Position numbers and translations under genes: made by a program
Virus record (IMG/VR): IMGVR_UViG_3300027687_000055
Location: 1 to 28,139 of that record
Strand: one strand, 5' to 3'
DNA length: 28,139 nt
From: a virus
The notes under the pieces: generated by a model
Databases searched by the model: none
Told to the model about the DNA's origin: nothing
The model's input: the letters and a program-made list of their open reading frames with translations, nothing else
Part shown: one piece after another, positions 1 through 28,139 of the stretch
How the letters are laid out: every line of letters begins with the position of its first letter
How positions within the stretch are numbered: position 1 is the first letter of the stretch

Positions 1-98
1 TTTGCGGTGGAGATCGCAAGTCATAACCTAACCTAAAAGTCCTACCGTTGAGCGTCATAACTTAACGGTAGGCAACCTTTATATAAAATACAATCAAT
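1..98 (+). other. Structured non-coding leader with two stem-loops
   Basis: No gene is seen here. Two perfect inverted repeats are visible: TTGCG (2-6) with CGCAA (15-19), and CCTACCGTT (41-49) with AACGGTAGG (64-72, 14-nt loop). A 13-nt direct repeat with one mismatch, GTCATAACCTAAC (20-32) and GTCATAACTTAAC (54-66), overlaps them. No T-run follows either stem, so a classical terminator is unlikely. A structured 5' leader for the next small gene, or the 3' end of an upstream transcript, is possible. The window edge cuts it off. Confidence 0.4.
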
Positions 99-266
99 AT
101 GAGTAAAAGAGCAAAACCAGGTGTAGATTTAAGAGCACCGAATCCGTCGAAAAGAAAACTACTAGGACGTTCAAGTGGAAGTATGATATTTAACGAAACA
201 GTTCAAAGGATGGTAACTCCTAAAATCGATAAAGCGATTAAGAACAATAAAGAAAAAAGAAAGTAA
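99..266 (+). CDS. Small basic hypothetical protein (55 aa)
   Basis: A 55-codon ORF, MSKRAKPGVDLRAP... to ...NNKEKRK, with a strongly basic composition (Lys/Arg at both ends). It has no hydrophobic segment and no recognised domain. Its stop codon overlaps the ATG of the next gene (TAATG), which is typical of translational coupling in phage operons and is the main reason to believe it is real. It could be a small nucleic-acid-binding or internal protein, but nothing shows that directly. No clear Shine-Dalgarno precedes the ATG. Confidence 0.55.
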   Translation: MSKRAKPGVDLRAPNPSKRKLLGRSSGSMIFNETVQRMVTPKIDKAIKNNKEKRK

Positions 267-628
267 TGACAGAAGATAAACTAAAGGAGTGGGAAATGAA
301 GGCAAAGTTCGCGAAGAAAAAGTCTGCGAATGGAGGAATTAAATTCGATACAGGAAAACCAGATTATAGTCTAATACCTCCACATGCGCTCGACGATGTT
401 GCGAATGTACTAACCTATGGAGCACAAAAGTACGACAGAAACAATTGGCTTGAACTCGATAATCTTAATGAACGATATTTTGCTGCAGCTCAACGACACA
501 TGTGGGCTATTCAAAGAGGAGAAACACATGACGATGAGACAGGCATTCATCACTCAGCACATGCTATTTGTTGTATGATGTTTATGCTCGAATTTAGTTA
601 TTTACAAAACAACAAAAATAAGGTATAA
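266..628 (+). CDS. DUF5664-type dATP/dGTP diphosphohydrolase-like protein
   Basis: 120 aa. The sequence has the pattern I associate with the DUF5664 / dATP-dGTP diphosphohydrolase N-terminal family: a lead-in GGIKFDTGKPDYSLIPP, then helices carrying ALDDVANVLTYGAQKYDRNNW, RYFAAAQRHMWA, the acidic GETHDDETGIHH and HAICCMMFMLEF. The family belongs to the all-alpha NTP pyrophosphatase (MazG-like) group and hydrolyses purine dNTPs to dNMP plus pyrophosphate; acidic residues in helices 1 and 3 bind the metals. It starts inside the stop of the preceding small gene. Its 3' end carries the complete promoter for gene 45. Family membership is fairly sure; substrate is inferred. With a second MazG-like gene further on, it suggests active remodelling of dNTP pools. 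Confidence 0.72.
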   Translation: MTEDKLKEWEMKAKFAKKKSANGGIKFDTGKPDYSLIPPHALDDVANVLTYGAQKYDRNNWLELDNLNERYFAAAQRHMWAIQRGETHDDETGIHHSAHAICCMMFMLEFSYLQNNKNKV

Positions 629-629
629 T
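601..629 (+). promoter_or_regulatory. Sigma70-type promoter of gene 45
   Basis: TTTACA at 601-606 and TATAAT at 624-629, separated by exactly 17 bp. The predicted start, about 7 nt after the -10 box, is near 636, two bases before the clamp ATG at 638. The promoter lies inside the 3' end of the upstream coding sequence. Confidence 0.8.
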
Positions 630-637
630 AGTATATT

Positions 638-1312
638 ATGAAAATCAGTAAAGAAACACTAGAAGTGCTGAAGAATTTCTCAGCCATCAATCCAAATCTT
701 GTTATCAAAGAAGGTAACAAGTTGTCTACCATTGCAGAAGCCAAAAACATTATGGCATCTACAACAGTAAAAGAAACGTTTCCAAGAGAAGTCGGTATTT
801 ACGATCTGAACGAGTTTTTACAAGCTCATTCTTTGATTGAAGATCCTGAATTGGAATTTGGAGAATCATCAGTAGTTATTAATTCAACTCAAGCATCATT
901 GACTTATCGCTATGCCGATTCTTCAATTCTGACATCGCCCCAGAAAGAAGTGACTATGCCTGAGTCTGAAGTAACAATTAACTTATCTGCTGACGACATT
1001 AATCAAATCCGTAGAGCAGGTGGTGCACTAAATCACCCAGTGGTTTCTATTACAACAGCTGAAGGTGATGATAACATCTACCTCGAAGTTAAAGATCCCA
1101 ACAATTCGTCTGCAAATACTTTTAAACTAGAAGTAGGTTCTACAAATGTTGGTTCCTATGACTTTCAATTTCTAATTGCAAACCTTAAGTTAGTGCCTGG
1201 AGACTATGAAGTTTCCGTAAGTTCAAAGCTTATATCGCATTGGAAGTGTATAAATAACAATCCCGTAGAGTATTGGATCGCACTTGAAAAAAGCTCTACT
1301 TATAATGGTTAA
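638..1312 (+). CDS. 45: gp45 DNA polymerase sliding clamp
   Basis: 224 aa, close to the 228 aa of T4 gp45. The N-terminus (MKISKETLEVLKNFSAINPN...) and the segment FPREVGIYDLNEFLQAHSLI match the T4 clamp pattern. In T4 the protein forms a trimeric ring that tethers gp43 to DNA and, when loaded by gp44/gp62, also activates late transcription with gp33/gp55. It sits directly before the clamp-loader genes, as in T4. Its own promoter (601-629) predicts a transcript beginning at or within about 2 nt of the ATG, so no Shine-Dalgarno would be present on that mRNA. The five late-promoter boxes elsewhere in this window fit a clamp-dependent late system. Identification is confident from residue pattern plus synteny. 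Confidence 0.95.
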   Translation: MKISKETLEVLKNFSAINPNLVIKEGNKLSTIAEAKNIMASTTVKETFPREVGIYDLNEFLQAHSLIEDPELEFGESSVVINSTQASLTYRYADSSILTSPQKEVTMPESEVTINLSADDINQIRRAGGALNHPVVSITTAEGDDNIYLEVKDPNNSSANTFKLEVGSTNVGSYDFQFLIANLKLVPGDYEVSVSSKLISHWKCINNNPVEYWIALEKSSTYNG

Positions 1313-1368
1313 ACGGTATGGCACCTTATAGACCAAACAGAAAAAAGCAAAGAAGTAAAAAAAATATT

Positions 1369-1617
1369 ATGAGTGAAAATACTAACACCGAATCGCCTGC
1401 ACCTGAGTTAAATCTTGGTGACTTTACAGCGATGGTACAAATAATTGATGTAGCTTCCGAACGTGGAACCTTTAAAGGCGCTGAGCTAAGCTCAGTAGGT
1501 ACCGTTCGTGATAGGCTACACTCATTTATTGCTTTCCACACGCCAAAGGATGAAGAAGCAGTAAGTGAAGAAGCAACTACTGAAGGCGAAGAAGCGACTG
1601 AGGAAACTTCTGAGTAG
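1369..1617 (+). CDS. Small conserved T4-like phage protein between 45 and 44
   Basis: 82 aa from the ATG at 1369; the frame is open from an earlier in-frame ATG at 1318, which would add a 17-residue Lys/Arg-rich extension (MAPYRPNRKKQRSKKNI). I prefer 1369 because the extension is coded by an A-rich stretch that looks like an initiation region, and because MSEN... followed by LNLGDFTAMVQIIDVASERG resembles small proteins I recall in marine T4-like phages. The core ends with VGTVRDRLHSFIAFH, and the C-terminal 20 residues are an acidic Glu/Thr tail. No enzymatic motif is visible. It is co-transcribed with the clamp and may act at the replisome, but its role is unknown. Confidence 0.7.
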   Translation: MSENTNTESPAPELNLGDFTAMVQIIDVASERGTFKGAELSSVGTVRDRLHSFIAFHTPKDEEAVSEEATTEGEEATEETSE

Positions 1618-1629
1618 TTGAAAGCCACG

Positions 1630-1641
1630 ACCTGAGTATGT
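1630..1641 (+). repeat. 12-bp direct repeat ACCTGAGTATGT, copy 1
   Basis: ACCTGAGTATGT lies 13 nt after a stop codon and 33 nt upstream of the gene 44 promoter -35 box. An identical copy (4115-4126) occupies the same relative place before the gene 43 promoter. Here it also sits in a weak CGAC/GTCG stem followed by GTTTT. Confidence 0.5.
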
Positions 1642-1673
1642 CGGTTTTGAAAAAAACTGCTCAACACTTTTGA

Positions 1674-1702
1674 TTTACAAATACTCTATCTTAGAGTATA
1701 AT
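1674..1702 (+). promoter_or_regulatory. Sigma70-type promoter of gene 44
   Basis: TTTACA at 1674-1679 and TATAAT at 1697-1702 with 17 bp between. The predicted start (about 1709) coincides with the ATG chosen for gp44, which argues for that start rather than the upstream in-frame ATG at 1670 that lies before the -35 box. Confidence 0.8.
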
Positions 1703-1708
1703 TATATT

Positions 1709-2650
1709 ATGAAAAAACAAGAATTCCTATGGGTTGAAAAGTATCGCCCAAAAACAATTGAAGAATGTATTCTTCCACAAAGTCTAAAAAAGACTTTTCA
1801 ACAAATAGTAGATACCGGTGACATGCATAATATGTTGCTCACTGGTTCTGCAGGATTAGGTAAGACAACAGTTGCACGAGCGTTGTGTAATGAATTGAAT
1901 TTAGATTACCTTATCGTGAATGCGTCTGAAGAAGGCAATATCGATACCCTTCGCTCAAAAATAAAACAGTTTGCCTCGTCGGTATCACTTAGTGGTGGAG
2001 TAAAAGTTGTCATTCTTGATGAAGCTGATTACTTAAATGCGCAATCAACTCAACCTGCTTTACGTGGATTTATTGAAGAGTTTAGTTCCAATTGCAGATT
2101 TATACTTACATGCAATTTTAAAAATCGCATCATTGAACCTCTTCATTCTAGGTGTTCTGTAATTGAATTCAATACAACTAAAAAGCAGTTAAGCGAACTA
2201 TGCGCGCTATTCATGAAAAGAATGCAAACCATTCTAGAAACTGAATCAGTTGAATACAACAATAAGATACTCGCTGAATTGATCATGCGTTATGCTCCTG
2301 ACTGGAGGCGTGTAATAAACGAATGCCAACGCTATTCATCATCAGGTCAGATTACTTCTGATATTCTAATTGGTTTATCAGATCAAAATATTGCAGCGTT
2401 AGTAAATAATTTGAAAGGTAAAGACTTTAAAAACATGCGAGCTTGGGTAACTAATAACGCAGACATCGATTCATCTGTCATTTTCCGCAGAATTTACGAT
2501 ACGCTATATGATTTTGCAAGTCCTCATTCGATTCCTGCTATTATTCTTATCCTTGCTGATTACCAATATAAAGCGGCCTTTGTTGCTGATAAAGAACTCA
2601 ACACCGTTGCGTGTCTAACTGAAATCATGGCATCATCAGAATGGAAGTAA
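1709..2650 (+). CDS. 44: gp44 clamp-loader ATPase subunit
   Basis: 313 aa from ATG 1709 (T4 gp44: 319 aa). AAA+ features: N-terminal LWVEKYRPKTIEEC, Walker A GSAGLGKTT (about residues 46-54), Walker B VVILDEAD (about 100-107), and the SRC arginine-finger motif (about 147-149), followed by the C-terminal collar domain. In T4 a gp44 tetramer with one gp62 opens and loads the gp45 ring in an ATP-driven step. The upstream ATG at 1670 would precede the promoter and add 13 unconserved residues, so it is rejected. The 3' end overlaps the gene 62 start by 10 nt, consistent with coupled synthesis of the two loader subunits. Confidence 0.96.
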   Translation: MKKQEFLWVEKYRPKTIEECILPQSLKKTFQQIVDTGDMHNMLLTGSAGLGKTTVARALCNELNLDYLIVNASEEGNIDTLRSKIKQFASSVSLSGGVKVVILDEADYLNAQSTQPALRGFIEEFSSNCRFILTCNFKNRIIEPLHSRCSVIEFNTTKKQLSELCALFMKRMQTILETESVEYNNKILAELIMRYAPDWRRVINECQRYSSSGQITSDILIGLSDQNIAALVNNLKGKDFKNMRAWVTNNADIDSSVIFRRIYDTLYDFASPHSIPAIILILADYQYKAAFVADKELNTVACLTEIMASSEWK

Positions 2651-3075
2651 AAAAGCTAAGCCCATTTGATTTTATTAAATCAATCAATGAAGGTAGAAGA
2701 GGTACCCAACTACTTAAAGATTGTAAAGCAGATCAATCGCTCGAGCATAGTAATCCAGATTCGCCAGATAAAGCCTATGTTCCATTCATTGTTAATCGAG
2801 GGTTGTCATATTTTAAAGATACCACTTTGTTTGCTAATGAAATGAATTTACATGCTAACTTGCCTCATCGTATGCAGTATGACTTTTACAAACATATAGT
2901 TACACCAGGCCGCAGATTTTCTAAGTGGGGTAAAAAAGCAAAGACTAGCGAAGACATTAAGATGATTCAAAAGGCTTACGATTATTCTAAAGAAAAAGCA
3001 GAAGCAGTGTATCCTATTATGTCAAAATCACAAATAAAATTACTACACTCCTTTTTTGACGAAGGTGGTAGATAA
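2641..3075 (+). CDS. 62: gp62 clamp-loader small subunit
   Basis: 144 aa, shorter than T4 gp62 (187 aa) but matching the short form I know from marine T4-like phages: SPFDFIKSINEGR near the start, then YVPFIVNRGLSYFKDT, ANEMNLHANLPHRMQYDFY and GRRFSKWGKK. The protein has no nucleotide-binding motif; with the gp44 tetramer it completes the clamp loader and contacts primer-template DNA and the clamp. It begins 10 nt before the end of gene 44. Gene order 44-62-regA is that of T4. Identification rests on motif pattern plus position and is secure. Confidence 0.9.
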   Translation: MEVKKLSPFDFIKSINEGRRGTQLLKDCKADQSLEHSNPDSPDKAYVPFIVNRGLSYFKDTTLFANEMNLHANLPHRMQYDFYKHIVTPGRRFSKWGKKAKTSEDIKMIQKAYDYSKEKAEAVYPIMSKSQIKLLHSFFDEGGR

Positions 3076-3117
3076 CGCTCATGACAAAAGGGTGAACTAA
3101 GTGTAAACTTCTCATAT

Positions 3118-3125
3118 TATAAATA
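3118..3125 (+). promoter_or_regulatory. T4-type late promoter box before regA
   Basis: TATAAATA exactly matches the T4 late consensus recognised by gp55. The expected start is near 3131, inside a perfect 12-bp palindrome TACTTTAAAGTA (3127-3138), 20 nt before the regA ATG. No TTTACA/TATAAT pair is present in this gap. Confidence 0.65.
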
Positions 3126-3150
3126 ATACTTTAAAGTACTGATTTTAATT

Positions 3151-3570
3151 ATGAGCGATAACGAAAATATTGACTGGTCACCTTCAGATATGCTTGAGGT
3201 TCTTTTAAACGAACCTGATGATTTCTTAAAAATAAAAGAAACATTAACAAGAATAGGTGTATCTTCTAAAAAAGAATACAACACTCTATTTCAAAGTTGT
3301 CATATTCTACACAAGCAAGGTAGATATTTTGTTGTTCACTTTAAAGAATTGTTTATGCTAGACGGAAAACCTTCTACATATACAAATGATGATTTAGGAA
3401 GACGCAATACTATCGCTACGTTGTTATCTGATTGGGGTTTACTTACTATTATAGATAAAAACCAAGCTGAAGTAAAAACATCTTTACGACAAATAAAAAT
3501 TATCTCGCACAAAGATAAAACCGAATGGACTCTTGAATCGAAATATTCAATTGGAAACGTAAAGAAATAG
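3151..3570 (+). CDS. regA: RegA translational repressor
   Basis: 139 aa. After an extra N-terminal 15-20 residues the sequence follows T4 RegA (122 aa) closely: DDFLKIKETLTRIGVSSKKE, LFQSCHILHKQGRYFVVHFKELF, RRNTIATLLSDWGLLTII, and a C-terminus ending KTEWTLESKYSIGN. T4 RegA is an RNA-binding protein that represses many early mRNAs by occupying the ribosome-binding region around AUG. Its place between 62 and 43 is conserved. Here a late-promoter box precedes it, so it may be expressed or boosted late. How RegA would act on the apparently leaderless early mRNAs of this phage is an open question. Confidence 0.95.
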   Translation: MSDNENIDWSPSDMLEVLLNEPDDFLKIKETLTRIGVSSKKEYNTLFQSCHILHKQGRYFVVHFKELFMLDGKPSTYTNDDLGRRNTIATLLSDWGLLTIIDKNQAEVKTSLRQIKIISHKDKTEWTLESKYSIGNVKK

Positions 3571-3578
3571 TATAAATA
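3571..3578 (+). promoter_or_regulatory. T4-type late promoter box before hsp20
   Basis: TATAAATA immediately after the regA stop codon. The expected transcript start, near 3584, falls at the foot of the 3583-3609 stem-loop, so the late mRNA would begin with a hairpin. Confidence 0.75.
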
Positions 3579-3582
3579 AACT

Positions 3583-3661
3583 TTTAAGGTAACACGCTGT
3601 TACTTTAAATGAGATGCCTTAGGGGTCTCACAACACATAACCTGCCTAACGGAGGAAACAA
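3583..3661 (+). promoter_or_regulatory. Structured hsp20 5' leader, candidate ROSE-like RNA thermometer
   Basis: Three successive hairpins can be drawn. The first is 3583-3593 with 3599-3609, 11 pairs including one G-U and a 5-nt loop. The second is TGAGA (3610-3614) with TCTCA (3626-3630), extended inside by CC/GG. The third is CCTGCC (3641-3646) with GGAGG (3651-3655), five pairs around a bulged G3644 and a TAAC loop. The third hairpin sequesters the full Shine-Dalgarno GGAGG, which lies 6 nt before the ATG. Stacked hairpins, with the last masking the SD opposite a bulged or mismatched G, are the hallmark of ROSE-type thermometers on small heat-shock genes. Function is inferred. Confidence 0.65.
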
Positions 3662-4099
3662 ATGACAAATACATACACATGGCCAGGCCAATCCTGGACA
3701 ATCGGTTTCGATTCTATGTTTGATAGAATCGAAAAACTACAATCACAACAACAAGGTTATCCACCTCACAATGTTGTGAATCACGGCGAAGACAAATACG
3801 AAATTGCTCTTGCCGTCGCAGGCTTCAACGAAAAAGATTTATTCGTTGAGCAAGAAGAAAACGTTCTCACAATCGCATCTAAAGATGTAGATCTGAACGG
3901 TGATAAGGAATACATCCATAAGGGTATTGCAACACGTAAATTCAAAAGAAAATTCACGTTAAGTGAATATGTTGAAGTTGAATCTGTCGCACTTGTAGAT
4001 GGTATTCTTTCTGTCTATCTGGTAAAAAATATTCCAGAAGAAAAGAAGCCTAAAAGTTTCACGATTGGATCTGAGACACCTCAGTTCCTTTCTGAATAA
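3662..4099 (+). CDS. hsp20: Hsp20 / IbpA-like small heat-shock protein
   Basis: 145 aa. It has an N-terminal arm with GFDSMFDRIEKLQ, an alpha-crystallin domain beginning around YPPHNVVNHGEDKYEIALAVAG and including ENVLTIASK and YIHKGIATRKFKRKFTL, then VDGILSVYLVKNIPEEKKPK as the end of the domain, and a short C-terminal tail. Small heat-shock proteins are ATP-independent holdases; phage copies are known in marine T4-like phages and are thought to help virion protein folding. The strong SD (GGAGG) is the best in the window but is buried in a hairpin. The gene interrupts the T4 regA-43 junction and has its own late promoter, so it is probably expressed with structural genes. Confidence 0.93.
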   Translation: MTNTYTWPGQSWTIGFDSMFDRIEKLQSQQQGYPPHNVVNHGEDKYEIALAVAGFNEKDLFVEQEENVLTIASKDVDLNGDKEYIHKGIATRKFKRKFTLSEYVEVESVALVDGILSVYLVKNIPEEKKPKSFTIGSETPQFLSE

Positions 4100-4114
4100 A
4101 AACCGTAGAAAAAT

Positions 4115-4126
4115 ACCTGAGTATGT
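4115..4126 (+). repeat. 12-bp direct repeat ACCTGAGTATGT, copy 2
   Basis: Identical to 1630-1641. It lies 15 nt after the hsp20 stop and 22 nt before the gene 43 -35 box, with GGCTCACTTT between. The gene 44 copy is likewise followed by GCTCA and CTTT before its promoter. Confidence 0.5.
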
Positions 4127-4148
4127 GTTAAAAAGGCTCACTTTATTG

Positions 4149-4177
4149 TTTACACATGGCCGTCTATGTGGTATAAT
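4149..4177 (+). promoter_or_regulatory. Sigma70-type promoter of gene 43
   Basis: TTTACA at 4149-4154 and TATAAT at 4172-4177, 17 bp apart, with a TGG extension before the -10 box. The predicted start (about 4184) is the A of the gene 43 ATG, implying a leaderless polymerase mRNA. Confidence 0.82.
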
Positions 4178-4183
4178 TAGATT

Positions 4184-6658
4184 ATGATTTTAAGTGGATT
4201 CTACACAAGTATCGAAAGATTGGGGAACAGCCTATTATACCGTGGCTACGATGACGAGGGAAAAAAGATTTCCCATAGAATAAAATACAAACCAACGCTT
4301 TATCTTAAGTCTAAGAAACCCGTAACAGATTGGAAAGCGCTTGATGAAACACCAGTTGAACCTTTGCAGTTCGGTTCAATGTCTGAAGTTAAAGAATTTC
4401 AAAAGTCTTACAAAGGTGTACCTGACTTTTGCCTTTATGGTAATACTCGTCACATTCCTGCGTTTATTCAGAATCAGTTTCCCAATGAAATTGTTTACAA
4501 TCGCAACATGGTCGATGTTGCTTCTTTGGATATTGAAACCGCATATGGTGATGGCTTTCCTGAGGTAGACAATCCTGTCAATCAGATTCTTACGATTGCG
4601 TACAAAAGTTCAAAAGACGACACTTATCGTGTTTGGGGTATGAAACCTTACGATGAAGCAATCACCGCACTTAAGCATTTAAAAATCGAGTATCGTCAGT
4701 TCACTGAAGAATCTTCAATGCTTTCTGCATTCATCGACTATTGGGCAGAACCAGACAATACTCCTGATATCATCACCGGTTGGAATACTCGGTTCTTCGA
4801 TATTCCTTACATGGTAGCTCGAATGGCGTTCTTACTCGGCGAAGAAAAGGTTCGTAATCTTTCACCTTGGCGTAAGATCGAACGTAGGGAAATCTTTATC
4901 AAAGGTCGTCAGCAGATTACTTTTGACATCATGGGTATTCAACACCTTGATTATATGGAACTCTTTAAGAAGTTTGCATATACGTATGGTAATCAGGAAT
5001 CGTATTCGTTGAATCATATTTCAAGTGTAGTACTTGGTGAAAAGAAACTCGACTATTCTGAGGTTGGTACACTTCGTGACTTGTATGATGCAGACTTTCA
5101 AATGTTTGTTGACTACAACATTAAAGACGTTGAGCTCATCGAACGTATGGAAGAGAAGCTTGGCCTTATTACGTTGGTATTGACTATGGCGTATCTCGGT
5201 GGTGTAAACTATCAAGACACACTCGGTACAACCGCGATATGGGACTCAATTATTTTCCGTAGGCTAGCACGATCTAAAGTTGCAATTTTGCCTGCAGTTG
5301 ATCACGCTGCACAGCAGTTTCCTGGAGGTTACGTAAAAGAACCTCACGTAGGAATGCATGATTGGGTAATGTCCTTTGACTTGAATTCTCTTTATCCTAA
5401 TCTCATTGTGCAATACAACATGTCGCCTGAAACTTTAATCGGTGTTACTGATGCTGATGGTGCTAAAGCGTCTAATGGTGCAGTATTTCGTAAAGATAAG
5501 AAAGGTATTATTCCTGAAATTGTTGAAGAGTTGTATGCTAAGCGAGTAAACATTAAAGGTGACATGCTTACAGCTAAACACAAACTTGAAACAATTTCTA
5601 AACGACAACGTAAGGAATACCAACAAACATCTTCTCAGGTCGCACGTCTTGAAACCCTACAAACCGCGATTAAGATTCTTCTTAACTCTCTTTATGGTGC
5701 AATGGGTAACAAATACTTTCGTTACTTTGACATCCGTATTGCCGCAGGGATTACGTTGACTGGCCAAGAGGTTATCAAATATGCTGAAACAAAGGTAAAC
5801 ACTTTTCTTAATGACTTCATTGGCGAAGAAAAAGATCGTGTTATTGCGATGGATACTGATTCACTTTACGTTGGTGTAAGTGATCTAATTGAAAAGTTTA
5901 AGCCTAATAATCCTGTATCGTTCCTCGATGAATTTGGTTCTAAAGCTATTGAACCTATGCTTGATAAAGCCTTTGAAGAATTCGCAATTGCGAGCAATGC
6001 CTTTACAAATCGTATGGTTATGAAACGTGAAGCTATTGCTGATCGTGGTATTTGGACTGCAAAGAAACGCTACATCCTTAATGTACATAACAACGAAGGT
6101 GTTCAATACGCTGAACCTAAGATTAAGATCATGGGTCTAGAATCAGTTAAGTCTTCTACGCCAATGCCGTGTCGTGATGCTATGAGAAACCTATTTAAGG
6201 TTATTGTGACTGGTGATGAAGGTAAAACACAAGAAGCTATTGCGCTTTTCAAAGAACACTTTAAAACTCTTTCACCTGATCAAATCGCTTTCCCTCGTGG
6301 TGTAACTGATGTTGCAGGTTATGCAGACAACCAATTGATTTACCGTAAAGGTACACCTATCCATTGTCGTGGTGCGTTACTCTACAATCACTATACAAAA
6401 GCAAAAGGCTTAGATAAGAAATACCAATTGATTCAAAATGGCGATAAAATCAAGTTTATCTATTTATTAGTTCCTAATGTTATTCAAGAAAATGTAGTTG
6501 CGTTCCCGGATTATTTACCAGACGAATTAGAACTTCATAAATACATCGACTACAACTTACAATTTCAAAAGACCTTTATTGACCCAATGGATATCATACT
6601 CAATGCTATTGGTTGGTCAGCCGAACCTAGAGCGGATTTACAGCAATTCCTATTTTAG
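4184..6658 (+). CDS. 43: gp43 family-B replicative DNA polymerase
   Basis: 824 aa (T4: 898). Exonuclease motifs: DIE at 116-118 (Exo I), NTRFFD with D206 (Exo II), and YNIKD with Y311/D315 (Exo III). Polymerase motifs: A, DLNSLYP with D399; B, KILLNSLYGAMGN beginning K497; C, MDTDS with D557/D559; a KKRY-type segment follows. All proofreading and polymerisation carboxylates are present, so the enzyme should be active. The C-terminal QQFLF resembles a clamp-binding peptide. The gene stands alone after hsp20, with its own promoter at the ATG and no Shine-Dalgarno on the predicted transcript. No intein or intron interrupts it. Confidence 0.97.
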   Translation: MILSGFYTSIERLGNSLLYRGYDDEGKKISHRIKYKPTLYLKSKKPVTDWKALDETPVEPLQFGSMSEVKEFQKSYKGVPDFCLYGNTRHIPAFIQNQFPNEIVYNRNMVDVASLDIETAYGDGFPEVDNPVNQILTIAYKSSKDDTYRVWGMKPYDEAITALKHLKIEYRQFTEESSMLSAFIDYWAEPDNTPDIITGWNTRFFDIPYMVARMAFLLGEEKVRNLSPWRKIERREIFIKGRQQITFDIMGIQHLDYMELFKKFAYTYGNQESYSLNHISSVVLGEKKLDYSEVGTLRDLYDADFQMFVDYNIKDVELIERMEEKLGLITLVLTMAYLGGVNYQDTLGTTAIWDSIIFRRLARSKVAILPAVDHAAQQFPGGYVKEPHVGMHDWVMSFDLNSLYPNLIVQYNMSPETLIGVTDADGAKASNGAVFRKDKKGIIPEIVEELYAKRVNIKGDMLTAKHKLETISKRQRKEYQQTSSQVARLETLQTAIKILLNSLYGAMGNKYFRYFDIRIAAGITLTGQEVIKYAETKVNTFLNDFIGEEKDRVIAMDTDSLYVGVSDLIEKFKPNNPVSFLDEFGSKAIEPMLDKAFEEFAIASNAFTNRMVMKREAIADRGIWTAKKRYILNVHNNEGVQYAEPKIKIMGLESVKSSTPMPCRDAMRNLFKVIVTGDEGKTQEAIALFKEHFKTLSPDQIAFPRGVTDVAGYADNQLIYRKGTPIHCRGALLYNHYTKAKGLDKKYQLIQNGDKIKFIYLLVPNVIQENVVAFPDYLPDELELHKYIDYNLQFQKTFIDPMDIILNAIGWSAEPRADLQQFLF

Positions 6659-6660
6659 GG

Positions 6661-6689
6661 TTTACAAATAACAAAAAGTATGGTATAAT
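6661..6689 (+). promoter_or_regulatory. Sigma70-type promoter of the mazG-like gene
   Basis: TTTACA at 6661-6666 and TATAAT at 6684-6689 with 17 bp between and a TGG extension. It begins 3 nt after the gene 43 stop. The predicted start near 6696 leaves about 3 nt before the ATG at 6699. Confidence 0.82.
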
Positions 6690-6698
6690 ATACAGATA

Positions 6699-7112
6699 AT
6701 GAGTAAAGATTGGACACAAGACATTCATGAAATGCATAATCACTATGGCATTCATGAGGCAATGAAAAAACTAAGTAACCAAGAGCTAAAGGCTTTTCTG
6801 CAGTTTCGTGTTAATTTCTTAAAAGAGGAATTAACAGAATTGCAAGAAGCAACTAAGACTGGTATACCAATAGACGCGGAGGAAACAGTTGATGCACTCG
6901 TTGATTTATGTGTTGTAGCAATTGGCACTTTGGATCTATTTGATGTAGATGGGCATAAAGCGTGGAACGAAGTTCTATCAGCTAATATGTTAAAAATGGT
7001 AGGAGTTAAAGAAACACGGCCTAACCCTTATGGGTTACCAGACTTGATCAAGCCAGATGGTTGGCAGTCGCCAAATCACAAAGGAAATCACGGAAACATT
7101 AGTGGAATATAA
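6699..7112 (+). CDS. MazG-like nucleotide pyrophosphohydrolase
   Basis: 137 aa. An N-terminal segment DWTQDIHEMHNHYGIHEA, then a helix with the metal-binding acidic pattern EELTELQE, then AEETVDALVDLCVVAIGTL giving the second acidic pair, and a C-terminal PNPYGLPDLIKPDGWQ with a Gly/His-rich tail. This is the all-alpha NTP-PPase (MazG) arrangement; members split NTPs or dNTPs to NMP plus PPi. In a phage that appears to make hydroxymethyl-dCMP, one candidate substrate is dCTP, doing the job of T4 gp56, which is not seen in this window; the sequence does not resemble gp56, so this is inference. The gene heads the modification block and overlaps the next gene. Confidence 0.85.
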   Translation: MSKDWTQDIHEMHNHYGIHEAMKKLSNQELKAFLQFRVNFLKEELTELQEATKTGIPIDAEETVDALVDLCVVAIGTLDLFDVDGHKAWNEVLSANMLKMVGVKETRPNPYGLPDLIKPDGWQSPNHKGNHGNISGI

Positions 7113-8043
7113 ATTAACAATATTCAATTCTATATTCGATAACAAAACTCATCGAACAATGGCTTTTTCCACTTGGGAAAAGTTTGAGGAATTGTTGTAT
7201 TCGCTTAGCGAACAAAAAGGTTATAAACCTAAAAAAGGAGAAAGAAAAAATGGAAGCGCACTTATCACACCTGCTGTTTACGAAAAAGAAACTACAAGAG
7301 CAAATCGCAATGTACTTTCGTGGGGTGGTTGGGTGGCACTCGACATCGACGAGTACGAAGGCACGTTTGAAGAAGCTATCAAAACATTCGAAAGAAATCG
7401 ATTCATTTGTTATAGTTCAGCATCTTCGACAAAAGAAAAGCCAAAGTTCAGAATAGTATTTCCTTTAACGAAACACGTAGAAGCAAATAAAATCAAACAT
7501 CTTTGGTTTGCGGTTAATCAAGAATTCAATTCTCTTGGTGATCCACAGACTAAAGATTTATCGCGCATGTATTATGTACCAGCGCAGTATCCTGATTCTT
7601 ATCAATTTATCTTTACTCATAACGCACCTTTGCTTGATCCAGACGAATTGATGGATAAACACCATTTCGTAAATCAAAGCGCAAGTTCGTTTAGCGGCAA
7701 GTTTCCTGAAGCAATTCAAAAACAACTTGATGAATATCGTAAAACGCAATTGACGAATACAGATATCGTGTGGAATAGTTATCGTGATTGTCCATTCGTA
7801 AACAAAACATTAGTAAACGAATACATGACAATTGGCTCTTCAGGGTGGTATCACAAAATGTATCAAATCATGATGAGCATTTCAGCCAACGCGATTAAGA
7901 GGCAATATCCAATATCTGCAGATGAAGTTGAAAGGCTTGTAAGAGAAATTGACATGGAAACTGGAGGATGGTACAAAAATCGTCCTGTAAAACTTGAAGC
8001 AACCCGCGCAATTGACTTTGCAATTAGAAGTATTAAAACATGA
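7102..8043 (+). CDS. AEP primase-like (PrimPol-like) replication protein
   Basis: 313 aa from a GTG at 7102, giving an 11-nt overlap with the mazG-like gene; an in-frame ATG at 7057 would give a 56-nt overlap and ATG 7159 a shorter protein. The middle shows an archaeo-eukaryotic-primase layout: a strand with an acidic pair, GGWVALDIDEY (D81, D83); then CYSSASST followed by KPKFRIVFPLT, where active AEPs carry SxH; then GDPQTKDLSRMYYVPAQYP, like the motif III region. The expected His of motif II is missing (SST). The C-terminal third is helical, with no helicase domain. It may be a degenerate primase or DNA-binding relative. It is not T4 gp61, which is a TOPRIM primase. Family assignment is by eye. 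Confidence 0.6.
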   Translation: MEYKLTIFNSIFDNKTHRTMAFSTWEKFEELLYSLSEQKGYKPKKGERKNGSALITPAVYEKETTRANRNVLSWGGWVALDIDEYEGTFEEAIKTFERNRFICYSSASSTKEKPKFRIVFPLTKHVEANKIKHLWFAVNQEFNSLGDPQTKDLSRMYYVPAQYPDSYQFIFTHNAPLLDPDELMDKHHFVNQSASSFSGKFPEAIQKQLDEYRKTQLTNTDIVWNSYRDCPFVNKTLVNEYMTIGSSGWYHKMYQIMMSISANAIKRQYPISADEVERLVREIDMETGGWYKNRPVKLEATRAIDFAIRSIKT

Positions 8044-8540
8044 TTAAAGAAATAAAAAAGATTATAGACACACATGAATATGTTATTGACGATTGGTTAA
8101 TTAATCAAATCGATAACGAATTCAAAAAAGGAAGTTATTCTAGCCGTGCTAATTGTAATGCATTGGCGTTAGAGATAACACTTAAAGCTGCAGGTAAACT
8201 TAAAACTCTTGATAAAGTTGAAGGTGAATCTTATCAATGGAGACACGATTGGGCTTATGACGAAAATCATTTGATTGATTTAAAGTGTCGTCCAATCTGG
8301 TCCAACAACTATAGTGTTTCAGTTAATAAAGAATCGGTAGAGCTAGGACAAGTTACGCACGTTATAGGGTTTAAACAGAATATAGTTTTAAACGATTATG
8401 TACCGCACATAGGAAAAACTTTAAAATTCACGTGTGAAGGAATGATTCCTGTAGAAGATGTAGAAAAGTATGGAAGAGACCAAGGAGGCTGGTATCTTTT
8501 GGATAAAAAGTATTTACAATTGCCTCAAAGTGTGTTATAA
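8040..8540 (+). CDS. Hypothetical protein (166 aa)
   Basis: I do not recognise this protein. It starts with an ATGA overlap of the previous stop, so it belongs to the same operon. The N-terminal 60 residues are helical. The middle has HDWAYDENHLIDLKCRPIW, an acidic-x-Lys arrangement (IDLK) reminiscent of PD-(D/E)XK nucleases but without a convincing partner motif. Then ESVELGQVTHVIGFKQ and a beta-rich C-terminus follow. There is no signal peptide or membrane segment. The gene 42 promoter lies wholly within its 3' end. A nuclease or nucleotide-binding role is possible but unsupported. Confidence 0.6.
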   Translation: MIKEIKKIIDTHEYVIDDWLINQIDNEFKKGSYSSRANCNALALEITLKAAGKLKTLDKVEGESYQWRHDWAYDENHLIDLKCRPIWSNNYSVSVNKESVELGQVTHVIGFKQNIVLNDYVPHIGKTLKFTCEGMIPVEDVEKYGRDQGGWYLLDKKYLQLPQSVL

Positions 8541-8541
8541 T
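8513..8541 (+). promoter_or_regulatory. Sigma70-type promoter of gene 42
   Basis: TTTACA at 8513-8518 and TATAAT at 8536-8541, 17 bp apart, inside the end of the upstream gene. The predicted start near 8548 is one base before the ATG at 8549. Confidence 0.8.
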
Positions 8542-8548
8542 ATCTATC

Positions 8549-9232
8549 ATGTTACAGACAGTAAAAGACATACGAAATCTGTTTAAATCAAAATGCATAA
8601 ACGATCTTTATGTTACAGATAAAACAGGTGTAAAAACTATAGAAATAGTTAACGCTTCTTTTGAAGCAGATGAACCCACCATCTTTGGTAAACCTAATCA
8701 ACACTATATCAAGCGCGAACTAGATTGGTATCTATCTGAATCTCTTAACGTAAACGATATTGAAGGTGATGTTCCTAAAATTTGGCAAATGATATCCGAT
8801 AAAGGTGGTAAGATTAATTCTAACTATGGTTACCTTACGCTTAGTTCTAAGAATCATAATCAGTATCAGAATTGTGTAATGGAACTTCGTAAAAATCCTG
8901 ACTCACGCCGTGCAGTTATGGTTTACACCCGTCCAACAATTTGGAACGAATACGATGAAAACGGCATGTCTGACTTTATTTGCACTAATGCAGTTCAATA
9001 CATGATCCGCGACAACAAACTCGAAGTAGTTGTTCAAATGCGTAGTAACGATGTAGTTTTTGGTTATCGCAACGATTTTGCTTGGCAAAAGTACATGGCT
9101 GATATGGTGTGTCACGAACTGAAAGTAGATCTTGGTAAAATCTATTGGAATGTTGGTTCACTGCACGTATACGAAAGACACTTCAATTTAATTAAAAGCA
9201 ATCATGAAATACAAGACGAAAAGAATGGATAA
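8549..9232 (+). CDS. 42: gp42 dCMP hydroxymethylase
   Basis: 227 aa (T4: 246). The fold family is thymidylate synthase, but residues follow T4 gp42: VTDKTGVKTIEIVNASFEADEP, RELDWY with E57, PDSRRAVMVYTRP, DFICTNAVQYMIRD with catalytic C145, and QMRSNDVVFGYRNDFAWQKY. At the position where thymidylate synthases have the uracil-specific Asn, this protein has Asp176 (T4 Asp179), the residue that switches specificity to dCMP. The enzyme transfers the methylene of methylene-tetrahydrofolate to dCMP to give 5-hydroxymethyl-dCMP. It has its own promoter and is followed by NMAD1-like, oxygenase-like, deaminase and AGT genes. An automatic label of thymidylate synthase would be misleading. Confidence 0.93.
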   Translation: MLQTVKDIRNLFKSKCINDLYVTDKTGVKTIEIVNASFEADEPTIFGKPNQHYIKRELDWYLSESLNVNDIEGDVPKIWQMISDKGGKINSNYGYLTLSSKNHNQYQNCVMELRKNPDSRRAVMVYTRPTIWNEYDENGMSDFICTNAVQYMIRDNKLEVVVQMRSNDVVFGYRNDFAWQKYMADMVCHELKVDLGKIYWNVGSLHVYERHFNLIKSNHEIQDEKNG

Positions 9233-9569
9233 AGAATCAATTAAAATTATTAATGAAGCAATAGCTTTGCAATTGCGCAAATCAGACGATTACCAAAACA
9301 AAGAATCGTGGATCAAACAGGCAGATTACTACCCACGCGGTGTTCTTACTATATTAGACATTGTTTACGCTAAAGTTTTACGAATGTATTCTGTAGTTGA
9401 AGCAATGGAAAAAGATCCTAACTACGAACAAAACTTTGAATCAATTGAAGATTCTTGTAAAGACTTAATTAATTATGCATCCTTTATTGGCGCTTATACC
9501 CGCGGCGGCGTCGAAGGCCAAAAGCCTAACAAAGATTTTTTAAACCGAGAAAAAGCTAATGAGTACTAA
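9225..9569 (+). CDS. NMAD1-like (nucleotide modification associated) protein
   Basis: 114 aa from ATG 9225, which overlaps the gene 42 stop by 8 nt; an ATG at 9204 would overlap by 29 nt. The segment YYPRGVLTILDIVYAKVLRM, then ESIEDSCKDLINYASFIGAY and RGGVEGQKPN, resembles the DUF1599 / Nucleotide Modification Associated Domain 1 family, a helical family predicted from gene neighbourhoods to work with base-modifying enzymes. The Asp/Glu pattern in the helices (ESIEDSCKDL) is MazG-like, so nucleotide binding is plausible. Direct coupling to gene 42 fits a role in modified-nucleotide metabolism. The family call is moderate and the biochemical role unknown. Confidence 0.6.
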   Translation: MDKESIKIINEAIALQLRKSDDYQNKESWIKQADYYPRGVLTILDIVYAKVLRMYSVVEAMEKDPNYEQNFESIEDSCKDLINYASFIGAYTRGGVEGQKPNKDFLNREKANEY

Positions 9570-10194
9570 TTATAAAACAATAGAACCATTCAAACCTATA
9601 CGCTTCTATCAGTTCGATAGCGATGCTAGTAAGGCAGAGTATTTTGAAATATGTGATTGGTTGACGCGCCACAGATATCTTGAAAAAGACGACCAAGGTA
9701 TGTTAACCGATTATCATACACAAGAGCCAGAGTTTGATACAGATGATAACCTAAAAAGATGTGAGATATGGCATAAGTTTGTAATAAAACATATGGGAAC
9801 TAATTTAGACCAATGGGCTAAAGACCAAGGTGCAAAGGATTTATTTTTAGAAAATATATGGACTCAACAAACCTCCAAGCAGGCATACCATGGATTACAT
9901 AATCATGGCTCTTGGGAAATTGGCGCCAACTGGTCTTTCGTATGGTATATTGAATGTGATCCTAAAGTGCACGAACCAACTAGATATTGTACTTATCCAA
10001 ATGCAGAGGAAGAATATAAAAATGATATTAAAGAAGGTAGATTTATTCTTTGGCCTTCTGACTTATTACATACCCAATTACCAAGCTTTGTAGAAAAAAG
10101 AAGGTGTATTCTTTCAGGCAATCTTCACCTAATAGGATTAGAAGATAACGTTAGCAGGGTGATGAATTTAAGAGATACATTTAATGGGCAATAA
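9559..10194 (+). CDS. 2OG-Fe(II) oxygenase-like protein
   Basis: 211 aa. The C-terminal half has the layout of phage 2-oxoglutarate/Fe(II) oxygenases: IWTQQTSKQAYHGLHNHGSW (H111, H114, H116 as candidate first metal ligands), WSFVWYIECDP as a core strand, then EGRFILWPSDLLHTQLP with H171 as the distal ligand, and KRRCILSGNL with R181/R182 as the likely 2OG-carboxylate anchor. The N-terminal 90 residues are not recognised. The second metal ligand (Asp/Glu) is not obvious, so activity is uncertain. It sits between gene 42 and cd with 11-nt overlaps on both sides, which raises the possibility that it acts on nucleotides or DNA; protein hydroxylation is an equally good alternative. Confidence 0.6.
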   Translation: MSTNYKTIEPFKPIRFYQFDSDASKAEYFEICDWLTRHRYLEKDDQGMLTDYHTQEPEFDTDDNLKRCEIWHKFVIKHMGTNLDQWAKDQGAKDLFLENIWTQQTSKQAYHGLHNHGSWEIGANWSFVWYIECDPKVHEPTRYCTYPNAEEEYKNDIKEGRFILWPSDLLHTQLPSFVEKRRCILSGNLHLIGLEDNVSRVMNLRDTFNGQ

Positions 10195-10618
10195 GTGGCA
10201 TAAACGATATATCGATCTTGCTCGCGATATTGCGCAATGGTCGAAAGATCCTTCAACGTCTTGCGGAGCAATCTTCGTAGGAACTTCAGGACAAATTTTA
10301 TCTCAAGGATATAACGGCTTCCCTAGAGGTATCGATGACGACCCGTTGGATTACGACGATAGAGAAACTAAATACGAAAAGATAGTCCATGCAGAAATGA
10401 ATGGAATCTATAACGCTTCTAGAACAGGCGTTTCGTTAGAAGGTTCTACGTGCTATGTTCATGGATTGCCTTGCTGCCACGAATGCTCAAAAGCTTTAAT
10501 TCAAGTTGGTGTGAAAGAAGTGGTGATGCATAAATCTGCGGATCCGCGATGGAGCAAATCGTGCACACTCGCTAAGAATCTTTTTGACGAAGCTGGCATA
10601 AAAATTACTTACTTATAA
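10184..10618 (+). CDS. cd: dCMP deaminase
   Basis: 144 aa. Cytidine/deoxycytidylate deaminase zinc motif: VHAEMN with H69 and the proton-shuttle E71, and PCCHECSKALI with the C98/C101 pair. The N-terminus has RYIDLARDIAQWSKDPSTSCGAIFV and GYNGFPRGIDDDP, typical of dCMP deaminases including T4 Cd (193 aa; this one is shorter). It converts dCMP to dUMP for dTTP synthesis and so competes with gp42 for dCMP; the T4 enzyme is tuned allosterically by dCTP/dTTP. Its start overlaps the oxygenase-like gene. No thymidylate synthase is seen in the window, so dUMP would be used by a host enzyme or by a gene outside it. Confidence 0.94.
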   Translation: MGNKWHKRYIDLARDIAQWSKDPSTSCGAIFVGTSGQILSQGYNGFPRGIDDDPLDYDDRETKYEKIVHAEMNGIYNASRTGVSLEGSTCYVHGLPCCHECSKALIQVGVKEVVMHKSADPRWSKSCTLAKNLFDEAGIKITYL

Positions 10619-10634
10619 AACAATAAATAAAATC

Positions 10635-10901
10635 ATGGATATTACAATAGTACAACAGCCAAAGGAAGTGTATAGCAAAGTCATATACACCTTTGAAGCA
10701 AAAATAGAAGATGAAGTCTATTCTGTAGCTCGCCACGAAGATGATAGTGGAGCGAAATTATACATCAACGATTCTAAAGGCCAAGACGTAGATTATGTTG
10801 TCTATGATATCATGGAAAAACTTATTCTGCACGATGAGTTTAATTACGGTGATAGAACCCAATGGTTAGAAAATAAAGTTATTTCAGTGGAAACAAAATG
10901 A
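10635..10901 (+). CDS. Hypothetical protein (88 aa)
   Basis: Not recognised. It is a soluble, acidic, beta-rich N-terminal half (KVIYTFEAKIEDEVYSVARHED) with a helical C-terminal part containing VDYVVYDIMEKLILHDEFNYGD. No cysteine clusters, nucleotide motif or membrane segment is visible. It starts 16 nt after cd, and its stop overlaps the next small ORF (ATGA). Position suggests operon membership only. Confidence 0.6.
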   Translation: MDITIVQQPKEVYSKVIYTFEAKIEDEVYSVARHEDDSGAKLYINDSKGQDVDYVVYDIMEKLILHDEFNYGDRTQWLENKVISVETK

Positions 10902-10978
10902 TACCAATTGATATGACAATAGCGTTATTTGTAGCACTCGGTGTAGCCGTGTGCTGGTTAATGGCAATAGGAAGGTAA
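10898..10978 (+). CDS. 26-aa single-span membrane peptide
   Basis: A 26-codon ORF beginning with an ATGA overlap of the previous stop and ending 4 nt before agt. The peptide is MIPIDM followed by a continuous hydrophobic stretch (TIALFVALGVAVCWLMAIG) and a final Arg, enough for one transmembrane helix. The overlap with its upstream neighbour and the SD (GGAAGG, 10970-10975) for agt at its 3' end fit a real coupled gene. T4 has many such small membrane peptides, often modulating host envelope or exclusion functions. No specific role can be assigned. Confidence 0.5.
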   Translation: MIPIDMTIALFVALGVAVCWLMAIGR

Positions 10979-10982
10979 AATT

Positions 10983-12188
10983 ATGAAAAGGATAGCGATT
11001 ATCATGGGCCGAGGAATTGAAGGTTGCGGCGTAACAAAATTTACAATAGAGCAATGTAAATTCTATGAAAAACACGGGTATTCTTATAGTGTGTACGCAT
11101 CTAAAGATAAATCTTGGACACGAAAGAATGCACACAAAACTGACAACATCCATCAGCTAAAATTTGCTAAAGACGAAGAAGTGAATAGCATGATAGAAGA
11201 AGTGAATAAAGCAGATATTGCTATTATTAACTCTTTACCTGCAATGAGTTTAAAGGAAGAAGCGATTGAAAACTTTAAACGGATGTTAAGTGAAATAAAA
11301 ATACCAGTAGCGTTGATTCAGCATGACCACGCTATGCAATCTATTCGCCGTAATGGTGCGTTAGATGAAGCTATTCAAAAAGCTAATATTATATTTGTAC
11401 ATTCAACAACCAACGACTTTGCAAAGTACGCTGGTAATTTAGTTGGACCAAAGGTAGATTTGTTTGGTGCTGAAGAAGGAACGCCCATTGTAGCATTTCA
11501 GCCAGGAATGTATTTCGATGAGATAAAAGAAAAATATTGGAAAAACGGTTGTGATGATGAGCTACACCATAAGTGGATTGGTAGAACTACGTCATGGAAA
11601 GGTTATCAAGAAATGTTTAAATTTCATAATGGTTATTTAATGCCAAATGAAATGCTTACTACGTATGAAGGCATCGAACGTTCGCCTGCTTTCTTAGGTT
11701 TTAGAGAGCTATCTGAATTTGAAAATTTGCTTGCAGAAGACCCTAATGAATACGATTTGTCTGAATCTTATGGATCAAATGTTCAGGTATTTGGTCCATA
11801 CATTCAAGAAGAAATGCTTGAGAGAATGTCAAAGGTGGGCTTTGGCTATCAACTTTCTCGTATGAAAGAACACTTTATTCAACGATCAGTTGAGTATACG
11901 CACTGCGAAGTAGTATGCACTGGTACAATTCCTGTCTTTAATAAAAAGTACGGTGATGCTTGCACCCACCGTCACTATGGAAAAAAGTTTACTGATTGTG
12001 AAAACTCAGGAACAATCTGGTTTGATGAAAATAATTTTGATGAAACATTAAACCAAATGCTAGATCTTCGAGAGTCACCTGAAAAAAGAAATGAAATGAG
12101 GAATCAGGCCTACGAATTTTATAAACTACACCAAGATGCAGACTATACGTTTGCTGAAATAATGAAAAACATAGAAAACAAAATATGA
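10983..12188 (+). CDS. agt: DNA alpha-glucosyltransferase (T4 AGT-like)
   Basis: 401 aa, against 400 aa for T4 AGT, with the same block order: MGRGIEGCGVTKFTIEQ at the N-terminus (8-24), ASKDKSWTR, AIINSLPAMS, LIQHDHAMQSIRRN (111-124), WIGRTTSWKGYQEMFKFH (198-215), EGIERSPAF, EEMLERMSKVGFGYQLS (276-292), RSVEYTHCE with CTGTIPVF (301-319), and SGTIWFDENNFD. T4 AGT is a GT-B enzyme that moves glucose from UDP-glucose to 5-hydroxymethylcytosine in DNA with alpha linkage, shielding the DNA from restriction and from the phage's own cytosine-specific nucleases. A good SD (GGAAGG, spacing 7) precedes the ATG. No beta-glucosyltransferase is present here. With gene 42 upstream, the phage DNA is probably glucosylated hmC. 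Confidence 0.93.
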   Translation: MKRIAIIMGRGIEGCGVTKFTIEQCKFYEKHGYSYSVYASKDKSWTRKNAHKTDNIHQLKFAKDEEVNSMIEEVNKADIAIINSLPAMSLKEEAIENFKRMLSEIKIPVALIQHDHAMQSIRRNGALDEAIQKANIIFVHSTTNDFAKYAGNLVGPKVDLFGAEEGTPIVAFQPGMYFDEIKEKYWKNGCDDELHHKWIGRTTSWKGYQEMFKFHNGYLMPNEMLTTYEGIERSPAFLGFRELSEFENLLAEDPNEYDLSESYGSNVQVFGPYIQEEMLERMSKVGFGYQLSRMKEHFIQRSVEYTHCEVVCTGTIPVFNKKYGDACTHRHYGKKFTDCENSGTIWFDENNFDETLNQMLDLRESPEKRNEMRNQAYEFYKLHQDADYTFAEIMKNIENKI

Positions 12189-12406
12189 GTGCACACCTAA
12201 AAGGAATATTGAAAAAACTAGAAGGTCAACGAGACATCGAACTCGCTGATTTAAATACTTACTTGACAAACCAAGTAGCAATAGGCGAACACCCAGACAT
12301 TGGTGTTGAAATCGAACTAAAGATAGAAAAAGTCGACGCGTTAGATTCTAAAATAGAAACTATACAAAAATATTTTAACGATAGCCAAATGGACCTATTA
12401 GTATGA
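12185..12406 (+). CDS. Small conserved phage protein (73 aa)
   Basis: A helical small protein: GILKKLEGQRDIELADLNTY, then IGEHPDIGVEIELKIEKVD and LDSKIETIQKYFND. The heptad-like spacing suggests a coiled coil. I recall similar short proteins in marine T4-like phages but know no function. Start and stop overlap the neighbouring genes by 4 nt each (ATGA), linking agt to the methyltransferase-like gene in a single translational chain. Confidence 0.65.
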   Translation: MSAHLKGILKKLEGQRDIELADLNTYLTNQVAIGEHPDIGVEIELKIEKVDALDSKIETIQKYFNDSQMDLLV

Positions 12407-13593
12407 GTTATAGTTATGCATCAATAGTTCCTCTTATTGGAGGTGAAACAATCGCAATGGAGAATGTTTTTGGTAAAAGACCTAAGTACATTTTATCATA
12501 TACACCATTCGCAGCGAATGATTCACAGATGTTAGAACACTACAAAAACGAAGTACCATACCATGTCATCGACGAAGGTAGTGGTAGAACCGATTATGTT
12601 GATGTTGTGAATGCGGTGTGTCCATGTGCTGGTCTATCTTCGCTAAGTCCATCATCCTCTACAGACAACAAAGCAAATGATTGGATGGTTGAATCAGCAA
12701 AATATGTTTTAGGATCTGTAAAGCCTAAAGTCCTTTGGGGAGAAAACGCTCCAAGGCTTGCATCTAAAATGGGTGCACCTATTGTTGAAAAGCTAAGAAA
12801 GATCGCTAAAGAAAACGGCTATACCATGTCGTTATATAAGACAAAATCTAAATTGCACGGACTAAGTCAAACCCGCGATAGAGCATTCTATTTCTTTTGG
12901 CAAGGTAATCGTATTCCTCATATGCAGTTTTTCAAAAGACCTCACGAAAAGATTGAAGATACTATTCGGAATGCTTTTGTTTCTGCAGATGATCCAATGA
13001 ACGAGCTTACGAATAAAAATAAACCTTCAGATAATCCTTTCTATAAATACGTATTGGAAGAACTTGAAGGCGGAATTACGCACAAACAATTTCAAGAAAA
13101 GATCGAAAGGACAACGAATCCACTCGATTATTTAGAAAACCGCGGTATTGAATATGACGAAGTTTCTGAATGGATGGCACTGAACGGGTTTGACAAACAA
13201 GCTACACGCTGTTTAGAGATTCATAAGAAACTCAAATCTGGCGGTAACATCATGAGAAAAACTACAGAAATTCCAAAGGATTACATTGGTGCTTTTGTAG
13301 GACATATGCCTACATGTTTAACACACCCAGATGAAGATCGGTATCTTACAATTCGCGAATGCTTAGCAATTATGAAAATGCCTTCTGATTTTCAGCTTCA
13401 AGGAGGAAGAAAAAACCTAAATATGATATGTCAAAACGTGCCAGTAACTACTGCAGAAGACATGGCAAAGTCCATTCTAGACTGGCTTGGAGGCAATCTA
13501 GACACCAGAGAGGCTGATTTTGCAGTGTTTGACAATAAGGCATATACCGTAGATTATGAAGAGGCAGCACAGACCATTGAATCGTTCATTTAA
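12403..13593 (+). CDS. Dcm-like DNA cytosine C5-methyltransferase
   Basis: 396 aa. C5-methyltransferase motifs in order: I, VPLIGGETIAMENVFG (9-24) for AdoMet binding; IV, CPCAGLSSLSP with catalytic C75; VI, WGENAP with E114; VIII, QTRDRAFYF (156-164); a variable region (about 170-300) with no recognised target motif; then LTIRECLAIMKMP and NVPVTTAEDMAKSIL as IX/X. Motif IV has PCAG instead of PCQG. The nucleophile and Glu are kept, so catalysis on cytosine C5 is plausible. In a phage whose cytosines are apparently already substituted at C5, the substrate is unclear: host DNA, leftover cytosines, or an altered reaction. It overlaps its upstream neighbour and is followed by the uvsX promoter. 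Confidence 0.82.
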   Translation: MSYSYASIVPLIGGETIAMENVFGKRPKYILSYTPFAANDSQMLEHYKNEVPYHVIDEGSGRTDYVDVVNAVCPCAGLSSLSPSSSTDNKANDWMVESAKYVLGSVKPKVLWGENAPRLASKMGAPIVEKLRKIAKENGYTMSLYKTKSKLHGLSQTRDRAFYFFWQGNRIPHMQFFKRPHEKIEDTIRNAFVSADDPMNELTNKNKPSDNPFYKYVLEELEGGITHKQFQEKIERTTNPLDYLENRGIEYDEVSEWMALNGFDKQATRCLEIHKKLKSGGNIMRKTTEIPKDYIGAFVGHMPTCLTHPDEDRYLTIRECLAIMKMPSDFQLQGGRKNLNMICQNVPVTTAEDMAKSILDWLGGNLDTREADFAVFDNKAYTVDYEEAAQTIESFI

Positions 13594-13596
13594 TGG

Positions 13597-13625
13597 TGTA
13601 CAAATGACCATAGATATGGTATAAT
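13597..13625 (+). promoter_or_regulatory. Sigma70-type promoter of uvsX
   Basis: TGTACA at 13597-13602 (one mismatch to TTTACA) and TATAAT at 13620-13625, 17 bp apart, with a TGG extension. The predicted start near 13632 gives a leader of about 24 nt, so this one is not leaderless. Confidence 0.75.
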
Positions 13626-13655
13626 ATAGCTATAACAAATTAAAGAAATACACTT

Positions 13656-14720
13656 ATGTCACTACTAGAAAAACTAAAAAAATCAAGCCGCACAGCCGGT
13701 GCTGAAATTCTTTCAGAATCAAAGTTCTTTTCCGAAAAGGAAATGACTTCAACCTCAGTGCCGATGATTAACGTCGCACTCTCTGGTTCCACTAAAGGTG
13801 GTATCTCATCAGGGCTAACAGTGTTAGCAGGTCCAAGTAAACACTTTAAAACATCGTTTGCCCTTTTGATGGCAGGTGCTTATATGAAGAAGCATAAGGA
13901 TGCAGTTCTCATGTTCTATGATTCAGAGTTTGGATCACCACAATCATACTTTGAAAGTTTCGGTATCGATACAACTCGTGTACTACACACACCTGTTACT
14001 AACATTGAAGAACTTAAATTTGATTTGGTTCACCAACTTACTGAAATCGATCGTAAGGATAAAGTAATGGTAGTGATTGATTCTATTGGTAATATTGCAT
14101 CGAAGAAGGAAATCGATGATGCTGAGAATATGAAGTCAGTTGCAGATATGACACGAGCAAAAGCTCTTAAGGGTCTATTCAGAATGATTACACCGTTCTT
14201 GACTCTAAAGGATATTCCACTTCTTGCAGTAAATCATACGTATCAAACACAAGAAATGTTCTCAAGGGCCGTAGTGTCTGGTGGAACAGGTGTCATGTAT
14301 TCTGCTAATGATGTATGGATTATCGGCCGTCGCCAAGAAAAGACTGGCACTGAAATCTCAGGTTATCACTTCATCATTAATATCGAGAAGTCTCGCTTTG
14401 TAAAGGAGAAGTCTAAGATCCCAATTAGCGTAAGTTGGGACGGAGGTATCGAGAAGTGGTCAGGTCTATTAGATCTTGCCCTTGAAACAGGCTATGTTGT
14501 TAAACCTAAAAATGGTTGGTATATGGCAATGAATCCTGCAACACAGGAAGAATTGAGTGGAAACCTTAGAGCAGCACAGACAATGACTGAAGAATTCTGG
14601 ACCAAAGTCTTTAGCTCTACTGACTTTGAAACAGCGATTGAAAACCGATACAAGGTTGCTCACGGCGCAATGCTAGAAGAGGATAAAGTCGAATATAAAC
14701 CATCTGTTGAAAATGATTGA
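13656..14720 (+). CDS. uvsX: UvsX RecA-like recombinase
   Basis: 354 aa (T4: 391). RecA-fold features: SVPMINVALSGSTKGGISSG before the P-loop GPSKHFKTS (59-67, the unusual T4-type Walker A), Walker B MVVIDS with D142, and AVNHTYQTQEMFSR plus SGGTGVMYSANDVWIIG matching the DNA-binding and ATP-cap regions of UvsX. It forms filaments on ssDNA for strand exchange, repair and recombination-dependent replication, together with UvsY and gp32 (not in this window). The C-terminal tail is acidic, as in T4. It starts a new transcription unit and overlaps the next gene by 8 nt. Confidence 0.96.
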   Translation: MSLLEKLKKSSRTAGAEILSESKFFSEKEMTSTSVPMINVALSGSTKGGISSGLTVLAGPSKHFKTSFALLMAGAYMKKHKDAVLMFYDSEFGSPQSYFESFGIDTTRVLHTPVTNIEELKFDLVHQLTEIDRKDKVMVVIDSIGNIASKKEIDDAENMKSVADMTRAKALKGLFRMITPFLTLKDIPLLAVNHTYQTQEMFSRAVVSGGTGVMYSANDVWIIGRRQEKTGTEISGYHFIINIEKSRFVKEKSKIPISVSWDGGIEKWSGLLDLALETGYVVKPKNGWYMAMNPATQEELSGNLRAAQTMTEEFWTKVFSSTDFETAIENRYKVAHGAMLEEDKVEYKPSVEND

Positions 14721-15033
14721 TATAGGTAAAACAATCCAATTCGTAGAAAATGATCAAAGCGAGTTGTATGCTTTAAAGGTTAAAGAAGGCAAATACAAGG
14801 ATGTAATATACACTTATGGCAAAGTCAAAGTAAGCGAAGATCCTGAAAATGATCAAGCTAAATTGACATTTGATTTCAAATTGGAAAGTTGGCCACCTAA
14901 GTTTAAGAAAAAGAAACTCGAAAAATCTACAGATTTCAAAAATTTTATGGGAGACGTACTGTCTCAATTGCTTGAAGATGAAATAAATAATGACAAACCT
15001 ACAAACACTGATACTCAAGACGATAACGAATGA
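14713..15033 (+). CDS. Small conserved protein between uvsX and 41
   Basis: 106 aa from ATG 14713; a TTG at 14707 in the same frame is a less likely start. The ATG lies inside the uvsX end, so the two are coupled. Beta-rich N-terminal part: MIDIGKTIQFVE, YALKVKEGKYKDVIYTYGKVKVSED, then a lysine cluster KFKKKKLEKS and a very acidic C-terminus (DEINND...DTQDDNE). Marine T4-like phages carry a comparable small gene in this position, of unknown function. The acidic tail and small beta domain recall ssDNA-binding proteins, but no fold can be asserted. It overlaps gene 41 by 44 nt. Confidence 0.7.
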   Translation: MIDIGKTIQFVENDQSELYALKVKEGKYKDVIYTYGKVKVSEDPENDQAKLTFDFKLESWPPKFKKKKLEKSTDFKNFMGDVLSQLLEDEINNDKPTNTDTQDDNE

Positions 15034-16354
15034 TGAAGAATATTGCAGAAAAGCATTACCTCATGTAAAGGCAGAATACTTTGAAAACGAGCATAAGCCA
15101 GTGTATGAGCTTATCATTTCCTTTTTACAGAATTATAATAAGCTTCCAAACTCTGCAGCGCTAGAAGTCGAGTTCCAAAAGTCTGATTATATAAATAAAA
15201 GCAATCGTAATGATATTCATAATCTCATTGTTGACTTGAAAAATTATGAAGAAGTGGAACGAGAATGGCTACTGAACTCAACCGAGGAATGGTGTAAGCA
15301 AAGAGCAGTATATCTTGCAATCATAAAATCAATTGGTATCATAGATGGTAAGGAAGAGGAACTTACTGATGGTGCTATCCCTGGTATTTTATCAAAGGCG
15401 CTAAGTGTGTCTTTTGATACTAATGTTGGTCACGATTATTTTGAAAACTCAGACAAACGATTTGATTTCTATCATTTACAGGAAGACAAAATACCATTTG
15501 ATCTTTCTATGTTTAATACAATTACCAAAGGTGGTGTCTCAAATAAGACACTTAACATTATACTTGCAGGTACTGGTGTGGGAAAAAGCTTGGCGATGTG
15601 TCACTTTGCTTCTGCCAATCTCGCCGCTGGACAGAACGTGCTTTATATCACTTTGGAAATGGCAGAAGAAAGGATTGCTGAACGAATCGATGCAAACCTA
15701 TTTGATGTGCCGATTGATCAACTTGAGAGCTTGCCTAAGCAACTTTTTGATACGAAGGTCAATAAACTCAAAGAAAAAACTAGAGGCAAGCTTATCATCA
15801 AAGAATATCCTACGGCAACAGCCCACGTAGGTCACTTCCGTGCACTCTTAGATGAGCTTAAGCTTAAGAAAGACTTTAAGCCAGATGTAATTTATATTGA
15901 CTATCTTAATATTTGTGGTAGTGCACGGATAAAAGGCCTTAGTGGTTCAGTAAATACTTACTCCCTCATTAAAGCTATTGCCGAAGAATTACGTGGTCTT
16001 GCAGTTGAACACAATGTACCTATCTGGTCAGCGACTCAAGTTACACGTACTGGATTTGGCAATACCGATGTAGAACTTACTGATACTTCAGAATCATTTG
16101 GTTTACCAGCAACTGCAGACTTAATGGTTGCACTGATATCTACTGAACAACTTGAAGGTATGAATCAGCTTATGGTGAAACAATTGAAGAATCGCTATAA
16201 TGATCCTACACAAGATAAACGGTTTGTTGTTGGTATTGATCGTGCTAAAATGCGCTTATACGATGTAGAAGATTCTGCTCAAACACTATCGAGCGATGAA
16301 ATTACTACATCCGCGCCTGTAAACAATAACGACTTCTCAGCATTTAAGATATAG
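14990..16354 (+). CDS. 41: gp41 replicative DNA helicase
   Basis: 454 aa (T4: 475). DnaB-family: the N-terminal domain includes KAEYFENEHKPVYELI, then SVSFDTNVGHDYFE, Walker A AGTGVGKS (193-200), YITLEMAEERIAERIDANLFDV, Walker B VIYIDYLNICGSARI with D304, and LPATADLMVALISTEQ near the end, all following T4 gp41. The hexamer unwinds the lagging-strand template 5'-3' and recruits the primase. The start overlaps the previous gene by 44 nt; the first conserved block begins within 30 residues, so this start is adopted. The stop shares a base with the next GTG (TAGTG). Confidence 0.95.
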   Translation: MTNLQTLILKTITNDEEYCRKALPHVKAEYFENEHKPVYELIISFLQNYNKLPNSAALEVEFQKSDYINKSNRNDIHNLIVDLKNYEEVEREWLLNSTEEWCKQRAVYLAIIKSIGIIDGKEEELTDGAIPGILSKALSVSFDTNVGHDYFENSDKRFDFYHLQEDKIPFDLSMFNTITKGGVSNKTLNIILAGTGVGKSLAMCHFASANLAAGQNVLYITLEMAEERIAERIDANLFDVPIDQLESLPKQLFDTKVNKLKEKTRGKLIIKEYPTATAHVGHFRALLDELKLKKDFKPDVIYIDYLNICGSARIKGLSGSVNTYSLIKAIAEELRGLAVEHNVPIWSATQVTRTGFGNTDVELTDTSESFGLPATADLMVALISTEQLEGMNQLMVKQLKNRYNDPTQDKRFVVGIDRAKMRLYDVEDSAQTLSSDEITTSAPVNNNDFSAFKI

Positions 16355-16830
16355 TGTTTATTACGGTTATAGGTTCTGGATCAAAGAAACGCGAAATGTC
16401 AGGCGACATTGCTCATTGGGTTGGACTACATCTTATGCCGCGGCTACAGGATAAGATTTTTGTCGATATACATTTAATTAATAACCTTGATGAAAAGGAT
16501 GGTCTATCAGGTGATTGCATATGGGAAGACGAATCGTGTAATCGACCTCGTGAATTTACAGTGCGTGTTAACTCTTCGCAATCTTTAACTGATATGCTTT
16601 CAACTGTAGCGCATGAAATGGTGCATGTAAAGCAGTATGCTCGAGGTGAATTGAAAGACTTTTCGGGCAATGTTCATTTGTGTAAGTGGAAAGGTAAACC
16701 TTTTGCGTGGGAAAAAATAAACTACTATGATCACCCTTGGGAGATTGAAGCACACGGCCGCGAGCGTGGTTTATTTATACGCTGGTTTGAACAAAGCCAA
16801 TGGAAAAAGTGTAAATGGGCGAATTATTAA
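16354..16830 (+). CDS. SprT-like zinc metalloprotease
   Basis: 158 aa from a GTG overlapping the gene 41 stop. HExxH motif in STVAHEMVHVKQYARGEL (H87, E88, H91), a candidate third ligand in HPWEIEAHGRERG (E132), and an N-terminal part with the strand-like RLQDKIFVDIHLI. This layout is that of small SprT/Spartan-like or minimal gluzincin-type peptidases carried by many T4-like marine phages. Cellular Spartan cuts DNA-protein crosslinks; position after the helicase would suit a similar DNA-linked role, but the target is unknown. There is no signal peptide, so it acts in the cytoplasm. Confidence 0.75.
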   Translation: MFITVIGSGSKKREMSGDIAHWVGLHLMPRLQDKIFVDIHLINNLDEKDGLSGDCIWEDESCNRPREFTVRVNSSQSLTDMLSTVAHEMVHVKQYARGELKDFSGNVHLCKWKGKPFAWEKINYYDHPWEIEAHGRERGLFIRWFEQSQWKKCKWANY

Positions 16831-16842
16831 AGTTGTTATTGT

Positions 16843-16850
16843 TATAAATA
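16843..16850 (+). promoter_or_regulatory. T4-type late promoter box opening the internal-protein cassette
   Basis: TATAAATA in the gap after the SprT-like gene. The expected start near 16856 gives a 22-31 nt leader to the AAA+ gene. It is the first late box after the early replication genes and marks the switch to the capsid-protein cassette. Confidence 0.75.
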
Positions 16851-16886
16851 GATTAAAGTATCTTAACTTAACACACTATGGGAATT

Positions 16887-18431
16887 ATGCTAGACTTTAA
16901 AGAATACATCACAGAAGAACTATCTACAGGCACATTAGAAAAAGCTTCTAAAATTATTTTAAAATACCTTAGAAAAAAAACAAGCATTAAACAAATGTTT
17001 GCAACAGCAGGTTTAGAAAAATTTAAAAATTCAACTGGCGCAGGTTACGGCCTTAGGTATTATATACCAGGCAAAAAGATAGAATCCTTTAGAATAAATT
17101 GGACTAACAAAGGTAGTGCCAGTGCTAATAACCTATCTTCTATCGATTTGTGGAATGGGTCTACGCAAGGACCAACCTATCATATTTCATTCGAAAGAGA
17201 GATATCTTTGGTCCAAATACTTCCGCAATTAGCCGATATGCTAAAGAGTGGTAAAATCAAATCAGGCCCTTTTCAATCCTATCCAACTGATGTATCTCTT
17301 AAAGAAAGCGCTGAACATCAACTTCAGGCACTTAATGAAGCGGCGGTTGATCCTGAAGACGCTTATTCAAACGTGATAAGTTTAGTAAGCTCACCTGGGT
17401 TTACTAAACAAAAAGTATTTAAAGTTTGGAAGTCTGTTGGTATCAAAATTTTTGATGAATTAGAGGCGCAAAATCCTGCAATAATTAAAAAGGTTGGAAG
17501 ACAATATATTTGGAAAGGTTCTAAGAAAGATGTGAATAAACTACTTTCGCAGAAGTCAAATATCCTTGCAGCAATCGGAGTAGTAAATGGAAGTGTTAGA
17601 GGAGGAAGTAAAAAGGAAATTTATTCGCATGATCCTCAGCTAGATGAATTAGAAGCAAACCGTGAAAAACTTACGTACGATAAGCAACTTGCTGACCTTG
17701 AAAATCTAATTAAAATGACTGCATCTGGTGCATCTAATGCGCTCTTTATTGCAGGCCGAGGTGGTATTGGTAAAACATTTACTGTAGAAAAGGTTTTAAA
17801 AGAAATTGGTCTTGCGGATGGTAATGGTTACTTTAAAAACACTGGTACAGCATCTGCTGCTGGTATCTATTCACTTTTATTTAAGTATCAAAACGATATT
17901 GTCTTGTTTGATGATTCCGATGATGCATTAAAAGATCAGGAAGCACGTAACATGTTTAAAGCTGCTACTGATACGAAAAAGGTAAGGAAACTCGTATGGA
18001 ATAAAATGGGCAAAAACGTTGTTGAGCCTGACGAATACGAAGATCCACAAGAACTTATTGATGATGGGAAGATTCCGCGCTACTTTGAATTTACAGGTAA
18101 GATTATTTTCATCTCTAATTTGAAGATGGATAAGCTTGATCCTGATGGCGCAATACGTACTCGAGCATTTATGATTGAGATCGATCCAACAGATGTTGAA
18201 ATCTATGACTTTATGGAAAGCATCGTCGATAAGATTAAATTAGACGGTGATTTAAATTTAGATTCAGCAACTCGCAAAAAGACAGTTGACTTACTTCGAA
18301 AAGGAAAGTCATCTCAAACTGCGAATTTACGTAAACTTTCCCGAGCACTTAACATGCAAGCTGGAACAATACAATCAGGCGTAAATATTTCGGATGGTGA
18401 TTTAACACGGATGATCGAGACATATGCTTAA
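16887..18431 (+). CDS. AAA+ ATPase with capsid-targeting-like N-terminus
   Basis: 514 aa from ATG 16887; an ATG 9 nt upstream adds only MGI. The shorter start is preferred because MLDFKEYITE then reads as a 10-residue capsid-targeting peptide ending in ITE, as in T4 internal protein III, and because GGGAA just before it can serve as SD. A second possible cleavage motif, LNE followed by AA, occurs near residue 151. The ATPase core has Walker A GRGGIGKT (290-297), Walker B IVLFDDSDD (338-346), sensor-1-like FISN (N411) and an IRTR arginine pair (424, 426). The N-terminal 150 residues and the target are unknown. The gene overlaps its successor by 8 nt. A packaged ATPase acting at the start of infection is inferred. 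Confidence 0.8.
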   Translation: MLDFKEYITEELSTGTLEKASKIILKYLRKKTSIKQMFATAGLEKFKNSTGAGYGLRYYIPGKKIESFRINWTNKGSASANNLSSIDLWNGSTQGPTYHISFEREISLVQILPQLADMLKSGKIKSGPFQSYPTDVSLKESAEHQLQALNEAAVDPEDAYSNVISLVSSPGFTKQKVFKVWKSVGIKIFDELEAQNPAIIKKVGRQYIWKGSKKDVNKLLSQKSNILAAIGVVNGSVRGGSKKEIYSHDPQLDELEANREKLTYDKQLADLENLIKMTASGASNALFIAGRGGIGKTFTVEKVLKEIGLADGNGYFKNTGTASAAGIYSLLFKYQNDIVLFDDSDDALKDQEARNMFKAATDTKKVRKLVWNKMGKNVVEPDEYEDPQELIDDGKIPRYFEFTGKIIFISNLKMDKLDPDGAIRTRAFMIEIDPTDVEIYDFMESIVDKIKLDGDLNLDSATRKKTVDLLRKGKSSQTANLRKLSRALNMQAGTIQSGVNISDGDLTRMIETYA

Positions 18432-19803
18432 TTTAAAATCTTTTCATATCTTTCTGGACGAAGGTACTAACCTAGGCTCAGGAGAATTAGGAAAACCTAA
18501 TTCTAAAACAGGCGAAGCGCGCACTGACATACTTCGTAAACTAATACAAGCTAAAAAGCCACTTGAACTTGTAAAAGGTGGTTCAATTGTTGTAGCAGAT
18601 ATTGACGCTGCAATGAAAGCAATTGATCAATACGAAATTGATAGTAGTATATTTGCGGTGTTAGACGCTAAAGGCAATTCGATAAAAATTACAGAATTGA
18701 AAAAGTCTGCGCCATTTGGTGGAGGAGGATCTGGTGCGGGTGGAGGAACTCTGCAAACGGCTATAGCAGAATCTGCACAGTGTGTATGGTGTGTTGCAAT
18801 GCTTGATTTGGGAGTATCAACACCTATTGATGATTTTACGGACGAAGTTTTATCAAAAGCGTTTAAAAAGGTCGATGTTGGTAAAACATCTCTTAAAGAA
18901 ATTTTAGAAATTGACGATGCATGGAAAAATAGTTCGTATCTTTCTTCGCAGCTTTTAATTAAAGAAGGTTATATCAAAAGAGGAATGGTATTTCACCGTG
19001 ATTCTAAATTGATGAAATCAATATATGCTGCTAAAGACACCGCGTTTAAGAATAATGACTTTCCAAAATTTACTGATGATAAATGGAACCCAGGAGATAT
19101 TTGGGCAGTAGGTTCTAACTTCAATGTTAAGTCTTTAAATACTGCAACGGTTCGTGGATTACAAAAGTCTATATTAGAAAATTTTGTAAACCGTGAGTGC
19201 GTTGCTATTTCATTAAAGAAAGTAAATAAGACCGCGAAATCGAAACAACTAAATGTTGAACTTCCGCCTGATACAGATGACTATAAGGTTTTAAAATCTG
19301 CCGCTAAATCGATAAAATCAGGCCGTGGTGATATATGGTCTTCAAAAGGTGGAACTATTCAATACGATGACGGCTACCTTATGGTTAAAGACAATAGCGC
19401 TTATGGATCTATTAAAGCAGAAATTGCAGGAAAAACTGCCCGCGGCGGAGGTGTTGGTTGGGGTTATATAAAAGATTCTGCTAAACAAACACTCAGTGTC
19501 GTTCTTCCAGAAATTAAAACAATCGCAAGAGCTGCAAAGAAAATTGCAAAAGGCGATAAGAAAGAATCTGAAAAAATGTTTAAGCTAATGGAAAAGGTTG
19601 AAGGAATAACACAAGATGATTTCGATAAAAACATACAAACTAAAAAAGGTGACTGGATCCACGCAAAATTAGGAACTCTTTATTTTATTGAAGCGGTCGA
19701 AAGATTTGGCGGTAAAAAGACTAATCGGTGGATAACCAAATTAATTAATTACGCAGGAAGTAAGACTGAAGACTCTTCAGCATATGTTAAAATTTATGAG
19801 TAA
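18424..19803 (+). CDS. Putative internal protein, nuclease-like pattern
   Basis: 459 aa. It begins with MLNLKSFHIFLDE, a capsid-targeting-like leader ending in LDE. A helical region to about residue 90 is followed by a Gly-rich linker (98-108). The main domain has AIAESAQCVWCVAML with E116, DDKWNPGDIWAVGS with D225, and ECVAISLKKVNK with K265. The order Glu, PGD, (x)LK resembles PD-(D/E)XK restriction-like nucleases, with Ser in place of the second acid; I suggest this only as a hypothesis. The C-terminal part is basic. It overlaps both neighbours by 8 nt within a translationally coupled late cassette. No membrane segments are present. Confidence 0.7.
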   Translation: MLNLKSFHIFLDEGTNLGSGELGKPNSKTGEARTDILRKLIQAKKPLELVKGGSIVVADIDAAMKAIDQYEIDSSIFAVLDAKGNSIKITELKKSAPFGGGGSGAGGGTLQTAIAESAQCVWCVAMLDLGVSTPIDDFTDEVLSKAFKKVDVGKTSLKEILEIDDAWKNSSYLSSQLLIKEGYIKRGMVFHRDSKLMKSIYAAKDTAFKNNDFPKFTDDKWNPGDIWAVGSNFNVKSLNTATVRGLQKSILENFVNRECVAISLKKVNKTAKSKQLNVELPPDTDDYKVLKSAAKSIKSGRGDIWSSKGGTIQYDDGYLMVKDNSAYGSIKAEIAGKTARGGGVGWGYIKDSAKQTLSVVLPEIKTIARAAKKIAKGDKKESEKMFKLMEKVEGITQDDFDKNIQTKKGDWIHAKLGTLYFIEAVERFGGKKTNRWITKLINYAGSKTEDSSAYVKIYE

Positions 19804-20323
19804 CGTATTAGAAGCAGCATTAGCATTTCATAACGATAACCAAATACCATTGGCTCATAATGTTTTCCGCCCTCATTCTGAAAACTACTATAAGCTGTTC
19901 TCCTATGCACGGAATTTAAAAGAGTCAATTCAATTAACAGAGTTTGATGAGTATTTACTTTCAACTGACATTGGCGAATTTGGATTACACGAAGGTGAAG
20001 AAGTACCTTTAGATCACCCTTTCATTAATGAAGCTGCAGAATACAAAGGTAAAGAGGTTAAATTAAACGACCCTAAGCGTGGAGGTAAAAAGAAATTTTA
20101 TGTTTATGTTAAAAACGATAAAGGTAACGTAATCAAAGTTCAATTCGGAGATACATCAGGTTTATCTGCAAAGATAAATAACCTTGCAGCGAGAAAATCA
20201 TTTGCAGCACGTCACAAGTGTGCTGCTAAAAAAGATAAAACAAAACCAGGCTATTGGTCTTGCAATCTTCCTAGATATGCAAAAGAGCTTGGACTAAAAG
20301 GTGGAGGAAACTTTTTCTGGTAA
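19796..20323 (+). CDS. DUF5872-like phage protein with processing site
   Basis: 175 aa from ATG 19796, overlapping the previous stop by 8 nt (an ATG 12 nt upstream is also in frame). The N-terminal 80 residues are not recognised. Then DHPFINE and AAEYKGKEVKLNDPKRGGKKKFYVYVKN, followed by VIKVQFGD and RKSFAARHKC ... YWSCNLPRYA, form a compact domain I know from many phage virion-associated proteins (DUF5872-like). The (I)NE/A junction lies directly before the domain, where a gp21-type prohead protease would cut. The conserved Cys/His/Trp could bind a metal. Function unknown; virion association is inferred. Confidence 0.75.
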   Translation: MSNVLEAALAFHNDNQIPLAHNVFRPHSENYYKLFSYARNLKESIQLTEFDEYLLSTDIGEFGLHEGEEVPLDHPFINEAAEYKGKEVKLNDPKRGGKKKFYVYVKNDKGNVIKVQFGDTSGLSAKINNLAARKSFAARHKCAAKKDKTKPGYWSCNLPRYAKELGLKGGGNFFW

Positions 20324-21840
20324 TGAGTAAACCGTATATAGATAAGTACACAGATAGAAGTACTCGAATAAGAACTTTCAATCATTTGCTTGAGTCCGAC
20401 GAATTAGTTTGGCACAGAGATTTAAAAGATAGAACCGTAAAGGTTATTGAAGGTAACGATTGGTATTTCCAAATGGATAACGAAATTCCTAAACTAATGG
20501 AAAAAGGAGTTGAGATGTTTATTCCTAGAATGGAATATCATAGAATTTATAAAACAGGCGACAGCGATTTAGTATTAGAAATAAAAGAACCTTCTATAAA
20601 ATCCTTTAGTTCTTATGTAGAAATTTCAGAAGCTGCAAAGGCCGGAAAAAACGTACATATGACACACATCGAAGACCGCGTTATTTACGGTGGTGTAAAA
20701 GGATCCCGCGATGCTATAATGGCTCTTCGATCATTGAGAGATATGTTAAGCGGTTCATCTTCGAAAAACACAGATGTTACAGTAAAATGGGATGGAGCAC
20801 CTGCAGTATTTGCTGGTGTAGATCCTTCAGACGGTGAATTCTTTGTTGCAAAAAAAGGTATATTCAATAAAGAACCTAAGGTTTACAAAAACCACGCTGA
20901 CATCGAAGCAGATACAAGTGGTGATCTATCTACTAAATTGAAAGTAGCGTTTGACGAATTAAAAGATTTAGGCATTAAAGATGTTATACAAGGTGACATT
21001 ATGTTTACAAAGGGCGATGTAAATAGTGAATCTATCGACGGTGAAAAATATATCACGTTTCAGCCAAACACGATTGTTTATGCGATTCCTGCAAATGCTG
21101 ATTTAGCAAAACAAATTTTAAAGGCGAATCTTGGCGTGGTGTTTCATACCACTTATAAGGGCAATTCTTTCGAAAACATGAAAGCTTCTTACGGAGTAAA
21201 CCTTGGAGGTCTAAAACAAAAATCCACCATTTGGTATCAAGACGCTAATTATAGAGATGTGTCAGGGACAGCAACGTTGACAAACCAAGACACCGCTGAA
21301 GTAACCTCATCACTTTCGAAAGCAGGAAAAATATTTCAAAAAATAAAAGGAACTACTCTAAGAGAACTTGAAAACAACATTGATTTAGCTATAAAGATTG
21401 AGACATTCAACAATACACTGGTAAGAAAAGGCGAAAGAATTACTAATACAAAATCGCACGTCAAAAACCTATTAAAATGGTTTGATAACAAATTTGCGAA
21501 AGAAAAAGATAAGCGTTCAAGCGAAAAAGGTAAAGCGGCGATTGATGCTAAAAAAGAAGAGTTACTTAAGTTCTTTTCATCAGAAAATAAGAAAAACCTT
21601 GAACTTATGTTTGAGCTTATGAACGCTATCGTGGACGCCAAATTACTTATTATAAATAAACTAGATAAGGTAAAAAGTATTGACACCTTTGTAAGAACTA
21701 AAAATGGATTTAAAGTTACAGGATCAGAAGGATTTGTCGCAATAGACAAAACAACAAATGGTGCGGTAAAGTTAGTAGACCGCATGGAATTTTCAACAAA
21801 CAATTTTTCAAAAGACGTAATAAAGGGATGGGAAAGATAA
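20323..21840 (+). CDS. Fusion: small T4-like protein plus KxDG ligase-like domain
   Basis: 505 aa. Residues 1-89 (TRIRTFNHLLESDELVWHRD, VKVIEGNDWYFQMDN, IPRMEYHRIYKTG) match a small protein usually free-standing in marine T4-like phages. Residues 92-103 (IKSFSSYVEISE) look like the capsid-targeting start of a second protein, with Ile where Met would be. Next come HMTHIEDRVIYGGVKG, VTVKWDGAPAVFAG with K155 of the nucleotidyltransferase KxDG motif, FFVAKKG, and VIQGDIMF in the place of ligase motif III. Lys155 could take AMP or GMP, as in RNA/DNA ligases and capping enzymes. The C-terminal half is helical and Lys-rich. No ATG exists at the junction. It starts one base inside the previous stop. 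Confidence 0.78.
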   Translation: MSKPYIDKYTDRSTRIRTFNHLLESDELVWHRDLKDRTVKVIEGNDWYFQMDNEIPKLMEKGVEMFIPRMEYHRIYKTGDSDLVLEIKEPSIKSFSSYVEISEAAKAGKNVHMTHIEDRVIYGGVKGSRDAIMALRSLRDMLSGSSSKNTDVTVKWDGAPAVFAGVDPSDGEFFVAKKGIFNKEPKVYKNHADIEADTSGDLSTKLKVAFDELKDLGIKDVIQGDIMFTKGDVNSESIDGEKYITFQPNTIVYAIPANADLAKQILKANLGVVFHTTYKGNSFENMKASYGVNLGGLKQKSTIWYQDANYRDVSGTATLTNQDTAEVTSSLSKAGKIFQKIKGTTLRELENNIDLAIKIETFNNTLVRKGERITNTKSHVKNLLKWFDNKFAKEKDKRSSEKGKAAIDAKKEELLKFFSSENKKNLELMFELMNAIVDAKLLIINKLDKVKSIDTFVRTKNGFKVTGSEGFVAIDKTTNGAVKLVDRMEFSTNNFSKDVIKGWER

Positions 21841-22187
21841 CACAACTATTGTCTGAAGCGAAAACCAGAAAAGAAATTTCTGGATATATAGACATGGAAG
21901 ATCCTCAGACAAAAAAGACTCCTGAGAATCCTGCTATAGTGATACTAGGCATTGGGAAACTTGACTATAACACGCTTAAGAAGGATGTTGAATCTAAAAC
22001 AAAGGATTTGCTTAAGTTCGCTAAAAGAGGTGATTTCAAATTTCTCTATAAACAAATGGGAAAAATAGACGACTATAGCGCACTTCAAGAATCGCCATAC
22101 CAAGCGTATATAAGGACCTTAATTCAGGTTGAAGAAAAAATGGCGAGTGGTCCGTATAAAGCAAAAATCACCAACGCAAAACGATAA
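21828..22187 (+). CDS. Hypothetical protein with capsid-targeting-like N-terminus
   Basis: 119 aa. It starts with MGKITQLLSE followed by AK, a 10-residue leader ending in LSE that fits the T4 prohead-protease consensus (L/I)xE. The rest has PENPAIVILGIGKLDYNTLKKD, a helical KTKDLLKFAKRGDFKFLYKQMG and IRTLIQVEEKMASGP. No catalytic motif is seen. The start lies 13 nt inside the previous gene, so it is coupled to the ligase-like protein. A 7-of-8 late-box match (GATAAATA, 22183-22190) overlaps its 3' end. Confidence 0.68.
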   Translation: MGKITQLLSEAKTRKEISGYIDMEDPQTKKTPENPAIVILGIGKLDYNTLKKDVESKTKDLLKFAKRGDFKFLYKQMGKIDDYSALQESPYQAYIRTLIQVEEKMASGPYKAKITNAKR

Positions 22188-22192
22188 ATACG

Positions 22193-23470
22193 ATGAAGTC
22201 ATTTAAACAATTTAACGATGCAAAGGTTTCAGAAGCTGTTTTTACGTTTGGAAGATTTAATCCACCTACTATAGGGCATGGTAAACTTCTATCAAAAGTC
22301 GCTAAAGTCGCTAAAGGTAGTAACTATAGAATTTACGCTTCGCAAAGCAACGACAAAGATAAAAACCCATTAGAGTATCGCGAAAAAATAAAAGTAATGC
22401 GTAAGATGTTTCCTAATCATGGTAGAAACATCATTGAAGATATAAAAGCAAAGACAGTCTTTCACATTGCTACTGCTCTTTACGATCAGGGATTTACAAA
22501 AATCAAAATGGTTGTAGGATCTGATCGGGTATCTGAATTTCAAAAGTTGCTTAATAAGTACAATGACGTAAAAGGTAAACACGGATTTTATAATTTTGTA
22601 GATGGTATAGAAGTTATATCTGCAGGTGAAAGAGATCCAGACGCTGAAGGTGTTAAAGGAATGAGTGCATCTAAAATGCGCAAAGCGGCCGAAGAAGGAG
22701 ATTTTAAATCGTTTAGCTTAGGATTAACTAAAGCGTATGGAGAAGATATGACGCTGTTTAATCTTATTCGTAAAAGAATGGGTCTGAAAGAAAAAACAAG
22801 TTTTAGAGAACACATTCAATTGCCACCTCTATCCGATAAAAGGGAAAGGTACATAGCTGAAGAAATATTTAATATAGGTGATACTGCGTTTTTCAATAAT
22901 CAACCCGTGGTTATTAAACATAGAAAGTCTAACTTTGTTATTGGCGAAGATAGCAAAAAGTATTTCATTCATTCACTTGCGATCACGTCACTTGAAGAAA
23001 AGTTAAATCCTACTTACGGAAAAGGTCTTTCGAAATCGACTAAATCGAAACGACAAGCACAGTTTAATAAGCAAGCTAAATTAGACGATGACGATCCAAA
23101 GGCGTACAATCCAGCGCCAGGTGACGCAAGAGCGAAGACTAAAGTTTCGAAACATACCCTCGCTTATCGTAAAAAGTTTGGAGAGTTTGTAGAAATAGGT
23201 AAGGCGGCCGCCGATCATAAAAAAGATACACCTGGCCAAATTGACGAAAAGCAAATTGCTGGATTGAAAAAGAAAGCAGAAAAATCTGGTATAGCTTATG
23301 GCATATTAAAGCAAGTATTTGACCGCGGAATGGCTGCTTGGAAAACTGGTCACCGCCCAGGAGCAACACCTCACCAATGGGCATTTGCTAGAGTTAATTC
23401 CTTTATTACTAAAAGTAAAGGTACATGGGGTGGAGCAGACAAAGACTTAGCAGCAAAGGTCAGAGGATGA
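22193..23470 (+). CDS. NMN adenylyltransferase-like nucleotidyltransferase with C-terminal phage domain
   Basis: 425 aa. Leader MKSFKQFNDAKVSE, then directly AVFTFGRFNPPTIGHGKLL, the HxGH-type nucleotidyltransferase motif, followed by KMVVGSDRV and GMSASKMRKAAEEGDF, which matches the ISSTxxR-like second motif. Residues up to about 200 thus form an NMNAT/cytidylyltransferase-type domain transferring a nucleotidyl group, possibly ATP to NMN to form NAD. A middle Lys-rich linker includes DDPKAYNPAPGDARAKTK. The C-terminal domain (GLKKKAEKSGIAYGILKQVF, GMAAWKTGHRPGATPHQWA, ARVNSF, KGTWGGAD) is a recurrent phage domain (DUF5824-like). VSE/A just before the catalytic strand is a plausible cut site. 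Nucleotide specificity is not known. Confidence 0.83.
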   Translation: MKSFKQFNDAKVSEAVFTFGRFNPPTIGHGKLLSKVAKVAKGSNYRIYASQSNDKDKNPLEYREKIKVMRKMFPNHGRNIIEDIKAKTVFHIATALYDQGFTKIKMVVGSDRVSEFQKLLNKYNDVKGKHGFYNFVDGIEVISAGERDPDAEGVKGMSASKMRKAAEEGDFKSFSLGLTKAYGEDMTLFNLIRKRMGLKEKTSFREHIQLPPLSDKRERYIAEEIFNIGDTAFFNNQPVVIKHRKSNFVIGEDSKKYFIHSLAITSLEEKLNPTYGKGLSKSTKSKRQAQFNKQAKLDDDDPKAYNPAPGDARAKTKVSKHTLAYRKKFGEFVEIGKAAADHKKDTPGQIDEKQIAGLKKKAEKSGIAYGILKQVFDRGMAAWKTGHRPGATPHQWAFARVNSFITKSKGTWGGADKDLAAKVRG

Positions 23471-23703
23471 TATCGTTTAAAGAATACGCTGAAGGAACTG
23501 GTAAAAGCGAAACATGGGAAGATGGTTTCGAAAGACGCGTTGTTAAAACCACTAAACCAGATCATTTGGAAAAAGGATTCAAATGGCGCATTAAAGGTAA
23601 AGATCGCAACGAAATATCAATTAAACTGTATAAAACAAAACCAGATTTTGAAGAATACAAAAAACAAATGAAAAGAGTTGCAGGCCATGAATTTGGAAGG
23701 TGA
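23467..23703 (+). CDS. Small basic protein with capsid-targeting-like N-terminus
   Basis: 78 aa from ATG 23467 (ATGA overlap with the previous stop); the frame is open upstream but an ATG at 23425 would lie deep in the preceding gene. The N-terminus MISFKEYAEGTGKSE resembles the capsid-targeting leaders of its neighbours, though YAE is a weaker cleavage motif. The rest, DGFERRVVKTTKPDHLEKGF and WRIKGKDRNEISIKLY, is basic and beta-like and ends in an amphipathic helix. Probable small internal protein; function unknown. Confidence 0.68.
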   Translation: MISFKEYAEGTGKSETWEDGFERRVVKTTKPDHLEKGFKWRIKGKDRNEISIKLYKTKPDFEEYKKQMKRVAGHEFGR

Positions 23704-23709
23704 CATTAT

Positions 23710-23717
23710 TATAAATA
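23710..23717 (+). promoter_or_regulatory. T4-type late promoter box
   Basis: TATAAATA 7 nt after a stop codon. The expected start near 23723 leaves about 8 nt to the first ATG (23731) and 17 nt to the second (23740), favouring the second, which has GGGAA upstream. Confidence 0.75.
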
Positions 23718-23739
23718 GAATAACAACCTTATGGGAACT

Positions 23740-25035
23740 ATGAACATTTCAGAAATCAATCAAAAAAAATTATCGCTACTTGACGTAAGCCAGCTAACGG
23801 CGTTCCTTAATATTTTTAAAGGTGTGTCTAATCCAAAGGCCAGGCAGATTGTAAAAGATCTCACCCGCGAGCTTGGTACACGTAAGACAGAAGCAGTCGA
23901 AGAAGCTTCTGTTAAAGACATTATTAAGTCAGTAAAAGCTGCAACTAAAAAGATTGGCGGAATTATTGATAAAGTCATGGATGATGCCGAATTTCAAAAG
24001 GCTTACGCCAAATATATCGATAATCCTAATGATAAGAATAGGTTAAAGAAGATTCAAGACTATACAAATGGTATGATTGGCGATACGTTCGAATCAGCTC
24101 GTTTAAAAGAAGAACGCATTAAAGAGATATGTTCAATAGTACTTGGTGAAGATTTTGATCAAGACTTTATTTATGAAGATGCAGACTTTAGTAAACCTTC
24201 TATTATTAAAGAAGCGTACAAAAAATTTATAGACGAAAATCGCGCGATTGTTAACAATCCAAAAGGTATCAAAAGGTTTATTAAACAAGCAGAGAAAAAG
24301 TTTCCTCAGTATAAAGGTGAAATTGAACAACTTGAAGATGACGAAATTATTTTTCCAAACGATCCTAAACTAATTAACTTTTTTAAAGGTGCGCGAGAAG
24401 TCAAGTTTGTTCTTAAGGATTCTGTTGATCTTGAAGAAGCGAAAAAAGTAATTGCTTCAGTCGAATTGTGGAATGGCAAAAAAATGAAAAAGTCTTTTAA
24501 GGACCAATCAGCCGCAGAAAAGTTTATAAAGAAAACACAAGACGAAGAAGACGTTCGTGGATACAATATGTATGCAGAAGGTCTTGAAGAAGCAGTTAAA
24601 TTTTGGACAGTAACTATTACTAAGAAAGCTGGTAAACTCTTTAAAGGACAAACAGTTGACGTAAAAGCGCGCAACTCAGCTGAAGCTATTAAGAAAGGGA
24701 TTAAGCAAATGAAAGGTAATCCCGCACTAGTTCCAGGCGATAGTGTAGATGCGGTACTAGGAGAATCAATTGAAGAATCTAATAAAGATAAGTATATGTG
24801 GGGTGACATTAATAAGGCGTTGTCAAGTGCTGGTTTAAATCCTCGTATTATCATGAATGTTCTATCTAAACTTAAAGGTAAGGCGCTAAAAGAATCAAGA
24901 ACAGTTGACCTTGAAAAGGCCAACGTATTAACTTATGACGAGTATGATGAAGTTCAAAACTTCAAAAACTTTAATAAGAAAGACTGGAAACGCAATGCTA
25001 TCCAAAAGAAATACATCAGAAAGAACAAAGTATAA
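23740..25035 (+). CDS. Large late protein, likely head-internal or scaffold-related
   Basis: 431 aa from ATG 23740 (434 from 23731). No enzymatic motif. The composition is highly charged and helical, Lys/Glu rich, like T4 prohead core proteins. Possible prohead-protease sites (L/I)xE before small residues recur: VDLEE/A, GLEE/A and SIEE/S. A segment FWTVTITKKAGKLFKGQTVD with KARNSAEAIKKGIKQMKGN forms a small beta-alpha unit I recall from other phage internal proteins. The C-terminus is YDEYDEVQNFKNFNKKDW followed by basic residues. It begins a transcription unit with a late promoter and the ATGGGAACTATG start pattern. Role inferred from composition and context. Confidence 0.7.
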   Translation: MNISEINQKKLSLLDVSQLTAFLNIFKGVSNPKARQIVKDLTRELGTRKTEAVEEASVKDIIKSVKAATKKIGGIIDKVMDDAEFQKAYAKYIDNPNDKNRLKKIQDYTNGMIGDTFESARLKEERIKEICSIVLGEDFDQDFIYEDADFSKPSIIKEAYKKFIDENRAIVNNPKGIKRFIKQAEKKFPQYKGEIEQLEDDEIIFPNDPKLINFFKGAREVKFVLKDSVDLEEAKKVIASVELWNGKKMKKSFKDQSAAEKFIKKTQDEEDVRGYNMYAEGLEEAVKFWTVTITKKAGKLFKGQTVDVKARNSAEAIKKGIKQMKGNPALVPGDSVDAVLGESIEESNKDKYMWGDINKALSSAGLNPRIIMNVLSKLKGKALKESRTVDLEKANVLTYDEYDEVQNFKNFNKKDWKRNAIQKKYIRKNKV

Positions 25036-25060
25036 TACTCAACCAAATACAATGGGAAAT

Positions 25061-25363
25061 ATGAATTCGAACGAACGAACACGTCTAGATAGAATTGAAG
25101 AAAAGATCGATAAGATGGCAGATGCTATCATCGCTTTGGCACGGGCTGAAGAAAAGATCACGACTTTAGATGATACTACTAGAATAATTTTAAAACGAAT
25201 GGTTGCTCAAGATGATCGTCTGAGAAATGTCGAACAGCTTCAAGCAGATACTGAAGGAACCTTAAAAACAATTAAATCTATCACTTGGACGTTTGTCTCA
25301 GCTGTTGTCACTGGTCTTGCCGGTGCAGTACTATGGATGATAGGATTACCTGCAGGAGATTAA
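25061..25363 (+). CDS. Coiled-coil plus C-terminal membrane-anchor protein (XhlA-like layout)
   Basis: 100 aa from ATG 25061; an ATG 9 nt upstream (ATGGGAAATATG) is also in frame, and the frame is open further upstream to 24935 inside the previous gene. The body ERTRLDRIEEKIDKMADAII, TTLDDTTRIILKRM and DDRLRNVEQLQAD is a heptad-like coiled coil. Near the C-terminus SITWTFVSAVVTGLAGAVL is one transmembrane helix, then a short GLPAGD tail. This layout is that of XhlA-type haemolysin/holin-associated proteins, so a lysis or membrane role is possible. Its stop overlaps the next ATG (TAATG). Confidence 0.7.
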   Translation: MNSNERTRLDRIEEKIDKMADAIIALARAEEKITTLDDTTRIILKRMVAQDDRLRNVEQLQADTEGTLKTIKSITWTFVSAVVTGLAGAVLWMIGLPAGD

Positions 25364-25743
25364 TGAAAACATTCGCGCAATATTTAATTGAGAAGCCAAT
25401 GTCACCTCAACAGAGGATGCAACGAGCTAGGATAATGAAAAGACTTGCTCCTAAGCTTGCGATGAAACGTAAAATCGCAATGAAGAAAAAAGCACCTACT
25501 GAAAAGCTTTTACAGAGGGCTGAAAAACAAGCCAAAGATATTTTAAGAAAGAAATTTTCTGGAAAGGCCGAATACAACCAAATGAGTTTTGCTCAAAAAA
25601 GTCAGGTTGATAAAAAGGTTGAAAAGAAAAAAGCTCTCATTAAAAAAATTGGAAAAAAACTTTTGCCTAAACTCAAAAAAGCAGAAACTGAAAGAATTAA
25701 GGCACTTAAACAAGAAACCGCGGCCACACACCGCAAAATATAA
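25363..25743 (+). CDS. Highly basic internal protein with T4 IPIII-like leader
   Basis: 126 aa from ATG 25363, which overlaps the previous stop and has AGGAG upstream. The leader MKTFAQYLIE differs from the T4 IPIII capsid-targeting peptide (MKTYQEFIAE) only by substitutions at four positions and ends in LIE, a gp21-type cut site. The mature part is extremely Lys/Arg rich: MQRARIMKRLAPKLAMKRK, KAPTEKLLQRAEKQAKDIL, SQVDKKVEKKKALIKKIGKK. I recall this family in many marine T4-like phages as virion or structural protein. A DNA-bound internal protein packaged with, and possibly ejected with, the genome is the best inference. Confidence 0.8.
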   Translation: MKTFAQYLIEKPMSPQQRMQRARIMKRLAPKLAMKRKIAMKKKAPTEKLLQRAEKQAKDILRKKFSGKAEYNQMSFAQKSQVDKKVEKKKALIKKIGKKLLPKLKKAETERIKALKQETAATHRKI

Positions 25744-25755
25744 TAAGGAATAAAT

Positions 25756-26352
25756 ATGGAACTACAAGATACAATAACGCAGTCTGTGGCCGAAGCTGTC
25801 AAACAAGTCACGCACACAGCGAAGGATTTCAAACCTCATATGATGTATGATCCAAAAACGGGTAAAGGCTATGAAGCAAAAACCCATGAGGATCATCTAA
25901 AAATGAAAGACATGGGTTATACTCATGAAAAGCCAACTTCACAAGAAGAAAGTAACGAATTTACTGCAGCTGCTGCTAAAGCTAAACTTGCTGGCGATGA
26001 TGAATTTGAATTTGATGGCAAGACTTATCCAACAGAAATTAGTCAAGATGCCGCTGAAAAGATTCTTGGAAAAAAAGAAGAAGTAGAGCTCGAAGAAGCT
26101 TCAACTGATCTTGAAGAAGCACTTAAGCCTGACGATTTCGTAAAAGGTGGAGATGCTAAAATAACAAAACGTGAAGTTGATAAAATGTTATCGAAGATAT
26201 TCGTAAACGCTAAAATGGCAAAGACTGTTGAAAATAATGGTGCTTATAAGGCTGGACTAAAAGATGCAGGCAAAAAGAAAAATCCTTATGCAAAAGATAC
26301 CGCCGATTTCCATCTCTACGTTTTAGGAGTTCAGTCGGCTGACCTATCTTAA
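25756..26352 (+). CDS. Putative head-internal or scaffold-like protein
   Basis: 198 aa with a fair SD (AAGGAA, spacing 5). N-terminal helix, then DFKPHMMYDPKTGKGYEAKT and DHLKMKDMGYTHEKP, then NEFTAAAAKAKLAGDDEFEF with DGKTYPTEISQDAAEKILG. The latter two blocks recur in phage head-associated proteins. Between domains are VELEE/AS and DLEE/AL, two (L)xE/A sites spaced like prohead-protease cuts. The C-terminal region (DDFVKGGDAKITKREVDKML) is a separate helical unit. Function unknown; a precursor cut into pieces during head maturation is plausible. It is the last gene before a new late promoter. Confidence 0.7.
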   Translation: MELQDTITQSVAEAVKQVTHTAKDFKPHMMYDPKTGKGYEAKTHEDHLKMKDMGYTHEKPTSQEESNEFTAAAAKAKLAGDDEFEFDGKTYPTEISQDAAEKILGKKEEVELEEASTDLEEALKPDDFVKGGDAKITKREVDKMLSKIFVNAKMAKTVENNGAYKAGLKDAGKKKNPYAKDTADFHLYVLGVQSADLS

Positions 26353-26357
26353 TGGTG

Positions 26358-26365
26358 TATAAATA
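26358..26365 (+). promoter_or_regulatory. T4-type late promoter box
   Basis: TATAAATA. Using the T4 spacing, transcription would begin at about 26371, which is exactly the GTG start codon of the next gene. Confidence 0.65.
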
Positions 26366-26370
26366 ACTCT

Positions 26371-26739
26371 GTGAAACTATTTTCCGAATTAAATAATGAT
26401 AACTTTGATTTATATGCTGCTAAACATTATAGAAATCATCAATGCATAACGGCTGATGAATTTTATGACGATATAGCTAAATTCAAATATGTAGTAAGGC
26501 TTTTAAGGAGATACCGAGATACTGGTAGAATCCAAGAAAGATTATTGTTGAATCACATTATAACGATTTATAACGTATTCGATATTAGTGCAGCTAATAG
26601 AATGATATTTCATAGAGTAGATGTCAACCTTTGGCCTGCGCTTAAAACATTTTTAGTTTATTTAAATTATATACCAGAAAACACGTATCAGAATATAAAT
26701 ATTGATCTAGCATTAGCAACAAAACTAAAGGATTTATAA
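26371..26739 (+). CDS. Conserved T4-like phage protein (DUF7207-like)
   Basis: 122 aa with a GTG start; no alternative in-frame start exists before the conserved block, and a stop lies 21 nt upstream. Conserved pattern: DNFDLYAAKHYRNHQCIT, EFYDDIAKFKYVVRLLRRY, RIQERLLLNHIITIYNVFDI, and LWPALKTFLVYLNYIPE. This is a very constant small protein in marine T4-like phages that I associate with DUF7207; its function is not known to me. It has its own late box, overlapping the start so closely that the late transcript would be leaderless; read-through from upstream could supply a leader. A structural or head-assembly role is possible from promoter class. Confidence 0.78.
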   Translation: MKLFSELNNDNFDLYAAKHYRNHQCITADEFYDDIAKFKYVVRLLRRYRDTGRIQERLLLNHIITIYNVFDISAANRMIFHRVDVNLWPALKTFLVYLNYIPENTYQNINIDLALATKLKDL

Positions 26740-26740
26740 C

Positions 26741-27319
26741 ATGGGATTTTTAAGAGGACCAGATTTTTTCTACGCGATTCGTTTCTTACGATTGTTAACT
26801 ACGAAGTGGGAAAATACCACAGCGTTTAAGTTAGGTGTAGTAGATAAGAACGGTAAAAAACTTAAGAAACCTGAAACTAAAGAAGAAAAATCTGCTTACA
26901 ATTTATTCCACAAATTAGTTTTTAATGTTAAACGCTTGATAAATAAAATTCCACTTGGCAAATCGACCATTGCCTCATATGCTGCAGCGCTCTTTCTTAT
27001 TAAAGAGCACACCGGTATAGATGATGAAAATTTAAAAAAGGTCATAAAGGAATCCTGCGGTTTGGATCTTAGCGATTACAATCCCGAAATCAATGCATGG
27101 TATTTGACAGAAAGTGGAAATATAGAAGAAGGAAAATATGCTCTCATCCGTGATATAGCATTACCAAAGACAGGCGATATGCTCGCACAAAAAGGTACTT
27201 TGGTTGAAGTCACGACACAGGCGCCGTATGATACTGTATTAGGTCATCCGGTTTTTAAAGCAACACACGTAAAAACACAACAAACAATATATATCACAGA
27301 AGAAGATATAACAAAATGA
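26741..27319 (+). CDS. Conserved T4-like phage protein of unknown function (192 aa)
   Basis: It begins 1 nt after the previous stop. N-terminal FFYAIRFLRLLTTKWENTTAF, then KLGVVDKNGKKLKKPETKEE, AYNLFHKLVFNVKRLINKIP and STIASYAAALFLIKEHTGID, a pattern I recognise from many marine T4-like phages without a known function. The C-terminal 60 residues (EEGKYALIRDIALPKTGDML ... VFKATHVKTQQTIYITEEDI) are a small beta-barrel-like domain. No catalytic motif, signal peptide or confident membrane segment. Overlaps the next gene by 4 nt (ATGA). Confidence 0.75.
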   Translation: MGFLRGPDFFYAIRFLRLLTTKWENTTAFKLGVVDKNGKKLKKPETKEEKSAYNLFHKLVFNVKRLINKIPLGKSTIASYAAALFLIKEHTGIDDENLKKVIKESCGLDLSDYNPEINAWYLTESGNIEEGKYALIRDIALPKTGDMLAQKGTLVEVTTQAPYDTVLGHPVFKATHVKTQQTIYITEEDITK

Positions 27320-27609
27320 AAGACGAACAAACCACAACTGCTTCAATAGCAATAGCTGATCGTCCTTTAGGAAAGCCGAAGAAGAGAAAGTATAAACAAT
27401 TTGATGTATCAAACGAAACCTTTAACCGCTTTGCTACAGGCCGAACAAAATTTGAAAGATGGTCTAAATATCTAAATTTAGAAGACAGAAACGAAAAATC
27501 AATTTACGATTATCATCGTTCATCGCATGGTGAATCTATAATAATTTTAAGGAATGAAGAAAACGGTGCGTTACGTGCCATAAGACCAAGATCGTCTAAC
27601 GGGTTATAA
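27316..27609 (+). CDS. Conserved small T4-like phage protein (97 aa)
   Basis: Basic N-terminal third (LGKPKKRKYKQF), then FDVSNETFNRFATGRTKFER, WSKYLNLEDRNEKSIYDYHR and SIIILRNEENGALRAIRPR. I recall this kind of protein in marine T4-like phages, always uncharacterised. Translationally coupled to the preceding gene (ATGA) and last in its operon: 77 nt follow before nrdB, containing the nrdB promoter. A nucleic-acid-binding role would fit the basic segments but is unsupported. Confidence 0.7.
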   Translation: MKDEQTTTASIAIADRPLGKPKKRKYKQFDVSNETFNRFATGRTKFERWSKYLNLEDRNEKSIYDYHRSSHGESIIILRNEENGALRAIRPRSSNGL

Positions 27610-27624
27610 AGGTAAATATTTGTA

Positions 27625-27653
27625 TTTACTTTTTGTCGCATATATAGTATAAT
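27625..27653 (+). promoter_or_regulatory. Sigma70-type promoter of nrdB
   Basis: TTTACT at 27625-27630 (one mismatch) and TATAAT at 27648-27653, 17 bp apart. The predicted start near 27660 gives a leader of about 27 nt before the ATG at 27687. Confidence 0.75.
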
Positions 27654-27686
27654 AGTTCCTTAATCAATTAAATAGATAAAACCGCC

Positions 27687-28139
27687 ATGTCAATATTCGT
27701 AGAACAAATTTCAAGAAAACCAGATAATTATCCATGGACCGAAAAGTTCATTGAGGCAATGCACAATGGGTTTTGGACAGATAAGGAATTCAATTTCCAA
27801 TCTGATGTCCAAGACTTTAAAGTACACATGTCAGATAAAGAACGAGACATGGTTACTCGTTCTCTATCAGCAATTGCACAGATCGAAGTTGCGGTTAAAA
27901 CGTTCTGGGCAAACGTAGGCCAAAACCTACCTCATCCGTCTATCACTGACTTAGGTTATGTGATGGCAAACGTAGAAGTAATTCACAATAACGCTTATGA
28001 AAGACTTATCGATATTCTCGATATGGAAGACATCTTTGAAGAAAATCTTAAACTAGATATTATTCAAAATCGTGTAAAGTACTTGCGTAAGTATCTAAAG
28101 AAGCATTACAAAGATGCTAAAAAGCAATACGTTTATTCT
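27687..28139 (+). CDS. nrdB: Ribonucleotide reductase small subunit NrdB (5' part)
   Basis: 151 codons, open at the window end, so the C-terminal half is missing. Features: NYPWTEKFIEAMHNGFWTD, DKERDMVTRSLSAIAQIEVA, FWANVGQNLPHPSITDLGYV and ANVEVIHNNAYERLIDIL. E97, H100 and Y104 match the E. coli NrdB E115, H118 and radical Y122 spacing. The first metal ligand, Asp84 in E. coli, aligns with Glu67 here, a substitution associated with some alternative-cofactor subclasses. NrdB generates the radical used by NrdA to reduce ribonucleotides, supplying dNTPs for replication. It returns to an early-type promoter after the late cassette. No Shine-Dalgarno is evident. Confidence 0.92.
   Translation, partial: MSIFVEQISRKPDNYPWTEKFIEAMHNGFWTDKEFNFQSDVQDFKVHMSDKERDMVTRSLSAIAQIEVAVKTFWANVGQNLPHPSITDLGYVMANVEVIHNNAYERLIDILDMEDIFEENLKLDIIQNRVKYLRKYLKKHYKDAKKQYVYS

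Follow-up and report, generated by a model that had tools for sequence, protein, structure and literature searches.

A conserved ROSE-type leader precedes hsp20 in T4-like phages and likely functions as an RNA thermometer

Results

The hsp20 locus and its leader

The DNA analysed here (the window), a fragment of 28,139 bases, comes from an uncultivated virus and carries T4-type replication genes, among which a clamp-loader subunit gene, regA, hsp20 and the DNA polymerase gene follow one another; the polymerase is closest to that of Phage C48C1 (47.6%), followed by that of cyanophage S-T4 (46.6%). The translational repressor gene regA (3151–3570, plus strand; Pfam Translat_reg, E 3.9e-41) adjoins the hsp20 leader on its 5′ side, and hsp20 (3662–4099, plus strand) encodes an IbpA-like small heat-shock protein of 145 amino acids (Pfam HSP20, E 5.5e-16), which matches the NCBIfam IbpA model with 107 bits (E 6.2e-31), under the model's 212-bit cut-off. 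Between the regA stop at 3570 and the hsp20 ATG at 3662, the interval is filled by a TATAAATA box and three hairpins. The box (3571–3578, plus strand), recognised by its sequence, lies directly 3′ of the regA stop codon; we take it to be a late promoter of the kind used by T4-like phages, and by the T4 late-promoter rule the hsp20 transcript would presumably start at about 3584. Other TATAAATA boxes, presumably late promoters as well, occur within 130 nt 5′ of the window genes at 1318, 3151, 16878, 23731, 26371 and 26741, and one of these six would drive regA, usually an early gene.

All three hairpins lie on the plus strand. Hairpin 1 (HP1, 3583–3609), with 11 conserved pairs and one closing A-U pair, would stand where the late transcript is predicted to begin. 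Hairpin 2 (HP2, 3610–3630) folds as UGAGAU-[G3616]-CC-UUAG-GG-GUCUCA and has two near-equivalent registers, one with the bulged G3616 and a tetraloop, the other, favoured by the folding program, with a G-G mismatch and a triloop. Hairpin 3 (HP3, 3641–3655), CCU-[G3644]-CC-UAAC-GG-AGG, is supported by folding, conservation and covariation and masks the Shine-Dalgarno (SD) sequence GGAGG (3651–3655). This is the arrangement that a first-pass annotation of the DNA had described: sequence and fold contain three hairpins before hsp20, the first with 11 pairs and the third pairing CCUGCC with GGAGG around a bulged G3644 and the 4-nt loop UAAC. Its further claim that the hsp20 SD is the strongest in the window does not hold, as the gene at 20323 also has GGAGG. 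The bulged-G motif in HP2, and the encoded protein as a possible second sensor, had been overlooked.

The RNA from 3571 to 3680 has a predicted energy of −23.8 kcal/mol, compared with −12.5 ± 2.7 for shuffled sequences (z −4.2; 0 of 200 as stable), and HP3 has a predicted −5.1 kcal/mol at 20 °C and −3.1 at 37 °C. Near their starts, 18 of 35 other window genes have some hairpin of three pairs, a bulge and two pairs. When the 5′ side was shuffled with the SD kept, a comparable hairpin arose in 45% of cases, with a bulged G in 13%. HP3 alone, judged from one sequence, is not beyond chance; it is conservation and covariation that make it real.

Of 70 distinct leaders, 53 have a TAAATA box no farther than 130 nt 5′ of hsp20, compared with 10 of 35 other window genes. 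In cyanophage leaders this box mostly ends 2–5 nt before HP2, and in the window's group it ends 4 nt before HP1, so that the mRNA should start at a hairpin in both cases; a hairpin placed there probably serves to stabilise the transcript.

Conservation and covariation of the leader hairpins

We surveyed the leaders of 76 IMG/VR hsp20 loci (L051 was dropped for having too little upstream DNA) together with those of 24 isolate records, removing duplicates by leader sequence before hairpins were counted. The gene is widespread in T4-like cyanophages, with 439 of 507 matched phage records named Synechococcus or Cyanophage. In 59 of 62 distinct leaders, the SD is enclosed in a masking hairpin that has a bulged G; L059 has none, and in L074 and L101 the best script match is C-bulged, with shorter G-bulged SD hairpins readable by eye. 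When the bulge base was left free in the search for the upstream hairpin (HP2), the best bulge was a G in 68 of 69 distinct leaders, compared with 11.7% of shuffled sequences; a G with a score at least as high as the real one arose in 0.8% of all shuffles. In the single exception, L098, the top match is another hairpin that lies farther upstream; the usual one can be made out by eye. Since the leaders share kinship, these counts are not independent events, and changes in base pairs are the better evidence.

Such changes are found at the outer pairs of the SD hairpin, where anti-SD and SD occur as CCU/AGG (as in the window), CUC/GAG, CUU/GAG, GUC/GAC (S-RSM4 and ACG-2014e), AUC/GAU (HTVC103P) and CAC/GUG (S-TIM5), always with the bulged G beside them. 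Four of these phages thus have the non-consensus SDs GGAC, GGAU or GGUG with exactly compensated anti-SDs: S-RSM4 (L080, 1454–1503), ACG-2014e (L098, about 423–474), HTVC103P (L086, 1418–1473) and S-TIM5 (L087, 1414–1458). In leaders of this kind, the start codon can abut the SD hairpin.

MAFFT alignments (A1, A2) misplaced the SD across loops of different length, and pairs were therefore counted on a model-fitted alignment (A4) of 41 leaders. Standard pairs make up 96.9% of its 489 cells, compared with 81.1% when the 3′ letters were shuffled, both-side changes occur at 11 of 13 pairs and 83 cells are double changes against 22.4 in shuffles, figures somewhat inflated by the fitting of this alignment to the structure. 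The aligned leaders are also related to one another. The covariation score is 0.459, compared with 0.200 in shuffles (0 of 500 as high), and slid registers all give far lower pairing. The first-pass annotation had named beforehand, as an observation its proposal depended on, that anti-SD and SD should covary in homologues, and both the hairpin survey and the pair counts show that they do. In HP1, the 11 pairs are kept in all 14 distinct versions of the 27-nt hairpin (154 of 154 cells), and 1000 shuffles gave a mean of 128.6 paired cells and a maximum of 139; this hairpin is confined to the window's subgroup and absent in cyanophages.

ROSE-type leaders extend across cyanophages, pelagiphages, a methylotroph phage and a Pseudomonas jumbo phage. 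The last of these, PA5oct (L101, 407–455), carries a two-hairpin leader on an hsp20 that adjoins clpS; it scores 34 bits with the phage-only model described below, of whose training set it is part. Four contigs (L059–L062) have their last 45 nt in common, and L059 has HP2 without a clear SD hairpin.

Searches with leader models

To search sequences with the element itself, we used two models. The first, R1, was built from 12 cyanophage leaders with the window's group left out, and it locates the window element at 3610–3662 (27.2 bits, E 1.7e-4 in 291 kb), which gives support independent of the structure-fitted alignment. Across 59 sources, the 43 top-scoring matches of R1 all fall on hsp20 leaders, of which 31 lie outside the training set. 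The second, R2, is a phage-only model. In 24 whole phage records at E≤1, it gave one match each in 19, all at the hsp20 start, and no site away from hsp20; as these 19 matches all fall on training sequences, the absence of other sites is the informative part. Among the five records missed, four have both hairpins by inspection and the fifth is the bacterial-like leader L081. In 20 IMG/VR records, R2 matched hsp20 in 19 and gave four stray matches (E 0.25–0.90). It gave no match in G031, the record of L014, although the last 45 nt of L014 are those of L010, in which both hairpins are present by inspection.

We also scanned DNA for the motif first, ignoring the protein, and found hsp20 directly downstream at 151 of 159 sites among the matches listed (at least 120 from a first scan and 39 from a second, many of the 39 being contigs already counted). 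The remaining 8 sites lie at contig ends, with at most 166 nt of contig left. A scan of genome contigs for a bacterial donor of the phage element returned a single distant MAG locus, and the source was not found. Together, the leader is a real, conserved, hsp20-specific element of ROSE type.

Relation to bacterial ROSE elements

ROSE elements are described as having one or more stable upstream hairpins and a last hairpin that masks the SD with a G opposite it, with U(U/C)GCU as the literal anti-SD motif (PMC3669281, PMC11342760; partial texts). Such elements have two to four hairpins, the upstream ones stable; three are present in the window and two in cyanophages. The SD lies in a 3′-proximal imperfect hairpin with a G opposite (G3644 in the window), and the leader stands 5′ of an IbpA-type small heat-shock gene, to which it is exclusively coupled. 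The literal U(U/C)GCU is not in the window, which has CUGCC instead, compensated by GGAGG; the last 40 nt of 62 distinct leaders contain U(U/C)GCU in 37, CUGCC in 25, neither in 4 and both in 4.

The ROSE-like plan proposed in the first-pass annotation is supported by Rfam ROSE_3 (RF02523), which aligns at the window site over its whole length (model positions 1–69 of 69), covering both bulged-G hairpins, with 19.0 bits (E 0.048 in 141 bases), and likewise spans the full model in other phages. The gathering cut-off of 43 bits is missed by the window and by every T4-like phage scanned (at most 34.1 bits). Because the literal motif is absent and the score lies below this cut-off, we class the window element as a ROSE-type variant and not as a plain member. 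In 30 IMG/VR records, ROSE_3 reached E<0.01 in 8, all 8 at the hsp20 start; in 11 isolates it gave matches in 6, including the hsp20 start for Melnitz-3 (34.1 bits), C48C1 (26.8 bits), P-RSM4 and S-CAM3. Two matches in ACG-2014a, within coding genes, and a second match in the window at 2242–2303 were dropped as chance. The sole record above the cut-off is Pseudomonas phage Y7 (OQ572409.1, L081; W04 5126–5192), with 69.2 bits before an IbpA-like gene; this record, which is unverified, is probably bacterial DNA.

Scanned at gathering thresholds, neither the window nor 10 loci had an Rfam match at the element, the 5 matches obtained in these loci being tRNAs, and ROSE_2 matched none of the phage leaders to which a permissive threshold was applied. 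The wcaG and manA motifs were considered since both occur in cyanophages, and neither matched; manA in particular gave no match at its gathering threshold in the window and 10 loci, nor at E≤10 in 3560–3700. The manA RNA motif has been reported 5′ of genes for the chaperone IbpA, chiefly in T4-like cyanophages and in metagenomes from the sea (PMC2864571, partial text).

Among bacterial leaders used as yardsticks, Rfam identifies Salmonella ibpA as ROSE_2 and the Rhizobium sullae and Sphingobium hsp20 leaders as ROSE. Each of these three has, when read by eye, an upstream hairpin with a bulged G, which for the two ROSE leaders also appears in the Rfam consensus line. The phage-only model R2 matches the Salmonella ibpB leader (19.6 bits, E 8.7e-4; ibpB ATG at 1085). 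This ibpA-ibpB leader, in a Salmonella-derived record (L104, 1011–1083), has an upstream bulged-G hairpin and a CUC-[G]-CUU core, and it has no Rfam match among those listed at E≤1. The bacterial ROSE leaders L104, L105 and L106 all contain an upstream hairpin with a bulged G beside C-C/G-G pairs, as in phage HP2. R1 gave no match on the bacterial-like leader L081, and R2 gave none on L105, L106, L081 and L103, although Rfam assigns L105 and L106 to ROSE and L081 to ROSE_3; the phage model thus does not reach all ROSE types. As judged from these sequence comparisons, a common origin of the phage element and the ROSE leaders of bacteria is very probable.

Predicted opening of the Shine-Dalgarno hairpin

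The predicted cost of opening the SD of window hsp20 falls from 7.9 kcal/mol at 5 °C to 6.8, 5.7, 4.4 and 3.9 kcal/mol at 15, 25, 37 and 42 °C. At 25 °C, it lies within the range of three bacterial ROSE leaders (4.6–5.9 kcal/mol), compared with a median of 2.1 kcal/mol for other window genes (23 of 35 scorable), 2 of 23 of which equal or exceed hsp20; the median for the 57 scorable distinct phage leaders is 5.1. These energies depend on the modelled 3′ end: when the RNA is cut at 3691, the anti-SD pairs with coding sequence and the cost is halved. Between 15 and 25 °C the predicted open fraction of the SD grows about 9.5-fold, and between 25 and 37 °C 11.6-fold, a graded opening with no sharp switch. 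Even at 42 °C the SD is predicted to be mostly paired, so that competition by the ribosome would be needed. In silico loss of G3644 approximately doubles the opening cost, which is what a bulge that sets the melting point would lead one to expect. Deletion of the G opposite the SD reduces or abolishes output in Pseudomonas ibpA (PMC3669281, partial text). Swapping arms between lineages did not significantly lower predicted stability (p 0.21).

Possible modes of control

The region 3571–3661 is probably the 5′ UTR of an hsp20 transcript made late, and it probably controls translation as a ROSE-type element that warming opens. We infer that transcription starts from the late box, that the closed leader represses translation and that heat is the opening signal. 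At low temperature, HP3 would keep the SD closed; warming would melt its short helix, weakened by the bulged G3644, and give the ribosome access, so that Hsp20 would be made on demand from pre-existing mRNA. HP2, with HP1 in the window's subgroup, would remain folded and protect or scaffold the 5′ end. The leader thus likely functions as a thermometer.

The encoded protein raises another mode of control, in which free Hsp20 would bind its own leader and keep it closed, alone or on top of temperature, until aggregates late in infection titrate it away and the leader opens; both bulged-G motifs would then be protein contacts. IbpA of E. coli, Cedecea and Vibrio binds the ibpA 5′ UTR and represses its own translation, for which R93 is essential and irreplaceable and Y34 and the basic residues 97 and 98 are also involved (PMC10474464, partial text). 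Window Hsp20 keeps the equivalents of all four E. coli residues (Y34, R93, R97 and K98). Among 69 phage Hsp20s, all have an aromatic residue at position 34, 66 have a basic one at position 97 and 61 retain R93; the other 8 have K in its place, the change that inactivates E. coli IbpA, and only 16 are basic at position 98. One Hsp20 with K at the R93 position is that of L059. The kept residues, together with an HP2 that lies away from the SD and yet has a bulged G as conserved as that of HP3, make an aggregation-sensing feedback a serious possibility from the sequences, alone or with temperature. Open-ocean temperature, moreover, is generally steady. Against this, proteobacterial IbpAs in general share the key residues, whose retention may have other causes, and we regard the feedback as possible but on balance unlikely.

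A broader form of this idea, put forward tentatively and with somewhat less expectation, is that marine T4-like phages could carry a complete proteostasis sensor derived from proteobacteria, made up of an IbpA-type chaperone and a late two-hairpin ROSE leader, that would chiefly sense free chaperone, with temperature secondary and the bulged-G hairpins acting as Hsp20-binding sites. Free chaperone would then be a readout of aggregation during massive capsid synthesis, and Hsp20-binding bulged-G hairpins would account for hairpin I of ROSE elements in bacteria as well.

HP3 might instead be a static attenuator that fixes a low initiation rate and responds neither to temperature nor to protein, as the graded predicted opening, small in absolute terms, would allow. 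A fixed rate, however, needs no bulged G in 59 of 62 leaders, SD and anti-SD change together where the SD could simply weaken, and the sequence-level relation to known thermometers would be left unexplained; we therefore consider an attenuator improbable. That the leader might be an operator, bound by RegA or by some other translational repressor of the phage, is suggested by the position of regA as the next gene upstream and by the role of the RegA family in repressing translation of phage mRNAs. RegA acts on many early mRNAs, however, whereas R2 found no further sites in whole phage genomes (E≤1), and the element persists away from regA (for example in L079, L083 and L091) and in bacteria, all of which makes such an operator very unlikely. 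Chance hairpins in an AT-rich leader, for which the frequency of bulged hairpins near other window starts might speak, are contradicted by covariation, bulge identity and gene specificity and can be practically discounted.

Discussion

A ROSE-type leader on the hsp20 of this marine phage, carried by its relatives as well, has apparently gone unnoticed so far. Among the papers listed from the open PMC literature, outside which most subscription journals fall, so that priority is unproven, we found no report of a ROSE element in phages and no description of the control of phage hsp20. The main text on the small heat-shock protein of cyanophage S-ShM2 (PMC5028025) contains neither 'thermometer' nor 'untranslated'. 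With this leader, one can test whether viruses of the sea use their mRNAs to sense temperature or proteostasis, and its natural variants, with compensated SDs down to GGUG, are ready-made tests of ROSE helices and of the upstream bulged-G hairpin.

Known phage thermometers are those of lambda cIII, SP-beta blyA (fourU) and a gut-phage sigma70 gene (fourU) (PMC11182007, PMC4166951; partial texts), and a paper of 2024 puts the number of thermometers in phage genomes at just two, with the SP-beta element as the second (PMC11182007, partial text). Like the leader described here under its thermometer reading, these are temperature-responsive leader RNAs in phage genomes, but none belongs to the ROSE type or lies on a small heat-shock gene.

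The closest likeness is instead to bacterial elements. The phage leader shares with ROSE_3 (RF02523) the succession of a GAUGCC...GGGUC bulged-G hairpin, a linker, a bulged-G hairpin that masks the SD, and the AUG; it differs in that T4-like phage hsp20 leaders score 12.7–34.1 bits, have a shorter HP3 and stand in a late-promoter context, with HP1 as an addition in the window's subgroup. The CUC-[G]-CUGA...UCAG-GAG core of ROSE_2 in Salmonella ibpA follows the plan of phage HP3, and the enterobacterial ibpB leader is recognised by the phage-only model, whereas the bacterial copies belong to genes under a heat-shock sigma factor, as described for Pseudomonas ibpA (PMC3669281, partial text). Like the phage leaders, the short ROSE element of Pseudomonas ibpA has two hairpins, with a G opposite the SD in the second; its hairpin I is stable and its hairpin II senses temperature. 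It differs from the window in having the literal U(U/C)GCU where the window has CUGCC (PMC3669281, partial text).

Follow-up and report, generated by a model that had tools for sequence, protein, structure and literature searches.

We read a gene block on a genome fragment of a marine phage as a modular cassette for glycosylated hydroxymethylcytosine (hmC) with an invariant enzyme of the C5-cytosine methyltransferase fold (the MTase-like protein). Sequence comparison makes it probable that the block joins a T4-type cytosine-replacement pathway to this extra, dedicated enzyme as a functional third component. The window analyzed is the whole 28,139-nt stretch (IMG/VR virus record IMGVR_UViG_3300027687_000055, positions 1 to 28,139), a genome fragment and not a whole phage (Table 1). 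The original prediction had placed a dCMP hydroxymethylase (HMase), an alpha-glucosyltransferase (AGT) and a dCMP deaminase in one block, which our annotation bears out. It had not seen the adjacent MTase-like gene, which is the least variable and the most unusual gene of the block.

Table 1. Genes in and around the modification block
Feature	Position	Strand	Evidence and remarks
gp43 DNA polymerase	4184..6658	+	tblastn matches to annotated DNA polymerases, top Phage C48C1 (47.6%); upstream boundary of replication module
MazG-type NTP pyrophosphohydrolase (PF01503)	6699..7112	+	PF01503 E 6.1e-8; phrog_671
dCMP hydroxymethylase (HMase), T4 gp42 family	8549..9232	+	PF00303 E 1.2e-25; catalytic C145, specificity D176
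Small conserved protein adjoining HMase	9204..9569	+	Possible Nmad1/DUF1599-like; PF07659 E 0.022, below cut-off
2OG-Fe(II) oxygenase-like protein	9559..10194	+	PF13759 E 9.9e-5, below cut-off; phrog_81
dCMP deaminase	10184..10618	+	PF00383 E 2.8e-21; phrog_174
DNA alpha-glucosyltransferase (AGT), T4 AGT family, GT-B	10983..12188	+	PF11440 E 7.5e-81
73-aa protein, phrog_1811	12185..12406	+	4-nt (ATGA) overlap with AGT stop and with MTase-like start
C5-cytosine methyltransferase-fold (MTase-like) protein	12403..13593	+	PF00145 match starting at residue 40 (E 1e-18); invariant last gene of cassette; SAM-site motifs I and X remodelled
uvsX recombinase	13656..14720	+	Named from T4-type ORF and gene order, not family search

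Hydroxymethylase, glucosyltransferase and precursor genes

As judged by homology and active-site residues, the HMase gene is a T4 gp42-type dCMP hydroxymethylase. Its 227-aa product is 54% identical to T4 gp42 and nearer to it than to thymidylate synthases: the top PDB match is T4 dCMP hydroxymethylase (1b49/1b5d, E 4e-78), and the top thymidylate synthase reaches only 1.4e-13. The Asp176 and C145 signature originally read from the sequence is confirmed by alignment. T4 C148, D179 and E60 correspond to C145, D176 and E57 (conserved in 58/58 sequences of the family alignment of relatives), and D176 puts Asp at the thymidylate-synthase Asn177 position alongside the catalytic Cys.

The AGT (401 aa) is 41% identical to T4 AGT and, as had been claimed, collinear with it over its full length (residues 3-392 against 3-394 of 1xv5, E 1.8e-89; PHROG alpha-glucosyltransferase, 9.4e-102). 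The PF11440 match is also full-length. Every catalytic, glucose-contacting or UDP-contacting residue checked is kept (G15, H114, D115, H116, H140, R204, E306 and E311, T4 numbering).

Alpha-glucosyl-hmC DNA is the best, straightforward prediction from this pair of genes, and conservation of the pair and its catalytic residues in relatives favors that part of the original prediction. Its suggestion of pure alpha modification is not established, because the window covers only part of a genome and relatives carry a beta-glucosyltransferase (beta-GT)-like gene beside AGT. This gene adjoins AGTs of the same type in L007, L019 and L023/L045 (the L007 AGT is 94% identical to that of the window), and in a close relative of the window it sits just upstream of AGT.

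A similarity search of the window and of two long relatives, 146 kb and 105 kb in length, found no match to T4 gp1 (the hm-dCMP kinase), gp56, denA, denB or bgt at an E limit of 0.1, which diverged genes could escape. The claimed absence of beta-GT holds for the 28-kb window, which is a genome fragment. Since genes 1, 56, denA and denB were undetected, the precursor side is no copy of T4's. The MazG-type gene, which recurs upstream of HMase in relatives, is a candidate dCTPase/dUTPase in the gp56 role; one study reports PF01503 together with thymidylate synthase and dCMP deaminase on modified contigs (PMC8670742). psbA was also missing from the two long relatives, which gives no indication of a cyanobacterial host.

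Both ORFs of the HMase/AGT pair lie on the + strand where originally placed. That no homologue of gene 1, denA or denB was detected could mean that the pair is inactive or that virion DNA holds ordinary dC. We consider this very unlikely: both ORFs are intact, the tested catalytic residues are invariant in dozens of relatives, and the same block holds the dCMP deaminase and MazG genes.

A TET-like origin of hmC was rejected. The only oxygenase of the block is PF13759-like and below cut-off, is not of the TET/JBP family, and is missing in most relatives, occurring only in window-type contigs, L065 and L125; it is a putative accessory to the block. The small ORF after HMase has a counterpart kept next to HMase in many relatives, and the 73-aa protein is restricted to window-type relatives.

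Linkage and exchange of sugar genes

We collected 106 distinct MTase-like loci from IMG/VR; 80 loci of CmoX, another enzyme of the C5-MTase fold, on similar T4-like contigs served as a matched control. HMase is present in 25/25 MTase-like loci with at least 9 kb upstream and in 34/35 with at least 5 kb, with a sugar gene in all of these. HMase, dCMP deaminase and glycosyltransferase (GT) genes are absent from all 80 control loci. For loci of at least 9 kb, HMase plus a sugar gene occurs in 25/25 MTase-like and 0/25 CmoX loci (Fisher 1.6e-14), a count that overstates independence because the marine-clade loci share ancestry.

In most loci the MTase-like start codon overlaps the stop of the gene before it or lies directly against it (offset -4 in 37/106, -11 in 21, -1 in 14). 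uvsX adjoins the gene in most loci and marks the downstream cassette boundary in most marine relatives. L190-L192 carry the same cassette next to gp44/gp62 rather than uvsX, so the unit moves. The MTase-like, HMase and sugar-gene combination recurs outside the marine clade in Pseudoalteromonas phage XG4, S-TIM5 cyanophages and Bacillus phage G (gp301/gp306/gp313/gp317/gp319, with Asp in gp319).

Most marine relatives had been said to be without the HMase/AGT pair. This is true of isolates: those bearing AGT in the phage collection are nearly all enterobacterial, and cyanophages contribute only five records, all from the S-TIM group and weakly matching. It fails for uncultured marine T4-like phages, among which the pair is common.

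Among marine relatives, one set of sugar genes replaces another and the MTase-like protein stays. Cassettes carry glucose, inositol-, galactofuranose- or uronate/pentose-type sets. Across 75 contigs and six types, we counted 11 changes of cassette type along the MTase-like tree and 13 along the uvsX tree (raw counts), so the MTase-like protein appears not to be tied to one sugar. XG4 and L193 have nucleotidyltransferase/kinase and GT genes, and a TET-associated glycosyltransferase (TAGT, PF20691) occurs in some cassettes. GTc1 of the inositol cassette was considered as a glycosyltransferase and is not supported (no Pfam match, weak AF2 model with pLDDT 67, no fold match). GTc1 and its partner c2 are fused in phrog_17781.

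This exchange raises the question of whether glucose is in fact the sugar that the window AGT transfers. His114 is not kept in all AGTs: position 114 is Val in 14/14 SDR-linked AGTs, each beside SDR epimerase genes. Against a non-glucose donor, the window AGT retains H114, H116 and H140, reported as glucose contacts (PMC6024577), and it stands alone in a cassette without sugar-nucleotide genes. A non-glucose sugar is accordingly improbable here.

A C5-methyltransferase fold with a rebuilt cofactor site

All 30 MTase-like family members examined match PF00145. Cys75, E114-N115, R158 and R160 are invariant among them, which argues that catalysis is selected for. The protein has the fold with motifs IV (PC), VI (ENV) and VIII (QxRxR), retaining the catalytic Cys, ENA (ENAP), QxRxR and VP motifs. 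It departs from C5-MTases at the SAM site: in all members motif I (DLFxGxGG) is replaced by PLIGG and the motif X Asn by Gln (Q344). The canonical adenosine-binding acid positions, N39-[D/E]40 and D57, are mostly kept.

Foldseek matched the protein to M.HhaI, M.HaeIII and CmoX (the top PDB match), and to phage G gp301 (TM 0.76); the catalytic Cys, ENA and R-x-R are also kept in phage G. A PDB phmmer search with the single sequence P0003 found no match; matches came only with the family profile and begin at residue 45 or later. Dcm gave no useful hhalign alignment to the family (E 0.09 against the family HMM). The C48C1 'DNA methyltransferase' does not match the MTase-like profile and was rejected as a relative.

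CmoX is the DNA cytosine C5-carboxymethyltransferase of Synechococcus phage S-B43 (PDB 8yf3), defined by SPPC and Arg350 (PMC12783734). The two proteins share the fold and an altered SAM-site residue at motif X, and both occur in T4-like phages of one kind with similar replication genes nearby. We reject membership of the MTase-like protein in the CmoX family, since it has VCPC and Gln344 in place of SPPC and Arg350. CmoX also has motif I TFAGGGG against PLIGG, and its loci are without HMase and sugar genes.

Fold, PF00145 membership and the retained adenosine-binding positions would fit a conventional 5mC methylase, SAM-dependent and sequence-specific, whose role is to shield restriction sites and whose presence here reflects chance or synteny. 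This is unlikely given the changes in motifs I and X and the HMase/sugar association in separate phage groups, against 0/80 CmoX loci. Its TRD-like region is also about as conserved as the remainder (0.72 versus 0.73-0.85), unlike that of diversifying restriction-evasion methylases.

The altered cofactor site, and a start overlapping the preceding sugar gene that suggests coupled synthesis, could instead indicate an adaptor that has lost catalysis and still flips bases, either to offer hmC to the glycosyltransferase or to mark phage DNA. We hold this to be about equally unlikely: the catalytic Cys, ENA and R-x-R are invariant in 30/30 members and persist in phage G, T4 AGT functions without such a partner, and the protein outlasts sugar-gene swaps.

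Our preferred reading is an active third component. In the proposed pathway, the MazG-like protein and dCMP deaminase would lower dCTP and reshape the dCMP pool; the gp42-type enzyme, by homology and residues, would convert dCMP to hydroxymethyl-dCMP, and hmC would enter DNA at replication. AGT, on the same grounds, would use UDP-glucose to glucosylate hmC in alpha linkage. The MTase-like protein would flip cytosine or hmC out of DNA and attack C6 via Cys75, independently of the sugar used, because it is kept while sugar genes are swapped. It most likely acts at C5 of the cytosine ring of phage DNA. We slightly favor a role in finishing C that was left unmodified, with SAM or an analogue of it, and rank editing or derivatizing of the 5-hydroxymethyl group slightly below.

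Several points count against the third-component reading. The hm-dCMP kinase was not detected in the window or the two long relatives. The HMase loci of T4, RB69 and freshwater contigs L098-L104 do without the MTase-like protein (T4 and RB69 are not known to carry it and gave no matches in our search). Replacement of all C by hmC would leave an ordinary C5 methylase without substrate.

C5-MTases show thiol addition to hmC in bench chemistry (PMC7176277), and their dehydroxymethylation of hmC has been discussed (PMC11347137), so the scaffold is capable of such reactions. By analogy, the protein might act on hmC without ordinary methyl transfer, through a C6-cysteine adduct from which the 5-hydroxymethyl is removed, exchanged or derivatized at chosen sites, giving a second, new base beside glycosyl-hmC. 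We regard this as a doubtful possibility.

Relation to known systems and significance

The closest parallel is T4 gene 42 with alpha-gt (Tequatrovirus T4), with full-length homologues and catalytic residues kept. The window differs in that a single cassette unites these genes with those for dCMP deaminase and for a C5-MTase-like protein missing in T4. RB69 arabinosyl-hmC and the pentose modification of Shewanella phage Thanatos also join hmC to a non-glucose sugar, and the available parts of these reports describe no MTase-like partner (PMC6024577, PMC12838424); the XG4 and L193 genes are comparable to them by architecture only. The TET/JBP pathway likewise pairs a C5-MTase-fold protein with a glycosyltransferase, including the TAGT of some cassettes here. 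In the window, by contrast, a gp42-type enzyme would make hmC before replication, and the 2OG oxygenase is neither TET nor conserved. MetaGPA cytosine-modification contigs share an Asp177 thymidylate-synthase homologue, dCMP deaminase and PF01503; the partner there is a 5hmC carbamoyltransferase, and a C5-MTase-like component is not named in the available part of that study (PMC8670742). Our search of the open-access literature found no paper naming this component of the cassette.

The analysis broadens the predicted range of glycosylated hmC DNA beyond enterobacterial T-even phages to include a widespread marine T4-like group, where the pathway looks like a mobile cassette whose sugar genes can be exchanged. 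It also draws attention to an invariant enzyme that belongs to a famous fold, has a rebuilt cofactor site and travels with the pathway in unrelated phages. This enzyme may reveal a new DNA-modification step, and XG4, S-TIM5 and phage G are cultured carriers. If it finishes unmodified C, it would explain how DNA that escapes hydroxymethylation is protected. If it modifies hmC, phages would reach hypermodified DNA by a new route, and the protein might serve as a tool enzyme.

The hydroxymethylase and glucosyltransferase genes

The block around the dCMP hydroxymethylase (HMase) and DNA alpha-glucosyltransferase (AGT) genes is bigger and more interesting than the original prediction reported. It contains a third component, missed earlier: a gene for a protein with a C5-cytosine methyltransferase fold (MTase-like protein).

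The closest solved structure to the HMase ORF is T4 dCMP hydroxymethylase (E 4e-78; best thymidylate synthase only 1.4e-13), with 122/225 identities to T4 gp42. Its C145, D176 and E57 align with T4 C148, D179 and E60 and are kept in 58/58 sequences of an alignment with relatives, which bears out the hydroxymethylase signature first read from D176 and C145. The dCMP deaminase does lie in the same block. Collinearity of the second gene with T4 AGT also held: the match covers residues 3 to 392 (1.8e-89, 159/390 identities). T4 AGT contacts glucose through H114, H116 and H140, phosphate through G15 and R204, and ribose through E311 (PMC6024577); the window AGT keeps all six, as well as D115 and E306.

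Features of the window and of related loci (L numbers)
Feature	Location	Evidence or context
MazG-like NTP pyrophosphohydrolase	6699-7112	HMase/AGT block
dCMP hydroxymethylase (T4 gp42 type)	8549-9232	Thymidylate-synthase-family protein; PDB match and residues
dCMP deaminase	10184-10618	HMase/AGT block
DNA alpha-glucosyltransferase	10983-12188	Pfam AGT 7.5e-81
MTase-like protein, 396 aa	12403-13593 (between AGT and uvsX)	PF00145 C5-cytosine methylase 1e-18
Small HExxH-motif protein	16354-16830	Weak resemblance to DUF6782 metallopeptidases (E 0.0012, sub-threshold)
Beta-GT-like gene	L007 (upstream of AGT), L019, L023/L045 6713-7873	PF09198 1.2e-9; phrog_7922 9.7e-22 for L045
S-TIM5 gp076	L025 8775-9611	Annotated thymidylate synthase; Asp at Asn177 position
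Phage G gp319	L198 2449-3495	Annotated thymidylate synthase; Asp at Asn177 position
uvsX of HMase-bearing contig	L100 7065-9400	Interrupted by 289-aa ORF with NUMOD3 motif, likely an inserted homing endonuclease gene
Sugar set: AGT alone	Window type	
Sugar set: AGT, NAD epimerase, UDP-glucose dehydrogenase		
Sugar set: AGT, kinase/HAD-like protein, cytidylyltransferase		
Sugar set: TET-associated glycosyltransferase (TAGT)		
Sugar set: inositol-1-phosphate synthase and two further proteins (fused in phrog_17781), replacing AGT	L068, L069, L075, L079, L105, L120, L187-L189, L192	
Sugar set: UDP-galactopyranose mutase and weakly GT-like protein	L077, L109, L114, L115	PF03275 9.5e-54 in L077

Of 50,697 phage-isolate records, 628 contain an AGT relative, and nearly all of these are enterobacterial; cyanophages are represented only by five S-TIM-group records with a weak partial match. 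A 2010 survey confined alpha-gt to T-even types and placed gene 42 in no cyanophage (PMC2993671). One scan of uncultured marine T4-like contigs gave 23 loci with the pair (72-100% AGT identity), and many more were reached via the neighbouring gene. The claim that most marine T4-like relatives lack the pair thus stands for isolates and fails for uncultured contigs, where the pair is common.

Pure alpha modification was put too firmly, since the IMG/VR record is a virus fragment (28,139 bp) and a beta-glucosyltransferase (BGT)-like gene adjoins AGT in three marine relatives, in one of which the AGT is 94% identical; the gene was assigned to PF09198 on the L045 copy and elsewhere by clustering with that copy. 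These pairs are notable because, in a 2026 paper, the two GT types co-occurred in no phages but T4 and a few from Escherichia (PMC13216743).

Linkage of the MTase-like gene to the hydroxymethylcytosine pathway

The MTase-like gene belongs with the hydroxymethylcytosine (hmC) pathway. We split 106 distinct MTase-like loci by available upstream length: HMase and a sugar gene were present in 25/25 loci with at least 9 kb and 34/35 with at least 5 kb. As a matched control, the identical pipeline was run on 80 loci of CmoX, a related cytosine carboxymethyltransferase, from similar T4-like contigs. It detected gp43 in 15/80, uvsX in 21/80 and gp41 in 41/80, but HMase, deaminase and AGT, BGT, TAGT or other sugar genes in 0/80 each. 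For loci with at least 9 kb the comparison is 25/25 against 0/25 (Fisher 1.6e-14, a value that overstates independence, as marine-clade loci are related).

Independent support comes from other loci and phages. In L190-L192, the cassette (HMase, deaminase, sugar and MTase-like genes) adjoins gp44/gp62, not uvsX. Pseudoalteromonas phage XG4 has consecutive genes for HMase (with Asp), a nucleotidyltransferase, two GT-like proteins and the MTase-like protein. S-TIM5 carries AGT (PF11440 2.2e-9), an Asp-bearing 'thymidylate synthase' with the catalytic Cys and the MTase-like gene, at separate genomic sites. Bacillus phage G holds gp301 (family HMM match 9.4e-36), alpha-GTs gp306 and gp313, dCMP deaminase gp317 and Asp-bearing gp319 within ~15 kb; its second thymidylate synthase has the usual Asn. 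By this residue, S-TIM5 gp076 and phage G gp319 are probably dCMP hydroxymethylases. In most loci the MTase-like gene begins within, or directly after, the gene before it, and in the window two ATGA overlaps join AGT, orf12185 and the MTase-like gene.

CmoX and the cassette both lie near gp43/uvsX/gp41 of T4-like phages. No co-occurrence was found between the CmoX loci (L199-L278) and the MTase-like loci; they may be alternative modification systems.

Fold and proposed role of the MTase-like protein

PF00145 also matches 30/30 tested relatives; in the window protein the match begins only at residue 40. The AlphaFold2 model (pLDDT 87, pTM 0.85) resembles the PDB structures of CmoX (8yf3), M.HhaI and M.HaeIII (TM 0.48-0.57), and phage G gp301 is by far the top viral model match (E 6.7e-22, TM 0.76; runner-up 7.8e-14, TM 0.55). 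Catalytic Cys75, ENA(114-116), R158 and R160 are invariant in the family, motif I reads PLIGG in place of DLFxGxGG, and Gln (ICQNVP; phage G AQGVP) stands where motif X normally has Asn (IGNAVP). Most profile matches to PDB methylases start past motif III. By our reading of the alignment, N39-[D/E]40 and D57 correspond to the acids that bind adenosine in canonical enzymes. Because these acids are mostly kept though SAM-side motifs changed, the cofactor pocket looks rebuilt, not lost.

In the proposed pathway, the MazG-like protein and dCMP deaminase would shape the nucleotide pool, and the gp42-type enzyme, from homology and residues, would make hm-dCMP. Similarity searches of the window and two long relatives found no gene for the hm-dCMP kinase step. 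The hmC would then be incorporated into DNA, AGT would add alpha-glucose, as its homology and residues predict, and the MTase-like enzyme would target cytosine rings in this DNA via a Cys-C6 mechanism. It could finish any C left unmodified, using SAM or an analogue; this option has our slight preference, given that the pocket seems to retain its adenosine side. Alternatively, it may act on hmC: in vitro, C5-MTases can carry out thiol addition and formaldehyde-driven hydroxymethylation (PMC7176277) and dehydroxymethylation of hmC (PMC11347137).

Interchangeable sugar genes

The sugar-gene sets lie between the dCMP deaminase and MTase-like genes, and their content differs among relatives. With sugars named from enzyme families, an inositol-type DNA decoration is conceivable where inositol-1-phosphate synthase is present, and UDP-galactopyranose mutase suggests a galactofuranose-type one. 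Residue 114 of AGT is Val in place of His in 14/15 epimerase-adjacent copies and His in 34/34 others, which fits a likely change of donor sugar. The Val114 AGTs (L082, L083, L087, L133, L138 and similar) all adjoin the NAD epimerase, often with UDP-glucose dehydrogenase.

Across 75 contigs with six cassette types, the MTase-like tree requires at least 11 changes of type and the uvsX tree at least 13. By this measure the MTase-like protein follows the phage about as closely as a core gene, and whatever it does is expected to be independent of the sugar.

Follow-up and report, generated by a model that had tools for sequence, protein, structure and literature searches.

A C5-methyltransferase-like phage gene family with an altered cofactor site in the company of cytosine-type thymidylate-synthase-family enzymes

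A methyltransferase-like gene and its gene cluster

The window analysed here, i.e., the whole stretch of 28,139 nucleotides, is a 28-kb fragment of a viral genome, and the record from which it comes ends where the window ends. The subject of this study is a genuine ORF of 396 codons, which shares a cluster with the other genes listed in Table 1.

Table 1. Genes of the cluster and motifs of the methyltransferase-like protein, with their positions in the window
Feature	Position	Strand	Basis or remark
PRA-PH/MazG-like nucleotide pyrophosphohydrolase	6699..7112	+	candidate dCTP remover
dCMP hydroxymethylase, T4 gp42-like, cytosine-marking Asp	8549..9232	+	alignment to T4 gp42
Small ORF	9204..9569	+	PHROG 1485 (function unknown), also 18404 'hydrolase'
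2OG-Fe(II) oxygenase-like ORF	9559..10194	+	PHROG 81; Pfam under cut-off; few relatives have it
dCMP deaminase	10184..10618	+	Pfam, PHROG
DNA alpha-glucosyltransferase (agt), T4-like	10983..12188	+	PF11440, 1xv5
73-aa ORF	12185..12406	+	PHROG 1811, function unknown; ATGA overlaps with agt and methyltransferase-like gene
C5-methyltransferase-like gene, 396 aa	12403..13593	+	PF00145, PHROG, model
Variant motif I, P10-L-I-G-G14 in place of FxGxG	12430..12444	+	MAFFT, profile alignment, 166-locus count
Motif II positions, S32-Y33	12496..12501	+	aligned to the Glu-aromatic pair holding the AdoMet nucleoside; alignment less certain
Motif IV, C73-P-C75-A-G-L78, predicted catalytic Cys75	12619..12636	+	alignments
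Motif VI, G113-E114-N-A-P117	12739..12753	+	alignments
Motif VIII, Q156-x-R158-x-R160	12868..12882	+	alignments
Central target-recognition region, residues 183-300	12949..13302	+	helical in model
Variant motif X, C343-Q-N-V-P347	13429..13443	+	Q344 aligned to HhaI N304 and CmoX R350

The 396-aa product matches the Pfam family PF00145 (E 1e-18; 68.3 bits against a cut-off of 22) and PHROG 116, 'DNA methyltransferase' (E 3e-21), and it scores 38.4 bits with the NCBIfam model dcm, under that model's cut-off of 100.65. An AlphaFold2 model built from 28 sequences has a pLDDT of 88; it superposes on the HhaI complex 2uz4 with a Z score of 21.7 and an rmsd of 3.5 Å over 291 residues (model residues 1-364) and on CmoX (8yf3) with a Z score of 21.3, and its fold matches that of AdoHcy-bound HhaI. 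Judged by homology and modelled fold, the protein is a homologue of the C5-cytosine DNA methyltransferases (PF00145). The family to which it belongs is under purifying selection, with dN/dS of 0.042-0.088 in seven of nine pairs and dS saturated in the other two. What the sequence-only reading, an earlier annotation made from the nucleotide letters, had called an unfamiliar central target-recognition region has kept that character: modelled alone, residues 183-300 are mostly helical (pLDDT 75), and a PDB search with this model returned no match with an E below 3.9.

The same reading had described the gene as translationally chained to agt. The chain is there, in the form of two ATGA overlaps, and it runs only by way of the intervening 73-aa ORF, whose start (12185) overlaps the agt stop (12188) and whose stop (12406) overlaps the start of the methyltransferase-like gene (12403) by four bases.

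The hydroxymethylase product matches T4 gp42 (1b49) with E 4e-78 and carries Asp at the position of Asn177 of thymidylate synthase (TS), the window reading RNDFAWQKY where T4 has RNDYAWQKY; according to the available text of PMC8670742, Asp at this position means specificity for cytosine. The agt product matches PF11440 (E 7.5e-81) and 1xv5 (E 1.8e-89 over residues 3-392), and the cluster also contains T4-type replication genes. The presence of hydroxymethylcytosine (hmC) in the DNA of this phage is a well-supported prediction from the gp42-like and AGT genes. The premise that cytosine C5 should already be occupied stands as far as these genes are concerned, since they share one cluster, while the chemistry of the DNA itself is a prediction.

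Catalytic centre and cofactor site across the family

A tblastn search of 50,697 phage records (E 1e-5) returned eight matches, namely five cyanophage S-TIM records, Pseudoalteromonas phage XG4 and two of Bacillus phage G, and the family is known mostly from viral metagenome contigs. From a first viral-contig scan we kept 80 of 156 relatives; a second scan yielded at least 550 relatives among the 600 pattern matches listed, of which 80 were kept and 45 were new; further relatives were 8 near XG4 and 26 near S-TIM5. We label the lineages A (that of the window, a set of 125 loci), B (that of XG4) and C (that of S-TIM5). A tree of 28 chosen rows, in which bootstrap support is not fully settled, joins A, B and C in one clade (100/100) and places ten ordinary enzymes apart. 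Phage G stands next to this clade (100/99, on a branch flagged as long) and is the probable sister of the three lineages. A cellular origin was considered and rejected: the five loci found in a genome scan are all on MAG contigs, four with a hydroxymethylase and all five with uvsX, and are probably phage contigs. The MAG locus without hydroxymethylase (L220) has only 3.8 kb of upstream sequence.

The residues on which the earlier annotation had placed the chemistry, i.e., the nucleophile Cys75, Glu114 and motif VIII, are confirmed as constant features of the family. In a 23-row alignment of the three phage lineages, Cys75 (in CPCAG), Glu114 (in GENAP) and Gln156, Arg158 and Arg160 are invariant, and among 166 loci selected by homology alone and not by motif, Cys75 is found in all 162 that cover it and the other four residues in all 164 that cover them. 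This constancy bears on the suggestion that the protein binds without methylating. A non-catalytic DNA-binding protein, for example a site marker or a structural factor near uvsX, would fit the altered cofactor site described below and the location of uvsX, which usually adjoins the methyltransferase-like gene in lineage A. However, with all five of these residues kept wherever they are covered and with low dN/dS, we consider such a role very improbable.

The cofactor site, in contrast to the catalytic centre, is changed. The AdoMet motif I, FxGxG, is absent from the family, and PL(I/V)GG takes its place in all 159 of the 166 loci that cover it (of the remaining seven, six run off the end of their contig and L168 is disrupted at the N-terminus); position 9 is Val or Ile in 159 loci. 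Position 32 is Ser in 155 and Thr in 5 of 160 loci, position 33 is aromatic (Tyr, Trp or Phe) in 160 of 160, and Asn39 is present in 160. In motif X, Gln344 is found in 166 of 166 loci, preceded at position 343 by Cys or Ala, and is followed by Asn345 in 165 (Thr in L032) and by Pro347 in 166. As controls we used eleven ordinary phage C5-methyltransferases hand-picked from distant-match lists, those of phages Melnitz, Fnu1, phiD12, Dfl-JY23, a Christensenellales phage, an Oscillospiraceae phage, a Vibrio phage, RN05-S, Elbi, a Mycoplasma phage and phi3T. FxGxG is present in all eleven; the GN of motif X, likewise absent from the family, occurs in seven of the eleven and is consequently not universal among ordinary enzymes.

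A profile-profile alignment of the family with nine ordinary phage enzymes (probability 99.7, E 1.3e-25) pairs Val9 with the adenine-stacking Phe25, Leu11 with the motif-I Gly27 and Gln344 with CmoX Arg350. MAFFT agrees with this pairing and adds Ser32 at the Glu position and Tyr33 at that of the second aromatic, motif II being the least certain pairing because the profile alignment is gapped there. The Glu-aromatic pair of motif II to which S32-Y33 is aligned is E40-W41 in HhaI and E47-F48 in CmoX. Since the substitutions in motifs I, II and X are uniform across loci and the catalytic residues are kept, the AdoMet site, as read from the alignments, is rebuilt in a conserved manner rather than decayed, around an unchanged catalytic centre. 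The family may still bind AdoMet, given the aromatic residue at position 33, the two motif-I glycines and the fold resembling AdoHcy-bound HhaI.

In CmoX, the cytosine C5-carboxymethyltransferase of Synechococcus phage S-B43, carboxy-AdoMet is bound with Phe25 and Phe48 on the adenine, Glu47 on the ribose, Asp69, and Arg350 at the position of HhaI Asn304; the enzyme is part of a DNA hypermodification system, and its choice of donor depends on the motif-X residue Arg350 (available text of PMC12783734). The family could likewise place a group other than methyl on unmodified cytosine, with an AdoMet derivative or another compound as donor, and the uniform Gln at the very position that sets the donor in CmoX speaks for this reading. 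Against it, the carboxyl-binding Arg is missing, free dC should be scarce, and no CmoA-like gene in intact form turned up in the 28-kb window or in 15 records of the family or phage G, many of them incomplete, in which the one weak match (E 6.9e-4) has four stops; the control, RN05-S, was matched at 3.5e-34, itself under the curated cut-off. The carboxymethyl route, which would have to do without Arg and without CmoA, is disfavoured, and non-methyl transfer to plain cytosine in general appears improbable.

Company of cytosine-type thymidylate-synthase-family enzymes

Where lineage A loci extend at least 6.5 kb upstream, a gp42-like gene is present in 39 of 40 (in one of the 39, L128, it lies downstream of the methyltransferase-like gene); the corresponding counts are 16 of 22 with 3.5-6.5 kb upstream and 10 of 63 with less. 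The sole miss of the 40, L066, is a 14-kb fragment with 7.8 kb upstream and no hydroxymethylase, and the counterparts of its upstream genes in L057 and L062 lie downstream of the hydroxymethylase. The specificity site is Asp in all 63 of the 65 hydroxymethylase-positive lineage A loci in which it could be read, the other two being cut before the site.

Whole records were searched for 41 loci, comprising seven of lineage A, eight of lineage B plus XG4, and 24 of the 26 of lineage C plus S-TIM5 (two lineage C contigs shorter than 4.6 kb were omitted). PF00303 was matched in 33 of the 41 (6/7 in A, 6/9 in B and 21/25 in C). In the four lineage C misses (L150, L151, L157 and L167) the sequence preceding the methyltransferase-like gene is only 1.5-2.3 kb long, and the TS-family enzyme lies 2.4 kb from that gene in S-TIM5 and 3 kb in L154; the misses in lineage B are two contigs of 6.8 and 3.5 kb and a third that cuts the gene. 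All 30 TS-family specificity sites read in these records are Asp (21 in C, 5 in B and 4 in A), a count that leaves out the TS-family genes of S-TIM54, S-TIM61 and S-TIM66; XG4 has Asp as well. The type of partner differs, being gp42-like in A and B and a 285-aa type in C, where the S-TIM5 enzyme has thymidylate synthases as its best PDB matches (E 1.4e-31). Since the partner types differ between lineages, what is kept seems to be the function rather than one linked gene.

When the genes of 21 chosen neighbourhoods were grouped by single-linkage clustering, no group except the methyltransferase-like gene (21/21) and the TS family (20/21) was near-universal in the three lineages. A glutaredoxin-like group likewise spans A, B and C, at 9 of the 21 loci, and AGT is variable, with PF11440 matched in 7 of the 41 records, five of them above cut-off. 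Among the eleven hand-picked control records none has an Asp-type enzyme, and PF00303 is matched in one (phi3T), of the Asn type. A converse scan starting from the hydroxymethylase gave 11 loci, five with the methyltransferase-like gene and six without it; four of these six (L089, L090, L091 and L093) run through uvsX and gp41. Thus, where enough flank is available, the methyltransferase-like gene almost always has a cytosine-type TS-family enzyme in its company, the association is one-way only, and shared ancestry explains part of it, A, B and C being one clade. This near-constant company sharpens the paradox of a C5-methyltransferase-like gene in phages whose cytosine C5 would be occupied.

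One way out of the paradox is that the substrate of the enzyme during infection is the DNA or RNA of the host, methylated to take over the host or to mark or silence its genome. Host cytosines are free, and DNMT2-like C5 enzymes acting on RNA exist. Such an activity would, however, be expected also in plain-cytosine phages, whereas the family goes with Asp-type enzymes in the records examined, and we give this explanation a low probability.

Another way out is that phage cytosine is not completely replaced. No T4 gp1-like hm-dCMP kinase (DNMK) was found in 14 records, i.e., 13 of the family in lineages A, B and C plus phage G, many of them incomplete; twelve of the 14 were searched again at E up to 1, the T4 control being matched at 2.3e-108, and PF02223 occurs among the 14 in phage G only. 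Consequently, hmC need not replace C throughout and some dC may remain, with the qualification that another kinase may serve for gp1 and that the window genome is a 28-kb fragment. The main rival to the reading that we prefer builds on this remainder: an AdoMet-dependent 5mC methyltransferase with a divergent pocket would act on the residual dC of the phage DNA and shield it against host restriction or against dC-specific nucleases of the phage. The Pfam match, the fold and the catalytic motifs are those of 5mC enzymes, an aromatic residue for adenine stacking is kept, the kinase search makes a dC remainder plausible, and the need for the enzyme mainly in hmC phages would be accounted for. The conserved replacement of motifs I, II and X, on the other hand, is not called for by a residual-dC methylase, which we hold on balance to be unlikely.

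A TET-like route, in which the enzyme makes 5mC that is then oxidised and glucosylated, was set aside since the oxygenase is rare and the hydroxymethylase nearly constant. Oxygenase matches were found at L002 and L003 (100-percent copies) and weakly at L052 among the first 80 loci, and at L114 among the later 45.

Other genes were noted at these loci and elsewhere in the window. Homologues of the small ORF at 9204-9569 are often near the hydroxymethylase in relatives, including lineage B and loci without the methyltransferase-like gene. At 22193-23470 the window has an ORF that fuses a cytidylyltransferase-like domain to DUF5824. In some lineage A phages, a gene resembling inositol-3-phosphate synthase (TIGR03450 E 1.9e-60, below cut-off) lies with its neighbours just upstream of the methyltransferase-like gene at L066:3768-7780, and also in L057 and L062, where inositol-synthase-like genes downstream of the hydroxymethylase hint at an inositol-type hypermodification of hmC. 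L139 has a capsule-type HAD phosphatase-like gene near the methyltransferase-like gene (TIGR01689 E 6e-16, below cut-off); the combination of a HAD phosphatase-like gene with a gene that by eye resembles a cytidylyltransferase in this position at L139, L145, L045 and L123 (lineage B and some of A) suggests other decorations of hmC.

A proposed action on hydroxymethylcytosine and related systems

The reading that we prefer, at a probability of roughly 0.4, is that the 396-aa protein is an enzyme of the hmC pathway that works at the level of DNA, acting at C5 of hydroxymethylated cytosine, where the hydroxymethyl group would be exchanged, removed or replaced. We prefer an hmC-directed reaction because a methylase directed at the host or at dC should neither accompany Asp-type enzymes this consistently nor lose its AdoMet motifs and yet keep the catalytic ones. 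There is also a chemical precedent. M.MpeI, an AdoMet C5-methyltransferase, presumably strips hydroxymethyl from hmC slowly and then re-methylates the base, so that the C5-methyltransferase fold can probably act on hmC; published stripping of this kind by C5-methyltransferases is slow and in vitro (available text of PMC11347137). The option of another reaction at C5, raised by the sequence-only reading, has been strengthened by the rebuilt cofactor motifs and by this precedent, while the activity of the protein itself is a prediction.

In the proposed mechanism, the helical central domain would pick a short DNA site. A k-mer bias survey for such a target site gave nothing clear in lineages A, B and C against four hydroxymethylase loci without the methyltransferase-like gene. 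The target cytosine, which would already carry CH2OH since the hydroxymethylase acted on dCMP, would be flipped out, and Cys75 would attack C6 with the assistance of Glu114. The C5 substituent could then undergo exchange, leave as formaldehyde, or give way to a nucleophile bound in the remodelled cofactor pocket, and the reaction would perhaps precede glycosylation at that site.

A stronger and more tentative form of the hmC-directed reading is that the family represents the first natural enzyme of the C5-methyltransferase fold dedicated to hmC, with a Cys-Glu-Arg centre and no ordinary AdoMet chemistry, which strips, exchanges or replaces 5-hydroxymethyl at chosen sites. If this is true, hmC phages edit or build further on their own modified genome, and the family would give hmC genomes either sequence-specific editing or a new hypermodification step, and might serve as a tool in hmC chemistry. 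With an intact catalytic centre, a rebuilt cofactor pocket and cytosine hydroxymethylases in its company, this large family makes the question of an hmC enzyme directly testable. A search of open PMC full text, with subscription papers outside its scope, gave among the matches listed no paper that by its title or the start of its abstract deals with this family or with an hmC-dedicated phage C5-methyltransferase. The MetaGPA paper links TS-family enzymes to cytosine modification, and in its main text 'methyltransferase' is absent and 'methylase' appears once; section 3.4.7 of a jumbo-phage survey mentions cytosine methylases in general terms.

Compared with known systems, the 396-aa protein has the fold, motifs IV, VI and VIII and the motif order in common with the HhaI-type C5-methyltransferases (HhaI, HaeIII and M.MpeI). 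Unlike these, the family has PL(I/V)GG, a Ser or Thr aligned with the Glu that binds ribose, a motif X in which Gln replaces Asn, a helical central domain for which no PDB match was found, and the company of Asp-type TS-family enzymes. The hmC pathway of T4 is represented in the window cluster by homologues of both gp42 and agt; at a threshold of E 1e-5 the C5-methyltransferase-like protein had no match among T4 records, in which respect T4 differs from the window phage.

Phage G is nearer. Its gp301, annotated as a DNA cytosine methyltransferase, aligns with 76 percent of the query at 26 percent identity, and phage G is the best match in a viral structure library (E 2.2e-22, TM 0.74; next match 3.0e-14). 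It resembles the family in the lack of FxGxG, in the sequences CPCSGLS and ENAP, and in the Gln of its motif X (AQGVP); it departs from the family in a retained Glu at the position of motif II and in a Met for the motif VIII Gln at 156. As judged from these residues, phage G shares the rebuilt site only in part. It has two TS-family genes, one of the Asn and one of the Asp type; the latter (L216, at about 233.5 kb) lies about 13 kb from gp301, and its presence suggests a cytosine modification in phage G.

CmoX (8YF3) is likewise a phage homologue with a changed motif-X residue and a similar fold. Its relative in RN05-S has FAGGGG as motif I and GRMVP as motif X. A further CmoX-like gene is the 'hhaIM' of Methylophilales phage Melnitz (L207, 4010-5227; 8yf3 E 6.4e-76), which has GLMVA in place of the Arg motif X, with no CmoA match in the genome and a RimK-like ATP-grasp gene nearby, possibly for a different donor. 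According to the available text of PMC12783734, CmoX keeps Phe25, Glu47 and Phe48 and has Arg350, where the family has instead PL(I/V)GG and Gln344; a CmoA-like gene in intact form is absent from the family records searched, and the family goes with a cytosine hydroxymethylase.

Follow-up and report, generated by a model that had tools for sequence, protein, structure and literature searches.

Inside the head of bacteriophage T4, beside the core proteins, the table of a T4 review places three small internal proteins and Alt (PMC9026906). The leaders of IPI, IPII, IPIII and Alt are 10-19 N-terminal residues long, with hydrophobic residues at positions 4 and 7 and (L/I)xE at positions 8-10, and a passage of the same review assigns residues 4 and 7 of IPIII to targeting and residues 8 and 10 to processing (PMC9026906). 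The original prediction for the DNA studied here quoted the leader of IPIII correctly, since the sequence record gives the start MKTYQEFIAE for both IPII and IPIII. In the giant phage SPN3US, many proteins are likewise described as packaged and processed by protease in the head (PMC10052503), a likeness at the level of description; SPN3US is not Kyanoviridae-like. Another comparison is with S-SCSM1 ORF91, S-SZBM1 ORF140, S-CREM2 ORF154 and S-SM1 T4-GC190 of Synechococcus phages, which share both nucleotidyltransferase family and leader design with a protein described below. The term "capsid targeting" occurs in none of the papers on these four virion proteomes, two of which also lack the terms propeptide and N-terminal, and no paper linking capsid targeting to cyanophage enzymes was found in the open-licence literature searched, partly as titles or abstract openings. 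In the T4 review (PMC9026906), the word "cyanophage" occurs only in a reference title.

The window, the whole stretch of 28,139 nucleotides analysed here, is a fragment of some 28 kb from a T4-like marine phage whose kin are Pelagibacter phage HTVC008M and Methylophilales phage Melnitz. Our verdict is that it carries a capsid-targeting system of the T4 type whose enzyme set is unusually large. The leaders of its AAA, basic and 119-aa proteins match IPIII or Alt at positions 4, 7 and 8-10, and its relatives possess gp21 and gp22. It differs from T4 in that the predicted cargo is an enzyme set other than the internal proteins or Alt, and in that the leader also occurs inside fusion proteins, at domain joints.

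Leaders of the window

All features given here lie on the plus strand. The T4-type late promoter element TATAAATA at 16843-16850 lies 36 nt upstream of the AAA start and heads the cassette, and a second TATAAATA at 23710-23717 stands upstream of a 431-aa gene and the basic protein; what was predicted as a single late cassette is thus probably two units. The window holds 11 such sites against 3.0 expected, several of the other copies not being upstream of the cassette.

The six predicted N-terminal leaders are all present, at 16887, 18424, 21828, 22193, 23467 and 25363, and three of them are exactly ten residues long with (L/I)xE at the end. By rule and profile scoring they are unequal in strength. 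We derived a rule from the T4 leaders of IPII/IPIII and Alt that accepts Phe/Tyr/Ile at the first targeting place and Phe/Tyr/Leu at the second; it is matched by four of the 38 genes taken for the window, where 0.17 would be expected from 38,000 shuffled N-termini; when exact T4 spacing is demanded, 3 of 38 match, at a null rate of 0.0005. The four are the AAA, phrog_1462, 119-aa and basic proteins, every one inside the region 16887-26352, whereas the NMNAT-like and 78-aa proteins of the predicted set carry the targeting half only, without a canonical (L/I)xE cleavage site. With a leave-family-out profile the AAA protein, with none of 11,400 shuffles as good, and the basic protein (P 0.00009) each stand out; the phrog_1462 (0.13), 119-aa (0.17), 78-aa (0.044) and NMNAT-like (0.066) proteins are not outstanding against shuffles.

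A scan of open reading frames in the window and its relatives (4394 ORF segments) returned 152 leader starts, 150 of them on the plus (cassette) strand and 144 of them in seven clusters; the resulting family list is not independent of the pattern used to choose the profile 7-mers. Because those 7-mers were picked by a pattern, the per-column information of the trained profile is circular, and anchor-based entropies were therefore used instead. For 18 distinct leaders of the basic-protein family, aligned solely on sequence downstream of the leader, columns 4, 7, 8 and 10 have entropies of 0.31, 0.96, 0.31 and 0.00 bits, as against 1.25-2.28 bits for columns 2, 3, 5, 6 and 9. Column 11, in which Lys predominates, varies little as well (0.61 bits). 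The held positions 4, 7, 8 and 10 are the four that matter in T4.

Conservation of the leaders and nature of the cargo

Conservation was counted over distinct N-termini among relatives, without L082 and L083; for every family but DUF6267, only rows starting within 12 codons of the expected position were used. The AAA leader MLDFKEYITE (16887-16916), which matches the rule, keeps the full motif in 8/8 distinct N-termini, one of them identical to that of the window. The protein (16887-18431; phrog_1250, E 1.6e-27) consists of the leader, an N-domain of about 240 aa and a C-terminal ATPase half akin to T4 NrdC.10 (blastp E 7e-17, 28% identity over 184 columns) that retains a GxGGIGKT loop; unlike it, T4 NrdC.10 has no leader. 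The leader MLNLKSFHIFLDE of the phrog_1462 protein (18424-18462) matches the rule with three extra residues; among the 20 distinct N-termini of its family, 15 show the full motif and 19 the targeting half, and residues 1-14 of the structural model have pLDDT below 50. The protein itself (18424-19803; phrog_1462, E 1.1e-37) is nuclease-like by motif reading only, on a PGD...SLK motif; a DpnII-MboI match is weak (E 0.14, 1/20 members), and fold searches against the PDB gave no usable match. In the basic protein (25363-25743, pI 10.8) the leader MKTFAQYLIE (25363-25392) matches both rule and profile, and the full motif recurs in 17/22 and the targeting half in 21/22 distinct N-termini. This protein has no match in the phage collection at E 0.01, and its support therefore rests on IMG/VR relatives. 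In character it is nearest to the T4 internal proteins, whose basic nature is noted in the T4 review (PMC9026906); of the ten proteins of the region that were scored, nine have a pI of 8.9 to 10.8.

The expectation that homologues would keep their leaders was thus borne out for the AAA, phrog_1462 and basic proteins but not for the 119-aa protein (21828-22187, pI 9.5), whose leader MGKITQLLSE (21828-21857) resembles MELITELFDE of T4 Alt. It recurs as a 10-mer in one of nine relatives' N-termini, with hydrophobic residues at positions 4 and 7 in none of the nine; in these relatives the start is longer and the aromatic pair is missing. No family match was found in Pfam or the phrog profiles. The leader MISFKEYAEG of the 78-aa protein (23467-23703) has no canonical cleavage site; among the 12 distinct N-termini of its family, three show the full motif (MISFKEYLSE is one) and six the targeting half.

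The NMNAT-like nucleotidyltransferase (22193-23470; phrog_3041, E 1.7e-88) has a C-terminal DUF5824 (65.3 bits) and begins with MKSFKQFNDAKVSE (22193-22234), laid out as in the longer start of T4 IPI. It matches PF01467 at 27.1 bits (cut-off 21) and contains GRFNPPTIGH, with the (H/T)xGH motif of an NMNAT/cytidylyltransferase-like domain; searched against PDB sequences, it has no match at E 0.1. Its relatives keep the targeting half in 37/40 distinct N-termini and the full motif in 10/40. After F..F/Y, the triplets NEE, SEE and NED, which lack (L/I)xE, are among the commonest (33 of 71 rows), and the cleavage site of the window copy is less certain than in the Synechococcus phage virion proteins. 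Relatives of the S-SM1 NMNAT-like protein have a leader in all 80 loci kept of 126, with seven distinct leaders. The predicted enzyme labels accordingly fare differently: those of the AAA (NrdC.10-like) and NMNAT-like (PF01467) proteins stand, the ligase-like label has some structural support as described next, and nuclease-like remains a reading of a motif.

Genes not counted as leader-bearing are those of the 431-aa protein (targeting half in 0/7 distinct N-termini), a 198-aa protein (1/19) and a 175-aa protein (2/23).

Internal leaders in fusion proteins

A fusion of a cupin-like N-domain with DUF6267, which is RNA-ligase-like, lies at 20323-21840 (PF19782, E 6e-102), and at its joint is an internal leader, IKSFSSYVEISE (20596-20631), with two extra residues relative to the canonical form. 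The joint leader is canonical in 10 of 11 such fusions; the share of DUF6267 joints with hydrophobic-x-E is without a chance control. The in-frame start codons nearest to this leader (codon 92) are codons 65 and 70, both before it. Cupin_2 matches the N-domain in all five fused relatives and in a separate Melnitz gene, each below Pfam's cut-off, and does not match the N-domain of the window fusion. The leaderless 175-aa protein (19796-20323) contains an internal INE|A site at residues 77-80, preceding a domain that in some relatives has its own leader-like start. Both sites are absent from the original prediction, having been missed because they are internal.

In DUF6267 the motifs K64-W-D-G67, E378-G379, V381 and K392-L393 are invariant in 30 aligned members; we take them to be the KxDG nucleophile, EGxV and VKL motifs of ligases. 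A structural model (pLDDT 72) compared by VIA-align reaches Z 6.6 to RNA editing ligase 1 (rmsd 3.2, 115 aligned) and Z 6.3 to T4 Rnl2 (rmsd 3.2, 100 aligned), with five more RNA-ligase entries at Z 5.2-5.5, in a comparison where unrelated helical matches reach Z 7.3. Every RNA-ligase match begins at residues 60-63, beside K64. Foldseek returned nothing at E 0.001, and a profile search against PDB sequences returned no ligase. The ligase motifs and the predicted fold together suggest, modestly, an RNA-ligase-like domain. A link to T4 NrdC.11 was tested and was not significant. By inspection, leaderless DUF6267-like proteins are present in S-SZBM1, S-SM1 and S-CRM01.

Leader-bearing proteins in cyanophage virions

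The proteomes of S-SCSM1, S-SZBM1, S-CREM2 and S-SM1 were picked for reporting an NMNAT-like virion protein by mass spectrometry, and in all four that protein carries a leader; in a study of S-PM2 virions, its cytidylyltransferase was not detected (PMC3037559). A phrog_1462 family member of S-SCSM1, SSCSM1_90, is flagged as a virion protein in the record and starts with MATVAETLLALNE, a weak leader. Other virion proteins of S-CREM2 that bear leaders are the SAM hydrolase, the kinase, the Cas9-annotated protein and two hypothetical proteins. The SAM hydrolase matches an S-adenosylmethionine lyase family and the kinase a kinase family, below Pfam's cut-off; two of three further kinases examined lack a canonical leader. 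Among the six non-structural virion proteins named by the S-CREM2 authors, four have a leader, the two without being endolysins.

For S-CREM2, leader score at a threshold of 6 is significantly associated with virion detection (P 0.0026); one of the matches at that score, the gene at 128342, is weak, and the Cas9-annotated protein falls outside (score 5.5, leader beginning at residue 19). The association is not significant in S-SZBM1 (1/5 leader proteins detected) or S-SCSM1 (1/3), and a conserved small leader protein is in neither of their virion lists. The scan covered 216 of 219 CDS in S-CREM2, 215 of 218 in S-SZBM1 and 281 of 282 in S-SCSM1, those left out including the virion proteins S-CREM2 ORF132 and the S-SCSM1 tail tube gene; the S-CREM2 virion table has 52 rows, 51 of them in the scanned set (ORF132 is absent), and the S-SCSM1 record has 48 virion flags (47 in the scanned set) against 45 proteins in the text of the paper.

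Head targeting and its alternatives

We consider it likely that the leaders are T4-type capsid-targeting sequences, and that the tagged proteins are addressed to the head, cut by a gp21-like protease and probably enter the host. Residues 4 and 7 (Phe, Phe/Tyr) would attach the protein to the prohead's scaffold core, a gp21-like protease would cut after (L/I)xE to free the mature protein within the head, and that protein would probably pass into the host along with the DNA. One address tag could thereby serve unrelated cargo: the NrdC.10-like ATPase, the phrog_1462 protein, DUF6267, the NMNAT-like protein and small basic proteins. Where cargo domains are fused, a tag or possible cut site appears to remain at the joint, and gp21 could therefore split the fusion. 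Genes for gp21, gp22 and gp23 are present in HTVC008M and Melnitz-2, and a search of ten contigs from relatives located gp21 in the two longest; the 28-kb fragment holds neither gp21 nor core scaffold genes. Leader conservation makes head targeting of the AAA, phrog_1462 and basic proteins well supported at the level of sequence, and virion mass spectrometry of cyanophage members makes it well supported for the NMNAT-like and phrog_1462 families. The predicted head loading is weaker for the window's own NMNAT-like and 78-aa proteins, with the targeting half alone, and for the 119-aa protein, with a leader not kept as an aromatic 10-mer. Packaging of the tagged enzymes in the window phage is probable; their targeting, leader cutting and ejection into the host are what we infer from these patterns.

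The tagged proteins might instead enter the prohead to build or condense it without being needed as enzymes in the host, with packaging real and host delivery incidental. For IPIII, a part in head assembly is suggested by the T4 review (PMC9026906), and the high pI of the region's proteins would suit one. This reading is nevertheless rather unlikely: signature motifs are retained in the NMNAT-like and ligase-like domains, as is the GxGGIGKT loop in the AAA protein, and the SAM hydrolase and kinase in S-CREM2 virions match enzyme families. That the resemblance to T4 is convergent, the leader binding a host membrane, polymerase, tail part or other target, is improbable: short hydrophobic motifs are all that is common, and the 119-aa relatives depart from the aromatic design, but the leaders have the same spacing and conserved positions as in T4, hydrophobic-x-E also lies near the gp23 N-terminus in relatives, and tagged proteins are reported from CsCl-purified virions.

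We give a similarly small probability to carry-over of abundant cytoplasmic proteins into the virion preparations, which would leave the leaders without a packaging role. The S-SCSM1 and S-CREM2 papers themselves raise it, and two of the three proteomes tested show no association between leader and virion; against it, the NMNAT-like family is reported from four separate preparations, and in S-CREM2 the named non-structural proteins, all but the endolysins, bear the leader. Chance or composition, AT-rich phage genes often beginning MKxF, is very improbable indeed. The leave-family-out scores of the phrog_1462, 119-aa and NMNAT-like proteins do fall inside the shuffle range, but the shuffles that yield 0.17 matches against four seen keep composition, nearly all genome-scan matches lie on the cassette strand, and leader conservation contradicts chance for the AAA, basic and phrog_1462 proteins.

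Possible function of the tagged enzymes

If T4-type head targeting labels whole enzyme sets, a simple N-terminal rule would help to predict the injected proteins of marine T4-like phages, and many candidates for host take-over would become available, along with natural leaders that could be used to load phage heads with proteins. The recurrent NMNAT-like proteins in cyanophage virions would also be explained. More tentatively, and with somewhat less than even confidence, we propose that in marine T4-like phages, meaning Kyanoviridae and their kin, the head holds a repair and take-over kit, all under one portable leader, with gp21 freeing the cargo and splitting fusions at leader joints; delivered RNA-ligase and NAD-making enzymes could then weaken defences that cut tRNA or deplete NAD, ahead of the first phage gene expression. 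The kit so proposed would comprise RNA-ligase-like, NMNAT-like, ATPase and nuclease-like proteins and, in cyanophages, the SAM lyase, the kinase and the Cas9-annotated protein.

Discussion

The leader-bearing cassette of the window belongs to a capsid-targeting system of the T4 type, as judged by motif, spacing, conservation and the virions of relatives, with cleavage and ejection as putative steps; the novelty lies in how large the cargo set is and what it consists of, in the leader's portability, and in its persistence where domains have fused. All six N-termini named in the original prediction are present: those of the AAA protein (16887), phrog_1462 (18424), a 119-aa protein (21828), the NMNAT-like protein (22193), a 78-aa protein (23467) and a basic protein (25363). 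The AAA, phrog_1462 and basic leaders share with T4 IPII and IPIII (both MKTYQEFIAE in the T4 record) an aromatic residue at -6 and -3 and Leu or Ile at -2 from the final Glu. MGKITQLLSE of the 119-aa protein is laid out like T4 Alt (MELITELFDE), and MKSFKQFNDAKVSE of the NMNAT-like protein resembles the longer T4 IPI start, MKTFKEFTSTTTPVSTITE, with Phe at 4 and 7, a gap and a possible cut site. The expected cleavage-type ending was borne out for the AAA, phrog_1462, basic and 119-aa leaders but not for the 78-aa protein, which has no canonical site. A rule derived from the T4 leaders matched 4 of the 38 window genes against 0.17 expected from shuffles (P = 3e-5), and 3 of 38 when exact spacing was demanded (P = 9e-7); with a profile trained without the tested family, only AAA and basic were supported on their own.

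Conservation was counted over distinct N-termini among relatives in the best 80 of 576 IMG/VR contigs. The claim that homologues keep the leader holds there for the full motif (targeting residues 4 and 7, then an (L/I)xE cut site) of AAA (8/8), phrog_1462 (15/20) and basic (17/22), but for the NMNAT-like protein it extends to the targeting half (37/40), the full motif being found in just 10 of 40. When 18 leaders of the basic family were aligned solely on the sequence that follows them, positions 4, 7, 8 and 10 were kept while 2, 3, 5, 6 and 9 drifted; a review assigns positions 4 and 7 of the T4 leader to targeting and 8 and 10 to processing (PMC9026906). A scan that covered 4394 ORF segments from the window plus its relatives returned 152 leader starts, 150 of them on the plus strand; five large clusters and two small ones account for 144, and the other eight stand alone. 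Since the scan profile was trained on these families, the control is the strand contrast and not the family list.

NMNAT-like or cytidylyltransferase proteins have been reported in virions of S-SCSM1 (PMC9602691), S-SZBM1 (PMC9146016), S-CREM2 (PMC10665884) and S-SM1 (PMC3037559), four proteomes chosen by looking for such reports; the non-T4 phage S-CBWM1 is stated to carry such a virion protein as well (PMC10665884). According to the S-SM1 paper, the S-PM2 study missed that phage's cytidylyltransferase (PMC3037559). In the records the four proteins begin MKSFLQFLKE, MRFRQFIIE, MKNFSSFLTE and MKKFSAFLNE, respectively, and among 126 relatives of the fourth, all 80 loci retained have the leader, in 7 versions. 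Five consecutive S-SCSM1 genes, SSCSM1_89 to 93, are flagged as virion proteins, a phrog_1462 member (E 3.9e-66) among them. Leader-bearing virion proteins of S-CREM2 also comprise a SAM hydrolase, a kinase, two hypothetical proteins and a Cas9-annotated protein that has its leader at residues 19-25 and no Pfam match. Across the S-CREM2 genome, a leader score of at least 6 was found in 6/51 detected versus 2/165 undetected proteins (P = 0.0026); the same score was not associated with detection in S-SZBM1 (1/30 versus 4/185) or S-SCSM1 (1/47 versus 2/234), and pooling the three genomes gave P = 0.003. A leaderless DUF6267-like protein of S-SZBM1 is absent from that phage's virion list. A small conserved cyanophage protein, MK(S/T)FK(S/Q)F(L/M)SESVNISGDFNGNLY (S-SZBM1, 122311-122628; S-SCSM1, 44215-44535), has the leader, yet is absent from both virion lists.

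Leaders also lie inside proteins. The window DUF6267 protein (20323-21840) is fused after a cupin-like domain and keeps an internal leader, IKSFSSYVEISE, at residues 92-103, the nearest upstream in-frame start codons being 65 and 70. The cupin reading draws on sub-cut-off Pfam matches in 5/5 fused relatives and in a separate 89-aa Melnitz gene; no Pfam cupin match was obtained for the domain in the window itself. The window and its relatives provide 50 uncut DUF6267 proteins that differ at the joint. Of these, 11 are cupin fusions: ten show a canonical leader where the domains meet, and in the window protein the leader there is longer by two residues. In six others the preceding domain resembles that of the window's 175-aa gene (19796-20323), and the joint reads ILE or LLE in every case. 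Five of the six begin MKSFIEH(L/I)(S/N)E, leader-like with His at 7, and the sixth starts differently. The remaining 33, fused to neither domain, comprise 20 canonical leaders, 7 with a two-residue insertion and 6 with hydrophobic-x-E only. These counts, which carry no chance control, would fit cleavage by gp21 between domains. The window's N-domain (20323-20595) resembles the separate 89-aa gene directly downstream of the Melnitz-2 NMNAT-like gene.

The window is a 28,139-base virus fragment, and the head genes of its phage therefore lie outside view. Pelagibacter phage HTVC008M and Methylophilales phage Melnitz-2 encode gp21, gp22 and gp23, and gp21 occurs in 2 of 10 relatives' contigs searched, the two longest. 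In six relatives (the sequence piece of a seventh lacks gp23), gp23 has hydrophobic-x-E at a matching place near the N-terminus (LGE, LSE, LTE, LTE, ISE, LAE), at which T4 gp23 undergoes cleavage. The cassette follows a T4-type replication block of clamp loader, RegA, gp43 polymerase, UvsX and gp41 helicase, and this order of gp41 helicase then cassette is common to the window, HTVC008M and Melnitz-2; S-SCSM1, S-SZBM1 and S-SM1 are alike in outline, unlike S-CREM2, in which the NMNAT-like gene is sited elsewhere. Within the replication block are a cytosine-methyltransferase-like gene (phrog_116, 12403-13593) and a gene that by eye reads like a glycosyltransferase (10983-12188).

As to possible cargo functions, the KWDG, EG and KL residues of DUF6267 are invariant, and its sheet domain aligns to seven RNA-ligase entries from beside the KxDG lysine onward, at a modest best Z of 6.6, under the tool's safe level. 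RNA ligases can undo tRNA-cutting defence. The NMNAT-like label was confirmed by a PF01467 match above cut-off; phages are known to counter NAD-depleting defence by restoring NAD (PMC12774641). From its motifs, phrog_1462 may be nuclease-like. The C-terminal half of the AAA protein is related to T4 NrdC.10, itself annotated merely as hypothetical. NrdC.10 adjoins NrdC.11, an annotated nucleotidyltransferase, in the T4 record, and the window gene likewise lies near nucleotidyltransferases; DUF6267, considered as kin of NrdC.11, had no significant likeness to it.

Elsewhere, a kinase is attributed to S-CRM01 virions (PMC10665884), and leaders occur on the S-CRM01 kinase (MISFDQFLSE) and some neighbours; the S-H34 and S-B68 kinases have no canonical leader. 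The Cas9/Csn1-annotated S-CREM2 virion protein (L095, 7704-10313) and similarly placed genes of S-H34 (L189, 4716-6944, 3' end cut) and S-B68 (L190, 4638-6389), compared over their N-termini, have in common an SRWSxW stretch followed by FASFMAE or FSSF(L/I)xE near residues 19-26.
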